A stretch of 64,000 nucleotides of DNA from Desulfofundulus kuznetsovii DSM 6115. Its GTDB lineage: Bacteria; Bacillota; Desulfotomaculia; Desulfotomaculales; Desulfovirgulaceae. The notes beneath the pieces are model-generated. The model had not been told where the DNA came from. It was given only the letters and a program-made list of their open reading frames with translations, and did no database searches. The position numbers and the translations under genes are program-made. This document shows positions 1-64,000 of the stretch, piece by piece. Each line of letters begins with the position of its first letter. The stretch's first letter is position 1. The stretch covers positions 1,635,001 to 1,699,000 of the forward strand of contig NC_015573.1 of the NCBI RefSeq assembly GCF_000214705.1, in the 5' to 3' direction.

Positions 1-697
1 CCATCAACCGGTGGCCTGCTTCTATTCCCCAGGCCAGGGTGGATGGCGTCTGAAAAAGGAGTTTCTCCTGTACAGCTAGGCCGGCTTCTTCCAGTGCCTG
101 CTGGTAACCTTCCAGCCGTTCTATACTGGAAGTAATGGTAAGAGGTTCGCTTACCATAGCAATGTACCGGTGTCCCAGGTCCAGGAGGTGTCTGGTGGCC
201 AGGTAGGCTCCTTTCCGGTTGTCTACTAATACGGCGTCCAGTACCAGGTCCCTCATTTCCCGGGCAATGAGCACCAGAGGAAGATTTTTGGCGTGTACCT
301 CGCGTATGACCTGGTGGTCTGTTTCGGCAGTGGCAAAGATTAAACCGTCTACCTGTTTCTGTAACAGTAAACTCACGTAGTTTTTTTCTTTTTCTAACTG
401 ATTATCCGTGTTGCAAATGATAACATTAAAACCGTGCCGGTTTCCCTCATCCTCCGCTCCCCGCGCAATTTCAGCGAAAAATGGGTTAGTAATATCAGGA
501 AGTAACAGGCCAATGCTATAAGTGCGTTTACTTGATAAAGCTGCAGCCACAATGTTAGGGGAGTAATTTAGCTCTTTCATAACTGCTTCTACGCGGCGGC
601 GGGTTTTTTCGGAAACCATGTTGGGGTTATTGAGTACCCGGGAAACGGTGGCAATGGAAACCCCCGCTGCTCTGGCTATATCGTAGATGGTGGTCAG
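1..697 (-). CDS. LacI/GalR-family transcriptional regulator (3' end outside window)
   Basis: DNA-binding repressor with an N-terminal LacI helix-turn-helix (IYDIARAAGVSIATVSRVLN, residues 4-23), the hinge around residue 50-60, then the periplasmic-binding-protein-like effector domain (IGLLLPDITNPFFAEIARGA). About 232 residues are inside the window; the C-terminal third lies beyond position 1. The start is notable: the frame has a TGA immediately upstream and no ATG, GTG or TTG near the family N-terminus, but a CTG at 695-697 sits 6 nt behind GGGAGGTGA and gives the usual LacI N-terminus (MTTIYDIA). It is divergent from uxaB-uxaA, with two LacI-type palindromes between, so it is probably the local repressor of uronate catabolism; the effector cannot be read from sequence. 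Confidence 0.93.
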   Translation of the reverse strand, partial: MTTIYDIARAAGVSIATVSRVLNNPNMVSEKTRRRVEAVMKELNYSPNIVAAALSSKRTYSIGLLLPDITNPFFAEIARGAEDEGNRHGFNVIICNTDNQLEKEKNYVSLLLQKQVDGLIFATAETDHQVIREVHAKNLPLVLIAREMRDLVLDAVLVDNRKGAYLATRHLLDLGHRYIAMVSEPLTITSSIERLEGYQQALEEAGLAVQEKLLFQTPSTLAWGIEAGHRLM

Positions 698-725
698 GAG
701 TAATCACCTCCCGGTGTCCCACATT

Positions 726-739
726 TGTAAGCGCTTACA
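726..739. promoter_or_regulatory. LacI/CcpA-type operator 1
   Basis: Perfect 14-bp palindrome TGTAAGCGCTTACA, matching the cre/LacI-GalR operator consensus TGWAARCGYTWWCA at every position. It lies between the divergent lacI-family gene and uxaB. A global CcpA site and a site for the local repressor cannot be told apart by sequence. Confidence 0.8.
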
Positions 740-767
740 TAACTGACCGTTAATAAACGCTTTCGGA

Positions 768-781
768 TGAAAGCGCTTACA
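768..781. promoter_or_regulatory. LacI/CcpA-type operator 2
   Basis: TGAAAGCGCTTACA, also a full match to TGWAARCGYTWWCA. It is 42 bp (about four helical turns) from operator 1, a phasing that would let one tetramer or two dimers bind the same DNA face. A weaker copy (AATAAACGCTTTCG, 752-765) lies between the two and matches 11 of 14 consensus positions. Confidence 0.78.
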
Positions 782-899
782 GGAATCTGATAATTGTTAA
801 TTCGACCTTTTTTCCCCCTTTCCTGCTTGTTGCGACAAAAAAATTTTTAAATTAAAATGAAGCAAACCTGGAGATTAAAACAGGCAGGGGGTTGGAGAT

Positions 900-2420
900 T
901 TGAAATTAAACAGGAAGCTCCTGGAATCAGATTTTGCTTTTCCGACGGACGTACAGGTTACACGGTTACCAATTCTTCCCGAGCGGATCATCCAGTTTGG
1001 GGAAGGGAACTTTTTACGGGCTTTTGTGGACTGGATGGTGCATCAAGCAAACAAGCAGGGTCTTTTTAACGGCCGGGTGGTGGTGGTGCAGCCCCTACCT
1101 TCCGGTTTGGTACCCCAGTTGAACCAGCAGGACGGCCTTTATACCCTGTTTCTGCGGGGAATCCAAGATGGCCAGGTGGTAGAAAAAAAGGAGGTAATCT
1201 CTTCCATCAGCCGGGGTATTAACCCTTACGAAGATTGGGAGAGCTTTCTGGCCTGTGCGGAAAAGCCGGAAATCCGCTATGTAATTTCCAATACCACCGA
1301 GGCGGGTATAACCTATGTGCCGGAAGAATACCGGGAGGGTGTTCCCCTTACCTCCTATCCCGGCAAGCTGACGGCCTATCTTTACCGCCGTTTCCGGAAG
1401 TTTGGTCCGGACCCCGCCATGGGCATGGTGATTATTCCCTGCGAGCTTATTGACCGGAACGGGGATAACCTGAAGAGTATTGTCCTGCAATTAGCCCGGG
1501 AGTGGAATTTACCCGCCGGGTTCATCGAGTGGGTGGAAAAACATAATTACTTCCTTAATTCTCTGGTCGACCGCATTGTCACCGGCTATCCCCGGGACCA
1601 GATAGATGAAATCACTGCTTACCTGGGCTACGAGGACGCCCTTCTTGATACTGGTGAAATCTTCCATTTATGGGTAATTGAAGGTGATGCCCGGTTCAGC
1701 GAAGAGCTGCCTTTCCATAAAGTTGGTTTGAACGTCAAGTGGGTGTCGGACATGACCCCCTACCGCACCCGCAAGGTGCGTGTTTTAAACGGTGCCCACA
1801 CCATGACCGTACCCGTGGCCTATTTACACGGTTTCGATACGGTCAGGGAAGCAGTGGAAGATGAACTCGTCGGCACCTATGTGCGCCGGGGTATTTTCGA
1901 AGAAATTCTCCCTACATTGAATATGGACGCCCGGGAAATCAGCGATTTTGCCCAAAGTGTGCTGGAGCGTTTCCAGAACCCCTTCATCAAACATTACTGG
2001 ATCGACATTGCTTTGAACTCCATATCTAAATTTAAAACCCGGGTGCTTCCTTCCATTGTCGAATATACCCGTATCCGCGGGACTGCCCCGCCATTGCTAT
2101 CCTTTTCTTTGGCGGCTTTAATTGCCTTTTACCGGGGGGAAACAATTGAGGATGGCATGCTGGTGGGTCGCCGGGACAAGGGGATCTACCAGCTGCGGGA
2201 CGACCGGGAATCCCTCCTGTTCTTCCAGGAACAATGGGCAGATTTTGACGGCGTAACCGGCAGCATAGATAGGCTGGTGCGCAATGTCCTGGCCAACCGG
2301 TCCCTGTGGAGTATGGATTTAAATGAAATACCAGGCCTGCATGAACGTGTCGCGCGTTCTCTGGAGAACATTGTAGAGCAGGGCATGGCGGCAAGTGTAA
2401 AGCAGTTGCTGGCGAAATGA
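900..2420 (+). CDS. uxaB: Tagaturonate reductase (altronate oxidoreductase)
   Basis: Mannitol-dehydrogenase-family NAD-dependent enzyme interconverting D-tagaturonate and D-altronate in galacturonate breakdown. The N-terminal nucleotide-binding part carries FGEGNFLRAF (33-42). The polyol-dehydrogenase catalytic signature K-x4-N-x2-H is present as KVRVLNGAH, giving K292, N297 and H300. At 506 residues it is slightly longer than E. coli UxaB. The start is TTG at 900, chosen because AGGGGG (886-891) is 8 nt upstream and MKLNRKLLES leads straight into the family N-terminus. It is followed after 19 bp by uxaA, forming an operon. The two operators upstream suggest repression by the divergent LacI protein. 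Mannitol or fructuronate reductase activity is a less likely alternative because the neighbour is altronate dehydratase. Confidence 0.92.
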   Translation: MKLNRKLLESDFAFPTDVQVTRLPILPERIIQFGEGNFLRAFVDWMVHQANKQGLFNGRVVVVQPLPSGLVPQLNQQDGLYTLFLRGIQDGQVVEKKEVISSISRGINPYEDWESFLACAEKPEIRYVISNTTEAGITYVPEEYREGVPLTSYPGKLTAYLYRRFRKFGPDPAMGMVIIPCELIDRNGDNLKSIVLQLAREWNLPAGFIEWVEKHNYFLNSLVDRIVTGYPRDQIDEITAYLGYEDALLDTGEIFHLWVIEGDARFSEELPFHKVGLNVKWVSDMTPYRTRKVRVLNGAHTMTVPVAYLHGFDTVREAVEDELVGTYVRRGIFEEILPTLNMDAREISDFAQSVLERFQNPFIKHYWIDIALNSISKFKTRVLPSIVEYTRIRGTAPPLLSFSLAALIAFYRGETIEDGMLVGRRDKGIYQLRDDRESLLFFQEQWADFDGVTGSIDRLVRNVLANRSLWSMDLNEIPGLHERVARSLENIVEQGMAASVKQLLAK

Positions 2421-2439
2421 GGCAGGGTGTTATGGGCTT

Positions 2440-3927
2440 ATGTCTGTAATAAAGATAAATCCCGACGATAATGTGGCCGTGGCCCTGCGGGACCTGGCCG
2501 CAGGTGAAATCATAACCCTGGAGGACGGGAGTGTAACCGTCCGGCAGGATATTCCCGCAGGGCACAAGCTGGCTCTGGCAGAGCTGAACCCCGGGGAAAA
2601 GGTAGTCAAATACGGCTACCCCATTGGTGTGGCTACCGCAAAAATCCTTCCCGGTGATCATGTGCATGCCCACAACCTGAAAACGAGCCTGGAAGGGACC
2701 TTAAGCTATAGCTATCAGCCTGTAGAAATAAAACCTCTACCTGTACCGGAGGAAAAGGATCACTTCCAGGGATTTGTGCGCTCCGACGGTAGTGTCGGGA
2801 TACGGAACGAAATCTGGATTATTAATACCGTAGGTTGTGTAAACAAAGTGGCCGAGCTCCTGGCCAGAAAAGCCCGGGAATGGATCCGCATGCCCGGGGT
2901 GGAAGGGATTTACCATTTCCCCCACCCCTATGGCTGTTCCCAGCTGGGGCAAGATCATATGAACACCCAAAAAATCCTGGCCGGGCTGGCCCGCCACCCC
3001 AATGCCGCCGGAGTATTAGTCCTGGGGCTGGGATGTGAAAATAACCAGATCGACCAGTTCCGGGGTGTGCTGGGCGAATATGATCCCCGGCGAATACTTT
3101 TTCTTACTGCCCAGGAAGTGGAGGATGAAATTACAACCGGCTTGGAACTCCTGGAGCGCCTGGCCAGGTATGCGGCAAGTTTTCGCCGGCAGCCGGTTTC
3201 CGCCTCCCGGTTGAAAATCGGTCTCAAATGCGGCGGTTCTGATGCCTTTTCCGGCATAACCGCCAACCCGCTGGTGGGAGCGCTCTCTGACATTCTGCTG
3301 GCCCAGGGAGGTACTTCCATCCTTACCGAGGTCCCGGAGATGTTTGGCGCCGAGACGATTTTGATGAACCGGGCCATCAATCGGGATGTCTTTCAACGTT
3401 TGGTTGAACTGATTAATGGTTTCAAAGTATATTTTTTGAATCACGGTCAGGTGGTTTACGAAAACCCCTCCCCCGGTAACAAGGCGGGGGGAATTACCAC
3501 CCTGGAAGAAAAATCCCTCGGCTGCACCCAAAAAGGCGGTCAGGGTGCGGTGGTGGATGTCTTGCGCTACGGGGAGCAGGCAACCAGAGCCGGGCTCAAT
3601 ATCCTGGAAGGCCCGGGCAACGACCTGGTGGCCACTACTGCCCTGGCTGCGGCGGGCGCCCACCTGGTGCTTTTTACCACAGGCCGGGGCACTCCCCTCG
3701 GTTGCCCGGTGCCCACGGTTAAGATCTCTTCCAATTCAAGCCTTTACACCCGCAAAAAGAACTGGATTGACTTTGACGCCGGCCGCCTGTTAGCCGGCTC
3801 TACCCTGCCGGACCTGGCCCGGGAATTGTGGCAGTATATCCTGGAAGTGGCCTCCGGACGCAAGACTCAAAACGAAATTAACGATTTCCGGGAGATTGTC
3901 ATTTTCAAGCAGGGAGTTACTCTGTAG
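2440..3927 (+). CDS. uxaA: Altronate dehydratase
   Basis: Iron-dependent lyase converting D-altronate to 2-keto-3-deoxygluconate, the step after UxaB. At 495 residues it is the one-piece form: an N-terminal SAF domain (about 1-80) and the altronate/galactarate dehydratase domain (about 105-490) with GVRNEIWIINTVGCVN-like, HPYGCSQLG and KCGGSDAFSG motifs whose Cys and His residues are typical of the family. The ATG at 2440 has only a weak AGGGTG upstream, and translation is probably helped by uxaB. The operon ends at a strong hairpin terminator. UxaC, KdgK and KdgA partners are not in this window. Confidence 0.94.
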   Translation: MSVIKINPDDNVAVALRDLAAGEIITLEDGSVTVRQDIPAGHKLALAELNPGEKVVKYGYPIGVATAKILPGDHVHAHNLKTSLEGTLSYSYQPVEIKPLPVPEEKDHFQGFVRSDGSVGIRNEIWIINTVGCVNKVAELLARKAREWIRMPGVEGIYHFPHPYGCSQLGQDHMNTQKILAGLARHPNAAGVLVLGLGCENNQIDQFRGVLGEYDPRRILFLTAQEVEDEITTGLELLERLARYAASFRRQPVSASRLKIGLKCGGSDAFSGITANPLVGALSDILLAQGGTSILTEVPEMFGAETILMNRAINRDVFQRLVELINGFKVYFLNHGQVVYENPSPGNKAGGITTLEEKSLGCTQKGGQGAVVDVLRYGEQATRAGLNILEGPGNDLVATTALAAAGAHLVLFTTGRGTPLGCPVPTVKISSNSSLYTRKKNWIDFDAGRLLAGSTLPDLARELWQYILEVASGRKTQNEINDFREIVIFKQGVTL

Positions 3928-3968
3928 ACACAGTTCACCTTATTCCCCGGTGGACTTGATAGTTGGAC

Positions 3969-3993
3969 GAGCGGGTTTACCCGCTCTTTTTTT
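3969..3993 (+). terminator. Intrinsic terminator of uxaBA
   Basis: Seven-base-pair stem GAGCGGG/CCCGCTC with a 4-nt TTTA loop, followed directly by a run of seven T. It lies 42 bp after the uxaA stop and separates that operon from sigK. Confidence 0.9.
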
Positions 3994-4021
3994 ACCTGGG
4001 AGATTGCCCTTAAGACCAGGC

Positions 4022-4049
4022 ACCTTTTCTTTATTGGTTCCATAAAATA
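4022..4049 (+). promoter_or_regulatory. Candidate SigK/SigE-type sporulation promoter
   Basis: AC at 4022-4023, a 17-nt spacer and CATAAAATA at 4041-4049 match the known SigK pattern AC-N16/17-CATANNNTA; the -10 part also resembles the SigE -10. It ends 30 bp before the sigK start. The match is short, so this is suggestive only, but autoregulation of sigK by mother-cell sigma factors is established in Bacillus. Confidence 0.5.
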
Positions 4050-4079
4050 TACTGCCTACTCTTTTGGGGGAGGGATACC

Positions 4080-4787
4080 ATGGGGCCTGGTCTGTTGGCG
4101 CTGGCAGTATTGTCGATGCTTAACGGTCTGGTGATCCTGATCTGCCATGTAGCCGGGAACAGCTTTCCCAAACCTTTGAGCGAGGAGGAGGAAGCCCTAT
4201 ACCTGGAAAAAATGCTGGCCGGGGATGAGTCGGCCCGGCTGGTACTTATTGAGCGCAACCTGCGCCTGGTTGCCCACATCATCAAGAAGTTCGATCACAG
4301 CGGTGAGGATTTTGACGACCTGATTTCCATCGGCACCATTGGTTTAATCAAGGCCGTGGATACCTACAATCCCGAAAAGGCTACCCGCCTGGCTACCTAT
4401 GCTTCCCGTTGCATTGAAAATGAAATCCTCATGCATTTGCGGGCACGCAAAAAAATCCGGGCAGAGCTTTCCCTCTATGATCCCATTGGCGTGGATAAGG
4501 AAGGCAATGAGATTAGTTTTATCGATGTCCTGGGGACCGATCCGGAAATTGTCAGTGATATCGTAGCCGGACAGATGGAGCAGGACCGCCTGTGGAAGCA
4601 GCTGGAGCAACTGTCACCCCAGGAACGCAAGGTGCTGGTATTGCGTTTCGGTTTGAAGGACGGTGCCCGCCGCACCCAGAGGGAAATCGCCCGGCGCCTG
4701 GGCATCTCCCGTTCTTACGTTTCCCGCATTGAGAAGCGGGCGCTCAGCCGGTTAAGCCAGCATTTCGCCTGTGAGGCCGGGAGGTGA
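4080..4787 (+). CDS. sigK: RNA polymerase sporulation sigma factor SigK (pro-protein)
   Basis: Late mother-cell sigma factor of 235 residues. The N-terminus is hydrophobic (LLALAVLSMLNGLVILICHV, 5-24) as expected for the pro-sequence that SpoIVFB removes. Region 2 (about 58-115) contains NLRLVAHIIKKF and DLISIGTIGLIKAVDTY. Region 4 carries a helix-turn-helix near 200-225 (TQREIARRLGISRSYVSRIE). The ATG at 4080 follows GGGGGAGGG by about 7 nt. The gene is contiguous; there is no skin-like element splitting it. It stands alone between two terminated units. SigE is the nearest alternative, but the short pro-sequence and the SigK-like promoter favour SigK. Confidence 0.92.
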   Translation: MGPGLLALAVLSMLNGLVILICHVAGNSFPKPLSEEEEALYLEKMLAGDESARLVLIERNLRLVAHIIKKFDHSGEDFDDLISIGTIGLIKAVDTYNPEKATRLATYASRCIENEILMHLRARKKIRAELSLYDPIGVDKEGNEISFIDVLGTDPEIVSDIVAGQMEQDRLWKQLEQLSPQERKVLVLRFGLKDGARRTQREIARRLGISRSYVSRIEKRALSRLSQHFACEAGR

Positions 4788-4853
4788 ATAGTTGCACGAT
4801 TGAACGGACAAATGGCCAAAAAATCCCGGCTATATAAATAAATTATAAAACCG

Positions 4854-4882
4854 TTGACTTTTTCCTGGCCAGTTGTTAGAAT
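4854..4882 (+). promoter_or_regulatory. Sigma-A promoter of the SAM riboswitch operon
   Basis: TTGACT (4854-4859), a 17-bp spacer and TAGAAT (4877-4882). Transcription would start near 4889, about 25 nt before the first base of the riboswitch P1 stem. Confidence 0.8.
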
Positions 4883-4913
4883 ATCTATCGAATTAAAAAC
4901 GAATACCGAGGTG

Positions 4914-5062
4914 CTCTTATCCAGAGTGGTGGAGGGACTGGCCCGATGAAACCCGGCAACCGCCCTGGGGTGAAGGTAAACCCGCAAACCGCCGGCGGCT
5001 CTTACCTTTGCCCGGGGAATGGTGCTAATTCCTGCAGAAGTTTATCTTCTGACAGATAAGAG
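4914..5062 (+). promoter_or_regulatory. SAM-I (S-box) riboswitch
   Basis: All S-box hallmarks are readable: P1 is a perfect 8-bp pair (CTCTTATC 4914-4921 with GATAAGAG 5055-5062), followed by CAGAGTGGTGGAGGGACTGG, CCCGATGAAACCCGGCAACC, GGTGCTAATTCCTGCAG and GACAGATAAGAG. It senses S-adenosylmethionine and turns off sulfur-amino-acid genes when SAM is plentiful. It controls the downstream homocysteine-synthesis operon, consistent with that operon feeding methionine and SAM production. The AAGAGG of the 3' P1 strand can instead pair with CCTCTT (5080-5085) of the downstream hairpin, giving a plausible switch. Confidence 0.97.
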
Positions 5063-5074
5063 GGTTCGTATTAT

Positions 5075-5104
5075 GGAGGCCTCTTCTGTTTAGAAGAGGC
5101 CTCC
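5075..5104 (+). terminator. Riboswitch expression-platform hairpin without U-tract
   Basis: Perfect 13-bp stem GGAGGCCTCTTCT/AGAAGAGGCCTCC with a GTTT loop, right after the S-box aptamer. It is in the position of the terminator, but it is followed by TGACGTCTGG rather than by T residues, so efficient intrinsic termination is doubtful. The gene's ribosome-binding region (5132-5145) is not inside the stem. Confidence 0.7.
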
Positions 5105-5145
5105 TGACGTCTGGAGTAGAGCACACGACGAAAGGGATGAGGTGA

Positions 5146-6339
5146 ATGAGTGAAAAAACCTATCAAGAGATCAATGCCCGGATAAGAAGCGGCAAAGCAG
5201 TAGTGGTAACGGCGGAAGAATTTATCGACATCGTCCGGGAGAAGGGGCTTACCCGTGCATCCCGGGAAGTGGATGTGGTGACCACCGGCACCTTTGCCCC
5301 CATGTGCTCCTCCGGCGCCTTTCTCAATTTCGGCCACCCGGCCCCGCGCATCAAAATGCACCGGGTCTGGCTCAATAACGTACCGGCCTATACGGGCATC
5401 GCGGCGGTGGATGCCTATATTGGAGCTACCGAACTTCCTGAAGATGATCCTTTAAACAGCAATCATCCAGGAGAATTCCGTTACGGCGGCGGCCATGTCA
5501 TCGAAGACCTGGTAGCCGGAAGGCCTGTCCGTTTAAAAGCAGTGGGTTACGGCACCGATTGCTACCCGCGGCGGGAAATTGAAACCACCATCACCATTCA
5601 TGATCTTAACGAGGCCATTTTGTTTAACCCGCGGAACGCTTACCAGAATTACAACTGTGCCGTCAACCTTTCCAACCGGACCATATATACCTACATGGGG
5701 ATCTTGAAGCCCAATCTGGGTAACGCCCATTATTCTACTTCCGGTCAATTAAGTCCTTTGCTCAAAGATCCCCACTTTAAAACTATTGGTATCGGTACCC
5801 GCATTTTCCTGGGCGGCGGTATCGGGTATGTGGCCTGGCACGGCACCCAGCACTTCCCGGCCATACAAACCGATGCCAGCGGCAAGGAACTGGGGCCTGC
5901 CGGCGGCACCCTGGCGGTTATTGGAGATTTAAAGCAAATGAGTCCCCGCTGGCTCATGGGCACCAGTTACCTGGGCTACGGGGCCACCTTGAGCGTCGGT
6001 ATTGGCGTACCCATTCCCATTTTAAATGAAGAAATTGCCCGTTATGCCGCAGCCACCGATGCGGATCTTTACGCTCCCATTGTGGATTATGGTGAGGCCT
6101 ATCCCAACCGGAAACCGGGGAACCTGGGTTATGTCAGTTACGCCCAGCTGAAGTCGGGGAAGATCGTGGTCCAGGGTAAGGAAGTGCCCACGGCACCGTT
6201 GTCCAGCTACCCCCGGGCCCGGGAAATTGCCGGCATCTTGAAGGAATGGATTCAAAAGGGTGAGTTTTTCCTTTCCGAACCAGTGCAGCTCCTACCCTCT
6301 CCGGCCGATGGTTTGACCGGAAAAGTTTTAAAAGGTTAA
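5146..6339 (+). CDS. Anaerobic homocysteine biosynthesis protein (COG1900/DUF39)
   Basis: The 397-residue protein belongs to the DUF39/COG1900 family. Its Methanosarcina acetivorans member (MA1821) is needed, with an NIL-ferredoxin protein, for sulfide-dependent homocysteine formation from aspartate semialdehyde. The N-terminus (KTYQEINARIRSGKAVVVTA) and the conserved TTGTFAPMCSSGAFLNFGHP stretch with its cysteine (near 45-65) are clear, as is GGGIGYVAWHGTQ (near 225-235). The ATG at 5146 matches the family start; AAGGG at 5132-5136 is a serviceable ribosome-binding site, and the better-looking GAGGTGA abuts the ATG. It is the first gene after the SAM riboswitch and is followed 20 bp later by its ferredoxin partner. 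Confidence 0.93.
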   Translation: MSEKTYQEINARIRSGKAVVVTAEEFIDIVREKGLTRASREVDVVTTGTFAPMCSSGAFLNFGHPAPRIKMHRVWLNNVPAYTGIAAVDAYIGATELPEDDPLNSNHPGEFRYGGGHVIEDLVAGRPVRLKAVGYGTDCYPRREIETTITIHDLNEAILFNPRNAYQNYNCAVNLSNRTIYTYMGILKPNLGNAHYSTSGQLSPLLKDPHFKTIGIGTRIFLGGGIGYVAWHGTQHFPAIQTDASGKELGPAGGTLAVIGDLKQMSPRWLMGTSYLGYGATLSVGIGVPIPILNEEIARYAAATDADLYAPIVDYGEAYPNRKPGNLGYVSYAQLKSGKIVVQGKEVPTAPLSSYPRAREIAGILKEWIQKGEFFLSEPVQLLPSPADGLTGKVLKG

Positions 6340-6359
6340 GTTAAGGAGGGCAAACGACC

Positions 6360-6761
6360 ATGTCGCCCAGGAAAATAGTCCTTCGCTTTGGACCCGAGAT
6401 TTCTGATAAACCTATTATTTACCGCCTGGTCAAGGATTACGACCTGGTGATGAACATAGTAAAGGCCAATGTTAACCCCCAAAAAGAAGGCATTATGGTC
6501 CTGGAGTTAACGGGGGATAACTACGAGCAGGGTCTGAAGTACCTGCGGGAACAGGGGGTAACGGTCCAGGCCCTCACCCACGAGGTGGTGCGCAATGAAC
6601 AACGCTGCACCATGTGCGGTGCCTGTACTGCCATCTGTCCCACCGGTGCCCTGTACCTGGACCGGCCAGGCATGGAAGTGCGTTTTGACGGGGATAGCTG
6701 CGTGGTCTGCCAGCTATGCGTGAAGGCCTGCCCGGTGCGGGCGATGGAGGTTAAGCTGTAG
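6360..6761 (+). CDS. NIL-domain 2[4Fe-4S] ferredoxin for homocysteine synthesis
   Basis: The protein has 133 residues. The N-terminal 75 residues form an NIL domain (the ACT-like fold first seen in MetN), beginning KIVLRFGPEISDKPIIYRL. The C-terminal part carries two complete cluster motifs, CTMCGACTAICP and CVVCQLCVKACP, so it should hold two [4Fe-4S] clusters. It is the counterpart of M. acetivorans MA1822 and is thought to deliver electrons or sulfur to the COG1900 enzyme. ATG at 6360 follows AAGGAGGG by about 9 nt. The last codons and stop (ATGGAGGTTAAGCTGTAG) recur almost exactly 62 bp downstream, just before the next gene. Confidence 0.93.
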   Translation: MSPRKIVLRFGPEISDKPIIYRLVKDYDLVMNIVKANVNPQKEGIMVLELTGDNYEQGLKYLREQGVTVQALTHEVVRNEQRCTMCGACTAICPTGALYLDRPGMEVRFDGDSCVVCQLCVKACPVRAMEVKL

Positions 6762-6823
6762 GAAACTTGCCGGGGGCACTCTTTATTGCCGCCGGGAGAA
6801 GGACAATGGAGGTTAAACTGTAG

Positions 6824-7555
6824 TTGGAACGAACCTATCGTTACCGCCACCGGCAGGAGGATCTGGTACACTTTCAGGTGGTGGTGGGGGAAACGGACCT
6901 GGATATTGGTGTGCGCAGGGAGCGTTTTTCCCCGGAACTGGTGGAGCGGGTAACGCAAATGGTGCGGGAATGCCGGGCCCCCCTGGAAGAATATATTAAA
7001 AGGGACCCGGCATTCCTTAAAGCCCATACACCTTACGATATACCGCCCGACGCCCCCCCCATTGTGCGGGAGATGGCCGAAGCGGCCAGGTTGGCCGGCG
7101 TTGGCCCCATGGCTGCCGTGGCCGGGGCCATTGCCGAAAGGGTGGGACGGGCTCTAGCCCGCTTCAGCCGCGATGTTATTGTGGAAAATGGCGGGGACAT
7201 TTACCTGCGCAGTGCCCGGATCCGTCGGATTGGTGTTTATGCCGGGAATTCGCCCTTTTCCCATCGCCTGGCCCTGGAGGTCCGCCCCCAGGATACCCCT
7301 TTAGGCATTTGTACTTCCTCAGGCACGGTAGGGCACTCTTTGAGTTTCGGCATGGCCGATGCAGTAGTTATCCTTTCCCCCAATACGGCCCTGGCCGATG
7401 CAGTGGCCACGGCGGCGGGAAATCTGGTAAAGGATCCCGATCAGGTAGGGCAGGCGGTGGATTTTGCCGCCCGCATCCCCGGGGTCACCGGGGCGCTGAT
7501 CATTTGCCGGGACAAAATGGCCGCCTGGGGTCGCCTCAAACTGGTACCCGCATAA
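6824..7555 (+). CDS. UPF0280/COG2122 protein, ApbE-like, third member of the homocysteine operon
   Basis: A 243-residue COG2122 (UPF0280) protein, distantly related to ApbE flavin transferases. Typical segments are VVVGETDLDIGVRRE near the N-terminus, PMAAVAGAIAERVGRAL (near 98-115), VENGGDIYLRS and GICTSSGTVGHSLSFGMADA. Genomic and genetic work in methanogens linked this family to the COG1900/NIL-Fer homocysteine pathway; its exact reaction is unknown to me. The TTG start at 6824 follows GGAGG (6808-6812) by 11 nt. It closes the SAM-riboswitch operon and ends 34 bp from the convergent acyl-CoA ligase gene. Confidence 0.9.
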   Translation: MERTYRYRHRQEDLVHFQVVVGETDLDIGVRRERFSPELVERVTQMVRECRAPLEEYIKRDPAFLKAHTPYDIPPDAPPIVREMAEAARLAGVGPMAAVAGAIAERVGRALARFSRDVIVENGGDIYLRSARIRRIGVYAGNSPFSHRLALEVRPQDTPLGICTSSGTVGHSLSFGMADAVVILSPNTALADAVATAAGNLVKDPDQVGQAVDFAARIPGVTGALIICRDKMAAWGRLKLVPA

Positions 7556-7589
7556 ATTACACGTAAAAAAATGACGGGCTTTTTTGGGT

Positions 7590-9200
7590 TTAGTTGACCC
7601 GTTTATCATAACCCTGCCATTCTTTTTCCCTCAACCGGTACTTCATGATTTTACCCGTAGAGGTTTTGGGTAACTCACCAAACTCCACTGCCTTGGGTAC
7701 CTTAAAGCGGGCGATGCGTTCCCGGCAGAAGTTAATGATCTCTTCCGCTGTAGGGTTGGTGCCCGGTTTGGGGACCACAAAAGCCTTGGGCACTTCCCCC
7801 CACTTGGGATCGGGAATGCCAATGACAGCTACTTCCAGTACATCGGGGTGTTCGTAAATGCAGTTCTCCACTTCCACCGTGGAAATGTTTTCACCACCGC
7901 TGATGATAATATCCTTCAAGCGATCCTTGATTTCAATGTAACCGTTGGGGTGCATCACGGCCAGGTCGCCGCTGTGGAACCAGCCACCCCGGAAGGCCTT
8001 TTCAGTTTCTTCCAGTTGCTTGTAGTAACCCAGCATGACGTTGTTGCCGCGCATGACGATTTCACCTATAGTCTGACCATCCGCGGGGACATCGGTCATT
8101 TCTGCCGGATCCACCACCCGCACAAACTCTGCGTGAATGTAGGCCACTCCCTGGCGGGCCTTAATTTTCGCCTTTTCACTTGTATCCAGTTCATTCCACG
8201 GGGCCTGCCATTCACAAATGGTGTGGGGCCCGTATACTTCCGTCAGGCCGTAAACGTGGGTTACTTCTGCCCCGATCTCCTCCATGTTCTTGATCACGGT
8301 TGGAGATGGAGGAGCACCGGCCGTGATTACATTTAGTTTTGTTTTCATCTGGTATTCTTTCGCCCTGGGGTAGTTGGCCATGGACACCAGCACCGTTGGG
8401 GCGGCGCAAAGGTGGGTAACCCCTTCCCTTTCAATCAGGAGGTAAATGTCTTCCGGCACCACTTTGCGCAGGCAGACATGGGTTCCGCCTACCGCCGTGA
8501 CGCCCCACGTAAAACACCACCCATTGCAATGGAACATGGGCAACGTCCACAGGTAGACCGAACTCGAACTCATTTTATGTTCCAGGGCTTCCCCAAGGGC
8601 ATTCAGGTACGCCCCCCGGTGGTGATACATGACACCCTTGGGCAGGCCGGTGGTTCCGCTGGTGTAATTGATGGCAATGACCTCCATCTCATCTTCAATC
8701 ACGTTGGGCAGGGGATCCGGGGAACCGTCGGCCAGGAATTCTTCATACTCGGGTCCGTCCAGCGGACGGCTGTCGTTAACATCACAGATATTGACAAAGG
8801 TTTTGATATTGGGCAGGTCCTCCTGGATGGCGGTAATGAGATGGGCGAATTCGTTGTCCACGAAGAGGGCTTTACTGTCAGAATGATTGATAATGTAAGC
8901 TATTTCCCGGGGAGATAGGCGTATGTTAATGCTTACCAGGGCTGCTCCCAGCATGGGTACTCCATAATGGGCCTCCAGCATGGGTGGAATGTTGGGACAC
9001 AAAAAAGCCACCTTGTCCCCTTTCCCGATACCAACCCTTTTTAAGGCGCTGGCCAGCCGGTTAACCCGCTGATAAAATTCGCTGTAGGTATATCGTTTGT
9101 CATTGTATACCACTGCCGTTTTATCGCGGAATACAAAAGCGCTACGCCGCAAAAAACTCAAAGGACTTAGCGGTTCATAGAAAACCGTGCGCTGGGTCAT
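7590..9200 (-). CDS. AMP-forming acyl-CoA synthetase (medium/long-chain type)
   Basis: 536-residue adenylate-forming ligase that activates a carboxylic acid with ATP and CoA. Visible motifs: the phosphate-binding loop YTSGTTGLPKGV (179-190), the adenine motif YGLTEVYGP, the hinge/dyad GWFHSGDLAV with IKDRLKDIIISGGENIS, and the C-terminal catalytic lysine in PKTSTGKIMKY. The substrate is not readable; the LWTLPMFHCNGW stretch and overall length fit fatty-acyl or short/branched-chain acyl ligases rather than acetyl-CoA synthetase, which is about 650 residues. ATG at 9200 follows GGGGGAGGAAT. Monocistronic and convergent with the homocysteine operon. Confidence 0.9.
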   Translation of the reverse strand: MTQRTVFYEPLSPLSFLRRSAFVFRDKTAVVYNDKRYTYSEFYQRVNRLASALKRVGIGKGDKVAFLCPNIPPMLEAHYGVPMLGAALVSINIRLSPREIAYIINHSDSKALFVDNEFAHLITAIQEDLPNIKTFVNICDVNDSRPLDGPEYEEFLADGSPDPLPNVIEDEMEVIAINYTSGTTGLPKGVMYHHRGAYLNALGEALEHKMSSSSVYLWTLPMFHCNGWCFTWGVTAVGGTHVCLRKVVPEDIYLLIEREGVTHLCAAPTVLVSMANYPRAKEYQMKTKLNVITAGAPPSPTVIKNMEEIGAEVTHVYGLTEVYGPHTICEWQAPWNELDTSEKAKIKARQGVAYIHAEFVRVVDPAEMTDVPADGQTIGEIVMRGNNVMLGYYKQLEETEKAFRGGWFHSGDLAVMHPNGYIEIKDRLKDIIISGGENISTVEVENCIYEHPDVLEVAVIGIPDPKWGEVPKAFVVPKPGTNPTAEEIINFCRERIARFKVPKAVEFGELPKTSTGKIMKYRLREKEWQGYDKRVN

Positions 9201-9437
9201 GGCTTTTATTCCTCCCCCTTCTCGTCTGGTAATTTATCAGGATTACGGCAACCGGCGTTTTTTACCATCAATGTGGGGAAGCTCTAATTTTGTGTTACAT
9301 TAATGAATATTCTCAATTATTCACCGCCAGCCCTCCTTTTTCCTCCCGGCTAACCGGGTGGTAAGAAAATTTTCTGGGGGGAAGCGTTGCTATTCCCCCC
9401 CGGCAATCAGAGGTATGACCATAAATACCGTTTTATA

Positions 9438-10550
9438 TCATGTTACATTTTTTATGGTTTCGAACGCTTCCCAGTAATCTTTAATCACTTCAGTTACCGT
9501 AAGGTGGCGGTGTTCCGCCAGCTTTATTTCATAGGGTTTGGCCAGGGGCTGCCTTTGGGCGGAAAATAAAATGCGCACCCGGGGATAAAGGGAAAAGCCC
9601 CGCGTGGTTTCAATCACCACGCCAATCTCGCCATTGGAAAGGCGCACAAGGCTGCCTGCGGGGTAAGCGGCCACGTTACTTAAAAAGGCCTGTACAATAT
9701 CAAAGTCAAATAAATAGTCACCCGAGCCGGCAATCATTTCGTAAGCTTCATGCACGGGGTAGGCCGGACGGTAAATCCGGTCGGCGGTCAGGGCGTCAAA
9801 CATGTCCACCAGGCCGGTGATCTGGGCGAATTCATGAATTTCCGCCCCCTTGAGCCCCAGGGGGTAACCCTGACCGTTATGGCGTTCATGGTGCTGCATG
9901 GCTACGATCCGGCACAGGAGGTTGGCTCCGGGGTCCTGCTGCAGGATTTCGGCACCGTAAATACAGTGTTTTTTGATGAGCTGGAATTCTTCACTGGTCA
10001 GTGGCCCGGGTTTGTTTAAAATTTCAAGGGGAATGCGCGTTTTGCCAATGTCGTGCAGCAAAGCTGCCATGCCAAGGTGAAACAGCTTGGTGCGGCTGTA
10101 GCCGAGGGTTATGCCCGTAATTACGGCCAGGACACAGACGTTAACCGAATGACCGAATGTATACTCATCAAGGCTCCGGATATCCACCAGGTTGACCATC
10201 AATGAGCGCCGGCTGAGCAATTCGTCAATGATCTCGTTTACGGTGCTGATCATATCCTTTACACCAATTAACGCCCGGCTCGGACCGGTGCTCTGTTGAG
10301 ACTTGGAAAGGAGCAGTGCCTTGACTTTGGCTATGGCCTGGGCCCGTGTTTCCTCGGAAATGACATCCTCTACTTCTACACCTGGAAAGTCGTCTATGTA
10401 TACAGCCGGAATGCCCAGCATTTTCAACCTGGTAATGAACCTTTCGGTAAGAATGGTTCCGGCCTGGAGCAATACCTGCCCGGAGGCATTGTAAACCGCC
10501 CGGCCGACCCTTAAACCGGGCCGTAAAAGAGCTGTGGGAACCTTGCGCAT
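9438..10550 (-). CDS. HD-GYP domain phosphodiesterase
   Basis: A 370-residue protein. The first ~120 residues resemble the small N-terminal module common in HD-GYP proteins (GLRVGRAVYNASGQVLLQAG). The HD-GYP domain spans about 120-300, with HDIGK at 166-170, HHERHNGQGYP at 220-230 and DMFDALTADRIYRPAY after it, so the metal-binding residues are complete. Such proteins degrade cyclic-di-GMP. The C-terminal tail has a small beta-rich segment (SLVRLSNGEIGVVIETTRG) seen in many Bacillota members. No signal peptide or membrane segment was seen. The ATG at 10550 follows GGAGTAAAGT. A solitary gene. Confidence 0.92.
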   Translation of the reverse strand: MRKVPTALLRPGLRVGRAVYNASGQVLLQAGTILTERFITRLKMLGIPAVYIDDFPGVEVEDVISEETRAQAIAKVKALLLSKSQQSTGPSRALIGVKDMISTVNEIIDELLSRRSLMVNLVDIRSLDEYTFGHSVNVCVLAVITGITLGYSRTKLFHLGMAALLHDIGKTRIPLEILNKPGPLTSEEFQLIKKHCIYGAEILQQDPGANLLCRIVAMQHHERHNGQGYPLGLKGAEIHEFAQITGLVDMFDALTADRIYRPAYPVHEAYEMIAGSGDYLFDFDIVQAFLSNVAAYPAGSLVRLSNGEIGVVIETTRGFSLYPRVRILFSAQRQPLAKPYEIKLAEHRHLTVTEVIKDYWEAFETIKNVT

Positions 10551-10639
10551 ACTTTACTCCTTTGTTGCTTATGTACACACTCACCTACCCTAATTCGACG
10601 AAAACTAATATATCCCTACAACAGAGAATAAAATTTATT

Positions 10640-11236
10640 TTATGTCCGGTGCAACGCCTTTTGCTTGATGATAAGATAAAGCAAATAAACAACCAAAACT
10701 CCTAAGGCCAGCAAGGGTAACCGTGACTGGATCAGGGAAAAGATTGATTCCCAGTGATGTCCAAAGAAGATGCCGATGCCTAGATTAAACGAAACCCAGC
10801 TTAAGGCAAAAAGAGAATTATAAATTAAAAACTGCACAAACGGTAAGCGGCTGATACCGGCCAGATAGGGGGTAAGATTGCTCACCATGGGCACAAAGCG
10901 GCCGAAAATGATAAAGGCCGGTGCCGACCGGTACATCCAGCTGCGGGCCTGATCAAATTTGGCCGGTGTAACCATTAAATATTTTCCGTAACGGAGCAAA
11001 AACGGTTCGCCCACACAGCGGCCGATCAAATATGCCGCTGTGGCCCCCACGTTAAAACCAAGCACGGCAGCGGCAAGTATATGATAAAAATCAAGCCTCC
11101 CCTGGTTTACCAGAATACCGGCCAGGAGGGTCATCAAACCCCCGGGAAAGGGAACGCCCAGGGCTTCGATAATTAACCCCAGGAACAACCCCCCTGCACC
11201 CAGGGTACCCAGGTAGTGTAAGACCCAATCCTTCAT
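10640..11236 (-). CDS. DedA-family membrane protein
   Basis: 198-residue integral membrane protein of the DedA/SNARE-associated family; members act in undecaprenyl-phosphate or phospholipid translocation and envelope homeostasis. Readable family features are LIIEALGVPFPGG near the N-terminus, GATAAYLIGRCVGEP, the FGRFVPMVSNLTPYLAGISR segment and four to five hydrophobic helices ending in a basic tail. The start is set at the ATG at 11236 (MKDWVLHYLGT), 6-7 nt after GGAAGGTGAG; an upstream ATG (11296) would add 20 residues without a ribosome-binding site. Confidence 0.88.
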   Translation of the reverse strand: MKDWVLHYLGTLGAGGLFLGLIIEALGVPFPGGLMTLLAGILVNQGRLDFYHILAAAVLGFNVGATAAYLIGRCVGEPFLLRYGKYLMVTPAKFDQARSWMYRSAPAFIIFGRFVPMVSNLTPYLAGISRLPFVQFLIYNSLFALSWVSFNLGIGIFFGHHWESIFSLIQSRLPLLALGVLVVYLLYLIIKQKALHRT

Positions 11237-11348
11237 AAAAAAACTCACCTTCCCGGGCTTTAACATGCCCGGAAAAGGTGCGATATATATAGGCACGTTG
11301 CTCCAAATTTGCCCGTTGAAATATTTCCCGGGCCTGTCCCCGGGGAGG

Positions 11349-13100
11349 TCATAGCACCCTGGCGGTACCCCGGTACACCAGGCCGCGTTGTCCGTCGACC
11401 GTCACCGTATCCCCATCGGTAAGGATGGAGGTGGCGGCATCTACCCCCACAATTACCGGAATGCCAAATTCCAGGCCAACAATGGCACCATGGGAAGTCA
11501 GGCCTCCCACCTCAGTAATCAGGGCGGCCGCTTTTTCAATGGCCGGTATAAAATCCTTGTCGGTGAAGGGTGTGACCAGGATGTCCCCGGGTTCCACCTT
11601 TTCCAAAGCATCCTTCAAGGTGTGGCAGATGCGCACACGTCCGGTTACCGCCCGCGTGCCAATACCCTGGCCGCGGACCAGGATATCCCCAACAGTATGG
11701 ACTTTTAACAGGTTGGTGGTGCCATGGACACCCACGGGAACGCCGGCGGTAATGACAACCAGATCTCCTGGTTTAATCAGGTCTGCCGCCAGGGATGCTT
11801 CAATGGCTGAAGCAATCATACTATCAGTGTCCCGGGTGCGTCCTACCAGAAGGGGCTGCACGCCCCAGACCAGGGCCAGCTTGCGCAATACCCGGGCTAC
11901 CGGCGTCACGGCTATGATCGGCGCCCGGGGACGGTATTTGCTCACCATCTTGGCCGTATAGCCTGTCTCCGTGGAGGTAATGATGGCGGCGGCTCCCAGG
12001 TCCTGGGCGGTAGTACAGGTGGCGTGGCTGATGGCATCGGTGACCGTGCGGGCCAGCGCCCGGCCCCGCCGTTGTAGAATCTCTTCGTAGGGGAGGGCTT
12101 TCTCCACCCGGCTGGCAATGCGGGCCATGGTTTTTACAGCCTCCACCGGATAGTGCCCCGCGGCTGTTTCTCCCGAGAGCATAATGGCATCGGTGCCGTC
12201 CAGGATGGCGTTGGCCACGTCGCTGGCCTCGGCCCGGGTAGGACGGGGGTTGTGAATCATTGATTCCAGCATCTGGGTGGCGGTAATGACCGGTTTTCCG
12301 GCCAGATTGCATTTTTCAATGATGGCTTTTTGGATCAGAGGTACTTCCTCCACCGGAAGGCCAACCCCTAAATCACCCCGGGCCACCATGATGCCGTCGG
12401 CTACCTTGATAATTTCATCCAGGTTTTCCACGCCTTCTTTGCTTTCAATCTTGGCGATAATGTCCATGTCCGCCCCATGTTCTTCCAGGATGCGGCGGAT
12501 GGCCAGCACATCTGAAGCACTGCGAATAAAAGAGGCGGCGATAAAATCCAGTTCCTGCTCAATGCCGAACTTGATGTCCCGGATGTCCTGCTCGGTAATG
12601 GCGGGCAGGTTCACCGGCACCCCGGGAAGATTGACCCCCTTCTGGCTGGTCAATTCCCCCCCGTGAACCACCTCACATTCCACTTCATGCCCGTTGCTGC
12701 CTATTACCCGCAGCTCTATGAGTCCATCGGCAATCAGGACGGTATTTCCCGGGGCCACGTCCCGGGGCAATCCGGCATAGGTAATGGGCAGGCGTTCCGG
12801 AGTGCCCTTGATGTTCTCGGTGGTAAGGACCACCCGCTGACCGGCTTTAAGCACTACGGGTTCCTTTTCAAGGTAACCAAGGCGAATTTCCGGCCCTTTT
12901 GTGTCCAGCAAAATGGCAATATTTTTACCCACCCGGCCAGCAGCCTCCCGTATATTGGCAATACGCCGGGCGTGTTCTTCGTGGGTGCCGTGGGAGAAAT
13001 TAAGCCTGGCTATATTCATGCCTGCCCGCATCATTTCCATGAGGGTTTCTACCTGTTCGCAGGCTGGACCGATGGTGCAGATTATTTTGGTTCGTCTCAA
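11349..13100 (-). CDS. pyk: Pyruvate kinase with C-terminal PEP-utilizer-like domain
   Basis: Final step of glycolysis, phosphoenolpyruvate plus ADP to pyruvate plus ATP. The 583 residues comprise the canonical pyruvate kinase (1-~475; [65 protein letters not shown]) and an extra C-terminal domain of about 105 residues with [18 protein letters not shown], the phosphohistidine-like domain of Bacillus and Geobacillus enzymes. The histidine of the TSHG motif is retained. It follows pfkA by 13 bp and is probably cotranscribed with it. Confidence 0.97.
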
Positions 13101-13113
13101 GGCCTGTTCCTCC

Positions 13114-14076
13114 TTATATGGCTAAAATGCTCGCCAGCCGGTAAACATCAAGATCAACGGTTTTCTTCTGCCCCAGGACCAGGTCCAGGTCGGTTTCCAC
13201 TATTTTCCCCGCGGCCATACCGACCATTTTACAGGTTGCCCCTTGCATGAGCAATTCCACGGCCCGGGCTCCCAGCTGGCTGGCCAGAATGCGGTCAAAA
13301 GCTGTGGGGGTGCCACCCCGTTGCAGGTGGCCCAGAATGGTCACTTTGGTATCAAAGCCGGTGCGTTCCTTAATTTGTTTGCCTATTTCCAGCCCGCTGC
13401 CTGCCCCCTCGGCCACCACGATGATGCTGTGCAGTTTCCCGCGCCGGTAGCCCTTGCAAAGTTTGTGGCAAACTTCTTCAATGCTGAAAGGATGTTCGGG
13501 AATGAGAATGGATTCCGCTCCTCCGGCCAGGCCGGCGGCTACGGCGATAAAACCCGTGTCGCGTCCCATTACCTCCACTATAAAGGTGCGCTCATGGGAG
13601 GTGGCGGTGTCACGGATCTTGTTGATGGCGTCAACCGCAGTGTTTACGGCGGTATCAAAACCAATGGAATAATCCGTACCGCTGATATCATTGTCGATGG
13701 TTCCCGGGATGGCCACCACCGGGAGCCCGTATTCCCGGTGGAAGATGCTGGCTCCAGTAAAGGAGCCGTCACCGCCAATAACCACCAGCCCCTCCAGGCC
13801 AAACCGCTCCACATTTTCCCATGCTTTGGCCCGCCCCGCGGGCGTTTTGAACTGCTCGGAGCGGGCCGTATGTAAAACGGTTCCTCCCCGGTGAATGATA
13901 TCTGCTACCGAACCCAGCCGCATGGGTTCCATGTCACCATCAATAAAACCGTTAAAGCCCCTTTTGATACCAATCACTTCCAGGCCGTGATAAATAGCCT
14001 TGCGCACCACCGCCCGGATGGCCGCATTCATTCCCGGAGAATCGCCGCCGCTGGTCAAAATACCTATCCTTTGCAA
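13114..14076 (-). CDS. pfkA: ATP-dependent 6-phosphofructokinase
   Basis: 320 residues, the usual bacterial PfkA length. The ATP site GGDGSFTGA and the catalytic loop [12 protein letters not shown] are present; glycine rather than lysine in PGTIDND indicates an ATP-dependent rather than pyrophosphate-dependent enzyme. MGRDTGFIA and [16 protein letters not shown] complete the signature. It lies between accA and pyk on the minus strand, in the order accD-accA-pfkA-pyk known from many Bacillota, which couples glycolysis with malonyl-CoA supply. Confidence 0.97.
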
Positions 14077-14112
14077 AAGAATACCTCCCTGGCTTTTGGG
14101 GTAAATGCATTA

Positions 14113-15078
14113 TTAAGTTATGTTATTGCCAGGCAAATATTCAGGACCGATGCGCCTGAAACGGGCGAGGCGCCGTTTTAAGAGTTCGTCGGTGGAATAT
14201 TCCATTAGTTCGTCCAGGTGGCGGGCTAGGGCTTCCCCCACCAACCGGGCGGCTTCATTTTTGTCCCGGTGGGCGCCGCCCAGTGGTTCTGGAATAACCC
14301 CGTCTACCAGTTGGTGTGCGTAGAGGTCCTGGGCGGTGATTTTCATTACCCCGGCGGCATCCCGGCAGCGGGTCACGTCTTTCCAGAGAATGGTGGCGTA
14401 AGCCTCCGGGGAAATCACAGAGAAAATAGCATGCTCCTGCATCAGGATGCGGTCGCCCGAAGCCAGGGCCAGGGCTCCTCCGCTGCCCCCTTCTCCAAGA
14501 ATTACCGAGATTACCGGTACGCGCAGAACAAGCATGCCGGCAATACAGCGGGCAATGGCATGGGCCTGTCCCCTTTCTTCCGCTCCCATTCCAGGGTACG
14601 CGCCGGGGGTATCGATAAAGGCCAGCACCGGCCGGTTAAATTTTTCCGCCTGTTGCATGAGCCGCAGGGCCTTGCGGTATCCTTCGGGATGGGCCATGCC
14701 AAAATTGCGGGCCAGGTTCTCCTTGGTATCATGGCCTTTCAAGTGGCCGATTACGGTTACTGCCCGTCCTCGGAACCTGGCGATACCTCCGACTATTGCC
14801 GGGTCATCCCCGAAGCACCTGTCCCCGTGGAATTCAATGAAGTCCGTGCACAGCATCTTGATATAATCTAGCGTATTGGGGCGCTCGGGATGGCGGGCGA
14901 TCAATACCTTTTGCCAGGGGGAGAGTTGCCCGTAAATGGTTTGTTTCAGTTCCCGGGCCCTTTTTTCCAGGTTTTCGATTTCTGTGCTTAGATCAATACC
15001 CTTTTCGCTGGCAAAACGTTGTAGTTCGGCAATTTTTTCTTCCAGTTCAATGATGGGCCGTTCAAAATCGTAAACCAT
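14113..15078 (-). CDS. accA: Acetyl-CoA carboxylase carboxyltransferase subunit alpha
   Basis: 321-residue alpha subunit. It starts with the family's helical N-terminus (FERPIIELEEKIAELQRFA), then the crotonase-like core with PERPNTLDYI, HGDRCFGDDPAIVGG, GHLKGHDTKENLARNFGM, FIDTPGAYPG and EGGSGGALALA. With AccD it transfers CO2 from carboxybiotin to acetyl-CoA. Its ATG lies one base after the accD stop, showing translational coupling. AccB/AccC are not in this window. Confidence 0.97.
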   Translation of the reverse strand: MVYDFERPIIELEEKIAELQRFASEKGIDLSTEIENLEKRARELKQTIYGQLSPWQKVLIARHPERPNTLDYIKMLCTDFIEFHGDRCFGDDPAIVGGIARFRGRAVTVIGHLKGHDTKENLARNFGMAHPEGYRKALRLMQQAEKFNRPVLAFIDTPGAYPGMGAEERGQAHAIARCIAGMLVLRVPVISVILGEGGSGGALALASGDRILMQEHAIFSVISPEAYATILWKDVTRCRDAAGVMKITAQDLYAHQLVDGVIPEPLGGAHRDKNEAARLVGEALARHLDELMEYSTDELLKRRLARFRRIGPEYLPGNNIT

Positions 15079-15079
15079 C

Positions 15080-15922
15080 TCACTCGCTCCGGTGTAAATC
15101 TAATATTTGGGCCAGGGTGGATTTCAACTGCGGCCGGGGAACCACAGCGTCTAAAAAGCCATGCTGCCGCAAAAACTCGGCCCTTTGAAATCCTTCGGGC
15201 AGCTTCTGGCGAATGGTTTGCTCAATCACCCTGGGACCGGCAAATCCAATTAGTGCCCCCGGCTCAGCCAGGATAATATCCCCTAAAAAGGCAAAGCTGG
15301 CGCTGACTCCCCCCGTTGTCGGGTCGGTTAGCACGGATATGTACAGCAGTCCCGCTTCGGAAAAGGCGGATAGGGCCGCGCATGTCTTGGCCATTTGCAT
15401 TAATGAAAGTACCCCTTCCTGCATGCGGGCACCCCCGGAAGCGGCAAAAATGACGAGAGGCAACTGTTTTTCCCGGGCGCGCTCAATGGCCCGGGTAATC
15501 TTTTCTCCCACCACCGTGCCCATGCTGGCCATCATAAAGCGGGCGTCCATTACGGCCACCGCTACCCGGTGTCCGCCAATTTTCCCTTCTCCGGTGACTA
15601 CCGCTTCGTTCAACCCGGTTTCCTGGCGGGCCCTGGCCAGCTTTTCGTCGTACTCGGTGTATCCGAAAGGGTTTACAGGCATCATGTCCCCATCCCATTC
15701 GGTAAAGGTACCCTCATCAATGGTTATTTTAATGCGTTCCCCGGCAGTGAGGCGAAAATGGTAGCCGCACCTGGCACAAACCTTTAATTGTTTTCCCAGC
15801 TCCCCTGTGAACCGGATTTCGTGGCAACGGGGACATTTTACCCATAAGCCATCGGGTATTTCCCGACTGGCGGGATTGACCGTAGCATAACGCTGTCGCT
15901 GTCTTTTAAAAATATCCAGCAT
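15080..15922 (-). CDS. accD: Acetyl-CoA carboxylase carboxyltransferase subunit beta
   Basis: 280-residue beta subunit with the N-terminal zinc ribbon CPRCHEIRF...CARCGYHF (two CxxC pairs near 30-55) followed by the carboxyltransferase core (KITRAIERAREKQLPLV, ASGGARMQEGVLSLMQMAKT, TDPTTGGVSASFA, GEPGALIGFAGPRVIEQT-like region). The zinc ribbon in bacterial AccD can bind nucleic acid. First of the accD-accA-pfkA-pyk run and preceded by a small unknown gene 20 bp upstream. Confidence 0.97.
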   Translation of the reverse strand: MLDIFKRQRQRYATVNPASREIPDGLWVKCPRCHEIRFTGELGKQLKVCARCGYHFRLTAGERIKITIDEGTFTEWDGDMMPVNPFGYTEYDEKLARARQETGLNEAVVTGEGKIGGHRVAVAVMDARFMMASMGTVVGEKITRAIERAREKQLPLVIFAASGGARMQEGVLSLMQMAKTCAALSAFSEAGLLYISVLTDPTTGGVSASFAFLGDIILAEPGALIGFAGPRVIEQTIRQKLPEGFQRAEFLRQHGFLDAVVPRPQLKSTLAQILDLHRSE

Positions 15923-15942
15923 TTTGCTCGCTCCAAAGGAAT

Positions 15943-16143
15943 TTAAATGGTGTTTATTATTTCCAGGGCTTCGTCCACTTCTGCTTCCGGTACCAGGATT
16001 TCCACCGAACAGTTATGCCCGCAATGGGACGGCGAGAGTTCCCGCAATTTTACCAGTATTCCTTCTTTGGTAAGAATGTTTTGAATCCGGGTCGCTTCTT
16101 TTTTATTTGGGGCAATATAAACCACAGTCCACAAGATTCCCAC
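15943..16143 (-). CDS. Small conserved hypothetical protein (DUF2007-like)
   Basis: 66 residues (MGILWTVVYIAPNKKEATRI...). The pattern hydrophobic strand, NKKEATRIQNILTKEGI helix, second strand and C-terminal EVDEALEIINTI helix is a ferredoxin-like alpha/beta fold similar to DUF2007 putative signal-transducing proteins. Two cysteines occur in SHCGHNCS. It is tightly upstream of accD, and its position rather than any motif suggests a link to fatty-acid synthesis. Relatives are, as far as I recall, sometimes labelled glutamate decarboxylase in databases; nothing here supports that. Real coding is supported by codon pattern and operon spacing. Confidence 0.7.
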   Translation of the reverse strand: MGILWTVVYIAPNKKEATRIQNILTKEGILVKLRELSPSHCGHNCSVEILVPEAEVDEALEIINTI

Positions 16144-16210
16144 CCCCGGAGCCGGGATTTTAATTTAAGGATAACAATAAGTATATCCAGAGTATAAACC
16201 CTGGATACTT

Positions 16211-16447
16211 TTAAGCTAAATCGTCATTGCGCATGATGCCGTACCGGGTCAGCAGTTCTACCTTACCCCGGATTTTAATCGCCGAAGTATGCTCTGTAAA
16301 CTGGGCGATCATAATTTCGCCCTTATCGAGCTTTTCCGAATGATGAAAGCGGGTATCCTTTCCACGGGTAAGGCCGATGATGGTTACCCCGTTTTCCAGG
16401 GCTTTAACCGCCACATAGTCGGCGTTAACTTCCCAGCTTTCAGGCAT
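16211..16447 (-). CDS. mtrB: Trp RNA-binding attenuation protein (TRAP)
   Basis: 78 residues, close to the 75 of Bacillus subtilis TRAP, with long identical stretches ([33 protein letters not shown]). The three RNA-contacting residues correspond to K39, K58 and R60, and the tryptophan-binding threonines and the FHHSEK loop are intact. TRAP forms an 11-subunit ring that, when loaded with tryptophan, binds (G/U)AG repeats in trp leader RNAs. No trp gene or obvious (G/U)AG-repeat leader lies nearby, so its targets are elsewhere. It is between dnaE and the accD run on the same strand. Confidence 0.95.
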
Positions 16448-16522
16448 GCAGGTACCCCCTTTTCAGGTAGATTGCCGGCTTTTAGCAGTTCCATCATAGC
16501 ATACCGCAAGGTCTTTGACAAG

Positions 16523-19500
16523 CTACCTGCCAGGCGATTCCTTTATTCTCACGTTTTCCGGCCCTAAAAGGGAGGCCAGTTCTGTGACTACCGGTGAAGA
16601 CAGGTTAATCCAGTAGTCCCGGGAAGTTCGGGCCAGTTTCTTTTCCAGGGGGAAGTACAGGTAGACCGGTGAGGGGCCGGGATAACTGCGCAGGACCAGC
16701 TGTACCCGCCTGATTAACTGGGGGGTAGCTTCCCTGAACTGCAGATAAAGGCTGGCACTGGTTTTCTTCTGCAAAGGGGAGACCTCTTCAGCGACAATCT
16801 TTAATGTTTCACCGGTGGAGTTTAATTGTCCCCGGATTAATACCGCCCTTTCGGGGATGATGAGTTTGGCGTACTGCTGGTAGACGCGGGGGAAGAACAC
16901 TACTTCTATGCTGCCGGTAAGATCCTCCAGAGTGCCAAAGGCCATGGGCTCCCCCCGCCGGGTGTTGATGCGCTTTAGGGTCGTGAGCATGCCACCGACC
17001 GTGACCCCGGCCTGCTGCTCCCCCTCCCCAAGTTCCGCTACTGTGGCCGTGGTTTCTTGGGCCAGGGCCTGGCGGTATTCTTCCAGGGGATGACCGCTGA
17101 TATAAAGTCCCAGGGCCTCCTTTTCCAGGGCCAGCATTTCGGCACGGGAATACTTCTGCACCTGGGGTAGCACAATATCTTCCCCTGTTTCCTGCCAGAA
17201 CTGCTCAAAAGTGAGCTGGCCGTTTTGCCGTTGCTGCTGCGACTGCTGGGCCAGGGATAACCCCAGCTCAATGCCTGCCATTAGCTGTGCCCGGTGGTGG
17301 CCCAGGGAATCCAGGGCTCCGCTTTTAATAAGGTTTTCCAATACCCGCCGGTTAATGACCCGCGTGTCCAGGCGCCGGCAGAAGTCGGCAAAGTTTTTAA
17401 AAGGCCCCTTTTCCTCCCGGGATTTGATAATGGCCTGCACGGCACCCTCACCTACGTTTTTAATGGCCGCCAGCCCGAAACGGATTTTACCGTCAACGAC
17501 GGTGAAGCTTTCCCGGCTTTCGTTGACATCGGGAGGCAGCACCTCCAGGCCCATACGGCGGCACTCCTCCACGTATGCCGCTACCTTGTCCGTGTTGTCC
17601 CGCACCGAGGTTAGCAGTGCCGCCATATATTGGGCCGGGTAATTGGCCTTCAGGTAGGCTGTCTGGTAGGCCACCAGGGCATAGGCTGCACTGTGGCTTT
17701 TATTAAAACCGTAACCGGCAAAGTACTCCATCAGATCGAAAATCTGCCCCGCGATCTGGGGCTCTACCCCGTTCTTTACAGCCCCTTCGATGAACTGGTT
17801 CCGCAGCCCGGCAATAATTTCGGGCTTCTTTTTACCCATGGCCCGCCGCAAAAGGTCGGCCTCCCCCAGGGTGAAGCCCGCCAGGTCACTGGCTATGCGC
17901 ATAACCTGCTCCTGGTAGAGAATGACGCCGTAGGTGTCCCTTAATATGGGTTCCAGCCTGGGGTCCAGGTAGGTAACTTTCTTTTCTCCGTGCTTGCTCT
18001 TGATGAAATCCTCCACCATGCCGCTGCCCAGGGGACCGGGCCGGTAGAGGGCCACCAGGGCCACGATATCTTCAAAAACCTCCGGGCGCAACTCTTTTAA
18101 CAGGGCCCGCATGCCGCTGGATTCCAGCTGGAACACACCGCTCCCTTCGCCCCGGCATAAAAGAGCAAAAGTTTTCGGATCGTCCAAGGGAATTTCATCA
18201 ATGTTTATTTCCGGTCCGCCACTTTCCCGGATGAGCTTTAAAGTGTCGGCAATGACCGTCAGGGTGCGCAGGCCCAGAAGGTCCATTTTTAACAGGCCCA
18301 ATTCCTCGACCTGGTCTTTGGCAAACTGGGTGGTTAACGGGCCGTCGGCCGCCTTGTAAAGGGGCAAGTAGTGGGTTAGTGGTTCCCTGGTTATTACCAC
18401 CCCGGCGGCATGGGTGGAGGCGTGCCTGGGCATGCCTTCCAGGAGGGCGGCGGTATCAATTAGTTTTTTTACCTGCGGGTCCCGTTCATAGAGTTCCCTT
18501 AATTCGCTGGATTCACTGAGGGCCCGTTCAATGGTCATGTGCAATTCCGCAGGCACCAGTTTGGCTATTTTATCCACTTCCCCGTAGGGCAAGTTCAGCG
18601 CCCGCCCCACGTCCCGGATGGCCGCCCGGGCGGCCATGGTGCCAAAGGTGGCAATTTGGGCTACTTTATCGGCTCCATATTTGCTGGTAATGTAGTTGAT
18701 TACCTCTCCCCGGCGCTCAAAGCACAGGTCCACATCCACGTCGGGCATGGAGACCCGTTCCGGGTTGAGGAAGCGTTCAAATAACAGGCCGTATTTTAAC
18801 GGGTCGAGGTTGGTAATCCCCAGCACGTAGGCTACCAGACTGCCGGCGGCGGAACCCCGGCCGGGACCTACCGGGATACCCTGTTGCCGGGCATAATGGA
18901 TGAAATCCCACACAATCAGGAAGTAGGCGGAGTAGCCCATTTGCCGGATAACTTTCAGTTCATATTCCAGCCGCTGCCGTACGGGCTCGGTGATCTCCCC
19001 GTAACGGCGGCGCACCCCTTCCAGGCACAGCTGCTCCAGGTAGCTATCCACCGTATGACCCGGGGGTACCTCGTAATGGGGAAGGTGGATCTGGCCGAAA
19101 CTTAGTTCTACATTACAGCGTTCGGCAATGAGACGGGTATTTTCCATGGCCTCTTTCAGTTCTCCAAAGAGACGGGCCATTTCTTCCTCGCTTTTCAGGT
19201 ATAGTTCCTGGGAATCAAACTTCATCCGGGAAGGATCGTCCACACTTTTGCCCGTCTGAATACAGAGCAGGATGTCCTGCATTTCAGCATGTTCTTTCAT
19301 TACGTAATGGACGTCGTTGGTTACCACCAGGGGTATATTCATTTCCCGGTGCAGGCGCAAAAGCTCCCGGTTGACTTTGCGCTGTTCCGGAAGGCCGTGG
19401 TCCTGCAATTCTAAAAAGAAATTCCCCCGTCCGAAAATATCCTGGTAGAGGGCGGCGGCTTCCACGGCTTTTTCCTTCTCCCCGGCCAGGAGGCGGTCGG

Positions 19501-19924
19501 CCACCTCACCGGCAATGCAGCCGCTTAAGGCAATTAACCCTTCGCTGTAGCGGGCCAGGGTGTCTTTGTCCACCCGGGGTTTGTAGTAAAAACCTTCGGT
19601 GAAGGCCAAAGACACCAGCTGCAGGAGGTTGCGGTACCCGGTCTGGTTTTCGGCCAGCAATACCAGGTGGTAGAGATGGTCATCCACCTTGGGTGTGCGG
19701 TCTTTCATGGTGCGGGGAGCCACGTAAACCTCGCAACCAAGGATGGGCTTGACTCCGTGTTTCTGGCAGGCCTTGTAAAAGTCCACCACTCCAAACATAA
19801 CGCCATGGTCGGTGATGGCCAGGGAGTCCATGCCCAGTTCACTGGCGCGGGCCACCACTTCTTTGATCCGGGCGGCGCCGTCCAGCAGGCTGTATTCGGT
19901 ATGTACATGCAGGTGTATGAACAT
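16523..19924 (-). CDS. dnaE: DNA polymerase III subunit alpha
   Basis: 1133-residue C-family polymerase. The PHP domain opens with HLHVHTEYSLLDG (4-16). The palm has GPGRGSAAGSLVAY (353-365) and the catalytic aspartates in PDVDVD (394-399). The thumb/fingers, the tandem helix-hairpin-helix region (FGLAAIKNVGEGAV) and a C-terminal OB fold (GVTVGGMLTTLKRINTRRGEPM) follow. In Bacillota, DnaE works with PolC in lagging-strand initiation; PolC is not in the window. The ATG at 19924 gives the exact family N-terminus. Its length is near the 1115 of B. subtilis DnaE. Confidence 0.97.
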   Translation of the reverse strand: MFIHLHVHTEYSLLDGAARIKEVVARASELGMDSLAITDHGVMFGVVDFYKACQKHGVKPILGCEVYVAPRTMKDRTPKVDDHLYHLVLLAENQTGYRNLLQLVSLAFTEGFYYKPRVDKDTLARYSEGLIALSGCIAGEVADRLLAGEKEKAVEAAALYQDIFGRGNFFLELQDHGLPEQRKVNRELLRLHREMNIPLVVTNDVHYVMKEHAEMQDILLCIQTGKSVDDPSRMKFDSQELYLKSEEEMARLFGELKEAMENTRLIAERCNVELSFGQIHLPHYEVPPGHTVDSYLEQLCLEGVRRRYGEITEPVRQRLEYELKVIRQMGYSAYFLIVWDFIHYARQQGIPVGPGRGSAAGSLVAYVLGITNLDPLKYGLLFERFLNPERVSMPDVDVDLCFERRGEVINYITSKYGADKVAQIATFGTMAARAAIRDVGRALNLPYGEVDKIAKLVPAELHMTIERALSESSELRELYERDPQVKKLIDTAALLEGMPRHASTHAAGVVITREPLTHYLPLYKAADGPLTTQFAKDQVEELGLLKMDLLGLRTLTVIADTLKLIRESGGPEINIDEIPLDDPKTFALLCRGEGSGVFQLESSGMRALLKELRPEVFEDIVALVALYRPGPLGSGMVEDFIKSKHGEKKVTYLDPRLEPILRDTYGVILYQEQVMRIASDLAGFTLGEADLLRRAMGKKKPEIIAGLRNQFIEGAVKNGVEPQIAGQIFDLMEYFAGYGFNKSHSAAYALVAYQTAYLKANYPAQYMAALLTSVRDNTDKVAAYVEECRRMGLEVLPPDVNESRESFTVVDGKIRFGLAAIKNVGEGAVQAIIKSREEKGPFKNFADFCRRLDTRVINRRVLENLIKSGALDSLGHHRAQLMAGIELGLSLAQQSQQQRQNGQLTFEQFWQETGEDIVLPQVQKYSRAEMLALEKEALGLYISGHPLEEYRQALAQETTATVAELGEGEQQAGVTVGGMLTTLKRINTRRGEPMAFGTLEDLTGSIEVVFFPRVYQQYAKLIIPERAVLIRGQLNSTGETLKIVAEEVSPLQKKTSASLYLQFREATPQLIRRVQLVLRSYPGPSPVYLYFPLEKKLARTSRDYWINLSSPVVTELASLLGPENVRIKESPGR

Positions 19925-20014
19925 GGTCTTCCAAACACTCCTGGAAACCTGGTTTTTTTCCCCATGATCCTCATTCGTTTAACTGAGGCAAAATCCTGCT
20001 TCCGGGCGCACAAG

Positions 20015-20044
20015 AAAAAGGGGTGGCTCTAAGCCCCCCTTTTT
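20015..20044 (-). terminator. Intrinsic terminator after the fur-family gene
   Basis: A-rich/T-rich hairpin: AAAAAGGGG pairs with CCCCTTTTT, extended by GGC/GCC with one bulged base. On the minus strand it ends in five T, 16 bp after the regulator stop, separating it from dnaE. Confidence 0.8.
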
Positions 20045-20060
20045 AAACCTCTATGGAAGT

Positions 20061-20471
20061 TTACTGCTCTGCTTCGCCCGGTTGCTTTTGCCGGCAATCA
20101 GGGCAGTAGCCGTAAAATTCCAGCCGGTGCCGGGTTACCTGCATGCCCGTACGGCTTTCTACTTCTCTTTCCAGATTGTTCAGCAGGGGTAAATCCAGAT
20201 CAAATACCCGGCCACAGCCATCGCAAACAAAATGATAGTGATTATGGGGATTACCATCATAACGGCTGAACGTGCTGCCGTAGTTGAGTTCCATGATTTC
20301 CCGGGCCTGTTTAAGGTTGTTTAAATTGCGGTACACCGTGCCCAGGCTGATGTCCGGAATTTGTTTGCGGGCCTGCTCGTAAATCCAGTCCGCCGTGGGG
20401 TGAGTGTCGGTGCTGCGCAGGATTTCCAGGATTAATTTTTTTTGTCTGGTCATCCGTTTGGGCTTCACCAC
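20061..20471 (-). CDS. Fur-family metalloregulator (PerR/Fur-like)
   Basis: About 136 residues. The N-terminal winged helix contains MTRQKKLILEIL, THPTADWIYEQARK and ISLGTVYRNLNNL. The C-terminal dimer/metal domain has HNHYHFVCDGCGRVFDL and a second pair in YGYCPDC, giving the two CxxC structural zinc sites. The histidines needed for the regulatory metal (HNHYHF) are present. Assignment among Fur, PerR and Zur is not possible by eye. The start is uncertain: GTG at 20471 or 20468 lies at a good distance from GGTGAGG; GTG at 20483 would give a longer form with no ribosome-binding site. Confidence 0.92.
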   Translation of the reverse strand: MVKPKRMTRQKKLILEILRSTDTHPTADWIYEQARKQIPDISLGTVYRNLNNLKQAREIMELNYGSTFSRYDGNPHNHYHFVCDGCGRVFDLDLPLLNNLEREVESRTGMQVTRHRLEFYGYCPDCRQKQPGEAEQ

Positions 20472-20547
20472 TAACAACCTCACCCTTATCTGATAACAGC
20501 TACTTTTATAGTTTAAATATACGGCTTTTTTCCCTTAATGTCAAGTT

Positions 20548-21321
20548 TTATTCTTCCCCAAGAATAAGCCGGGCTGCCCGCCGGCCTGACAGGAGCATCC
20601 CGCCGAAAACCGGTCCCATGCGGTGGCCGCCGCAAACCGCGTTTGCTGCCATACCGGCCACGAGGAGCCCGGGATAAATTTCACGGGTATTGGCCACGGT
20701 GGCCGTTTCACCCCGCGCGGCCCACATGGGCTTTTCTCCTTCCAGGTTGCCGGTTCTGGTTCTTAAGACCGCCCCCATTTTTTTGACCACCATACCGGCC
20801 ACCTGGGCATCATGTCCGGTGCAGTCGATGACGTATGAGGACTGTACCGTCAGGGGGTCCACGTGCAGGCGGCCCAAATCAACAGGGGTCCAGTTGATGA
20901 CCAGCCCGGTAATCCGGTTCTCCCTCACCATGACGTCTTCCACGGAGATTAAGTTGAAGATTCTCGCCCCGGCCCGTACCGCACCAAGGGTTAGGGCGGC
21001 AACGGCTTCCACGGAGCTGGCCGTGTAATATCCATCTTCAAATGACCTGTAGGAGATACCAAACTCTTTGAGAAGGGGTAATGCTTCGTCCTGGACCACA
21101 ATCTGGTTGAACATCATACCGCCGCCCCACATGCCGCCACCGATGCTGAGCTTGCGTTCAAAGAGAACTACTTTTTTGTTTGCCCGGGCCAGGTAATAGG
21201 CGGCCACCAGTCCTGCCGGACCTCCACCCACAACGGCTACGTCTGATTCCAGCGCTTCCAGCAGTTCCTCCTGATACCTTGTGATAATGGCCTTGGAAAT
21301 AGTCACGTCTTCCAGGTGCAT
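20548..21321 (-). CDS. thi4: Sulfide-dependent adenosine diphosphate thiazole synthase (Thi4 type)
   Basis: 257-residue Thi4 making the thiazole half of thiamin from NAD, glycine and sulfide. The dinucleotide fold begins VAVVGGGPAGLVAAYYLARA (28-47), followed by KLSIGGGMWGGGMM. At the place of the yeast sulfur-donating cysteine there is histidine (GRLHVDP, H153), as in archaeal Thi4 enzymes that use free sulfide catalytically rather than sacrificing a cysteine. GHRMGPVFGGMLLSG closes the active site. It is preceded by a TPP riboswitch with its own terminator, so thiamin pyrophosphate represses it. SD AAGGAGTGAT. Confidence 0.95.
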   Translation of the reverse strand: MHLEDVTISKAIITRYQEELLEALESDVAVVGGGPAGLVAAYYLARANKKVVLFERKLSIGGGMWGGGMMFNQIVVQDEALPLLKEFGISYRSFEDGYYTASSVEAVAALTLGAVRAGARIFNLISVEDVMVRENRITGLVINWTPVDLGRLHVDPLTVQSSYVIDCTGHDAQVAGMVVKKMGAVLRTRTGNLEGEKPMWAARGETATVANTREIYPGLLVAGMAANAVCGGHRMGPVFGGMLLSGRRAARLILGEE

Positions 21322-21381
21322 TTCGTAATATCACTCCTTTTTATTTATTTGTAGCGGTTGACCGGTGGGCATCCCGGTGGC

Positions 21382-21415
21382 AAATAAAAACAGCGCACCC
21401 ACAAAAGGATGCGCC
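21382..21415 (-). terminator. Terminator of the TPP riboswitch expression platform
   Basis: On the minus strand GCGCATCC pairs with GGGTGCGC (one mismatch) and is followed by TGTTTTTATTT. It lies between the TPP aptamer and thi4, the usual place for the conditional terminator. Confidence 0.8.
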
Positions 21416-21431
21416 ACAGTCAACAGCACAC

Positions 21432-21527
21432 ACGGCTTTTCCCTTCGCGGGCATTACCCCGAGCAGGTTTAGCGGGTCAGGTGCTCACTAGCCCTTTCTC
21501 AGCCCCTAACAGGAGCTCCCCGTTGTA
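21432..21527 (-). promoter_or_regulatory. TPP riboswitch (THI element)
   Basis: Read on the minus strand, the conserved blocks are ACGGGGAGC, GGGGCTGAGAAAGGG, GACCCGCTAAACCTG, CTCGGGGTAATGCC and GCGAAGGGA, in order. These are the P2-P5 motifs of the thiamin pyrophosphate aptamer. It precedes a hairpin terminator and thi4, so high TPP should stop transcription before the gene. Aptamer borders are approximate by a few bases. Confidence 0.96.
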
Positions 21528-21673
21528 CTTTGCCGGTTTGTCAGGCGTGAAAGGTCGGGTGGTCCCGGTTGAAAGTAACCCTTCCCTTCTTAAGACATTT
21601 TAAAAACAGCTGCTTGAAATTACTTCTTCGATATTTCCGCCCGGTTATCCTCCTTTTCATGGGGTAAAAATTT

Positions 21674-23410
21674 TTATCCCCTGATGCCGTACTGTTTCAT
21701 TTTCTTATACAACCAGGCTCTGGAAATACCCAGGGTTTTAGCCGCCTGCATTTTATTGCCACCGGCAGCAGCCAGGGCTTCCAGAAGGGCTTCCTTTTCC
21801 ACCTCCTGCAGTAATGTGGCCAGCGTGCGATTGTGCAGGTTTCTTTTCCTGCCCTGGCTCGCTTTCTGAAGGTAGGGGGGCATATGTTTAACTTCAATGA
21901 TATCTCCTTCCACCAGGTTAAAAGCTCTTTCCATTACGTTTTCCAGTTCCCGTACGTTGCCAGGCCAATCGTAGGTGTAAAGTATCTCCGAGACTTCCGG
22001 TGAAACGCCCCGCACAAGAAGACCAAATTCCCGGTTGAATTTCTTGATAAAATGGTTGACCAGCAGGGGGATGTCATCGGGTCTTTCCCGCAGGGGTGGA
22101 ATATAAAGGGAAACTACATTTAATCGGTAATAAAGATCTTCCCGGAAATGTCCCTGCCGGATTAATTCCTCCAGGTCCCGGTTGGTAGCTGCCACCACCC
22201 GTACATCCACGGCGCGGGGACGGGTGTCTCCCAGGCGCTCAATTTCCTTTTCCTGCAGGACTCGCAATATCTTGGCCTGCATGGGCAGGGGCATATCCCC
22301 AATTTCATCGAGAAAAATAGTTCCCCCATCGGCCTGTTCGAATTTGCCGATTTGCCCGCCTTTTCTCGCCCCGGTAAAGGCGCCTTCCTGGTAGCCGAAA
22401 AGCTCCGATTCTAAAAGGTTTTCCGGCACGGCAGCGCAATTAACCTTGATGAAGGGTCCCCGGTGGCGGGGGGAGGCCGTGTGCAGGGCATGGGCCACCA
22501 GTTCTTTGCCTGTGCCACTTTCTCCCCGGATCAGCACTGTGGAGGGTCCCTGGGCCACCCGCCGGATGGTTTCCTTGAGCCTTAGCATATCCCTGCTGGC
22601 GCCAATCAGGTTATCCACGGTGTAACGCGCGGTGTGGTTATCATTGTGTGTTACTGAAGGGCAGAAGGAACTTCGCCTTTGGATGCTGATCTTTTCCGCC
22701 AGGGCCAGCAGCTGTTCCACGTCCTGGAACATTACTTTACTCACTGCTCCCACCAACTTGCCCTGGTTATAAAGGGGCACCCGCATGACCACCGTTTCCC
22801 TGCCCCGGATGCGTACTACTTCCCCATACTGCAATTTACCGCTCCAGAGGATTTGGTGCAATCGCTTATCGGGAGCAACCTCACGGATGTGCCGGCCCAC
22901 AGCCGTTTCGATGGTAACGCCCAGCAGTTCCGCCATAGGCCCGTTTATCATCAGAATCCGGCCGTCATTACCGGTGGCAATGTAGCCTTCATGTGTGCTG
23001 TGAAAGATATTTTCCAGGAGGACGTTAACTTCCTTGATTTCTTTCAGTTCCTGGGCCAGATGTTGCAGTTCGGTGATTTCTTGAGCCACGCCAATGGCGC
23101 CTATAATGGTGTTATTGCGGATTATGGGTGTGCGGTTGACCACATACAGGGCATTGCCAACGACAAATTTGCGTCCGATGTGGGGTTTTCCCGTCTGCAA
23201 CACCTTGGGGAGACCCGTAAAAGGAACGACCTCCCTGATGGGGCGACCCAGGGCCTTTTCTGCCGGGTAATTAAAAATCCGTTCGCTGGTGGGGTTAAAA
23301 ATGATCACGCGGCCCTGATAGTCTACAGCAACGACCATATTGTGTACGGAATTAAAAATAGACAGTTCGTCCCTTAAAAAGGCGGTGTTTTCCAGTTTGT
23401 TGATCGCCAA
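21674..23410 (-). CDS. PAS-domain sigma-54-dependent transcriptional activator
   Basis: 578-residue bacterial enhancer-binding protein. Two PAS sensor domains (about 10-115 and 130-235) precede the AAA+ domain (about 265-495) with Walker A GESGTGKE, the sigma-54-contacting GAFTGA loop, GGTIFLDEIGDM and WPGNVRELENV. A Fis-type helix-turn-helix ends the protein (NKMQAAKTLGISRAWLYKKM). The start is taken as the TTG at 23410, 6 nt after the strong GGGGGAGGTGA; a GTG at 23428 overlaps that sequence. Its target promoter is not evident nearby. The signal is unknown; PAS domains of this class often sense small metabolites or redox. Confidence 0.93.
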   Translation of the reverse strand: MAINKLENTAFLRDELSIFNSVHNMVVAVDYQGRVIIFNPTSERIFNYPAEKALGRPIREVVPFTGLPKVLQTGKPHIGRKFVVGNALYVVNRTPIIRNNTIIGAIGVAQEITELQHLAQELKEIKEVNVLLENIFHSTHEGYIATGNDGRILMINGPMAELLGVTIETAVGRHIREVAPDKRLHQILWSGKLQYGEVVRIRGRETVVMRVPLYNQGKLVGAVSKVMFQDVEQLLALAEKISIQRRSSFCPSVTHNDNHTARYTVDNLIGASRDMLRLKETIRRVAQGPSTVLIRGESGTGKELVAHALHTASPRHRGPFIKVNCAAVPENLLESELFGYQEGAFTGARKGGQIGKFEQADGGTIFLDEIGDMPLPMQAKILRVLQEKEIERLGDTRPRAVDVRVVAATNRDLEELIRQGHFREDLYYRLNVVSLYIPPLRERPDDIPLLVNHFIKKFNREFGLLVRGVSPEVSEILYTYDWPGNVRELENVMERAFNLVEGDIIEVKHMPPYLQKASQGRKRNLHNRTLATLLQEVEKEALLEALAAAGGNKMQAAKTLGISRAWLYKKMKQYGIRG

Positions 23411-23496
23411 GCTTTTCACCTCCCCCACCTGTAACCAGAACCTGTTTTACTTAACTTAATTTTATTGCGTAACCCGGTGAATTTTTTACCGTCCTT

Positions 23497-24903
23497 TTAC
23501 TTCAATATTTGCCGGCGCAGGATTGCTTCCAGGTGATGCAGGGAATAGCATTCAAACATGCGTACATAAGGCAGGAAGGCATTAACACCTGGTAAATAAG
23601 TCCATTGCTTGCGGGGAACGGGGTTGAGCCACAGGATCTCCCGCACCCGCTCCCGTAAAGAGGCCAGCTCCCGGGCAGCCTCCTGGGGAGTAATGGTCTT
23701 CGTGTCACTGACTATTATTACTATGGTATCGCCGGTAAGCAGGTGGCGCCAGTGGCGGTGAAAAGTTTTCAGGGCTACGTTAAAGTCGGTGGTTTTTCCC
23801 CACTGCCGGCTGGCATTAACAAGCTTGGTCATGACGGGTACAAAACCATCATTCCGCCTGAAGTAAGGGGTAACCCGTTCCAGATCCTCGGAAAAGACGA
23901 AGCTTTCGATATCTCGTACCGCACTGCTTAAACCATAGATAAACTGGAGGACAAACCGGGCATAGCGGGCCATGGAGGCGGATACGTCACAGATGAGGAG
24001 CAGGCGGGGACGGTGCCGGCGGCGGGATCGATAGCATAATTTAAGGGGTGACCCACCGAAGGCGATGTTCCGGCGAATCGTCCTGCGCATGTCCAGTTTT
24101 TGCCGGCGGTTGCTTTTCCGGTAGCGGCGGGAAAGCCGCCTGGCCAGGTGTGTGGACAGGCGCTCAAGGGCTAAAGTAAACTTTTCCAGATCAGCATCGG
24201 CAACCTGCTGCATGTCCTGATGGAGCAACTGGTCATCCGGGTCCCGGTAAAAATCTGCGGCCACACCGGCAATTACGTCATCCATTTCCGTTTCCCCGGT
24301 CAGCTCTGCCTCCAGTTGCCGCCTAGCTTCTTCCCCCTGGGTTTTCAGCAAGTAGTAGCGCCAGTAGTTGAGAGCTGATTGCATTACCCGGGCGATCAGG
24401 TGTCCCGGGTTGTTCACCGGATTACCGTGCATCTGGCTGATAAGTTCCGTTAAACGCTTTTGTTCCCGGGCGGGCATGCGGGCAAAGGTTTGGATTTCCT
24501 CCGGGCTGAAATTCACTTCCGTGGACCAGGGGGAAAGGGCCTGGATCAATTTTTCCCGGGCTTCTGCCAGGCGCCGCCGTTCCTCTTCCTCCAGCTGTTT
24601 TCTTAACATGCGCCGCCGCGTTTTTTCCTCCGGGGGGACAAAGAAGCGATCAAAGGCCAGGCTAAAAATTTGCCTGTCGGAAGCATTTTTTACCAGCACC
24701 GCCCCCAGGGCAGCCTTTACCTGTTCCCTGGACGTAAGGTCAACCAGCGTCAGGGCCCGGTAAGCATCCAGCGTTTCGGCCATGCTCACCCGGACCCCCA
24801 TGTGGCGCAGGATATGGGTGAAGCGTACCAGGTTGTGGTGCAGGGTATTCTCGCCCTGCCCTTCTACCCGGGCCACCGCCCGGGTGACCGGATCAACTTC
24901 CAT
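23497..24903 (-). CDS. VWA domain protein, CoxE-like
   Basis: 468 residues. The C-terminal third is a von Willebrand factor A domain of the CoxE type, with a MIDAS motif DVSASM following RPRLLLIC, and a later KTTDFNVAL. The N-terminal part is helical and very basic/acidic (RRRMLRKQLEEEERRRLAEA near 105-125). It pairs with the MoxR-type ATPase 14 bp upstream. Such MoxR/CoxE pairs act as chaperones for metal-cofactor insertion, for example in molybdenum CO dehydrogenase, but no such enzyme is in the window. Start ATG 24903 after GGGGGGAG; a TTG at 24939 would overlap the ATPase gene. Confidence 0.86.
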   Translation of the reverse strand: MEVDPVTRAVARVEGQGENTLHHNLVRFTHILRHMGVRVSMAETLDAYRALTLVDLTSREQVKAALGAVLVKNASDRQIFSLAFDRFFVPPEEKTRRRMLRKQLEEEERRRLAEAREKLIQALSPWSTEVNFSPEEIQTFARMPAREQKRLTELISQMHGNPVNNPGHLIARVMQSALNYWRYYLLKTQGEEARRQLEAELTGETEMDDVIAGVAADFYRDPDDQLLHQDMQQVADADLEKFTLALERLSTHLARRLSRRYRKSNRRQKLDMRRTIRRNIAFGGSPLKLCYRSRRRHRPRLLLICDVSASMARYARFVLQFIYGLSSAVRDIESFVFSEDLERVTPYFRRNDGFVPVMTKLVNASRQWGKTTDFNVALKTFHRHWRHLLTGDTIVIIVSDTKTITPQEAARELASLRERVREILWLNPVPRKQWTYLPGVNAFLPYVRMFECYSLHHLEAILRRQILK

Positions 24904-24917
24904 GTGTGCTCCCCCCG

Positions 24918-25859
24918 CTAACGGTGATGATGACCGCAATGACAGGCTGCTCCGGCAGGAGTTGACGAATCGCCTTTCATCCCCTGGATTTGCTCTACCA
25001 GTCCGTTTAATCCCACCTCCCTCTTTAATGTTTCCTGGTCATCACGGTTTTTCAGGAAAAGGCTCAAGGTTTGCCCGATGATTTCCGGCGTCAGAGCATC
25101 AGCATGCAGGGCTACCAGGGCCCGGGTCCAGTCCAGGGTTTCGGCAATGGAGGGTTTCTTTTTCAAATCCAGGTGGGACCGGATGAAGTTTACCGCCCGG
25201 GCCACCTGGCGCACCAGTTCCTCCCGGGCCTGGGGTACTTTGACCTGTAAGATGCGCACTTCCTTTTCCACCGTGGGATAGTCAATATACAAATAGATGC
25301 ACCGGCGCTTTAACCCGTCGGATAATTCCCTTTCACCATTGCTGGTTAACACCACTGCCGGTATCTGCTTCGCTTTGAGTGTTCCCAGTTCGGGAATAGA
25401 TACCTGAAAATCGGACAGGAGTTCAAATAAAAAGGCTTCAAATTCCGGGTCGGTTTTATCAATTTCATCAATTAACAAAACAACCCGTTTTTCGGCCCGG
25501 ATGGCTTTTAAAAGCGGTCTTTCCAGCAAATATTCCATATCGAAAAGATCCTTTTCCAGGGCGGCAGGTTCGCAGGTGCCCCGGGCAATTTCAATCTTCA
25601 GCAACTGCCGCTGGTAGTTCCACTCGTAAAGGGCACGGTTTTCGTCCAGCCCTTCGTAACACTGCAGCCGAATCAACTCCGTATTTAAAGCCCCGGCCAG
25701 GGCTTTGGCCACCTCAGTTTTGCCTACACCGGGGGCCCCCTCCACCAGCAGGGGCTTGGCTAGTTTTAAAGACAGATAAAGGGTAATCACCAGGTCCTGA
25801 TCACAAATATAGCCCTGGGTTTCCAGTCTTTGTTGGAGCTGTTTTATGGTTAAATCCAT
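24918..25859 (-). CDS. MoxR-family AAA+ ATPase, CoxD-like
   Basis: 313 residues. Walker A is VEGAPGVGKTEVAKALA, Walker B VLLIDEIDKTD, followed by sensor 1 (VVLTSNGERELSD) and the arginine-finger region LKRRCIYLYIDYP, all typical of MoxR. It partners with the CoxE-like VWA protein immediately downstream. The C-terminus ends in an unusual Cys/His cluster, ACHCGHHHR, that could bind a metal. The ATG at 25859 (MDLTIKQLQQ) is chosen because GGAAGGAG lies just upstream; the longer frame from 25931 has no ribosome-binding site. Confidence 0.9.
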   Translation of the reverse strand: MDLTIKQLQQRLETQGYICDQDLVITLYLSLKLAKPLLVEGAPGVGKTEVAKALAGALNTELIRLQCYEGLDENRALYEWNYQRQLLKIEIARGTCEPAALEKDLFDMEYLLERPLLKAIRAEKRVVLLIDEIDKTDPEFEAFLFELLSDFQVSIPELGTLKAKQIPAVVLTSNGERELSDGLKRRCIYLYIDYPTVEKEVRILQVKVPQAREELVRQVARAVNFIRSHLDLKKKPSIAETLDWTRALVALHADALTPEIIGQTLSLFLKNRDDQETLKREVGLNGLVEQIQGMKGDSSTPAGAACHCGHHHR

Positions 25860-25956
25860 GGGCTTCTCCTTCCCAAACAGCCAAGTGTAAACAATAGTAT
25901 TCGTTCTATCAGCATCAAAATCCTTCAACAATTTTTAGAAATTACATAAATTTGCG

Positions 25957-26418
25957 TTAACGCAACCCTGGAAAGCCCTGCTGCCGCAAGGCCTCGTACA
26001 GAACCAGAGCCACGGAGTTGGCCAGGTTTAGAGAGCGGGTAGTGCCTTCCCGCATGGGGATGCGCAGGGTATAGTCCCGGTTGGCGGACAGTAGATCCGC
26101 CGGCAATCCCTGTGTTTCCTTGCCGAAGACCAGAAAGTCATCCGGTCCATATCTGACTTCACTATATAGGTGTATGCCCCGGGTACTGAGGAAATAAAAG
26201 CGGTGCTGGCGATACAGGCGACGCACTTCCTCGAAGGAATCGTGGTAGTGTATTTCCACCAGATGCCAGTAATCCAGGCCCGCCCGTTTAAGATATTTGT
26301 CGTCGGTGGAAAAGCCCAGGGGGCGAACCAGGTGGAGAATGCTGCCGGTGGCCGCGCAGGTGCGGGCAATATTGCCGGTGTTGGCTGGTATCTCCGGTTC
26401 AACCAGAACAATATGCAC
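25957..26418 (-). CDS. trmL: tRNA (cytidine(34)-2'-O)-methyltransferase
   Basis: 153-residue SPOUT-class methyltransferase that 2'-O-methylates the wobble base of tRNA-Leu isoacceptors. N-terminal [19 protein letters not shown], central FGKETQGLP, and C-terminal RIPMREGTTRSLNLANSVALVLYEAL form the trefoil-knot SAM site. Its length equals that of E. coli TrmL (157). It stands downstream of no obvious partner; the moxR gene starts about 100 bp further along the strand. Confidence 0.95.
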   Translation of the reverse strand: MHIVLVEPEIPANTGNIARTCAATGSILHLVRPLGFSTDDKYLKRAGLDYWHLVEIHYHDSFEEVRRLYRQHRFYFLSTRGIHLYSEVRYGPDDFLVFGKETQGLPADLLSANRDYTLRIPMREGTTRSLNLANSVALVLYEALRQQGFPGLR

Positions 26419-26847
26419 TGGGATCGACTCCTTTGAGTAGAAGTTCTATGCAACAAAAATTATAAGGCTTTTCCTGTTGAGCGGGTAGCATTTTATAATT
26501 TTTGCCTGGCCGGGTGTTTGGAAAACTCTAGACATGTTTATGAAACTTGACATGTAACCGGCTCCAGCCATCTCTTTTGGGAAACTTTCAATTGTTCTTA
26601 AGTGCTGTTCGCCTTCTTAAACAAACCATTCCCGGCTGTCAAACAACCTTTCATCTGAAAAGGCAGAATATTGCCCCATTTTTTGCAGTTACATCTTTTC
26701 TGGGATGGTTTAGATTTTTTAAAGGAGGTGTTTACTGAGAACCGGAAAAGGAAGTCATGGCACAAAGGGGCTTTAAACGGGGCAGGGGTGTATTAATGGA
26801 CCCCTCACTAGAGTGTACCCAAAATGATTACCAGAGGAGGAAGGTAG
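26419..26847. other. Intergenic stretch, no convincing gene
   Basis: The AT-rich region separates the divergent trmL and acetate-transporter genes. It contains a repeated GACATGT pair (near 26531 and 26549) and an isolated AAAGGAGGTG (26721-26730) that has no start codon at a usable distance. I see no RNA gene or terminator. Confidence 0.5.
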
Positions 26848-27474
26848 ATGTCGGCAAAAGGACACGACTGGGCCAATCCCGGTCCCGCCGGGCTGGTTGC
26901 CCTGGCCATGGCCTGTTTCACCTTTTATGCGGTTTTTACCGGTAAAGTTGAGCACAGCGCCATTCCCCTGCTGGGGATCTGGCTTTTAGGAGGATTTGTC
27001 ATCCAGATTTGTGTGGGATTAATTGAACTAAAGGAAGGTAATACTACCGGTGGTAACGTGTTTACCTTTTTCTCGGCCTTCTTCATGCTGGTTACCGGTC
27101 TGGAATTGATTTTTAAGTTTTTTGCCGCCATGAATGGCTGGAAGATTGACGCTCGCATTGACGGTTGGGCCTGGCTTGCCCTGGGCATAGCCCTGCTCAC
27201 CTGGACGCCGGCTTACTTTAAGTCACCTCTTACCTTGCTGGCAGTCGTATTGGCCCTCGATCCGGCCATATTCATTGTTGCCTTTGCCGATATGGGAGTC
27301 ATCCCCAGGACAATGCTGTCCCTGGCCGGAAATCTCTTGCTCCTTGCCGGTATTTTCGGCCTCTATACGGCCATGGCCGTGATTCTAAATACCGCCTATG
27401 GCCGAACGGTAGTCCCCTTCCCCGGACCAATTATCAAACCGGTACCGGTATCAACGGCAAGCCAGCAACATTAG
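26848..27474 (+). CDS. Acetate uptake transporter (GPR1/FUN34/YaaH family)
   Basis: The protein has 208 residues and six hydrophobic helices. The signature NPxPxGL-like segment appears as NPGPAGLVALAMACF at residues 10-24, and a central helix starts at FTFFSAFFMLVTGLELIF. Family members (E. coli SatP, yeast Ady2) move acetate and succinate with protons, or act as anion channels. ATG at 26848 follows GAGGAGGAAGG. Monocistronic, ending at a perfect terminator. It would suit an organism that makes or oxidises acetate. Confidence 0.9.
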   Translation: MSAKGHDWANPGPAGLVALAMACFTFYAVFTGKVEHSAIPLLGIWLLGGFVIQICVGLIELKEGNTTGGNVFTFFSAFFMLVTGLELIFKFFAAMNGWKIDARIDGWAWLALGIALLTWTPAYFKSPLTLLAVVLALDPAIFIVAFADMGVIPRTMLSLAGNLLLLAGIFGLYTAMAVILNTAYGRTVVPFPGPIIKPVPVSTASQQH

Positions 27475-27489
27475 AACGCGGTCTTTTGG

Positions 27490-27518
27490 CTCCCGCCCGA
27501 ACGGGCGGGAGTTTTTTT
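27490..27518 (+). terminator. Intrinsic terminator of the acetate transporter gene
   Basis: CTCCCGCCCG pairs with CGGGCGGGAG, followed by seven T. It overlaps the last codons of the convergent nth gene by two bases. Confidence 0.92.
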
Positions 27519-28206
27519 AACCACTGGTTACCGGTTCTTGCACGTCGCGGCTTGGACATAGACGGGCCACGGGGCAGATGTTGCACCGGGGCCGGCGGGC
27601 GGTGCAAATGGTGCGGCCGTGGGCGATTAGCTGGTGGTGGGCGGCCCGGCGGGCGTATTCCGGGATGATGGCCAGTAATTCCTCCTCAGTTTTTTCGGGA
27701 GTTTTACCCCGGGCCAGGCCCAGGCGGTGACTGACCCGGAAGACGTGAGTGTCTACCGGGAGGGTGGGTTGACCAAAGGCAACATTTAGCACTACATTGG
27801 CGGTCTTGCGGCCTACTCCGGGAAGAAGCTCCAGTTCCCCCAGGGTCCGGGGAACCTGCGAGTTGTATTTTTCCACCAGGATGCGGCTGGTGGCAATGAT
27901 ATTTCTGCTTTTATTCTTGTACAATCCACAACCCTTGATTTCCCGGGCCAGTTCCTCTGGATTCAGCCGGGCAAAGTCCTGGGGTTCCCGGTAGCGTTTA
28001 AATAACCGTTCAGTAATCTTATTGACCTGCCGGTCGGTGGTCTGGGCTGAAAGCATGGCCGCCACCAGCAGCTGGAAGGGAGTCTCGAAGCGCAGGGCTG
28101 TTCCGGCGTCGGGGTAAGTTTGGGATAATATGGCCAGGATTTCCCTGGCCCGGGCGGCCCGGTCCGGTTCTTGCTGTGGTTGAATTTTCCCGTGGAAGTC
28201 CAGCAC
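27517..28206 (-). CDS. nth: Endonuclease III
   Basis: DNA glycosylase/AP lyase for oxidised pyrimidines. The helix-hairpin-helix LPGVGRKTANVVL contains the catalytic lysine, the catalytic aspartate is in VDTHVFRVSHRLG, and the [4Fe-4S] motif C-x6-C-x2-C-x5-C is complete at the C-terminus (ICTARRPRCNICPVARLC). The GTG at 28206 overlaps the stop of the upstream gene (TAGTG) with GGGGGA in front, giving 229 residues; an ATG at 28251 would add 15 residues inside the upstream gene. The short N-terminal tail MLDFHGKIQPQQ is unremarkable. Confidence 0.95.
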   Translation of the reverse strand: MLDFHGKIQPQQEPDRAARAREILAILSQTYPDAGTALRFETPFQLLVAAMLSAQTTDRQVNKITERLFKRYREPQDFARLNPEELAREIKGCGLYKNKSRNIIATSRILVEKYNSQVPRTLGELELLPGVGRKTANVVLNVAFGQPTLPVDTHVFRVSHRLGLARGKTPEKTEEELLAIIPEYARRAAHHQLIAHGRTICTARRPRCNICPVARLCPSRDVQEPVTSG

Positions 28207-28631
28207 TAGCAGCTGTCCCCCAGCAACCGCCGGTGCTCCAACATCAAACAACGGTCCATAACCACTGTCAGGCCCCGGGCCCGTGCCTTTTCAGCCGCTT
28301 CCTGATGCACTACTCCCAGTTGTAACCAGATTACCGGCTGGAAGTTAAGTTGTAGTACGGCTTCGATAATCTCCGGGACTTCCTCTGCACGCCGGAAGAC
28401 GTTAACTACGTCCACGGGGTGGGGTATGGTACGGAGTTCCGGGTAGGCCCTTTCACCCAGGGCCTCATGGATCATGGGATTGACCGGTATGATTTCATAT
28501 CCCCGCTCCTTCATGTAACGGGCCACCCGGTAACTGTCCCGTTCCGGTTTGTTGGATAAACCTACCACGGCAATGCGCCGGCTTTTACTTAATATTTCCT
28601 TTAAAACGGCATCGTCGGGGTTTTGAAACAA
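28206..28631 (-). CDS. CoA-binding domain protein (YccU-like)
   Basis: 141 residues with a Rossmann-type CoA_binding_2 fold: KSRRIAVVGLSNKPERDSYRVA, PVNP, DVVNVFRRAEEVPEI and VIWLQLGVVH. The family is widespread; its function is not settled, and binding of CoA or NAD(P) is the usual assignment. The TTG at 28631 (MFQNPDD) is preferred since GAGGTGAT lies 5-6 nt upstream; GTG at 28640 overlaps that sequence. It is translationally coupled to nth by a one-base overlap. Confidence 0.88.
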   Translation of the reverse strand: MFQNPDDAVLKEILSKSRRIAVVGLSNKPERDSYRVARYMKERGYEIIPVNPMIHEALGERAYPELRTIPHPVDVVNVFRRAEEVPEIIEAVLQLNFQPVIWLQLGVVHQEAAEKARARGLTVVMDRCLMLEHRRLLGDSC

Positions 28632-28961
28632 ACTGATCACCTCTTTTTAATGCTCTTATATATCTTAACCCCTGTATCCTTTCAAAACAACCCGAACCAA
28701 AAAAAACAAAAGACCTGGTTTTCCTCCTCATATGCCTCCACACTACACGGTGCTTTCCTGCAACAGTGGTAAATTAACATCTTCCGGAAGCTAAAAAAAC
28801 CGGTCGATTTTTTCTAAATAAGTAAATTTATACAGGTTGGCACTTATTTTTAGTTCATAAATCCCGGCACCAAGGCAATAATAAAAAAAGCTTTCAAACA
28901 CTTCTTACATTAACTCACCCCTAAACTGGTGTTATCTATATTTTCTAAAGGAGGTACTCCC
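28632..28961. other. Intergenic stretch, AT-rich promoter region
   Basis: Divergent intergenic region between the CoA-binding gene and the glucan locus. It is clearly AT-richer than its surroundings (runs such as CCAAAAAAAACAAAA and GGCAATAATAAAAAAAGC). No terminator, riboswitch or small gene was recognised; it presumably holds promoters for both directions. Confidence 0.5.
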
Positions 28962-29711
28962 ATGACCGCGTTAGTTCCGCTCCTTTTCGGGATCGCCCTG
29001 GTGGTCCTGTTTCTGGTTATTTTTTTATGGACTTCCCGGCGCCGGGCAGCCCGGCCGGTGCCCCCGGAAAAAGTTATCCCCCCCCTTTTTACCGAGGAAG
29101 TAGCTGAAGAACTGGCTTTACCTGCTCCACCGGTTGAATCGCCGCCGCTGGCAGTTCCAGAGTTGCCCCGCCGCTACGGGGTGGATCGTCTGGTGCTTCT
29201 GGTGCGGGATCCTTACTGGCTCTATGCATACTGGGAAATAACCGCCACCCGGCAGGAAGAGTTTAATGCCACTTACGGGCCCCGGGCGTGGAATAATACC
29301 CGTCCGGTTTTAAGGGTTTACGATGTTACAGGAGTCACTTTTAACGGGTACAATGCCAACAGTTACATGGATATTAACGTCCAGGAAGAGGTGGATAACT
29401 GGCATATCCCCGTGGGCCAGCCTAACCGTTCCTTTTGTGTCGACCTGGGCCGCATGTTTCCCGATGGCCGTTTTATAACCCTTTTGCGGTCCAATGTGGT
29501 AACTACCCCCAGGTCGAGCCTTTCAGAATGCCTGGATGAAGAATGGATGTGGATTGAGGGAGTGTATCGTTCCTATCAATTCCAGTTTGGTGTCAGTTCA
29601 CCCATGCTAATCCAGGAAGTGGCCGGCCGGGCGGCCGTGGTTCCCCTGGGGATCAGTTCTCCCGGATTTGGACCGCCGGTGGCAGGACCCAAAATAGAGG
29701 TTAAAGAGTAA
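28962..29711 (+). CDS. DUF4912 membrane-anchored protein
   Basis: The protein has 249 residues. One N-terminal transmembrane segment (ALVPLLFGIALVVLFLVIFL, 3-22) is followed by a basic stop-transfer (RRRAAR), a proline-rich linker (about 35-70) and a DUF4912 domain (about 75-215: RYGVDRLVLLVRDPYWLYAY). DUF4912 proteins commonly occur beside GH57 glucan-branching enzymes; the domain may bind carbohydrate. The ATG at 28962 follows AAAGGAGG at ideal spacing. It is 17 bp upstream of the GH57 gene and surely in the same operon. Confidence 0.85.
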   Translation: MTALVPLLFGIALVVLFLVIFLWTSRRRAARPVPPEKVIPPLFTEEVAEELALPAPPVESPPLAVPELPRRYGVDRLVLLVRDPYWLYAYWEITATRQEEFNATYGPRAWNNTRPVLRVYDVTGVTFNGYNANSYMDINVQEEVDNWHIPVGQPNRSFCVDLGRMFPDGRFITLLRSNVVTTPRSSLSECLDEEWMWIEGVYRSYQFQFGVSSPMLIQEVAGRAAVVPLGISSPGFGPPVAGPKIEVKE

Positions 29712-29728
29712 GGGAGGAGCTGGCTAAA

Positions 29729-31336
29729 ATGGCCAAAGGATACCTGGCCCTGGTGTTGCACGCCCATCTACCCTTTGTGCGTCATCCGGAGCATGAACAT
29801 TTTTTAGAAGAAAGGTGGCTGTACGAGGCCATCACCGAAACCTACATCCCCCTTTTGCATGTCTTTGAACGTTTGGTGGCCGACGGCATACCTTTTCGCC
29901 TCACCGTTTCCCTTTCGCCACCGCTGGTTTCCATGCTAACCGATCCCCTGTTACAGGAGCGCTATTCCCGCCACTTAGGACAATTAATGGAACTTGCGGA
30001 TAAAGAAGTAGAGCGTACACGAAACAGCCCTTTCCATGAAACGGCCCTGATGTACCAGAGCATGTTCCGGGAGATTGCCCATAGCTATCATCACACTTAC
30101 GGACGCAACCTGATCCAGGGGTTCAGGCGCTTTCAGGATTTAGGTCGCCTGGAAATTATCACCTGTGCGGCCACCCACGGGTACCTGCCCCTGCTTATGG
30201 TCAATCCCGAGGCGGTGCGGGCACAAATTGCCGTGGCCGTGGATCTGCACCGCCGGCATTTTGGCGTGCCCCCCCGGGGACTGTGGTTGCCTGAATGTGC
30301 CTATGGGCCGGGCATCGATCAGATTCTCAAAGAGTTCGGGATTCGCTTTTTCTTTACCGATACCCACGGGGTTTTATTTGCCTCCCACCGGCCCCGCTAC
30401 GGGGTGTTTGCCCCTATTTACTGTCCTTCGGGGGTGGCCGTCTTCGGCCGGGACGTGGAGTCTTCCAAGCAGGTGTGGAGTGCCCAGGAAGGTTATCCCG
30501 GGGATTTTGATTACCGGGAGTTTTACCGGGATATTGGTTTCGACCTGGACTATGATTACATCAAGCCGTATATCCACCCCGACGGCATCCGCGTGCACAC
30601 CGGAATTAAATATTACCGCATCACCGGGCGGACAAACCATAAAGAACCTTATGTGCCGGCCTGGGCCCGGGAAAAGGCCGCCATCCATGCCGGAAACTTT
30701 ATGTTCAACCGGGAACTGCAGATCAAGTACCTCTGCCGGCACATGGACAGGCCGCCCATTGTTGTCGCTCCCTATGATGCCGAACTTTTCGGCCACTGGT
30801 GGTTTGAAGGTCCCATGTGGCTGGAATTTCTCATTCGCAAAATTCATTTTGACCAGGATACGGTGGAACTGGTTACCCCCAGCGATTACCTGCAGCGCTT
30901 TCCCTGCAACCAGGTGGCCAGGCCCTGTCCTTCCAGCTGGGGGAACAAGGGATATAATGAGGTCTGGCTCTGCCAGGCCAACGATTGGATTTACCGCCAC
31001 CTTCACCTGGCCGCCTCCAGGATGGTTGAGCTGGCCAATACCCATACCGATGCGCAGGGGCTCTTGCGCCGGGCTTTAAATCAGGCGGCCCGGGAGCTGC
31101 TCCTGGCCCAGAGCAGTGACTGGGCTTTCATCATGAGCACTGGAACCATGGTCGATTACGCGGTGAGGCGTACAAAAAGCCACCTAGCCAATTTCCTGCG
31201 CCTTTACGATGGGATCAAGGGGCGGCATATCGACGAGGGCTGGTTGTCCTGGCTGGAACACACCAATAATATTTTCCCCGATATCGACTACTCCTGGTAC
31301 CGTTCTAAACAAAAAGAGCTAATGGCAGCCGGATAA
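29729..31336 (+). CDS. GH57 1,4-alpha-glucan branching enzyme
   Basis: 535 residues. The GH57 catalytic barrel begins GYLALVLHAHLPFVRHPE. The likely nucleophile is E189 in GLWLPECAYGPG and the acid/base D350 in APYDAELFGHWWFEGP, matching characterised archaeal and Thermus branching enzymes. A C-terminal DUF1957 helical domain follows (about 400-520). It makes alpha-1,6 branches in glycogen-like polymers. It is cotranscribed with the DUF4912 gene and converges on the nucleotidyltransferase gene across a shared terminator, completing an alpha-glucan locus. Confidence 0.93.
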   Translation: MAKGYLALVLHAHLPFVRHPEHEHFLEERWLYEAITETYIPLLHVFERLVADGIPFRLTVSLSPPLVSMLTDPLLQERYSRHLGQLMELADKEVERTRNSPFHETALMYQSMFREIAHSYHHTYGRNLIQGFRRFQDLGRLEIITCAATHGYLPLLMVNPEAVRAQIAVAVDLHRRHFGVPPRGLWLPECAYGPGIDQILKEFGIRFFFTDTHGVLFASHRPRYGVFAPIYCPSGVAVFGRDVESSKQVWSAQEGYPGDFDYREFYRDIGFDLDYDYIKPYIHPDGIRVHTGIKYYRITGRTNHKEPYVPAWAREKAAIHAGNFMFNRELQIKYLCRHMDRPPIVVAPYDAELFGHWWFEGPMWLEFLIRKIHFDQDTVELVTPSDYLQRFPCNQVARPCPSSWGNKGYNEVWLCQANDWIYRHLHLAASRMVELANTHTDAQGLLRRALNQAARELLLAQSSDWAFIMSTGTMVDYAVRRTKSHLANFLRLYDGIKGRHIDEGWLSWLEHTNNIFPDIDYSWYRSKQKELMAAG

Positions 31337-31368
31337 AAAGCTCCCCGTTTCCCACGGGGAGCTTTTTT
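31336..31368. terminator. Bidirectional intrinsic terminator
   Basis: GCTCCCCGT pairs with ACGGGGAGC around a TTCCC loop, flanked by AAAA and TTTTTT, so it works for both converging genes (GH57 and the sugar nucleotidyltransferase). Confidence 0.93.
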
Positions 31369-33835
31369 AGCCGGTAGCTTCGGCAGATTTTGCAATTTGA
31401 CTTATTTTGTCAATATAAAAGTCACTTAAAGACCGGGCGATTTCCATGGATGCCCCCTCGGTAAATACCCGGCAAACCGGTTCGTCGGGGTCCGGCAGGA
31501 CCAGCGCCCATCCCTGGGGGTGAAAGACCTTTACCCCGTCCAGCATTTCCAGTTGTGCGGTGGGGGGGTCTTCAATTAATCGCCGGATCACCCGGCCTTT
31601 AACCTCCCAGGGCACGGGTACCTCCTTCTGGTCCATAAAAAAGGTGGGTATTTCATCTACCAGCTCACCGAGGGTTATCCCGTTTTTGGCGGTAAACTCC
31701 AGGATACGGGTGAGGGCCCCCAGGGCATCAAAATTCAGGAGGAACTGGAACTCATCTTGTCCCAACACTTTTTCCACAAAGTCATGGACGGCTGTCTTGG
31801 TGCGAACTACCTGTCCCCGGTACTTTTCAGCAAGGGTATCAATGGCCCGCGGGGCTGTTACCGGGACCACCACCGGTCCTCCCCGGGCCCGGAGGATGAT
31901 GAGTGCGATCAGGGCGGTAAGCAGGTTGTCCTGGATTACCCGCCCTCGTTCATCTACCAGCACCAACCGGTCGCCGTTGGCATCCAGGAGCGCTCCGGCT
32001 GCAGCACCCGTTTCCCGCACCCGCCGGCCCAAGAAGGACAATGTTTCCTGATAATTCCGCCAGGTGGCGGGAGGTGTACCCGCCGGCAGGTCCAGGTTTT
32101 CCACTGTAACGCCCAATTTTCCGGTTAGATGTTTCAGATAGGGGCCCAAATTATCCCGGTCGCAGGCTACCACCAACCGGAAACGCGCTTCCTCCAGCAC
32201 TGCGGGGTCGAGATCCCGCATCAGGGCCTCGATATAACTTTCGCCAACGGCGGAAACAAACTCGGGGGGAAGGATGGCCTGCGGTTCAGCCCGGTGAAAG
32301 TCTTCCCGCATGAGCAGGTTCTCCACTTTTCGCTCGACGTTGCGGGAAATGTTTCCGCCCTTACCGTTGATAAAAATCATGGTTACATGGTCGGAGCGAT
32401 GGGGAGATAGCCTTACATGTACCCCTCCGGCCAGCGCCAGTTGGCGCACGGCAAAACGGTGCATGGGGGTAATGCCGGTGTCCAGGTCCACCACCTGTGC
32501 GCCAGCCGACTGCAACCCGCAGGTTAAGGCACTTTTAATCATCCGGGAAGCCGGGGAGGCATCGCTGCTTACAGCCAGGCGTACCCCCCGGTTGCCCATG
32601 GCCGAAGCAAAGGCCGCCCCCACCCGGCAGGCAAATTCCGGGGTTAGTTCCACATTGACCAGCCCGCTGATACCTTCAAGCCCGAAAATTTTCTTCGGGC
32701 ACCGGGTACCCCAGACCAGGCTGTTTTGAACAACGGCACCGCTTTCCACCAGTTTATGGGGCCATAACTTTACGTCGGGCTTGACTACGCTCCGCTCCTG
32801 AATTACCGAGTCACTGCCAATGACGGCTCCTTCATAAACAGCCGCGTGGGCCTGCACCTGCACGCGGCCGGCTACGATGGCCCCCCTTAAGGCCGCTCCA
32901 GGCCCTATATATACGTTGTTCCACAGAACGCTGCGCTTGATGGAGGCCTGCTCCTGGATCAAACAACCCTCCCCAAGGACACTGAAAGATTCTATTTCTG
33001 CGCCGGGACCGATGTAACACCCGTCCCCAATCAGAACGGGACCGGTAATGCGGGCGTTGCTGCTGATCTCCACCCCGTCACCCACCCAGACTCCCGGTTG
33101 TATTTCCCGGCCCGGGATGGCAGTTTTCACCCGGCCGGAGAGAACATCCTGATGGGCCTGCAAATATTGCTGCAAATTGCCTATATCACACCAGTAGCCC
33201 GGCAGTACCACACCGAACAATGGCTTTTTTTCCCGCAACAGCAGGGGAAAGAGGTCCTTGCTGAAGTCGACCATGCGGCCGGGTTCAATGTATTCCAGGA
33301 CTTCCGGTTCCAGCACATAAATGCCCGTGTTAACCGTATCACTGAAAACCTCACCCCAGCCAGGTTTTTCCAAAAACTGGGTAATGCGTCCGTCTGGTTT
33401 GGTGATGACTACGCCGTACTCCAGGGGACAGCTCACCCGGGTGAGCACCAGAGTGGCCATGGCTCCCCGCTGGCGGTGAAAGGCAACAGCCCGGGTAAGA
33501 TCCAAATCGGTGAGAGCGTCCCCGCTAATCACCAGGAAGGTTTCATCCAGAAACTCCCGGGCATTCTTTACACTACCCGCGGTACCCAGGGGATTTTCCT
33601 CGATGAAGTACTGCATGTTAATCCCGTACCGGACGCCATTGCCGAAATAATCCCGGATGGCTTCCGGCATGTATTGCAGGGTTACCGCCACGTCGGTAAA
33701 ACCGTGGGCTTTCAGCAGTTCCACAATGTGAGACATCATGGGCCGGTTGGCTACCGGCACCATCGGCTTGGGGCGGTTGCAGGTGAGAGGGCGCAGACGG
33801 GAACCCTCTCCCCCGGCCATAATGATTGCTTTCAT
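31367..33835 (-). CDS. Mannose-1-phosphate guanylyltransferase / phosphohexomutase fusion
   Basis: 822 residues in three parts: a nucleotidyltransferase (1-~235; [27 protein letters not shown]), a left-handed beta-helix of hexapeptide repeats (about 250-360), and a phosphoglucomutase/phosphomannomutase-like region (about 380-815). In the mutase part the catalytic phosphoserine loop is replaced by [10 protein letters not shown], and the metal-binding loop reads [11 protein letters not shown], so mutase activity is doubtful. ATG at 33835 follows GGAGGG; an upstream frame extends only 7 codons. Located among glucan genes, it may supply an activated sugar (GDP- or ADP-type) for the neighbouring GT4 enzyme; the nucleotide is not readable. 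Confidence 0.88.
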
Positions 33836-33860
33836 TAAATCCCTCCTGTTCTGCATTAAA

Positions 33861-33879
33861 GCCCGGGTTAGGCCCGGGC
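33861..33879 (-). terminator. GC-rich hairpin over the glycosyltransferase stop codon
   Basis: GCCCGGG/CCCGGGC stem with a 5-nt loop that includes the stop codon, followed on the minus strand by TTTAAT. The weak T-run suggests partial termination or transcript-end processing between the two glucan-locus genes. Confidence 0.45.
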
Positions 33880-35115
33880 AAAGATTTTGGACATGCGGGT
33901 AAACAGACGGTTGCTGCGCATGTACGGGCTATACCATGGAACGTGGCGGTATTCATTCCACACCTGCTGATAAACCCGCCTGGTGGCAAGGGCAATATCC
34001 CGCCAGTTGAATTTTTCCAGTACCTTGCGATAGGCCTGCTGGCGCAGGTTTTGGGCCAACTGGCGGTCCTGTAACAGCCAGACGATCATATCGGCCAGGG
34101 AACGGCTGTTGCCGGGGTAAAACTTTAAACCGTCCACTCCATGTTCCACAATTTCACTTAAACCGCCGGTATCCGCCACTACCACCGGAGTCCGGGCGGC
34201 CATACCTTCCAGGGCGACAATGCCGAAGGGCTCATACAGGCTCGGAAAAACAGCTACATCAGCCCAGCTGTACAGGGTGTTCCGCACCTCGTCATCTACA
34301 TATCCGGTAAAATAAACCCGCTGGGCTATACCCAGGTTGGCGGCCTGGCGGTGCAGTTCCTCCGCATAGGGACCTTTACCCGCAATAATAAATTTAGTCT
34401 GCGGGTGCCGGGCCAGAATTTGCGGGGCGGCGTCTAAAAGGACCTGTACGCCCTTTTCCCGCACCAGCCGCCCCACATAAAAAACAATGCGTTCGTCGGG
34501 GGCGGCAAACTGGTCCCTGGTTACCCGTATGGTGCGGGTGGCAAAATTGGCCGGATTAACCCCGTTGACGATGACCCGGATCTTATCATCCGGCACTTGA
34601 AAGACGTGACGTACCTCATTTTTCATATACTGGCTGCAGCAGATTACTTTCCAGGCCTCGTACGTCAGCCACCATTCAATATCACTAATATGTCGCTGGA
34701 TATCATTATGTAAGCCACAGTTACGGCCGTATTCGGTGGCATGGATGGTAGCTACCAGGGGCAGGCGCCAGGCGTGTTTTAAGGCCCGGGCCGCATATGC
34801 CACCAGCCAGTCATGGGCATGAATGATATGCACCCCTCCCAAATCGGCGAAGAGCGGGATGGCCCGTTCCAGCATGGCTATGTTCAGCTGGGCAACCCAG
34901 GTGACAAAATGGGGGGCGGATATCTGGTAGGTTTGAAAGCGATGGACGTGTACGCCGTTTACTTGCTCGTAATCGGGAATACCGGGGGCACCACAGGTGA
35001 GCACATGGACCTCCTCTCCAATCCCCACCAGGGCACAGGACAGGTCGTAGACGTGCTGGGCCAGTCCCCCTACGGATTTTGGCGGGTATTCCCATGAAAG
35101 CATCAGAATGCGCAA
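33868..35115 (-). CDS. GT4-family glycosyltransferase (glycogen-synthase-like)
   Basis: 415-residue GT-B fold enzyme. The N-terminus [20 protein letters not shown] has the glucan-synthase K-x-GG type donor motif; the C-terminal half has [20 protein letters not shown] and the GT4 E-x7-E motif [12 protein letters not shown]. It probably elongates an alpha-glucan or makes a maltose-1-phosphate-like intermediate from an NDP-sugar. It is immediately upstream of the nucleotidyltransferase gene on the same strand and downstream of the starch-binding protein gene, supporting a glucan role. GlgB/GlgC of the classical type are absent from the window. Confidence 0.88.
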
Positions 35116-35141
35116 AAAGTTTTTCCCTCCCTGATCCGTTA

Positions 35142-35204
35142 TTTGCCTTTTAACCTAAAGTGAAATCCCTACCGGGCCCTGGCGGTAGGGATTTAAGAGG
35201 CAAA
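35142..35204 (-). other. Long two-part hairpin between CBM and GT4 genes
   Basis: Inner 11-bp perfect stem AAATCCCTACC/GGTAGGGATTT (35163-35173 with 35184-35194) inside an outer stem TTTGCCTTTTAA/TTAAGAGGCAAA (35142-35153 with 35193-35204, one G-U). The stems share two bases. No U-tract follows on either strand, so it is probably an RNA processing or stability element rather than a simple terminator. Confidence 0.65.
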
Positions 35205-35254
35205 TGGCAAGCTGTGCTTAAAGCCAGTGGTGACCATAAAGCTTCCCTGGAAAT

Positions 35255-35629
35255 TTAAATACGGCGCTGGCCGTTATGGATTTCGAAACTCCAGTTGAGC
35301 CCGTTATTGTTATCCCAGTTATAGGCGTTGTCCCGGAAACAGAAGTTGAAGCGGCTTTCATCGGGTATTTCCAGCGTTTTGACAAAACCCCACCCCGTGC
35401 GGGACATCCGTAAATCCTGGACGTTGCGCCAGTTCCGGGGGTCCCCGAATCCCACGTGCAGGTAAACTTGTTCGGCACCGCTTTGGGCCAGCAGTCCGTT
35501 GTAAAATACGGTGATCTCATCGTAGGCTGTGATCGGTGTGGGATCTACCACAACTCCACCGGGGAAGTCGGCGTCGTGCATGGCTTTGAGCCGCCCCTCA
35601 CCTTCCCCGAAATTGCTTGGATGCGCCAA
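35255..35629 (-). CDS. Starch-binding-like module protein (CBM25/CBM53 type)
   Basis: 124 residues, almost wholly one beta-sandwich carbohydrate-binding module. YDEITVFYNGLLAQSGAEQV, VYLHVGFGDPRNWRN and FNFCFRDNAYNWDNNNGLNW are typical of CBM25/CBM53 starch-binding domains, with the aromatic residues usually used for glucan stacking. There is no catalytic domain and no signal peptide, so it would bind intracellular glucan. TTG start at 35629, 9 nt after AGGAGG. It heads the minus-strand glucan operon with the GT4 and nucleotidyltransferase genes. Confidence 0.85.
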   Translation of the reverse strand: MAHPSNFGEGEGRLKAMHDADFPGGVVVDPTPITAYDEITVFYNGLLAQSGAEQVYLHVGFGDPRNWRNVQDLRMSRTGWGFVKTLEIPDESRFNFCFRDNAYNWDNNNGLNWSFEIHNGQRRI

Positions 35630-35937
35630 ACAATATCACCTCCTGGCTGCAACGGTAAACAAAATCAGGCCACAGGCTTATTATTATGCCGGCGGGTTTT
35701 TTTTATGCACATAACTTTCAGGCTCTTCTGCAGCTGAGTTTCCCTACTTTCCAACTACCCTGTTTTGGCTCCCGCTCGCTCTGGTGACCCAGCACTCACC
35801 GGATTCATATACCTGCCCGGAGATTGAAAGCCTGTATTAGGCAGCAATTATCCTATCAATGAACTCCGGTTACAGTGAGTGCTGGGGGCCAAACTATTGC
35901 TCGGCTCAAAGCTCCGCCAGGCTTCCCGAAAGGAAAT
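35630..35937. other. Intergenic stretch holding a ~100-bp inverted-repeat element
   Basis: No gene. It contains ATGCCGGCGGGTTTTTTTT-like terminator-ish sequence near 35690 and the terminal-inverted-repeat element at 35788-35886 described separately. TTTGGC at 35764-35769 and GCCAAA at 35888-35893 may extend the pairing outward. Confidence 0.6.
35788..35886. repeat. Twin inverted-repeat element, copy 1 (99 bp)
   Basis: Begins CCCAGCACTCAC and ends GTGAGTGCTGGG, perfect 12-bp inverted termini. A second element with the same termini and nearly the same length lies at 44909-45004 in opposite orientation; the two share 16 bp (CCCAGCACTCACCGGA) at one end when aligned, while most of the interior has diverged. 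No ORF inside and no clear target-site duplication. It could be a MITE-like element or a structured RNA. Confidence 0.75.
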
Positions 35938-35984
35938 AAAAAAGCCCGCCGGGGGCCAGTGTTTCCGGCTCCGGCGGGTTTTTT
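35938..35984. terminator. Bidirectional intrinsic terminator after the isocitrate dehydrogenase gene
   Basis: CCCGCCGG (35945-35952) pairs with CCGGCGGG (35971-35978), flanked by AAAAAA on the left and TTTTTT on the right, so it ends the minus-strand TCA operon and would also act on plus-strand transcripts. Confidence 0.88.
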
Positions 35985-35999
35985 CAGCTTCCTTAATGT

Positions 36000-36027
36000 C
36001 TTGAAGTGCAGGGTCCTGCATTTCAAG
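36000..36027. repeat. Perfect inverted repeat across the isocitrate dehydrogenase stop codon
   Basis: CTTGAAGTGCAGG pairs with CCTGCATTTCAAG across a GT loop (13 bp, one G-U). It includes the TGA stop of the downstream-most operon gene and has no T-run; the regular terminator lies 16 bp further on. Confidence 0.7.
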
Positions 36028-37027
36028 CCTGCATTTTGCTTATAATTGCATCGGCCATGTCGCTGGTGCCGGCGCTGCCTCCCAGGTCGTAGGTCAGGGC
36101 CTTGCCTTCCCGCAGTACGGCCAGCACGGCCTCGTATATACGGTTGGCCGCCTCATCTTCGCCCAGGTGCTGCAGCATCATTATGCCGGACAAAATCATG
36201 GCCAGGGGGTTGATGCGGTTCTTTCCGGCATGTTTGGGGGCGCTGCCGTGGACCGGCTCAAAGACCGCCACCTCGTGGCCGATGTTTGCTCCCGGGGCGA
36301 CACCCAGGCCGCCCACCAGACCGGCACAGAGGTCGCTGACGATATCCCCGTACAGGTTGGGCAGCACCAGGACGTCGTAGTTTTCCGGGGCCTGTACCAG
36401 TTTCATGCACATAGCGTCTACGATCATGTCTTCAAAAACAATGTCCGGGTATTCCCGGGCCACCTTCCGGGCGCATTCCAGAAACAGGCCATCGGTGAGT
36501 TTCATGATATTGGCCTTATGTACGGCGGTGACTTTTTTGCGCCCCTGTTTCCGGGCCAGTTCGAAGGCAAAGCGTGCAATGCGCTCCGAGGCCTGGCGGG
36601 TGATGATTTTAATACTTTCGGCTGCATCCGTGCCCACCCGGTGTTCAATGCCCGCATACAGGTCTTCCGTGTTCTCCCTTACCACCACCAGGTCCACGTT
36701 CTGGTAACGGGTGACTATCCCCGGCAGGGTGCGGGCCGGGCGTACGTTGGCGTAAAGGTTTAATTCCTGGCGCAGGGTAACGTTTACGCTGCGGAAGCCT
36801 CCACCCACCGGGGTGGTGATGGGCCCTTTCAAAGCTACCCGGTTCCGGCGGATGGAGTCCAGTACGTACCCGGGTAAAGGAGTGCCGTACTGTGGGATCA
36901 GAGCTTCCCCGGCCTCCACCACTTCCCATTCAATATTTGTACCGCTGGCGTCGATAACCCGGCGGGCGGCCTGGGCGATCTCCGGGCCCACGCCGTCACC
37001 GGGGATCAGGGTTACTTTATGTGCCAC
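36023..37027 (-). CDS. NAD-dependent isocitrate dehydrogenase (IDH3/LeuB family)
   Basis: 334-residue beta-decarboxylating dehydrogenase. The substrate-recognition loop reads [15 protein letters not shown], followed by [17 protein letters not shown]. The RSxNxxLR signature with serine and asparagine is that of isocitrate dehydrogenases; isopropylmalate and homoisocitrate dehydrogenases differ here. [26 protein letters not shown] and [15 protein letters not shown] complete the site. It is the last gene of an operon with aconitase-like LeuC/LeuD subunits and a homocitrate-synthase-like enzyme and probably makes 2-oxoglutarate. Homoisocitrate dehydrogenase is the alternative. Confidence 0.9.
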
Positions 37028-37051
37028 CGCTTAATTCCTCCTAGTGCTTGC

Positions 37052-37552
37052 CTAATCGAAATTAAAACCGCCATATTTCCGGAAGTGGGCTACCAGGCCG
37101 CCGTCGTTGAGAATTTTAATCATCACCGGGGGGAGGGGTTTGGCCGCAATGGTTAATCCTTTTGTCTTGTTGGTAATCACGCCGGTGCTTAGGTCCACCA
37201 TCAGCTCATCCCCCGGCTCGATCCGGTCGGTGTCGCATTCCACGACGGGCAGCCCCGTATTGATGGCGTTGCGGAAGAAAATGCGGGCAAAGGATTTGGC
37301 CAGCACGGCGGAAATCCCGGCGTACTTGATGGCCAGGGGTGCTTGCTCCCGGGACGAGCCGCAGCCGAAATTACGGCCGGCCACGATAAAATCGCCCGCG
37401 TTGATCTTCTGGTAAAAATCGGGATCCAGGTCCTCCATGACATGTTTGGCCAGCTCCCGCATGTCCAGGGTTTTAAATTTATATTTACCCGAAATAATGT
37501 AGTCGGTATTTACGTCATCGCCAAATTTATGGGCTTTTCCCTGTAAAAGCAT
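37052..37552 (-). CDS. Aconitase/isopropylmalate isomerase family small subunit
   Basis: 166-residue LeuD-type swivel subunit: GKAHKFGDDVNTDYIISGKY, AGRNFGCGSSREQAPLAIK and IFFRNAINTGLPVVE. It combines with the LeuC-like protein to form a [4Fe-4S] hydro-lyase. The substrate (isopropylmalate, homoaconitate or citrate) is set by a short loop after NTDYII; YKFKT here is not the classical LeuD loop. Operon context with isocitrate dehydrogenase suggests citrate/isocitrate. ATG at 37552 follows AGGTGACGGG. Confidence 0.88.
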   Translation of the reverse strand: MLLQGKAHKFGDDVNTDYIISGKYKFKTLDMRELAKHVMEDLDPDFYQKINAGDFIVAGRNFGCGSSREQAPLAIKYAGISAVLAKSFARIFFRNAINTGLPVVECDTDRIEPGDELMVDLSTGVITNKTKGLTIAAKPLPPVMIKILNDGGLVAHFRKYGGFNFD

Positions 37553-37576
37553 CCCGTCACCTACTTTATGTTCAGT

Positions 37577-38833
37577 TTAACGCAAAAACTCCCGCGGGTC
37601 GGTGATCCGTCCGGTGAGGGCCGAGGCCGCCACCGTGGCCGGGGAAGCCAGGTAAATAAAGGCTTTGCTGTTGCCCATGCGGCCTTTAAAGTTGCGGTTG
37701 GCGGTGGAAATTACATTTTCTCCGTCGGAAGGTACACCGTTATGGGTGCCCACGCAGGGCCCGCAGCCAGGGGTGACTACAGCGGCACCGCTTTCCACCA
37801 GGGCCTGGATAACCCCTTCCTGCATGGCCTGAAGGTAAATGCGCCTGGAAGCAGGCGCGACAATCAGACGCACGTCCCGGTGGATGCGCCTTCCGGCCAG
37901 AATTTGGGCGGCAATGCGCAGGTCCTCCAGCCGCCCGTTGGTGCAGGTGCCGATCACCGCCTGCTGGATGGGGGTTCCGGCCACCTCCGCCACCGGGCAG
38001 ACGTTATCCACCCGGTGGGGCCGGGCCACCTGGGGTTCCAGATTGGATACGTCATATTCCTTGATCCGGGCGTAACGGGCATCGGGATCCGGGCTTACGG
38101 GGAGGAACTGCCGGCGGGTAAACCGGGCCAGCCAGGCAAAGGTCTTTTCGTCGGCTTCCATTAAACCCGCCTTGGCACCCATTTCAATGGCCATGTTGGC
38201 CATGGTAAAACGCCCGTCCATGGACAGGTTGGCAATGGCTTCACCGGTGTATTCCGCCGCCATGTAAGTGGCGCCGTCGGCCGTTACATCACCGATGAGA
38301 TACAGAATAAGATCTTTGGCGTAAACACCCCGGGGCAGGGTGCCGTGACAGACAAACTTGAAGGTTTCGGGCACTTTAAACCACATCTGCCCCGAAATCA
38401 TGGCACCGGCCAGATCGGTGGAACCCACGCCCGTAGAAAAGGCATTGAGCGCCCCGTACGTGCAGGTATGGGAATCGGCGCCAATAACCAGGGTTCCGGG
38501 ACCTACCCGCCCGCTCTCCGGCACTACCTGGTGGCAGACACCTTCCCCGATGTCGTAAAGATGAATGCCCTTTTCCCGGGCGAACCGGCGCATCAGCTGG
38601 TGCAAAGCCGATACCCCTTCATTGGGGCTGGGGGCACTGTGATCGATAACAAGGGCAACCCGGTCGGGATCAAAAACCCGTGTGCCCTCCATTTCCTGAA
38701 AGGCCCGGATGGCCAGGGGAGAGGTACCGTCCTGACCCATGACGAAGTCAACCCGGGCTACCACGATATCATTGGCATAGGCCTCCTGACCGCTGTGGCT
38801 GGAAAGAATTTTTTCAATGATGGTCTGACCCAA
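37577..38833 (-). CDS. Aconitase/homoaconitase family large subunit (LeuC-like)
   Basis: 418 residues. The N-terminus after the chosen TTG start (38833) is GQTIIEKILSSHSG, exactly where the family usually begins; an in-frame ATG at 38866 would add 11 residues inside the upstream gene. GADSHTCTYGALNAFSTGVGS and VIGTCTNGRLEDL with TPGCGPCVGTHNGV supply the three cysteine ligands of the [4Fe-4S] cluster. It belongs to the archaeal/bacterial two-subunit branch that includes isopropylmalate isomerase and homoaconitase. With the small subunit and the isocitrate dehydrogenase it is most simply an aconitase. Confidence 0.88.
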   Translation of the reverse strand: MGQTIIEKILSSHSGQEAYANDIVVARVDFVMGQDGTSPLAIRAFQEMEGTRVFDPDRVALVIDHSAPSPNEGVSALHQLMRRFAREKGIHLYDIGEGVCHQVVPESGRVGPGTLVIGADSHTCTYGALNAFSTGVGSTDLAGAMISGQMWFKVPETFKFVCHGTLPRGVYAKDLILYLIGDVTADGATYMAAEYTGEAIANLSMDGRFTMANMAIEMGAKAGLMEADEKTFAWLARFTRRQFLPVSPDPDARYARIKEYDVSNLEPQVARPHRVDNVCPVAEVAGTPIQQAVIGTCTNGRLEDLRIAAQILAGRRIHRDVRLIVAPASRRIYLQAMQEGVIQALVESGAAVVTPGCGPCVGTHNGVPSDGENVISTANRNFKGRMGNSKAFIYLASPATVAASALTGRITDPREFLR

Positions 38834-38840
38834 GACAAAA

Positions 38841-40007
38841 TCACTTCTTTCCAAAGTAATCTTCATAAATGTACATGAGCTCTTTGTCGAAGAGCGGCCG
38901 CTTTAAGGCCACACAATAAGAACGAACCTTGGCCAGCAATTCCTGGGCGCGGAATTCGCTCAAATGGATCCCGTACTCGGCAAACTTGGCCTTCAGGGCG
39001 GCGGTACCGGAGTGCTTGCCGATCACGATCTGGCGCTCCAGGCCCACCTCTTCCGGATGGAAAGCCTCGTATGTCTTCGGGTTCTTCAGGGCGCCGTCGG
39101 CGTGGATGCCCGATTCATGGGCAAACATATTGGAGCCCACAATGGCCTTCCAGGCCGGTAGCTCCCGGCCGGAAGCCCGGGACACGTATTCAGCAATTTC
39201 CCGGAACATCTCAGTTTTGAATCCCAGATCAATGCCCATCAAGTGTTTCAAGGCCATGACCACTTCCTCCAGGGCGGCGTTTCCTGCCCGCTCACCCAGG
39301 CCGATCACGGTCACCCCCACGTGAGTAGCACCGGCCCTGACACCGGCGAGGGCGTTGGCTGTGGCCATGCCGAAGTCGTTATGGGTATGCATCTCAATAT
39401 CTATGTCCACATGTTTAAGGATGGCTTGAATGCGCTCGTAGGTAGTGAAGGGATCCAGAATGCCCACGGTGTCGCAGTAGCGCAACCGGTCGGCACCGGC
39501 CTCCTTGGCCGCCCTGGCAAACTGGATCAGGAAATCCATGTCGGTGCGGGAGGCGTCTTCGGCGTTAACCGAGATATACATGCCTTCCTTCTTGGCGAAC
39601 TCTACGGCCTTGACCATTTGCTCCAGCACCCATTCCCGGCTGGTTTGCAGCTTGTATTTAATGTGGATATCCGAGGTAGAAATAGAAATGGCCACGGCAT
39701 CTACCCCGCAGGCCAGGGAGGCTTCGATATCTTTGATTACCGGGCGGTTCCACCCCATAATGCTGGCTTTAAGGCCCGCCCTGCAAATTTCCTTAATGGC
39801 TTCCATCTCATCGCCGCCCATTACGGGGATGCCTGCTTCGATTTGGTGTACGCCAATTTCATCTAAAAACTTGGCTATGCGTACCTTCTCCCGGTTGGCA
39901 AAGACCACTCCTGCCGTCTGCTCGCCATCCCGCAGGGTGGTATCCACAATAATAATTTTCCTTTGCTCATTTTTTTCGGTCGTATTTTCACTCAGCTTTT
40001 CACTCAT
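38841..40007 (-). CDS. Homocitrate-synthase-like enzyme, probable Re-citrate synthase
   Basis: 388-residue DRE-TIM aldolase condensing acetyl-CoA with a 2-oxoacid. IVDTTLRDGEQTAGVVF, IEAGIPVMGGDEMEAIKE, HTHNDFGMATANALAG and GLGERAGNAALEEVV form the metal and acyl-CoA site. The SISTSDIHIKYKL stretch resembles enzymes shown to be Re-face citrate synthases in anaerobes; it is also close to NifV homocitrate synthases. No nif gene is in the window, and the operon continues with aconitase-like subunits and isocitrate dehydrogenase, favouring citrate. There is no LeuA-type C-terminal regulatory domain. ATG at 40007 follows AAGGGGTGA. Confidence 0.85.
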   Translation of the reverse strand: MSEKLSENTTEKNEQRKIIIVDTTLRDGEQTAGVVFANREKVRIAKFLDEIGVHQIEAGIPVMGGDEMEAIKEICRAGLKASIMGWNRPVIKDIEASLACGVDAVAISISTSDIHIKYKLQTSREWVLEQMVKAVEFAKKEGMYISVNAEDASRTDMDFLIQFARAAKEAGADRLRYCDTVGILDPFTTYERIQAILKHVDIDIEMHTHNDFGMATANALAGVRAGATHVGVTVIGLGERAGNAALEEVVMALKHLMGIDLGFKTEMFREIAEYVSRASGRELPAWKAIVGSNMFAHESGIHADGALKNPKTYEAFHPEEVGLERQIVIGKHSGTAALKAKFAEYGIHLSEFRAQELLAKVRSYCVALKRPLFDKELMYIYEDYFGKK

Positions 40008-40215
40008 TTTTTTCACCCCTTGTCATATCCTTTTTCCGAACAGTTTCGTAGCAAAATGCGACATAAAATTATACAGCTTTAATAATACCATGAAATCGGT
40101 TAACTGAAAAGCATTATTTGGGCCGATCCTCGCTCACCCGGGTGCTTCCTCCCGGTGGCCATTCTGTGACACCCAGCGGTCAAAATCCGGCCGTGGGTAG
40201 AAAATCGCGGGCAAT

Positions 40216-40231
40216 TGGGGGACCTTTTGCT
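40216..40231 (+). promoter_or_regulatory. Candidate sigma-54 promoter
   Basis: TGG, ten bases and TTGCT conform to the invariant GG-N10-GC spacing of sigma-54 promoters (consensus TGGCACRNNNNTTGCW), though CAC is replaced by GGG. It is 229 bp before the transporter start. A PAS/sigma-54 activator is encoded at 21.7-23.4 kb; any link is inference. Confidence 0.35.
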
Positions 40232-40358
40232 TTCTTTGAGCAAAAGCGAAACCATTTAGTTGGTGGTTTTGTCTATTGCCGGAAAATTTATATTCTCGTC
40301 TGGTCAAACAAAATACAATAAAAGAAAAAGGCGGAGGGATGCCCCGGGGAGGGATGCT

Positions 40359-40388
40359 ATGACCAGCAGAAAGCCCCATCGTATTTAA
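40359..40388 (+). CDS. Leader mini-ORF 1 (9 residues)
   Basis: ATG preceded by GGGGAGGG at good spacing, encoding MTSRKPHRI and a stop. It has too little sequence to show homology. It precedes the OFA transporter and may be a translated leader. Confidence 0.3.
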   Translation: MTSRKPHRI

Positions 40389-40409
40389 AAGGGAGTGCAG
40401 CAACAAGTG

Positions 40410-40448
40410 ATGTATTTAACCAAATATGACCGGAGGTGTATCCCATGA
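40410..40448 (+). CDS. Leader mini-ORF 2 (12 residues), overlapping the transporter start
   Basis: Encodes MYLTKYDRRCIP; its TGA overlaps the transporter ATG (ATGA), the arrangement of translational coupling. Its own ribosome-binding site is poor, so it may be fortuitous. Confidence 0.25.
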   Translation: MYLTKYDRRCIP

Positions 40449-41695
40449 ATCAGTCCAACCAGCCCAGTTTGGCCCGGGCCTGGTCGGTTCCCCTTGCCGG
40501 CATGGGTATAAATCTGGCCCTGGGTGTGTTATACACCTGGAGTGTTTTTGCTGCGGCCCTCATTGATCAGTTGCATTGGACCAAAACCCAGTCCCAGTTT
40601 CCCTATACCCTGGCCTGTGTGATGTTTGCCCTGTTCATGGTTCCGGCGGGGCGTATGGTGGATAAGTTTGGCCCCCGGTTGGTGGCCACCATTGGCGGTA
40701 TCCTGGCCGGTGCGGGTATGATCATCTCGGGAGTTACCCAATCCCTGGCAGGTATAACCATTGGTTTTGGGCTTATCGTTGGTGCGGCCCTGGGGTTTGG
40801 ATATGGTGCTCCCACGCCGGCGGCGGTGAAATGGTTCCAGCCCCATAAGAAGGGACTGATTGCCGGTCTGGTGGTGGCCGGATTCGGCCTGGCTTCGGTT
40901 TATACCGCTCCCATGACCAAGTATTTCCTGGCTAATTACGGTATTTCCAGAACCTTTATCTATGAAGGAATTATATTCTTAGCCGTTATCGTCATCCTGG
41001 CCCAGGTGCTTGCCTTCCCGCCTCCGGGTTATGTGCCTTACGGCGGTCCGCCTCCCGCCACCAGGGCGGCCACCGCGGCCAGCTCCAAGCAGGACTTCAG
41101 CCCCCGCGAGATGCTGGCCACACCCCAGTTTTACCTGCTCTGGTTGATGTTCTGCTTCGCCGCTTCGGCAGGGCTGTTGGTCATCGGCCACCTGGCCAAG
41201 ATTGCCCAGATTCAGGGGGGGATCAACTGGGGCTTCGTGTTTGTGGCGGTGCTGGCCGTAGCCAATGCCGGCGGGCGCGTACTGGCCGGATGGTTGAGCG
41301 ACCGGCTGGGCCGGACCAACACCATGCTTTTGGTGTTTGCCATTCAAGCGGCCAACATGCTGCTGTTTGCCTCCTACAAGAGTGCGGCAACCCTGTTTAT
41401 TGGTTCGGTTCTCACCGGGATAGCTTACGGGGCCAACCTTTCCCTCTTCCCGTCGGCTACTTACGACTACTTCGGGTTGAAGAATGCCGGTATCAACTAC
41501 GGGCTGGTCTTTACCGCCTGGGGTGCCGGCGCCCTCATCGGGCCAATCATTGCGGGGCGGGCGGCTGACCTGACCGGCGGCTACAATGCCAGCTACCTGA
41601 TCTCCGCCGCCCTGCTGGTGGTGGCCGCCATCCTCAGCTTCGTCACCAAGCCACCCACGAAACCGGTATCGGACGGGCAGGCAGTAAAAGTCTAG
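40445..41695 (+). CDS. OFA-family MFS transporter (oxalate/formate antiporter-like)
   Basis: 416 residues, 12 predicted transmembrane helices. It opens WSVPLAGMGINLALGVLYTWSV-like (split here as LARAWSVPLAG, MGINLALGVLYTW), typical of OFA members; the MFS loop motifs G-x-x-x-D-K-x-G-R-type (GRMVDKFGPRLVA) and AGWLSDRLGR are present. OFA proteins exchange oxalate and formate or import other carboxylates; the substrate is not readable. ATG at 40445 follows GGAGGTG. It is monocistronic and ends at a GC hairpin. Confidence 0.9.
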   Translation: MNQSNQPSLARAWSVPLAGMGINLALGVLYTWSVFAAALIDQLHWTKTQSQFPYTLACVMFALFMVPAGRMVDKFGPRLVATIGGILAGAGMIISGVTQSLAGITIGFGLIVGAALGFGYGAPTPAAVKWFQPHKKGLIAGLVVAGFGLASVYTAPMTKYFLANYGISRTFIYEGIIFLAVIVILAQVLAFPPPGYVPYGGPPPATRAATAASSKQDFSPREMLATPQFYLLWLMFCFAASAGLLVIGHLAKIAQIQGGINWGFVFVAVLAVANAGGRVLAGWLSDRLGRTNTMLLVFAIQAANMLLFASYKSAATLFIGSVLTGIAYGANLSLFPSATYDYFGLKNAGINYGLVFTAWGAGALIGPIIAGRAADLTGGYNASYLISAALLVVAAILSFVTKPPTKPVSDGQAVKV

Positions 41696-41910
41696 ATTGG
41701 GGCGGGTTTCCACCCGCCCCTTACCATTTCAGAAAGGAATTTTCCAGCACCGTCGTTGATGATCGTTCGGGCCTCTTCTAACGTAGTGGCGGCAAAAAGC
41801 TCCTCCAGGACATAATCCAGTTCTTCCAGGCTGGTCATCTCCTGGACCTTTTGTTGCAAATCGGCCGATTTCTTAAAAGCCCATTTTGCTTGAAAGGGCG
41901 GCGGCCACCT
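41692..41910 (-). pseudogene. Fragment of a DUF4351-like (Rpn-associated) protein
   Basis: An open minus-strand frame of about 72 codons with coding-like composition but no start at its 5' end, bounded by TAA (41911-41913) and TAG (41692-41694). The C-terminal part reads VQEMTSLEELDYVLEELFAA, TTLEEARTIINDG, resembling the helical C-terminus (DUF4351) of Rpn-type transposase-like nucleases. It is truncated at both ends of the normal domain structure and overlaps the transporter's terminator. Identification is by pattern only. Confidence 0.45.
41699..41720 (+). terminator. GC-rich hairpin after the OFA transporter
   Basis: GGGGCGGGT pairs with ACCCGCCCC around TTCC, 4 bp after the stop codon. 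Only two T residues follow, so termination may be imperfect. Confidence 0.65.
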
Positions 41911-41922
41911 TTAGAACTGTGA

Positions 41923-44733
41923 TTATACTTTTTTAGTCAAAAGCTTTTGTATGGCCATTCGGGCCTCTTCTTTCAAAAAATCCACGTTACTATTCCGAGC
42001 TATGTCTTGCAAAGCTCTTATGGCACGGGGATCACTCAATTGCCCCAGTGCTTGGACTACAGATACAATAACTTCGGGATCCTTCTCCGTAGATAACAGG
42101 GAGAGAAGTGACGATACTGCCTTTTGATCACCCATCAAGCCTAGAGTAGCCGCCGCTCGGGATCTTACCAGGCGGTTCCCGTGACCTAAAGAACGAATGA
42201 GAGGAAGAACCGCTGGTACACCAATTTTCTCCAAAGCGTACTGTATAGAAGCAGCTAAATTGCTATCTTCATTTGCAAATGCTTCGATCAAGGGGAAAAT
42301 TGCCCGGACATCACCAATTTTCCCTAGCGCATTAGCAGCGGAAATTTGGGCAAACACCCCACCTTCCTGGAGGATTTTAATCAAAAACGGTACTGCTCTG
42401 GAATCGCCAATCTCGCCCAGGGCTTCAATGAACATACTACGCACTGAATCATCATCTTCTTTTTCGATTATCTCCATAATAGGTGCAATTGCCCTCGAAT
42501 CCCTGAGCTTGCCCAGGACTTGAGCAATTACCCATTTTACCTCAACCGCTTTTTCAAGTGAAATTATATCTATTAATGCTTCTGCTATGCGTGTGTCGCA
42601 TAAACTACCCAGGGCCTTTACTGCTTCTCGCCTGACCAGGGCAATATCATCATGTAAAGCTTGCAAAAGCGGATCTACTGCCTTTATATTGTTGAGTTTA
42701 CCCAAAGCGAAAGCTGCTGCCGCTCTTATTTTTTCATCCCCGTTACTTTGCAAAGTATGGCTCAACAAATTCACTGCTCGCTCTTCCTCATTTTTAAACT
42801 TTTTAATTATTTCTGTACATATTTCCCGTTCCTGAACACGTTCAGGCAACCATGACAGTGTCTGCCGGTCATATTTTCCCAAGCCTTTATCAATTAGGAA
42901 TGCAGCTTCTTCCATCGTGCCTTCCTCAAAACAATTTAGTGCTGCCAGTGAATGGAGCAACGGGATATATGGTAGATCATTTTCCATTTTTAGTTTTTGA
43001 GCGGCTAAACGCTTGGCTTCCCGTTTTTTTTCTTTAAGTTCCCGCCTAATCCTATTTACCTCGTCTCTTTCGTCATCAGTCAAGAAAAAGAACCCATTCT
43101 CTTCCCATTGTAATGGCCATCTCACGTAGGAAACCGGCTCGGCCTTCCAGTTTTTAATTGCAGGCCGAGCTTTCTGCAGGGCTTTCACCACCCTCCGCGT
43201 GATTAAAAAATCGTTACGATCCTTCAGACAGAAAAAATCACTACCATCCCAGGTATTCTCATCAAAGTAAAGACCTTGCTTGACTATCTCCGGCTCCCCT
43301 TCGGGCACTACGGAAGGCAAAACGGCAATGGGTGCCCGGGAAATATCTACCGAACCGGCACGCCCGGTGACGCATAGACCATGATAACCTTCAATTAACT
43401 TGCCGAATTTATCATAAAGTTCTACCGGGAAAGTCCTCCACCCCGTAAATTTATGCTCTAATAAAAGAGAGCGTACACGTTCTGAAATAAGGCAGAAAAA
43501 GGGTTCAACCCAAACAAAATCTTCAGGGACCAGTCTTCCGCCAACATAACGGCAGCGAATTGGTACTGGCGGTCGTGTTTCCCCGCGGATAAGATCATTT
43601 ACTTCTTTGAGCTCAAAGAAATCAAATATCTCGTTTACAATCTTTGCTTTAAAAAATCTTCCCGAACCAGGATTGGTAAGAAAAAACACATCCTCAAGCT
43701 CTAGCTTATTACCGGTCAAAGAAGAAGCTCTTTCCGGTATTAGTTTACTTAGAGCCTCTCCAGCAACCTTCTTAACTTCCTCTCGCAGATCATTTTGAAA
43801 TAATTCATTCAATGGCTTAATGGCACGCTTATCTCCTATTTTCCCTAAAATTTCGGCAACGCGCATGCGTATATCGCTATCCGTTTCTTCAAGCAACTTA
43901 ACCAATGCTCCTACCGCCGCATGCCCCAGTTCTGATAAGGCTCTGGCCGACCGCCACCGGACAACCGGATCTTTATCCTTCAATGCCTGGATTAAGGGTT
44001 CAATGGCTTCTTTTGCCCCTGTTTTGCCAAGGGCTGCGGCCACCAGCTCCCGGTTATTCAACTCTTTATTCTTTATTGAATTTGCAAGAGGCCCAACCGC
44101 CGCATTGCCGATTTTGCCCAGGGCCTCAGCCGCTAAACACCTATTGTTCCAGCTTCCATCTTTCAGCATGGTAAGAAGAAACGGAATTGCACTAGGGTCG
44201 CCAATCTCCCCTAAAGCCGTAACTTCATTGAACTCAATGAGAAAAGGAACGGCTCTTTTATCACGAATTTTTCCCAGGGCGGCTGCAGCATACGGACGGA
44301 AAAAGTCATCTTCCAACGCCTTAATCAGGGGCATTACTGCCTCTGGATCGCCGATTTCGCCTAGCATAGATATTATTCTCGTCTTGATACCCACATTCTC
44401 GCAGTTTAGCATCTTGATCAGCGGCTCTACTGCCGGCTTACCGATACCAACTAATGCTTCTTCCGCTTTTCTGCTAATCCGCCAGCTTTCACTTGTGAGG
44501 GCATTGATTAATGGTTCTACAGCCGTCCGGCCAATTTTAATCAGGGCTTCCACAGCACTTTGGCGAACAGCCCATTCCTCATCTCCCAAAGCGGAAATCA
44601 GTGGGAAAACGACTCGTGCGTCGGCCCATTGTCCCAAAGCACGAACCGCGTCCCGGCGAACTCTCCAGTTGTCATGATGCAGATTTTTTATGATTTCTGC
44701 TAAATTCATCATGATTAGCAACACTTTGATCAT
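41923..44733 (-). CDS. HEAT-repeat protein with a central immunity-like domain
   Basis: 936 residues in three blocks. Residues ~15-335 are about ten PBS-lyase-type HEAT repeats (for example AVEPLINALTSESWRISRKA). Residues ~345-640 are a separate globular region with GWRTFPVELYDKFGKLIEGY, SVDISRAP and FLITRRVVKALQKA, resembling DUF1629/Imm11-type immunity domains. Residues ~655-936 are another seven to eight HEAT repeats. Codon use and base composition are AT-richer than neighbouring genes. Start is uncertain: ATGs at 44733, 44712 and 44709 all lack a ribosome-binding site. A scaffold or immunity role is inference. Confidence 0.82.
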   Translation of the reverse strand: MIKVLLIMMNLAEIIKNLHHDNWRVRRDAVRALGQWADARVVFPLISALGDEEWAVRQSAVEALIKIGRTAVEPLINALTSESWRISRKAEEALVGIGKPAVEPLIKMLNCENVGIKTRIISMLGEIGDPEAVMPLIKALEDDFFRPYAAAALGKIRDKRAVPFLIEFNEVTALGEIGDPSAIPFLLTMLKDGSWNNRCLAAEALGKIGNAAVGPLANSIKNKELNNRELVAAALGKTGAKEAIEPLIQALKDKDPVVRWRSARALSELGHAAVGALVKLLEETDSDIRMRVAEILGKIGDKRAIKPLNELFQNDLREEVKKVAGEALSKLIPERASSLTGNKLELEDVFFLTNPGSGRFFKAKIVNEIFDFFELKEVNDLIRGETRPPVPIRCRYVGGRLVPEDFVWVEPFFCLISERVRSLLLEHKFTGWRTFPVELYDKFGKLIEGYHGLCVTGRAGSVDISRAPIAVLPSVVPEGEPEIVKQGLYFDENTWDGSDFFCLKDRNDFLITRRVVKALQKARPAIKNWKAEPVSYVRWPLQWEENGFFFLTDDERDEVNRIRRELKEKKREAKRLAAQKLKMENDLPYIPLLHSLAALNCFEEGTMEEAAFLIDKGLGKYDRQTLSWLPERVQEREICTEIIKKFKNEEERAVNLLSHTLQSNGDEKIRAAAAFALGKLNNIKAVDPLLQALHDDIALVRREAVKALGSLCDTRIAEALIDIISLEKAVEVKWVIAQVLGKLRDSRAIAPIMEIIEKEDDDSVRSMFIEALGEIGDSRAVPFLIKILQEGGVFAQISAANALGKIGDVRAIFPLIEAFANEDSNLAASIQYALEKIGVPAVLPLIRSLGHGNRLVRSRAAATLGLMGDQKAVSSLLSLLSTEKDPEVIVSVVQALGQLSDPRAIRALQDIARNSNVDFLKEEARMAIQKLLTKKV

Positions 44734-45305
44734 AAATAGTCAACTTAAACCTATTTGCATTTTCTTATCTTTTTCCATAAATCTTGAAAGAATTCCGCGA
44801 ATTTTATACCATATTTAGCTATCATATTACTGTCGCAAAATCAGAAACGAAACGGGCGGCGGTTGTTCCGTAAGGAGCGACATTTCGGAGGACCGGATAT
44901 GAAACACGCCCAGCACTCACAAGAGCCTATAACCTTCATTGGCCGTTAACTTGGATCTGAGCTTTAACTACCTGTCAAGTAAGTTGCGTCCGGTGAGTGC
45001 TGGGCAGAGGTTAGCGAACCGGCAGCGCGAATCGCGCTAGTAACAGTAATGATAGAATGATTAAGCTACTTATGTGCTGTAACTAGCCATGAGGAAAAAA
45101 GACTTTCGACGCATATGCAGCGCTGCCAGGTTCGCTCCGGGGCAAGTATGGCAGCGGCATCGGTAGACTTCAAAAAAATCTAACTGGTTCAGTTGCCGCT
45201 GCAGAGCAGTACGTGTGTATTTTCCGGAAACTTTTTTTGCGTCCGGCCCGTGGCACGGAGCGACGGGGGATGACCGCCGTCCCGAGAGTTATACGACAGT
45301 ATCTA
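44734..45305. other. Gene-free interval with several hairpins
   Basis: No gene recognised in 570 bp. It contains the second copy of the ~100-bp inverted-repeat element (44909-45004), a perfect short hairpin AGCGCGA/TCGCGCT (45024-45038), an 8-bp pair CGCTGCCA/TGGCAGCG (45121-45128 with 45149-45156) and a GACGG/CCGTC pair near 45261-45279. The density of palindromes suggests decayed mobile DNA or a structured RNA. Confidence 0.6.
44909..45004. repeat. Twin inverted-repeat element, copy 2 (96 bp)
   Basis: Same 12-bp termini (CCCAGCACTCAC ... GTGAGTGCTGGG) as copy 1 at 35788-35886 and inverted relative to it: the CACCGGA-extended end is on the right here (TCCGGTGAGTGCTGGG). Extended by one more pair (GCCC/GGGC). 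The interior has no ORF and is mostly different from copy 1 apart from a shared CAATGAA at a similar place. Confidence 0.75.
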
Positions 45306-45710
45306 TCATTCATCCTGCTGATTGTCCGCAGTACATTGGGATAATAAATAGTCACATAATGCCACATGGAAACCTTGATCTCTTAAATTTTTGATCAACA
45401 TAAGTGGTACTTCATCGCTTATGGCACCCAGAATTTTGGCAAGAGCCTCTTTTACATCTTTATATTTGAGAGGTTCGTTGGAAAACAAAAAATCTGTAGG
45501 ATAATCTTTAATTTTTCTAAAGCGCTCTTGTATTTTTTTACCATTAAATTTATCTGATAGTAATATGAAAAGTAAACCAATTTTATCTTGCTTTTCCGGG
45601 GATATTTGATAAGACACAATAAAATCATAATATGGGTATTTGGGATTTGTAACTTTGCATACAGATAGGCGTAAAATATAATCTGACAGCTCGTTTATTT
45701 TATTTTGCAT
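45306..45710 (-). CDS. Hypothetical protein, probably 5'-interrupted
   Basis: 134 residues from ATG 45710, no recognised family. The N-terminus is a short amphipathic helix (MQNKINELSDYILRL), followed by an alpha/beta-looking region with YYDFIVSYQISPEKQD and an acidic C-terminus. The ATG has no ribosome-binding site. In the same frame upstream there is GGAGGG, a 7-nt gap and TTG (45771-45773) encoding MGYELEEL, then TAA (45747-45749), then eleven more codons (KIIFQQQKKIDE) reaching the ATG. The natural start seems to be the TTG, with a nonsense mutation at codon 9. AT-rich like its neighbours. Confidence 0.55.
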   Translation of the reverse strand: MQNKINELSDYILRLSVCKVTNPKYPYYDFIVSYQISPEKQDKIGLLFILLSDKFNGKKIQERFRKIKDYPTDFLFSNEPLKYKDVKEALAKILGAISDEVPLMLIKNLRDQGFHVALCDYLLSQCTADNQQDE

Positions 45711-45849
45711 TTCGTCAATCTTTTTCTGCTGCTGAAAAATAATTTTTTATAACTCTTCTAGTTCATACCCCAAGTGATTTCCCTCCTATTATTCGACGAT
45801 TTATTTAGAACAACATTTTCCCTTTAATCTTAATATCCATCACGTCAAG

Positions 45850-46215
45850 CTAAACATTAATAAGGATAATACAGAAGATCAGATAAAACCCTATCGTAGC
45901 TACCAAACATAAGAAACATGATATTCTACCAAATTGTATCAACTGTCCTGCCAAAAGAAAAGAACTAAAACCAGCAGCAAATCCCGATAATACTAACGTA
46001 CTATATTTGAAAATGCTGGAACGATTAAAAAAATAATTAAGAATTCCTAATGCCAGAGAAACTATAACCCCAGCTATGGCTATATTTACATCACTCATTG
46101 TCAAAAAATTCATCCTTTGACATGTAGAGCATCCTTGATTACTGTATTTGTTCAGTGCTAGGTAAGAAAGTATGGAAAGATTAAGCAAAGAAAGAAAGGT
46201 TATTTTATTAAACAT
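45850..46215 (-). CDS. VKOR-like four-helix membrane thiol oxidoreductase
   Basis: 121 residues with four hydrophobic helices. Two cysteine pairs are visible: CSTC in the first extramembrane loop (residues 29-32) and CFLC at the start of the last helix (SCFLCLVATIGFYLIF). This layout, with a glycine-rich second helix (AIAGVIVSLALGILNYF) and FLLAGQLIQF before the second pair, fits vitamin-K-epoxide-reductase (VKOR/DsbB-like) proteins that make disulfides. No thioredoxin fusion is present. It sits 3 bp after the PH-like membrane protein gene and downstream of a cysteine-rich peptide remnant. Confidence 0.6.
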   Translation of the reverse strand: MFNKITFLSLLNLSILSYLALNKYSNQGCSTCQRMNFLTMSDVNIAIAGVIVSLALGILNYFFNRSSIFKYSTLVLSGFAAGFSSFLLAGQLIQFGRISCFLCLVATIGFYLIFCIILINV

Positions 46216-46218
46216 GTT

Positions 46219-46791
46219 TTACACTTTCTTCACATTACTTTTTTTATTTTCTTTAAGATACCTTAGTATCGTATCAAGCATTTCATCTGGTTTTAAAGGA
46301 GAAAGATAATATTTTCTTTTTGATGTTTCTATTAGAAGTAGCTTTTCTGAACGTGTAACAAAAGTACTTACAGGTCCAGTACCTATTTCAAATAACAATG
46401 TTGCACCTAATACCCACCATATCGGCATAGAATCTATAATCTCGGTTTTCTGAATTTCTGAGTAATGAATACATACATTTCCAATTAGGCGCCTAACAAT
46501 TACTCCCTTTGCACCGACAGTGTAAAGACGCGGGGAATAAAAAAGGTGTATTAACCCAATCATAGTCCACATCCCGCCAAACGAAACTATTATAATTAAA
46601 AATAAGGTAAATATACCCTTAATAAAAAAATTTATTGTTCTTGTTTCCGTAAATATTAAAACTAAAGATAACATAGATAAAAGTATAATAAGAAAAACAG
46701 ATCCAATTATCCAGATTTTTAGTTGAAATTTAAAATTTCCCTCGATAGGGGCAACTTGAAAATTTTGACTATATCCATTATTAGTAACCAT
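46219..46791 (-). CDS. Membrane protein with PH-like domain
   Basis: 190 residues. Two transmembrane helices (about 26-48 and 56-82) are followed by a cytoplasmic region beginning LYTVGAKGVIVRRLIGNVCI, a bacterial PH-like fold, with a third hydrophobic patch (MPIWWVLGATLLFEIG) and a lysine-rich tail. Proteins of this design occur as accessory or self-immunity factors of bacteriocins, but that role is inferred only from the neighbours. Two TTGAC/TATAAT-like pairs lie upstream, with non-ideal spacing. Confidence 0.6.
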   Translation of the reverse strand: MVTNNGYSQNFQVAPIEGNFKFQLKIWIIGSVFLIILLSMLSLVLIFTETRTINFFIKGIFTLFLIIIVSFGGMWTMIGLIHLFYSPRLYTVGAKGVIVRRLIGNVCIHYSEIQKTEIIDSMPIWWVLGATLLFEIGTGPVSTFVTRSEKLLLIETSKRKYYLSPLKPDEMLDTILRYLKENKKSNVKKV

Positions 46792-46965
46792 TTCTCATCA
46801 ACCTTTTTAGCATATATATATAATGATTATAACTTAGCTAAGTAAAAGCAGTTGTCAATTTTTAAGGGAACACGTTAAAGGAGGTTAAATAATTATACTT
46901 TGAATCAACGATGGTCAAGTAATATTGAATAAGATATCCGTTCCCCTATTATTATAAAATATTTA

Positions 46966-46996
46966 GAAAAACCTTGCTATCAGGAATAATAACAAG
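46966..46996 (-). terminator. Terminator-like hairpin after the peptide remnant
   Basis: On the minus strand ACCTTG pairs with CAAGGT and is followed by TTTTCT. It lies between the cysteine-rich peptide remnant and the PH-like gene. A weak terminator after a precursor peptide gene is common in bacteriocin operons. Confidence 0.5.
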
Positions 46997-47052
46997 GTCC
47001 TTTCTAGAATGCTAAACCTTGCTTAAATTATCACTGGTTCAACGACAAAAAT

Positions 47053-47202
47053 TTAAGGACATAAACCTACTTTTTCATACACCCATGAACTACCAAGAGC
47101 ACATGCTAGATTGAGCCCTACAGTATAACAAATAAAGACGCAAATTCCAGTACATGCAGCTACCACAATCGGGTTTGCAGATCTACCACAAATCGCCGGA
47201 TT
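47053..47202 (-). pseudogene. Remnant of a six-cysteine hydrophobic peptide (bacteriocin-like)
   Basis: A 49-codon minus-strand frame between two TAA codons with no proper start. It reads with cysteines at 5, 17, 21, 25, 34 and 48; segments include AACTGICVFICYTVGLNLAC and ALGSSWVYEKVGLCP. Spacing of cysteines within hydrophobic glycine/alanine stretches and the ending GLC resemble halocin-C8-like bacteriocins. Leader and start are missing, possibly from a frameshift or truncation next to gatB, or initiation at ATT 11 nt after AGGAG. Neighbouring VKOR-like and PH-like membrane proteins fit a disulfide-stabilised peptide locus. Confidence 0.45.
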
Positions 47203-47245
47203 TTACTCCTGCAAAGGCTATCTGTGTAGATGACGGAGGTTTGAG

Positions 47246-47270
47246 AGGAGGGAGCTGGCCGCCCCCTCCT
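47246..47270 (-). terminator. Hairpin downstream of gatB
   Basis: AGGAGGG/CCCTCCT (7 bp) around an 11-nt GC-rich loop, 20 bp after the gatB stop. No T-run follows on the minus strand, so it is at best a weak terminator for gatCAB. Confidence 0.45.
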
Positions 47271-47289
47271 GCTCGATTGCCCGATTTTA

Positions 47290-48735
47290 TTAGCTGGAAT
47301 GGAGCTTTTCCTTGAGCAGGCGGTTGACCAGCTCCGGGTTGGCTTTGCCCCGGGTGGCCTTCATTACCTGGCCCACTAAGAAACCGAAGGCCCTGTCCTT
47401 TCCTTTCAGATAGTCTTCCACCACCTTGGCGTTGCCGGCCAGCACTTCCTCTACTATGGCGGTAATGGCCCCCTCATCGGTAATCTGTACGAGCCCCTTT
47501 TCCTGCACAATCTGTTCCGGATCCTTGCCGGTGGCAAACATCTCTTCGAAGACCGTTTTGGCAATCTTTCCGCTGATGGTGCCCTTGTCCATCAGCTTGA
47601 GCATGTCGGTCAGCTGCCGGGGCGATACCTTGCACCGGGTAATGTCCATGTTATGGGCATTCAACAGGCGCGAGAGGTCCCCCATCATCCAGTTGCTGAC
47701 CGCCTTGGCGTTGGGATAGAGGGCTACACACTCTTCAAAGTAATCGGCCATTTCTTTGGTGGCGGTGAGCACGGTGGCGTCGTAGGCCGGGAGATCGTAG
47801 CGCTTGATGTAGCGGTTGCGCCGCTCGTCGGGAAGCTCGGGGAGGGTGGCCCGTATTTCCTCCACCCACTGCCGGTCAATCACCAGGGGTACCAGGTCCG
47901 GCTCGGGGAAGTAGCGGTAATCGTGGGCTTCCTCCTTGCTGCGCATGGGCAGGGTTACCCCTTTGTTTTCATCCCAGGTGCGGGTCTCCTGGACGATGCG
48001 GCCGCCTTCCTGGAGCACGGCAATTTGCCGCTCCACTTCGTAGGCCAGGGCCCGCTGCAGCGCTTTAAAGGAGTTCATGTTTTTAATTTCCGTTTTCGTG
48101 CCGAATTCCCGGCTCCCCCTGGGGCGTACGGAAACGTTGGCATCGCAGCGTAGAGACCCTTCCTCCATTTTGCAGTCGGAAACTCCGGTGTACTGGATGA
48201 TGGCCTTCAATTTTTCCAGGTAAGCCCGGGCCTCCTCGGGGGAACGCATATCCGGCTCGGAGACGATTTCAATGAGCGGTACGCCGGTGCGGTTGTAGTC
48301 TACCAGGGAATAGGGGGAGGTGGCAATGGTGCCCTGGTGGATCAGCTTGCCCGCATCCTCCTCCATGTGTATGCGGGTGATCCCGATGCGCTTGGTTTGC
48401 CCGTTCACTTCAATGTTCAGGTAGCCATTTCTGGCCAGCGGCAGGTCATACTGGGATATCTGGTAATTCTTGGGCAGGTCCGGGTAGTAGTAGTTTTTGC
48501 GGTCGAACTTGGAATATTCGGCAATTTCGCAGTTCAGGGCCAGAGCAGCCCGGATGGCGTATTCCAGCACCTTTTTATTTAAAACCGGCAGCACTCCCGG
48601 CAACCCCAGGCAAACGGGGCAAACATGGGTATTGGGGTCCCCCCCGAATTCCGTGGTGGACGGGCAAAAGATCTTGCTTTTAGTTTTTAATTCCACGTGT
48701 ACTTCCAGGCCGATGATGGTTTCGTATTCAGTCAA
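47290..48735 (-). CDS. gatB: Asp/Glu-tRNA(Asn/Gln) amidotransferase subunit B
   Basis: 481 residues. The kinase-like GatB core starts [20 protein letters not shown] and contains [25 protein letters not shown] and [18 protein letters not shown]; the C-terminal YqeY/tail domain ends [14 protein letters not shown]. It activates mischarged Glu-tRNA(Gln) or Asp-tRNA(Asn) with ATP while GatA supplies ammonia. It is third in gatC-gatA-gatB order on the minus strand, 15 bp after gatA. Confidence 0.97.
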
Positions 48736-48750
48736 AGCTTGCTTCCCTCC

Positions 48751-50211
48751 CTATAAAGACGGCCGGCGGCGGTGATAATCCGTGTGTTGCTCAAAGGTGT
48801 AGGCCACCCGCAAGAGGGTGCCCTCGCCAAAGGGCTTACCGATTAATTGCATGCCTACGGGTAAGCCGTCCACAAATCCCGCCGGGATGGATATTCCGGG
48901 CATGCCGGCCAGGTTTACCGCCAGGGTGCAGATGTCGGACATGTACATCTGAAGGGGATCGCCGGTCTTCTCTCCCCGCTTGAAGGCCGGAGATGGGGCG
49001 GTGGGAGCCAGGAGCACATCAAATTTTTCGAAGGCCCGGTCAAAATCCTGCTTGATTAAGGTGCGCACCTTCAAGGCCTTTAAATAATAGGCGTCGTAGT
49101 AGCCTGCGGACAGGGCGTACGTGCCCAGCATAATGCGCCGCTTTACTTCCGGGCCGAAGCCCTGGCTGCGTGTCTTCATGAACATGTCCACCACATCCCG
49201 GGCGTCCTCCGTCCGGTAGCCGTAGCGGACGCCGTCATAACGGGCCAGGTTGGAGCTGGCTTCTGCCGGGGCAATTAAATAATAGGTGGGCAGGGCGTAA
49301 CGGCTGTGGGGCAGAGTGGTCTCTTCGATTTCCGCCCCCAGGGAGGCCAGCAACCCGGTGGCCTGTCCAATGATCTCCTTTACGGCGGGGTCAATCCCCT
49401 CCCCCATGTATTCCCTGGGTACGCCGATTTTCAGGCCCTTTACATCATCCCTCAAGCAGGATGTGAAGTCGGGGATATCCCGGGGCGCCGAGGTGGAATC
49501 CAGGGGATCGTGCCCGCAAATGGCGTTTAACATGAGGGCACAGTCGGTGACATCCCGGGTAAAGGGCCCGATTTGATCCAGGGACGAGGCAAAGGCCACC
49601 AGCCCGTAGCGGGAGACGGCGCCGTAGGTGGGTTTTAATCCCACCACCCCGCAAAACGCCGCCGGCTGGCGGATGGAGCCGCCCGTGTCGGAACCCAGAG
49701 CGGTAATGGCTTCCCCTGCCGCCACCGCCGCGGCGGAACCGCCGCTTGACCCGCCGGGCACCCTCTCCAGATCCCATGGGTTGGCGGTTACAAAAAAGCC
49801 CGAGTTTTCCGTGGAAGAACCCATGGCAAACTCGTCCATGTTTGTCTTGCCCACCATTACCGTGCCGGCGGCCTCCAGCTTTTCCACCACCGTGGCGTTG
49901 TAGGGGGGCACAAAGTTGTAGAGAATTTTCGAGGAGCAGGTGGTGCGTACACCGCGGGTGCACATGTTGTCCTTGATGGCCACCGGGATGCCGGCCAGGG
50001 GGGGAACTTCTTCCCCGGCGGCAATTTTACGGTCGATCTCCCGTGCCCGGGCAAAGGCCCTGTCCCTGGTCAGGGTGACATAGGCTTTGATTTTGTCCTC
50101 TACGGCATCAATGCGGTCAAAGACGGCGCGGCAAATTTCTTCGGCGCTGATTTCCTTTTTGACGAGCAAATCGTGCAGTTCGTGGGCGGTGAGGTAGTAC
50201 AGTTCCAACAA
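48751..50211 (-). CDS. gatA: Asp/Glu-tRNA(Asn/Gln) amidotransferase subunit A
   Basis: 486-residue amidase-signature protein with the Ser-cisSer-Lys triad: Lys in [11 protein letters not shown], the serines in [15 protein letters not shown] and [16 protein letters not shown]. It hydrolyses glutamine to feed ammonia to GatB. It lies between gatC (11 bp upstream) and gatB. All catalytic residues are intact. Confidence 0.97.
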
Positions 50212-50222
50212 AATTCCCCTCC

Positions 50223-50504
50223 TTAAACTATCCGCGGCACTTTGAAGAATTGGCCTTCCGTTTCCGGGGCGTTGGCCAGTACCTCTTCGGGCGGCAGGTG
50301 TTCGCCCACTTCATCTTCCCGCCAGACGTTTTTCAGGGGCAGCACGTGGGCGGTGGGCGGGATGTCGTCGGTGTTCAGTTCGTTGAGCATCTGGGCGTAT
50401 TCCAGGATGGCGTTCAACTGTTTGGTGTACATTTGCTTTTCTTCTTCGCTCAATTCCAGGCGGGCCAGAAGGGCCACATGCTCCACGTCCTTGATGGTTA
50501 TCAT
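50223..50504 (-). CDS. gatC: Asp/Glu-tRNA(Asn/Gln) amidotransferase subunit C
   Basis: 93 residues, normal length. It starts [21 protein letters not shown] and ends with the characteristic [13 protein letters not shown] belt that wraps around GatA/GatB. It is the first gene of the gatCAB operon, 71 bp downstream of ligA, and the ATG follows GGAAGGTG. Confidence 0.96.
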
Positions 50505-50575
50505 ACCAGCACCTTCCTTACTTTCAAGACTTTAAATGACAACATTATAGCGCTCCATGGGGGAGGTTGCAACTT

Positions 50576-53466
<2,891 letters not shown>

Positions 53467-53551
53467 ATGAGCCTCCGCAGGACACGACGCAAATCTAACC
53501 GGCGCTGGTTTCCCTTGTCTTTATTATTGCCAGGAAAATTATGGATCAGAC

Positions 53552-55756
53552 TTAAACCCGTTCCAGGGGGGCGTAGCGGGCCAGAAGGATTTTGGTGCCC
53601 AGGTTGGGGAACTCCACCTGTAATTCGGCGTTTTCCCCCTGTCCCCTTACGTTGATCACCGTACCCTGGCCCCATTTACGGTGCCTGACCCGGTCACCGG
53701 GGCTGAAGGCGTACACTGGAGCCTGCTCCCGGACGGGCGGGAGCATACCGGGTTCCGTTTCTTTGGCCGCTCCCCGGGGCAGTCCGGCCCCGCCCGGGGC
53801 GGGTTTTGGCCGCTTTGCCCCATTCCCCCTATCGAGGGGGTCATCGACTGTAACCAGGTGGGGCGGTATCTCTTCCAGAAAACGGGACGGGTCGTTGTGC
53901 CGGGTGGCACCATACAGGGTGCGCTGCCAGCAGTGGGTTAAATAAAGCCGTTCCCTGGCCCGGGTAATGCCTACGTAACAGAGGCGCCTTTCCTCCTCCA
54001 GTTCCGCCGGTTCCACCAGGGAACGGGAGTGCGGGAAAACCCCCTCCTCCATCCCCACCAGGAAGACCACCGGGAACTCCAGCCCCTTGGCGCTGTGCAG
54101 GGTCATCAGCACCACCTGGTCGGCTTCCTCGTCGTAGCGGTCTATGTCGCTCACCAGGGAAAGCTCGGCCAGAAAGGCGCTCAAGGTTTGTTCCCCGGCC
54201 TGGCGGTCGAAGTCCTGGGTCACCGAGAGAAATTCCTTCAGGTTTTCCTGCCGGGTGCGGGATTCCACCGTATTTTCGGCCAGGAGCTCCTGCCAGTATC
54301 CTGATCGCTGGAGCACTTCCCAGGCCAGACCGGTTACGGTTAACTCGCCCTGGTGTTCATAAAGCCAGCCAAAGAGGCGGGCCAGTTCCATGCAGGCCGC
54401 CCGTACGCTTTTGGTCAGGCCGGGTATTTCCTCCACCCGGGCCAGGGCTTCCAGTACCGGGATTTCTCTGGCCGCACTGAAGGCAAGCAGCCTGTTAAAG
54501 GAAGCCTCCCCGATGCCCCGCCGTGGTACGTTAATAATGCGCCTTAAACTTACCGTGTCTGACGGGTTCACCACCAGCCGGAGGTAGGCCAGCAGGTCCT
54601 TGATTTCCTTACGGTCGTAGAAGCGCAGGCCGCCCACAATGGTGTAGGGAATACCCCGGTGCAGCAGGATTTCTTCCAGCACCCGGGACATGGCGTGGGT
54701 GCGGTAAAGCACCGCCATATCCCGGTAGGGTACTCCCAGGCGGTGGAGCCGGGTAATGCGGTCGGCCACGAAATTGGCCTCGGCCCGCTCGTCATGGGCC
54801 AGGTAAACCACCACCGGGTTCCCCGCACCGGCGGCCGTCCAGAGCCTTTTTTCCCTGCGCCCCCGGTTGCGCCGGATGACGTGATTGGCGGCATCCAGAA
54901 TGGTCTGGGTGGAGCGGTAGTTTTGCTCCAGTTTGACCACCTTTGCATCGGGGTAATCTTTTTCAAAGTCGAGGATGTTCTGGATATTCGCCCCACGCCA
55001 GCTGTAAATACCCTGGTCCGGGTCGCCCACCACGCAGAGGTTGCGGTGCTCCCGGGCCAGGAGGTTCACCAGCACGTACTGGGCGTGGTTGGTGTCCTGG
55101 TACTCGTCCACCAGGATATAACGAAAACGGTTCTGGTAGTAGCGTAAAACCGCGGGGTTTTCCCGGAACAGGCGCACCGTGAGCATAATCAGGTCGTCAA
55201 AATCCAGGGCGTTGTTGCGGAATAGCTTGTCCTGGTACAGGGCGTAAATACGGGCCACATGACGGGAATAGAAATCAAAGACCTCGTCCTGGTAAGCATC
55301 GGGTCCTAACAGTTTATTTTTCGCTCCGGAAATGATCGCGGCCACGGCCCGGGGTGGAAACCTTTTCTCATCCAGGTTTAATTCTTTCAGGCAATCTTTC
55401 AGAACCGTTTGCTGGTCATGCTCATCGTAAACCACAAAATTCTCGGAGTAGCCCAGAAAACGGGCTTGCTTGCGCAGGATGCGCAGGCAGGCCGAATGGA
55501 AGGTGGAAACCCACAGGTCCCGCGCTACATGGGGAACCATGGTCTGGACCCGCTCCTTCATTTCCCGGGCCGCCTTGTTGGTAAAGGTGATGGCCAGGAT
55601 ATGGTGCGGGTCCACCCCCTGCTGCAGGAGATAGGCGATACGGGTGGTCAGTACCCGGGTTTTACCGCTGCCCGCGCCCGCCAGCACTAAAAGGGGTCCG
55701 TCTTTGTGCTGCACTGCTTCTTTTTGGGCTTCATTGAGGTTTTTCAACAGGTCCAT
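53552..55756 (-). CDS. pcrA: ATP-dependent DNA helicase PcrA
   Basis: 734-residue UvrD-type helicase for repair and plasmid/rolling-circle functions. Q-motif and Walker A LNEAQKEAVQ, LAGAGSGKTRVLTTRIA; motif II VDEYQDTNHAQY; VVGDPDQGIYSWRGA; motif V/VI TLHSAKGLEFPVVFL and YVGITRARERLYL. The C-terminal Tudor-like tail (GDRVRHRKWGQGTVI) that binds RNA polymerase is present. The ATG at 55756 follows GGGAAGTGA. TATAAT at 55784-55789 is close upstream, so longer starts would precede the likely transcript start. Confidence 0.96.
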   Translation of the reverse strand: MDLLKNLNEAQKEAVQHKDGPLLVLAGAGSGKTRVLTTRIAYLLQQGVDPHHILAITFTNKAAREMKERVQTMVPHVARDLWVSTFHSACLRILRKQARFLGYSENFVVYDEHDQQTVLKDCLKELNLDEKRFPPRAVAAIISGAKNKLLGPDAYQDEVFDFYSRHVARIYALYQDKLFRNNALDFDDLIMLTVRLFRENPAVLRYYQNRFRYILVDEYQDTNHAQYVLVNLLAREHRNLCVVGDPDQGIYSWRGANIQNILDFEKDYPDAKVVKLEQNYRSTQTILDAANHVIRRNRGRREKRLWTAAGAGNPVVVYLAHDERAEANFVADRITRLHRLGVPYRDMAVLYRTHAMSRVLEEILLHRGIPYTIVGGLRFYDRKEIKDLLAYLRLVVNPSDTVSLRRIINVPRRGIGEASFNRLLAFSAAREIPVLEALARVEEIPGLTKSVRAACMELARLFGWLYEHQGELTVTGLAWEVLQRSGYWQELLAENTVESRTRQENLKEFLSVTQDFDRQAGEQTLSAFLAELSLVSDIDRYDEEADQVVLMTLHSAKGLEFPVVFLVGMEEGVFPHSRSLVEPAELEEERRLCYVGITRARERLYLTHCWQRTLYGATRHNDPSRFLEEIPPHLVTVDDPLDRGNGAKRPKPAPGGAGLPRGAAKETEPGMLPPVREQAPVYAFSPGDRVRHRKWGQGTVINVRGQGENAELQVEFPNLGTKILLARYAPLERV

Positions 55757-55875
55757 TTGCCGATCACTTCCCATCCAGGGTGCATTATACCACAGGCCCT
55801 GGTCTTTCGGTACCACTGCAAAAGAAAAACCCGGCGTATTTAACAACAAGACCGGGTGAATTTTATAATTTTGTG

Positions 55876-56646
55876 CTAATCATCCTTCCGCCGCTCGGCC
55901 AGTTCAGCAAACACCTCTGCCGGCGTAATCCCCTGTTCGGCCAGGATTACCAGCAGGTGGTAAAGGACATCGGCGCTTTCCTCGACAACCTCTTTCCGGT
56001 CCCGGTTCTTGGCCTCGATGATCAGTTCGGTGGTCTCTTCCCCCAGCTTTTCGAGCATTTTGTCCAGGCCCTTGTTGAAGAGTTTGGCGGTATAGGAACC
56101 GGGGGGGCGTTTTTCCTGCCGTTCCTTGATTACCTGGAACAGTTCCTCCAGTATCAAGGCATTAACCGCTGGAGCTTTTTTTTCATCACCTTCGTGCCCC
56201 AGTGCAGGTGCGCCACCGCTATCTTCTGCCGCCGGCGGGTTATCCTCCGGCTGGCATTTGGGGCCGTAAACCTCTTCCGGATTAAACTGCTGCTCCCCAA
56301 TCACTTCCGTTTGCCCCGTTTCCGGATTGATGCGGTAGTGGAAGCAGGTGAAGTAACCCTCGTGGCAGGCGGCTCCCGTTTGCTTGACCTTGACCAGCAG
56401 GGTGTCCCGGTCGCAATCGTAGGTTATCTCCTGCACCTTTTGCACGTTGCCGGAGGTTTCCCCTTTGTGCCACAACTTTTGCCGGCTGCGGCTCCAGAAC
56501 CAGGTTTCCCCGGTGGCCAGGGTTTTTTCCAGCGCTTCCTTGTTCATGTAGGCCATCATCAGTACGGTACTGGTATCGGCGTCCTGGATGATGGCCGGGA
56601 TTAGACCGGCACTGTCGTATTTTAAACAGCCAGGTTCAAAAGCCAT
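55876..56646 (-). CDS. hisIE: Bifunctional phosphoribosyl-AMP cyclohydrolase / phosphoribosyl-ATP pyrophosphohydrolase
   Basis: 256 residues. The HisI part (1-~130) has [34 protein letters not shown] and [20 protein letters not shown] with the metal-binding cysteines. A hydrophilic linker of about 35 residues (~130-165) joins it to HisE (~165-256; [12 protein letters not shown]-type helix seen as [20 protein letters not shown]). The linker is longer than in most fusions. It performs steps 2 and 3 of histidine synthesis and ends the his run, 59 bp after hisF. Confidence 0.96.
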
Positions 56647-56704
56647 GAATTTATCCTCCTGTTTTTTTAATATTGTATGCCGCGTAAGTGCCGTATGCCT
56701 TTAC

Positions 56705-57469
56705 CTAACAGGGCAGCCGTACGGGGACACCCCGTTCCTTGAGGTATTCCTTTACCTGGCGGATGGAGTATTCACCAAAATGAAAGATGGAAGCCGCCAG
56801 AGCCGCATCGGCCTCGCCGGTGGTCAGCCCCTGGGCAATATGTTCTAAAGTGCCCACCCCACCGGAAGCAATTACCGGTATGTTTACCGCCCGGGCCACA
56901 GTACGGGTTAGCTCCAGGTCGTAGCCGTCTTTGGTGCCGTCCCTGTCCATACTGGTAAGCAGGATCTCCCCTGCTCCCAGTGCTTCCACCTGCCTGGCCC
57001 ACTCCACGGCGTCGATACCGGTGGGGGTACGCCCGCCGTGTATGTACACTTCCCATTTTCCTTCCCCTGCCCGGCGGGCATCAATGGCCACCACAATGCA
57101 CTGACTGCCGAATCGCTGGGCCGCCTCCGCCACCAGCCGGGGGTTTTTTACCGCCGCAGTGTTGATGGACACCTTGTCCGCCCCTGCAGACAGAATGGCC
57201 CGGATGTCCTCCAGGGAGCCTATCCCGCCCCCCACGGTAAAAGGGATGAATACTTCTCCCGCCGTGCGGTAAACCATGTCCAGGACCGTTTTGCGGCCCC
57301 GGGCCGAGGCGGTGATGTCCAAGAAGACCAGTTCGTCGGCTCCTTCCCGGTCGTAAAGGGCGGCCAGTTCCACGGGATCCCCGGCGTCCCGCAGGTTTAA
57401 AAAATTGGTTCCCTTCACCACCCGGCCATCGGTAACGTCTAAACAGGGAATGATGCGTTTGGTCAACAC
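56705..57469 (-). CDS. hisF: Imidazole glycerol phosphate synthase subunit HisF
   Basis: 254-residue TIM barrel cyclase. The catalytic aspartates are in [14 protein letters not shown] (D11) and the [19 protein letters not shown] loop. It uses ammonia from HisH to make IGP and AICAR. It overlaps hisA by 7 bp. Confidence 0.97.
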
Positions 57470-58209
57470 ACCTGTTCCTCCAATTCCTCCCGGGCGATTT
57501 CCAGGGCATCCCGCAGATTTATGGTACCCGCATAAAGGGCCTTGCCGATAATCACCGCTTCCACCCCCAGGGGTTCCATGGCCTTCAGTGCCCGCAGGTC
57601 GGCCAGACTGGAGACTCCCCCGGAAGCAATGATCTTTAGCTGCGTGGACCGGGCCACTTCCTCCACCACAGCCAGGTTCGGGCCTTTCAGTGTACCGTCC
57701 CGCCAGATGTCGGTAAACACCACCCGTTTGACACCCAGGGCTTTCATCTCGGCGGCCAGTTCCAGGGCGTTCTTTTCAGCCGTCACTCCCCAGCCTTCAA
57801 TAGCCACTTTGCCGTTGCGGGCGTCGATGCCCACCACGATGGACTCGCCGTAACGGGCGCAGGCCTCGGCCACCATGCCGGGATTGATAATGGCCACCGT
57901 GCCCAGGATCACCCGGGCAGCCCCCAACTCCAAGAGTTGTTCAATTACCGCCATGTCCCGGATGCCCCCTCCCACCTGCACGGGTATGCGGACGGCGGAA
58001 AGAATGCCCCGGATCATGTCCCAGTTCTTGGGTTCGCCGGTAAAGGCTCCATCCAGATCCACCACGTGCAGCCAGCGGGCGCCCTGGTCTTCCCAGAGGC
58101 GGGCTACGGCGACGGGATCATCGGAATAAACCGTTTCCCGATCCAGCCGGCCCTCTACCAGGCGCACACATTTGCCTGCCCGCAGGTCAATTGCCGGGAT
58201 AATTAACAT
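57463..58209 (-). CDS. hisA: ProFAR isomerase HisA
   Basis: 248-residue TIM barrel with [16 protein letters not shown] (catalytic D8) and [16 protein letters not shown] (second catalytic aspartate). It performs the fourth step of histidine synthesis. It overlaps hisH by 7 bp and hisF by 7 bp, a tightly coupled operon. Confidence 0.97.
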
Positions 58210-58814
58210 TTGGCCACCAACTCCCCAAAGTTTTGCAGAATTTTTAGCCCCAGGGTGCTGCTCTTTTCCGGGTGAAACTGGATGCCAAAAACGTTACCCC
58301 GATTGACCATGGAGGTAAAGGGCTGACCGTAGGTGGTTACCCCCGCCACCAGGTCCTGATCCCCCGGGTCTACATAATATGAATGAACGAAATAAAAAGT
58401 TGCTCCGTCAAGAACTCCCCGGGTCAGGGAAATCTCCTTCTGGAAAAATACCCGGTTCCACCCCATGTGGGGAATTTTAACCTCCCAGTGAATGCGGCGC
58501 ACCCGTCCGGGGAAAATACCCAGTCCCGGTGTGGAACCAAACTCCTCACTCACTTCAAACAGGAGCTGCAGTCCCAGGCAGATGCCCAGGAAGGGTTTGC
58601 CTGTGGCAATGGCCTCCTTAACTGCCCGGTCCAGGCCGGCAGCTATAAGATTGTCCATGGCATCCCGGAAGGCTCCCACTCCCGGCAGGACCACCCCCCG
58701 GGCCTGTCCCACGAGGGCCGGGTCCCGCACCACCTCGGCCCTGAAACCCACCCTTTCAAAAGCTTTCTGTACACTGCGCAGGTTCCCCATCCCGTAATCA
58801 ATGATGGCAATCAA
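58203..58814 (-). CDS. hisH: Imidazole glycerol phosphate synthase subunit HisH
   Basis: 203-residue glutaminase of the IGP synthase. IAIIDYGMGNLRSVQKAF, the oxyanion/nucleophile GICLGLQLLF (catalytic cysteine) and FGIQFHPEKSS (His/Glu of the triad) are intact. The start is TTG at 58814, 8 nt after AGGGGG; a longer frame from 58871 encodes unrelated residues overlapping hisB. Confidence 0.96.
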   Translation of the reverse strand: MIAIIDYGMGNLRSVQKAFERVGFRAEVVRDPALVGQARGVVLPGVGAFRDAMDNLIAAGLDRAVKEAIATGKPFLGICLGLQLLFEVSEEFGSTPGLGIFPGRVRRIHWEVKIPHMGWNRVFFQKEISLTRGVLDGATFYFVHSYYVDPGDQDLVAGVTTYGQPFTSMVNRGNVFGIQFHPEKSSTLGLKILQNFGELVAKC

Positions 58815-58842
58815 AACTTTCGCCCCCTCCCCCGCCAAAACA

Positions 58843-59445
58843 CTACAACAACCCTTTAGTGGAGGGTACACCCGGCGTCCGGGGATCTGGGGCCATGGCA
58901 GATTTCAGCGCCCGGCCCAGACCCTTGAAAATGGCTTCAATGATATGGTGGGTGTTCCGCCCGGCCAAAAGGCGTACGTGCAGGGTAAACTCCCCGTTTA
59001 AGGCCAGCGCCCGCAGGAACTCTTCCACCAGCTCGGTATCGAAATTCCCCACCCGGGGTGACGGCAGGGAAACTTCGTAGGCTAGAAAGCCCCGGCCGCT
59101 CAGGTCCACCGCCACGAGCACTAAAGCCTCATCCATGGGCAAAAGAGCGTGGCCGTAACGGTTGATGCCTTCTTTATTGCCCAGGGCCTCCTTCAAGGCC
59201 CGCCCCAGGCAAATGGCCGTATCTTCCACCGTATGGTGATTATCCACTTCCAGGTCGCCCCGGGCGTTCAGCTCCAGGTCAAAACAGGCGTGCCGGGTGA
59301 ATAGGCAAAGCATGTGATCCAGAAAGCCGATGCCTGTCCTGATCTGGTAGTTGCCCGTCCCATCCAGGTTCAGGTGCACCCGGATTTCCGTTTCACCGGT
59401 GCGGCGTTTTAGCCCGGCCACCCTCTGTAAACTTATTTTCCCCAC
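58843..59445 (-). CDS. hisB: Imidazoleglycerol-phosphate dehydratase
   Basis: 200 residues, the monofunctional HisB. Metal-binding FLDHMLCLFTRHA, DNHHTVEDTAICLG and the second NTHHIIEAIFKG histidine cluster are complete. It catalyses step 6. Located between hisC and hisH in the same operon. Confidence 0.97.
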   Translation of the reverse strand: MGKISLQRVAGLKRRTGETEIRVHLNLDGTGNYQIRTGIGFLDHMLCLFTRHACFDLELNARGDLEVDNHHTVEDTAICLGRALKEALGNKEGINRYGHALLPMDEALVLVAVDLSGRGFLAYEVSLPSPRVGNFDTELVEEFLRALALNGEFTLHVRLLAGRNTHHIIEAIFKGLGRALKSAMAPDPRTPGVPSTKGLL

Positions 59446-59448
59446 CCC

Positions 59449-60522
59449 CTACAGCCCCAAAATCATTTTTAGCTTTTCCAGGAAAAGACGGTTTTCATCC
59501 TTTTTCCCCACCGTTACCCGCAGGCACTGTTCCAGCCAGGGGCCGTGCATGTTGCGGATTAAAATACCATTCGCCAGCAATTCCCGGTATACCTGCTCTG
59601 CCGGCAAGGGGGTACGGAAAAGAATAAAATTGGCCACGGTAGGGAAAACCTCGACCCCCGGCAGGGCGGCCAGTTCCCGGTATAGTTCCTCCCGGTCCTG
59701 CAGGATCTGGTTGATCAACTGGCCGAATTCTTCCCGGCGGGCCATTACCGTGCGGGCGGCGAGCTGGGAAAAGGCATTCAAATTAAAGGGCTGTTTGATG
59801 CGCAGCAGTTGTTGAACCACTGCCGGATCGGCCAGCAAATAGCCCACCCGCAGGCCGGCTAATCCGAAAGCTTTGGAAAAGGTGCGCAGGACCACCAGGT
59901 TGGAGTATTCCTCCAACAGGGGTACACAGCTTTCCCCGCCAAATTCCTGGTAGGCCTCGTCCACCACCACCAGGGCGCGGCTGTTCTTTAGTATTTCGGC
60001 CACTTCCTCCGGCGGGGTGGCGTTCCCCGTGGGGTTGTTGGGTGAACACAGGAAGATCACCCGGGTTTCGGGATGCCGGGCCGCCGCGATCACGCCCGGT
60101 ACGTCCAGGGCAAAGTTTTGCCTGCGGGGTACGTTTACCGGCCGGGCCCCCGCTATGCGGGCATGTACCTCGTACATGGAAAAGGTGGGAGGGGTGATGA
60201 CCACCCGCCCTCCGGTGCCAAAGGTTAATAGCAGGGTGAGGATCAGCTCATCGGAGCCGTTGCCCGCCAGGATGCCGCCGGCCGGTACGCCGGTATAATC
60301 AGAAAGCTGATCGATCAGCTCACCAGCCACGGGGTCGGGATAGCGGGTAAAGGTATGATTCCCCAGTTCCCGCCAAATTTCCTCCCGGATGGACGGAGGA
60401 AAATCGTAAGGATTTTCGTTGGCGTCCAGTTTAATTACGTTGTGATGGACATGGACCTGGTAGGGTACCAGCCCGTCCAGGTCCGGACGCACCAGCGCTG
60501 CGGGATCAAAGGCAGCATTCAT
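59449..60522 (-). CDS. hisC: Histidinol-phosphate aminotransferase
   Basis: 357-residue PLP enzyme. KLDANENPYDFP, VIFLCSPNNPTGN, VVVDEAYQEFGG and TFSKAFGLAGLRVGYL (PLP lysine in SKAFG) are the family marks. It overlaps hisD by 4 bp (ATGA), so translation is coupled. It makes histidinol phosphate and can often also serve aromatic amino acid synthesis. Confidence 0.97.
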   Translation of the reverse strand: MNAAFDPAALVRPDLDGLVPYQVHVHHNVIKLDANENPYDFPPSIREEIWRELGNHTFTRYPDPVAGELIDQLSDYTGVPAGGILAGNGSDELILTLLLTFGTGGRVVITPPTFSMYEVHARIAGARPVNVPRRQNFALDVPGVIAAARHPETRVIFLCSPNNPTGNATPPEEVAEILKNSRALVVVDEAYQEFGGESCVPLLEEYSNLVVLRTFSKAFGLAGLRVGYLLADPAVVQQLLRIKQPFNLNAFSQLAARTVMARREEFGQLINQILQDREELYRELAALPGVEVFPTVANFILFRTPLPAEQVYRELLANGILIRNMHGPWLEQCLRVTVGKKDENRLFLEKLKMILGL

Positions 60523-61826
60523 GATTTTTCACTCTCCCGGCATGACGTGTCCAACCTTATCTCTATGGCCCTGGCGTGGGCGTCCAGGCCTTCCACCCGG
60601 GCCAGCCGGATAATGTGGGGGGCCATTTCCAGGAACGCTTCCCGGGAGCAGGAAATAACGCTGATTCTTTTTAAAAAGGTATCCACGCCCAGGGGGGAAT
60701 AAAAACGGGCGGTGCCCCCGGTGGGCAGAACATGGCTGGGGCCGGCCAGGTAATCCCCCAGGGGTTCCGGGGCGTGGGGCCCCAGAAAAACGGCCCCGGC
60801 CGTAGCAATGCGTCCCAGCCAGGAGAAAGGTTCCCTCACCACCAGTTCCAGATGTTCCGGAGCGAAGCGGTTGGCCAGGTCCACGGCCTGGGCAATGTCC
60901 CGGGTCAGGATAATGGCTCCGTGGCTGGCTAGAGAACCGGCGGCAATTTCCCGCCGCGGCAAATCGTTCAGCTGGCGCTCCAGTTCCTCCTTGACGGCCT
61001 GTGCCAGCCAGCCGTCCGGAGTGAGAAGCAGGGCCCGGGCCAGGGGATCGTGTTCGGCCTGGGAAAGCATGTCGGCGGCCACATGCCGGGGATCGGCCGA
61101 ATCATCGGCGATTACCAGCACTTCGCTGGGCCCCGCCAGCATGTCGATATCCACCAGGCCAAAGACCTGCTGCTTGGCCAGGGTAACGTAAAGATTGCCC
61201 GGCCCGACGATTTTGTCCACCGGCCGGATGGTTTGCGTTCCATAGGCCAGGGCGGCAATGGCCTGCGCCCCGCCTACCTTGTAAATTTCCGTTACTCCCG
61301 CCAGGTCGGCAGCCACCAGAGTGTGGGGATTAATTTTACCCTCGCGGTCGGGAGGGGTGACCATGGCGATTTCCTTCACCCCGGCCACCCGGGCGGGAAG
61401 GACGTTCATCAATACTGAAGAGGGATAAGCTGCCGTACCTCCCGGCACGTAAACACCAACCCGGGCCAGGGGACGCACAAGCTGTCCCACCAGGAGGCCC
61501 CGGGCGCCGGGTTCAATCCAGGAGTTGGTCAACTGGCGGCGGTGGTAGGCGGTGATGTTCTCCGCCGCCACCGCCAGGGCAGCGAGGAATTCCCCTTTAA
61601 CCTGCTTTTTGGCTTCGGAGATTTCTTCCCGCTTTACCTTCAGTTCTTCCGGAGTCAGGTTAATTCCATCGAAGCGGGCCGTATACCGGCAGAGGGCCTG
61701 GTCCCCTCCGTCCCGCACGCCGGCAAGGATCTCCCTTACCCTGGCGGCAGCCTCCTCCCGGTCGGCCGGGTGGCGGGCCAGGAGTTGCTCCAGGGCCGGG
61801 TCGCCCGCATTAAGAATTCTAATCAA
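60519..61826 (-). CDS. hisD: Histidinol dehydrogenase
   Basis: 435-residue zinc enzyme doing the last two oxidations to histidine. RVGVYVPGGTAAYPSSVLMN, GAQAIAALAYGT, AGPSEVLVIAD, the zinc residues in DMLSQAEHDP and FAPEHLELVV are all present. It is the first enzyme gene of the his run, 124 bp after the TrpR-like regulator gene. No hisG or hisZ lies in the window. Confidence 0.97.
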   Translation of the reverse strand: MIRILNAGDPALEQLLARHPADREEAAARVREILAGVRDGGDQALCRYTARFDGINLTPEELKVKREEISEAKKQVKGEFLAALAVAAENITAYHRRQLTNSWIEPGARGLLVGQLVRPLARVGVYVPGGTAAYPSSVLMNVLPARVAGVKEIAMVTPPDREGKINPHTLVAADLAGVTEIYKVGGAQAIAALAYGTQTIRPVDKIVGPGNLYVTLAKQQVFGLVDIDMLAGPSEVLVIADDSADPRHVAADMLSQAEHDPLARALLLTPDGWLAQAVKEELERQLNDLPRREIAAGSLASHGAIILTRDIAQAVDLANRFAPEHLELVVREPFSWLGRIATAGAVFLGPHAPEPLGDYLAGPSHVLPTGGTARFYSPLGVDTFLKRISVISCSREAFLEMAPHIIRLARVEGLDAHARAIEIRLDTSCRESEKS

Positions 61827-61950
61827 ACGGGGTGCCCTCCTTTATAACATGGCCCGAAGGATCACCGGACCGGCTACTTCTTTAACTAGTTAAATTGCTA
61901 TAATGATATCATAATAAACTACCGGTGGGAGTTATGTCAACACCGTACCT

Positions 61951-62262
61951 TTACTGGGCGGCTTTTGCTTTCCCGGCCAGCCGGGCCAGGACCAGCTTAT
62001 AGCCGTCGGCACCGTAATTAAGGCAGCGCTTAACCCGGCTGATGGTAGCCGTGCTGGCTCCCGTTTGGGCGGCAATTTCCGTGTAGGTGCGGTTTTCCTG
62101 CAGCATCTTGGCTACGGCCAGGCGCTGGGCCATGGCTTTGAGTTCGGCCACGGTACAGATGTCTTCAAAGAACTGGTAGCATTCGTCCACATCCCGCAGT
62201 GTGAGCACCGCTTCAAATAATTCGTCCAACAAGGGATCCTTCAGTTTGCCCGTATATGCCAT
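61951..62262 (-). CDS. YerC/YecD-type TrpR-related DNA-binding protein
   Basis: 103 residues. A TrpR/YerC-YecD fold with ICTVAELKAMAQRLAVAKML and the helix-turn-helix TYTEIAAQTGASTATISRVK. The family is related to the trp repressor by structure, and a regulatory role is inferred. Its position directly upstream of hisD on the same strand suggests control of the his genes. The ATG at 62262 (MAYTGKLKD) follows GGGGGAG; an earlier frame start at 62301 has no ribosome-binding site. Confidence 0.9.
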   Translation of the reverse strand: MAYTGKLKDPLLDELFEAVLTLRDVDECYQFFEDICTVAELKAMAQRLAVAKMLQENRTYTEIAAQTGASTATISRVKRCLNYGADGYKLVLARLAGKAKAAQ

Positions 62263-62418
62263 GTTGGCCACTCCCCCTGGTCTTATCCTAATTATTCCCA
62301 AAGGGAACAGGGTTCTTTCCCAATGGATTTCGACGCCGGGGAGAAAAATCCTTTTCCTCTTTACAAAAGTAAAGAGGGGCCAGTGACCGCCTCCTCCTTC
62401 ATAATATGTTAAAACACC

Positions 62419-63681
62419 TTACATTAGAGCCTTGCGGCCGATGTCCCGGCGGTAGTGCATGCCTTCAAAGTGGATTTGTTCCACGGCGGCATAGGCTTTT
62501 TCTATGGCCGCGGGGATGGTTTCGGCCGCAGCGGTTACACCCAGGACCCGGCCGCCGGCGGTAACCAACCGGCCATCCTCCAGGGCCGTGCCGGCATGAA
62601 AGACCATCACGTCAGGAGGCACCCGGTCCAGGCCGGAGATGGGATAACCCTTGCGGTAAGGGCCGGGGTAGCCCCCCGAGGCCAGCACCACGCAGACGGC
62701 CGCTCCCGGCCGCCAGCGGATTTCCTTTTCCGCCAGGCGGCCCGACAACACGGCTTCGATGATTTCCACCAGGTCGGTTTCCAGGAGCATGAGCACCGGC
62801 TGGGCCTCCGGATCGCCGAAACGGGCGTTGAATTCCAGGACTTTGGGGCCTTCGTGGGTGACCATTAATCCCGCGTAGAGGACCCCCCGGTAGGGCCGCC
62901 CTTCGGCAGCCATGGCCCGCACGGTGGGGATGAGGATATCCTCCAGGGCGGTCCGGTAAACTTCCGGCGTACAGGCGGGAGCGGGGGCGTAGGCACCCAT
63001 GCCGCCGGTGTTGGGGCCCCGGTCGCCGTCATAAACCTGTTTGTGGTCCTGGGCGGGCAGCATGGGAATAACTGTTTCTCCATCGGTAAAGGCCAGAATG
63101 CTCACTTCCTGGCCGGTGAGGTATTCCTCCACCACCACCCGGCTGCCGGCGTTACCAAACACGCCCTTCACCATGATGTCTTCCACTGCCTCCAGGGCCT
63201 CTTCCACCGCCTGGCAGACAATCACTCCCTTGCCGGCGGCCAGGCCGTCGGCCTTCACCACGCAGGGAGAGTTTAGTTGCCGGATATAAGCAGCTGCTTC
63301 CCCGGCATCGCTGAAGGCGGCAAACCGCGCCGTGGGAATGCCGTATTTGGCCATGATTTCCTTGGCCAGCACCTTGCTGCCCTCAATGGCCGCGGCCCGA
63401 GCGGTGGGTCCGAAAATGGCCAGGCCCGCCTGGTTGAAGGAATCCACAATGCCCATGGTTAAGGGGCCTTCCGGTCCCACCACGGTCAGGTCGATTTTTT
63501 CCTGCCGGGCGAAGGCCACCAGGCCGGAGATGTCTTCCGCCCCGATGGGCACGCAGCGGGCCAGGGAAGCAATACCGGCGTTGCCCGGGGCGCAAAAGAT
63601 TTCCTTCACCCGGGGGCTTTGCTTTAGTTTCCACACCAGGGCGTGTTCCCGGCCGCCGCCGCCCACCACCAGCACTTTCAT
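62419..63681 (-). CDS. purD: Phosphoribosylamine--glycine ligase
   Basis: 420-residue ATP-grasp enzyme of purine synthesis joining phosphoribosylamine and glycine. MKVLVVGGGGREHALVWKL, VVKADGLAAGKGV, GPNTGGMGAYAPAP and VLEFNARFGDPEAQ are the classic motifs. It follows purH by 21 bp on the same strand, the usual end of the pur operon. A 9-bp hairpin CCTCTTTAC/GTAAAGAGG near 62357 lies after it without a T-run. Confidence 0.98.
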   Translation of the reverse strand: MKVLVVGGGGREHALVWKLKQSPRVKEIFCAPGNAGIASLARCVPIGAEDISGLVAFARQEKIDLTVVGPEGPLTMGIVDSFNQAGLAIFGPTARAAAIEGSKVLAKEIMAKYGIPTARFAAFSDAGEAAAYIRQLNSPCVVKADGLAAGKGVIVCQAVEEALEAVEDIMVKGVFGNAGSRVVVEEYLTGQEVSILAFTDGETVIPMLPAQDHKQVYDGDRGPNTGGMGAYAPAPACTPEVYRTALEDILIPTVRAMAAEGRPYRGVLYAGLMVTHEGPKVLEFNARFGDPEAQPVLMLLETDLVEIIEAVLSGRLAEKEIRWRPGAAVCVVLASGGYPGPYRKGYPISGLDRVPPDVMVFHAGTALEDGRLVTAGGRVLGVTAAAETIPAAIEKAYAAVEQIHFEGMHYRRDIGRKALM

Positions 63682-63702
63682 GTGATCAGTCCTCCCATTG
63701 CA

Positions 63703-64000
63703 CTAGTGTTTGAAATGGCGCATGCCGGTGAAGACCATGGCTATTCCGTGTTCATTACAGGCGGCAATGGATTCTTCATCCCGCAGCGACCCCCCGGGCT
63801 GGATAATGGCGGCAATGCCGGCTTTAGCCGCTTCGTCCACCGTGTCCCGGAAGGGGAAAAAGGCGTCGGAAGCCAGCACCGCGCCCCTGGCCTTTTCGCC
63901 GGCCTGCTCCAGGGCAATCCGGGCCGCTCCCACCCGGTTCATCTGCCCCGCTCCCACACCGATCAGCTGGCGGTTCCTGGTGACCACAATGGCGTTGGAC
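63703..64000 (-). CDS. purH: Bifunctional AICAR formyltransferase/IMP cyclohydrolase, C-terminal end
   Basis: Only the last 99 residues are inside the window. The frame [49 protein letters not shown] and the final FTGMRHFKH are the C-terminal AICAR transformylase domain of PurH. The gene continues beyond 64000; it is directly upstream of purD. Confidence 0.96.

Follow-up and report, generated by a model that had tools for sequence, protein, structure and literature searches.

Some sulfate-reducing and related Clostridia probably pair a secreted cysteine-rich peptide, itself probably antimicrobial, with a VKOR-like enzyme of its own, as judged from the comparison of their sequences. The 64,000-nucleotide stretch of Desulfofundulus kuznetsovii DSM 6115 analysed here (NC_015573.1, positions 1,635,001 to 1,699,000; hereafter the window) is likely, in our estimation, to carry a dead member of this VKOR-coupled, disulfide-stabilised, bacteriocin-type family. 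With the same degree of assurance we regard 45850-47190 as a horizontally acquired, AT-rich and now broken member of a secreted-peptide locus family; the G+C content of the island is 24-36%, compared with about 55-60% next to it and in gatB. A first-pass annotation had proposed a disulfide-stabilised peptide system here, and the truncated gene of a secreted cysteine-rich peptide, the PH gene, the VKOR-fold oxidase and intact homologues in the same order bear this out, whereas membership in the halocin C8 group and the inclusion of a fourth gene were not supported. The features of the locus are as follows.

47290-48735: gatB; the peptide, PH and VKOR-like frames lie downstream of it
47191-47202, minus strand: host-derived codons (NPAI) that read into the peptide frame, recognised by comparison with congeners
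47053-47202, minus strand: cysteine-rich peptide frame ending in VGLCP, with no start codon
47053-47190, minus strand: 3' end of the precursor gene, 45 codons (CGRSANPIVVAACTGICVFICYTVGLNLACALGSSWVYEKVGLCP) plus stop, with six cysteines and no leader or start
46964-47006, minus strand: terminator-like hairpin with a U run, behind the peptide frame, recognised by folding energy
46219-46791, minus strand: PH-domain membrane protein, 190 aa (Pfam bPH_5, E 3.9e-9, above cut-off)
45850-46215, minus strand: membrane thiol oxidoreductase of predicted VKOR fold, 121 aa, four helices, C29xxC32 and C100xxC103
45306-45710, minus strand: 134-aa protein with a weak resemblance to DUF1878, below cut-off; a neighbour outside the module

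All four minus-strand frames (cysteine-rich, PH-like, VKOR-like and small protein) are present as originally drawn. The peptide frame does hold six cysteines and end in VGLCP, but only 47053-47190 is foreign, the NPAI codons belonging to the host. The VKOR-like gene starts three bases after the stop of the PH gene, and the reading frames of both are still open. What had been called a weak terminator is indeed a hairpin, but a long one with U's: a 116-nt stretch of this region folds at -27.2 kcal/mol versus -17.1 for shuffles (z -3.5). The hairpin is absent from a simple consensus terminator scan, and an Rfam scan across the locus returned no match. The PH protein matches its Desulfoscipio homologue at E 2e-9 and has the same family and position as in intact class-I loci, described below; its position probably marks it as a candidate immunity protein, and in the other classes a different small membrane protein occupies its place.

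Two neighbours were rejected as parts of the module. The 134-aa gene, previously counted as the fourth member of the system, has no homologue at any related VKOR locus, and homologues of the HEAT gene occur in genomes without a VKOR-like gene. The latter gene (41923-44733) encodes a HEAT-repeat protein of 936 aa whose middle part is not made of HEAT repeats, and it is absent here in two congeners; a homologue (E 3e-127) in another genome (G072, L087) lies just upstream of a lipoprotein gene and a broken VKOR-like gene. Separately, 44828-45308 is a copy of a dispersed repeat of about 300 bp with at least 20 copies in the genome and no Rfam match at E<=1. In a different copy, 300 nt fold at -148 kcal/mol into a single, very long hairpin whose inverted ends read TACTGTC...GACAGTA, and the window copy carries two additional segments of about 90 bases each.

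The state of the precursor gene became clear when five congeners were compared at gatB (L054-L058). Behind gatB, as far as 47191, three of them (L055, L056, L058) match the window at 90-97%; beyond that base they read CCAGGATCCCGGCAGACA... or nearly so, where the window has TGTGGTAGATCTGC..., and a search of the window genome did not find their continuation. L054 and L057 differ in that a transporter gene (window 41728 and below) stands directly behind gatB, with neither the HEAT gene nor any of the island present. Since the congeners share DNA down to 47191 and then differ, 47190/47191 is a rearrangement junction at which the precursor gene was truncated, and the peptide gene in the window is a dead copy. 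The lack of leader and start, correctly read as decay in the first-pass annotation, has its cause here, because the junction left only 45 codons of the foreign gene. The rearrangement removed the signal, the prodomain and the first third of the mature domain, so that the window can make no peptide. The locus displays an order of death in which the toxin part is the first to be lost and the genes of the immunity type and of the oxidase are still open. Behind gatB in L055, an IscB-like ORF with a structured leader, identified by eye, lies near the junction-equivalent sequence, and with this ORF close by the intergenic place looks prone to insertions.

Homology shows that the 45-codon, six-cysteine frame belongs to a real gene, of which it forms the 3' end. 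It matches a 64-residue frame in another genome (G316, locus L093) without gaps over 44 residues, 18/44 of them identical (E 1e-7), and that frame adjoins a VKOR-like gene and overlaps a 224-residue frame with a signal sequence. A homologue of the peptide thus exists, whereas the first-pass annotation had stated that its proposal would fall if none could be found. Among the 1,475 stop-to-stop frames of the window, the remnant ranks first and is the sole significant match to the L093 frame (E 3.6e-5). The cysteine spacing (x11, x3, x3, x8) is equal in the two save at one position, the penultimate family cysteine being replaced by another residue in the window remnant. The L093 locus is also damaged, its VKOR-like frame ending after 88 residues. 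The link of the remnant to the family came only through this homologue, because a profile of class-I domains alone placed the remnant second in the window at an insignificant E of 0.92; a peptide profile that included the remnant itself, and is therefore partly circular, gave E 1.5e-13. The remnant found no match in NCBIfam or Pfam, nor did tblastn of the peptide against plasmids, and as a lone query in 100 relatives it gave weak, scattered matches that were not used as evidence. In 368 genomes the inspected weak matches of the peptide profile added nothing to the VKOR loci already known; those at L136-L138, L140, L144 and L145 looked like spurious frames and were rejected.

The enzyme next to it has, in its predicted structure, the VKOR four-helix fold and two redox cysteine pairs, which agrees with the VKOR-like thiol oxidoreductase identity first suggested. 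An AlphaFold model (14 sequences, pLDDT 82) had VKOR as its best Foldseek match (probability 0.97), and in VIA-align each of the best 12 PDB rows was a VKOR or VKOR-like structure (Z 12.5-13.8; rmsd 2.1-2.8 over 115-117 residues). The best non-VKOR rows, unrelated helical bundles, reach Z 12.3, so the VKOR lead is modest, and for this reason the argument for the fold rests on the unanimous top rows, the cysteine pairs and the conserved Q-x8-CxxC motif. C29, C32, L87, Q91, C100 and C103 are invariant across the 14 homologues, and the C100/C103 pair lies at the start of the fourth helix of the model (101-120). Pfam VKOR (PF07884, gathering score 27.5) gave no match to the window protein, and the closest homologue scored 15.0 bits (E 0.028), below the cut-off.

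VKOR-like homologues were sought in 100 relatives, 398 phylum genomes, 113 order genomes and a named genome collection, the last searched with a three-row VKOR alignment that led to four named loci. At 11 of 25 loci the VKOR-like gene adjoins a secreted cysteine-rich precursor, defined by a rule that was fixed after the loci had been seen (150-400 aa, a hydrophobic N-terminus and at least 6 cysteines in the last 80 residues), while 299 kb of control DNA, which came largely from these genomes and took in the window, contained one spurious ORF that fits. The corresponding Poisson probability is about 1e-11, or about 1e-5 at a fourfold higher background, with the qualification that related loci are not fully independent. 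Broken precursors occur at three or more further loci (the window, L088 and L093 at least), and one locus (L098) is cut off by a contig end. At L086, L090, L095 and L096 the neighbours are other secreted proteins and not small peptides, some VKOR-like loci have no secreted neighbour of that kind, and a more distant VKOR branch outside the 25 loci (L026, L028, L029) has no such cysteine-rich gene. VKOR-like genes thus often have a cysteine-rich precursor beside them, and the other refuting outcome named in the first-pass annotation, membrane genes that consistently lack such a peptide, did not occur either. The enzyme probably serves the neighbouring secreted cysteine protein, most often a small cysteine-rich one; because the family also adjoins non-peptide secreted proteins or none, the oxidase may serve secreted cysteine proteins in general. 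At L086, 6490-7632 encodes a secreted Amidase_6 protein (E 1e-12) with cysteines, two genes from the VKOR-like gene and separated from it by a lipoprotein of unknown family; this protein is likely another client of the oxidase.

Intact homologues beside VKOR-like and PH-like genes, which the original proposal had suggested looking for, retain the gene order of the window in Desulfoscipio geothermicus DSM 3669 (L032) and Pelotomaculum propionicicum (L033), namely precursor (279 and 280 aa, respectively), PH protein and VKOR-like protein; the PH protein of the former matches bPH_5 at 9e-16. Desulforamulus aquiferis (L034) retains an intact precursor (278 aa) and an intact VKOR-like gene alongside a broken PH frame. 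Class-I precursors terminate in a 73-residue domain with ten cysteines. Class II (L018, L039, L088) is homologous to class I over the whole precursor (hhalign probability 98.4), L088, which has one in-frame stop, being assigned by eye, and at L018 and L039 a membrane protein of 128-130 aa stands where the PH gene would be. The mature parts of both classes are small, C-terminal, very hydrophobic and variable. What class III (L023, L099) and class IV (L030, L097, L101) have in common with classes I and II is chiefly the signal region at the N-terminus, which has the form LLATPAxAGxA; their cysteine-rich ends are unlike, and L100 stands alone. Sequence comparison thus points to at least four unlike classes of mature domain behind one common signal sequence. 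Right behind that signal, the prodomains of the class-I precursors (L032 2096-2935, L033 1630-2472, L034 2192-3028) carry a CxPC motif (GCAPC), a possible intermediate in disulfide exchange between oxidase and peptide domain.

The class-I domain is predicted to be saposin-like, on evidence that we consider suggestive. The Desulfoscipio precursor was modelled at pLDDT 55 overall and 57-80 in its C-terminal domain. Of the five PDB rows that best match the whole-precursor model, four are saposin-like and fall on the last 75 or so residues (residues 191-279): Na-SLP-1 (Z 8.6), caenopore-5 (8.3), saposin D (7.4) and Ac-SLP-1 (6.2), a range of 6.2-8.6 that has to be read with the knowledge that helical bundles readily give middling Z. 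Foldseek alone placed no saposin-like structure in its top 50 for this model, a PDB sequence search gave no saposin-like match, and among the Pfam SapB models SapB_1 reached E 0.4, below the cut-off. The class I and II domains that were measured open with CxxC and close with Cx5C, spacings that fit the saposin disulfide frame and would be able to pair the N- with the C-terminal helix.

Taken together, a precursor of about 250-280 residues would be exported by the common signal, visible in the sequence, and its C-terminal hydrophobic domain of about 70 residues, with 10-12 cysteines, would fold outside the membrane and probably be cut off later. The VKOR-fold protein of the cluster would draw electrons from the peptide cysteines via its two CxxC pairs and pass them on, to quinone in known VKORs, and through this withdrawal the peptide would receive its disulfides; we infer this step, the nearest precedent for it being sublancin's BdbB, an enzyme of the DsbB kind. 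The disulfide-stabilised, probably saposin-like helical peptide would then act on the membranes of competitors, as its hydrophobicity and predicted fold suggest, and the small membrane protein encoded between precursor and oxidase, a PH protein in class I, is probably what makes the producer immune. If this is true, a VKOR-family enzyme gains a dedicated bacteriocin-type client, and the VKOR-like gene becomes a simple marker for unlike cysteine-rich secreted peptides of Clostridia that family models have missed. The hosts of these loci are largely anaerobes, a point against this explanation, and the loci would allow a test of how disulfides come to be formed in obligate anaerobes. Bacteriocins with a disulfide oxidase of their own are already known; a literature search of incomplete coverage found no VKOR joined to halocin C8 or to bacteriocin maturation, and no VKOR-fold oxidase of this dedicated sort.

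Considering what else could account for the locus, the idea of a peptide frame open by chance next to an unrelated two-gene unit of VKOR and PH would draw on the missing start codon, the silence of NCBIfam and Pfam and the E of 0.92 with class-I domains. It is highly improbable given the gapless E 1e-7 match to a frame next to another VKOR-like gene, the partly circular E 1.5e-13, the correct position and strand with a terminator-like hairpin behind, and an exact junction that accounts for the missing 5' part. Less remote, though in our view unlikely, is that the VKOR-like protein is the dedicated oxidase of a neighbouring secreted cysteine-rich protein that is no bacteriocin but, say, an enzyme inhibitor or a protein of the cell surface, of sporulation or of signalling. 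The presence of Amidase_6 and other secreted proteins beside the VKOR-like family, some with similar signal sequences, would fit such a client, as would the four unlike cysteine-rich classes, which share signal and oxidase and not the mature part. Against it, the class I and II mature parts have the size, C-terminal location, hydrophobicity and variability to be expected of peptides that act on membranes. Also speaking against it are the predicted class-I fold, which resembles that of pore-forming saposin-like peptides, and the small membrane proteins, of varying family, encoded between precursor and oxidase. A broader form of the bacteriocin reading, which we put forward tentatively, is a modular secretion-and-folding system in which one signal and one VKOR-fold oxidase would serve interchangeable cysteine-rich domains of at least four classes, some of them saposin-like bacteriocins linking bacterial saposin-type bacteriocins to archaeal halocin C8, with the window again as a dead member.

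Whether the bacteriocin-type family belongs to the halocin C8 group, which the first-pass annotation took the system to resemble, is a related matter, and membership was not supported. The TIGR04449 model (cut-off 24 bits) did not match the remnant, which retains only the last part of the roughly 70-residue frame and six cysteines where intact class-I relatives have 10, and it gave the relatives 10.9-17.2 bits (17.2 for the L093 frame), all below the cut-off, although class I aligns end to end with it (positions 1-69 of 69). Class IV has a weak similarity to the Gram-positive C8-like model TIGR04450, also below cut-off. Across the 398 phylum genomes TIGR04449 found one sub-threshold match and TIGR04450 none, the latter result being uninformative as controls gave none either. 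Haloarchaeal C8 precursors, found on plasmids with a mature halocin C8 query, have 10 cysteines, a CxxC start and a first-to-last cysteine span of 71 residues, compared with 70 in class I, and both groups are built from an export signal, then a long central section and then a peptide at the C-terminus. The inner cysteine spacing, however, differs, profile-profile comparison with the haloarchaeal precursors gives class II a borderline match, class I an insignificant one and the prodomains no significant one, and no VKOR-like gene adjoins any of the three haloarchaeal C8 loci that were read. A true halocin C8 family, in which the N-terminal part would confer immunity (as HalI does), the C-terminal part would kill and VKOR and PH would be accessories, is compatible with our best explanation and seems to us possible but doubtful. 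The locus family would work like halocin C8 and may be related to it, with membership not established.

Several known systems resemble the VKOR-coupled family in part. Halocin C8 likewise comes from a secreted precursor, about 280-310 aa long, that ends in a hydrophobic domain of about 70 residues with 10 cysteines and an opening CxxC (ProC8 has 283 aa and its mature peptide 76 aa; PMC11509114). The signal of the class precursors, in contrast, looks Sec-type and not Tat, the inner cysteines are spaced differently, and VKOR-like and PH or other TM genes accompany these precursors, which is not seen at the three haloarchaeal loci. With circular or leaderless saposin-like bacteriocins such as AS-48 and lacticin Q, class I would share a helical, membrane-active, saposin-like fold, predicted in its case, and differ in its 10 cysteines and neighbouring oxidase gene. 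Known saposin-like bacteriocins have no cysteines (PMC6072434), and the loci would, if the prediction is true, offer a test case of disulfide-bonded saposin-like peptides in bacteria.

The sublancin cluster (sunA-sunT-bdbA-sunS-bdbB, sunI) has the same logic of a thiol-disulfide oxidoreductase encoded with the peptide whose disulfides it forms: BdbB, encoded in the sublancin operon, makes those of sublancin, and the immunity protein SunI has a separate gene (PMC6391423). In that system SunT exports and cuts the precursor. The oxidase of the window family is, by prediction, of VKOR fold and not of the DsbB kind, and between gatB and the HEAT gene the window has no peptidase-ABC transporter, glycosyltransferase or DsbB-type BdbB. 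The enzyme itself resembles bacterial VKOR, for example that of Synechococcus (3KP9 / 4NV5), with which it shares the predicted four-helix fold and two cysteine pairs (Z 12.5-13.0). Compared with bacterial VKOR, the window family falls under the Pfam cut-off, is without a fused thioredoxin domain, has CxxC for both pairs, and is encoded beside one putative client gene.
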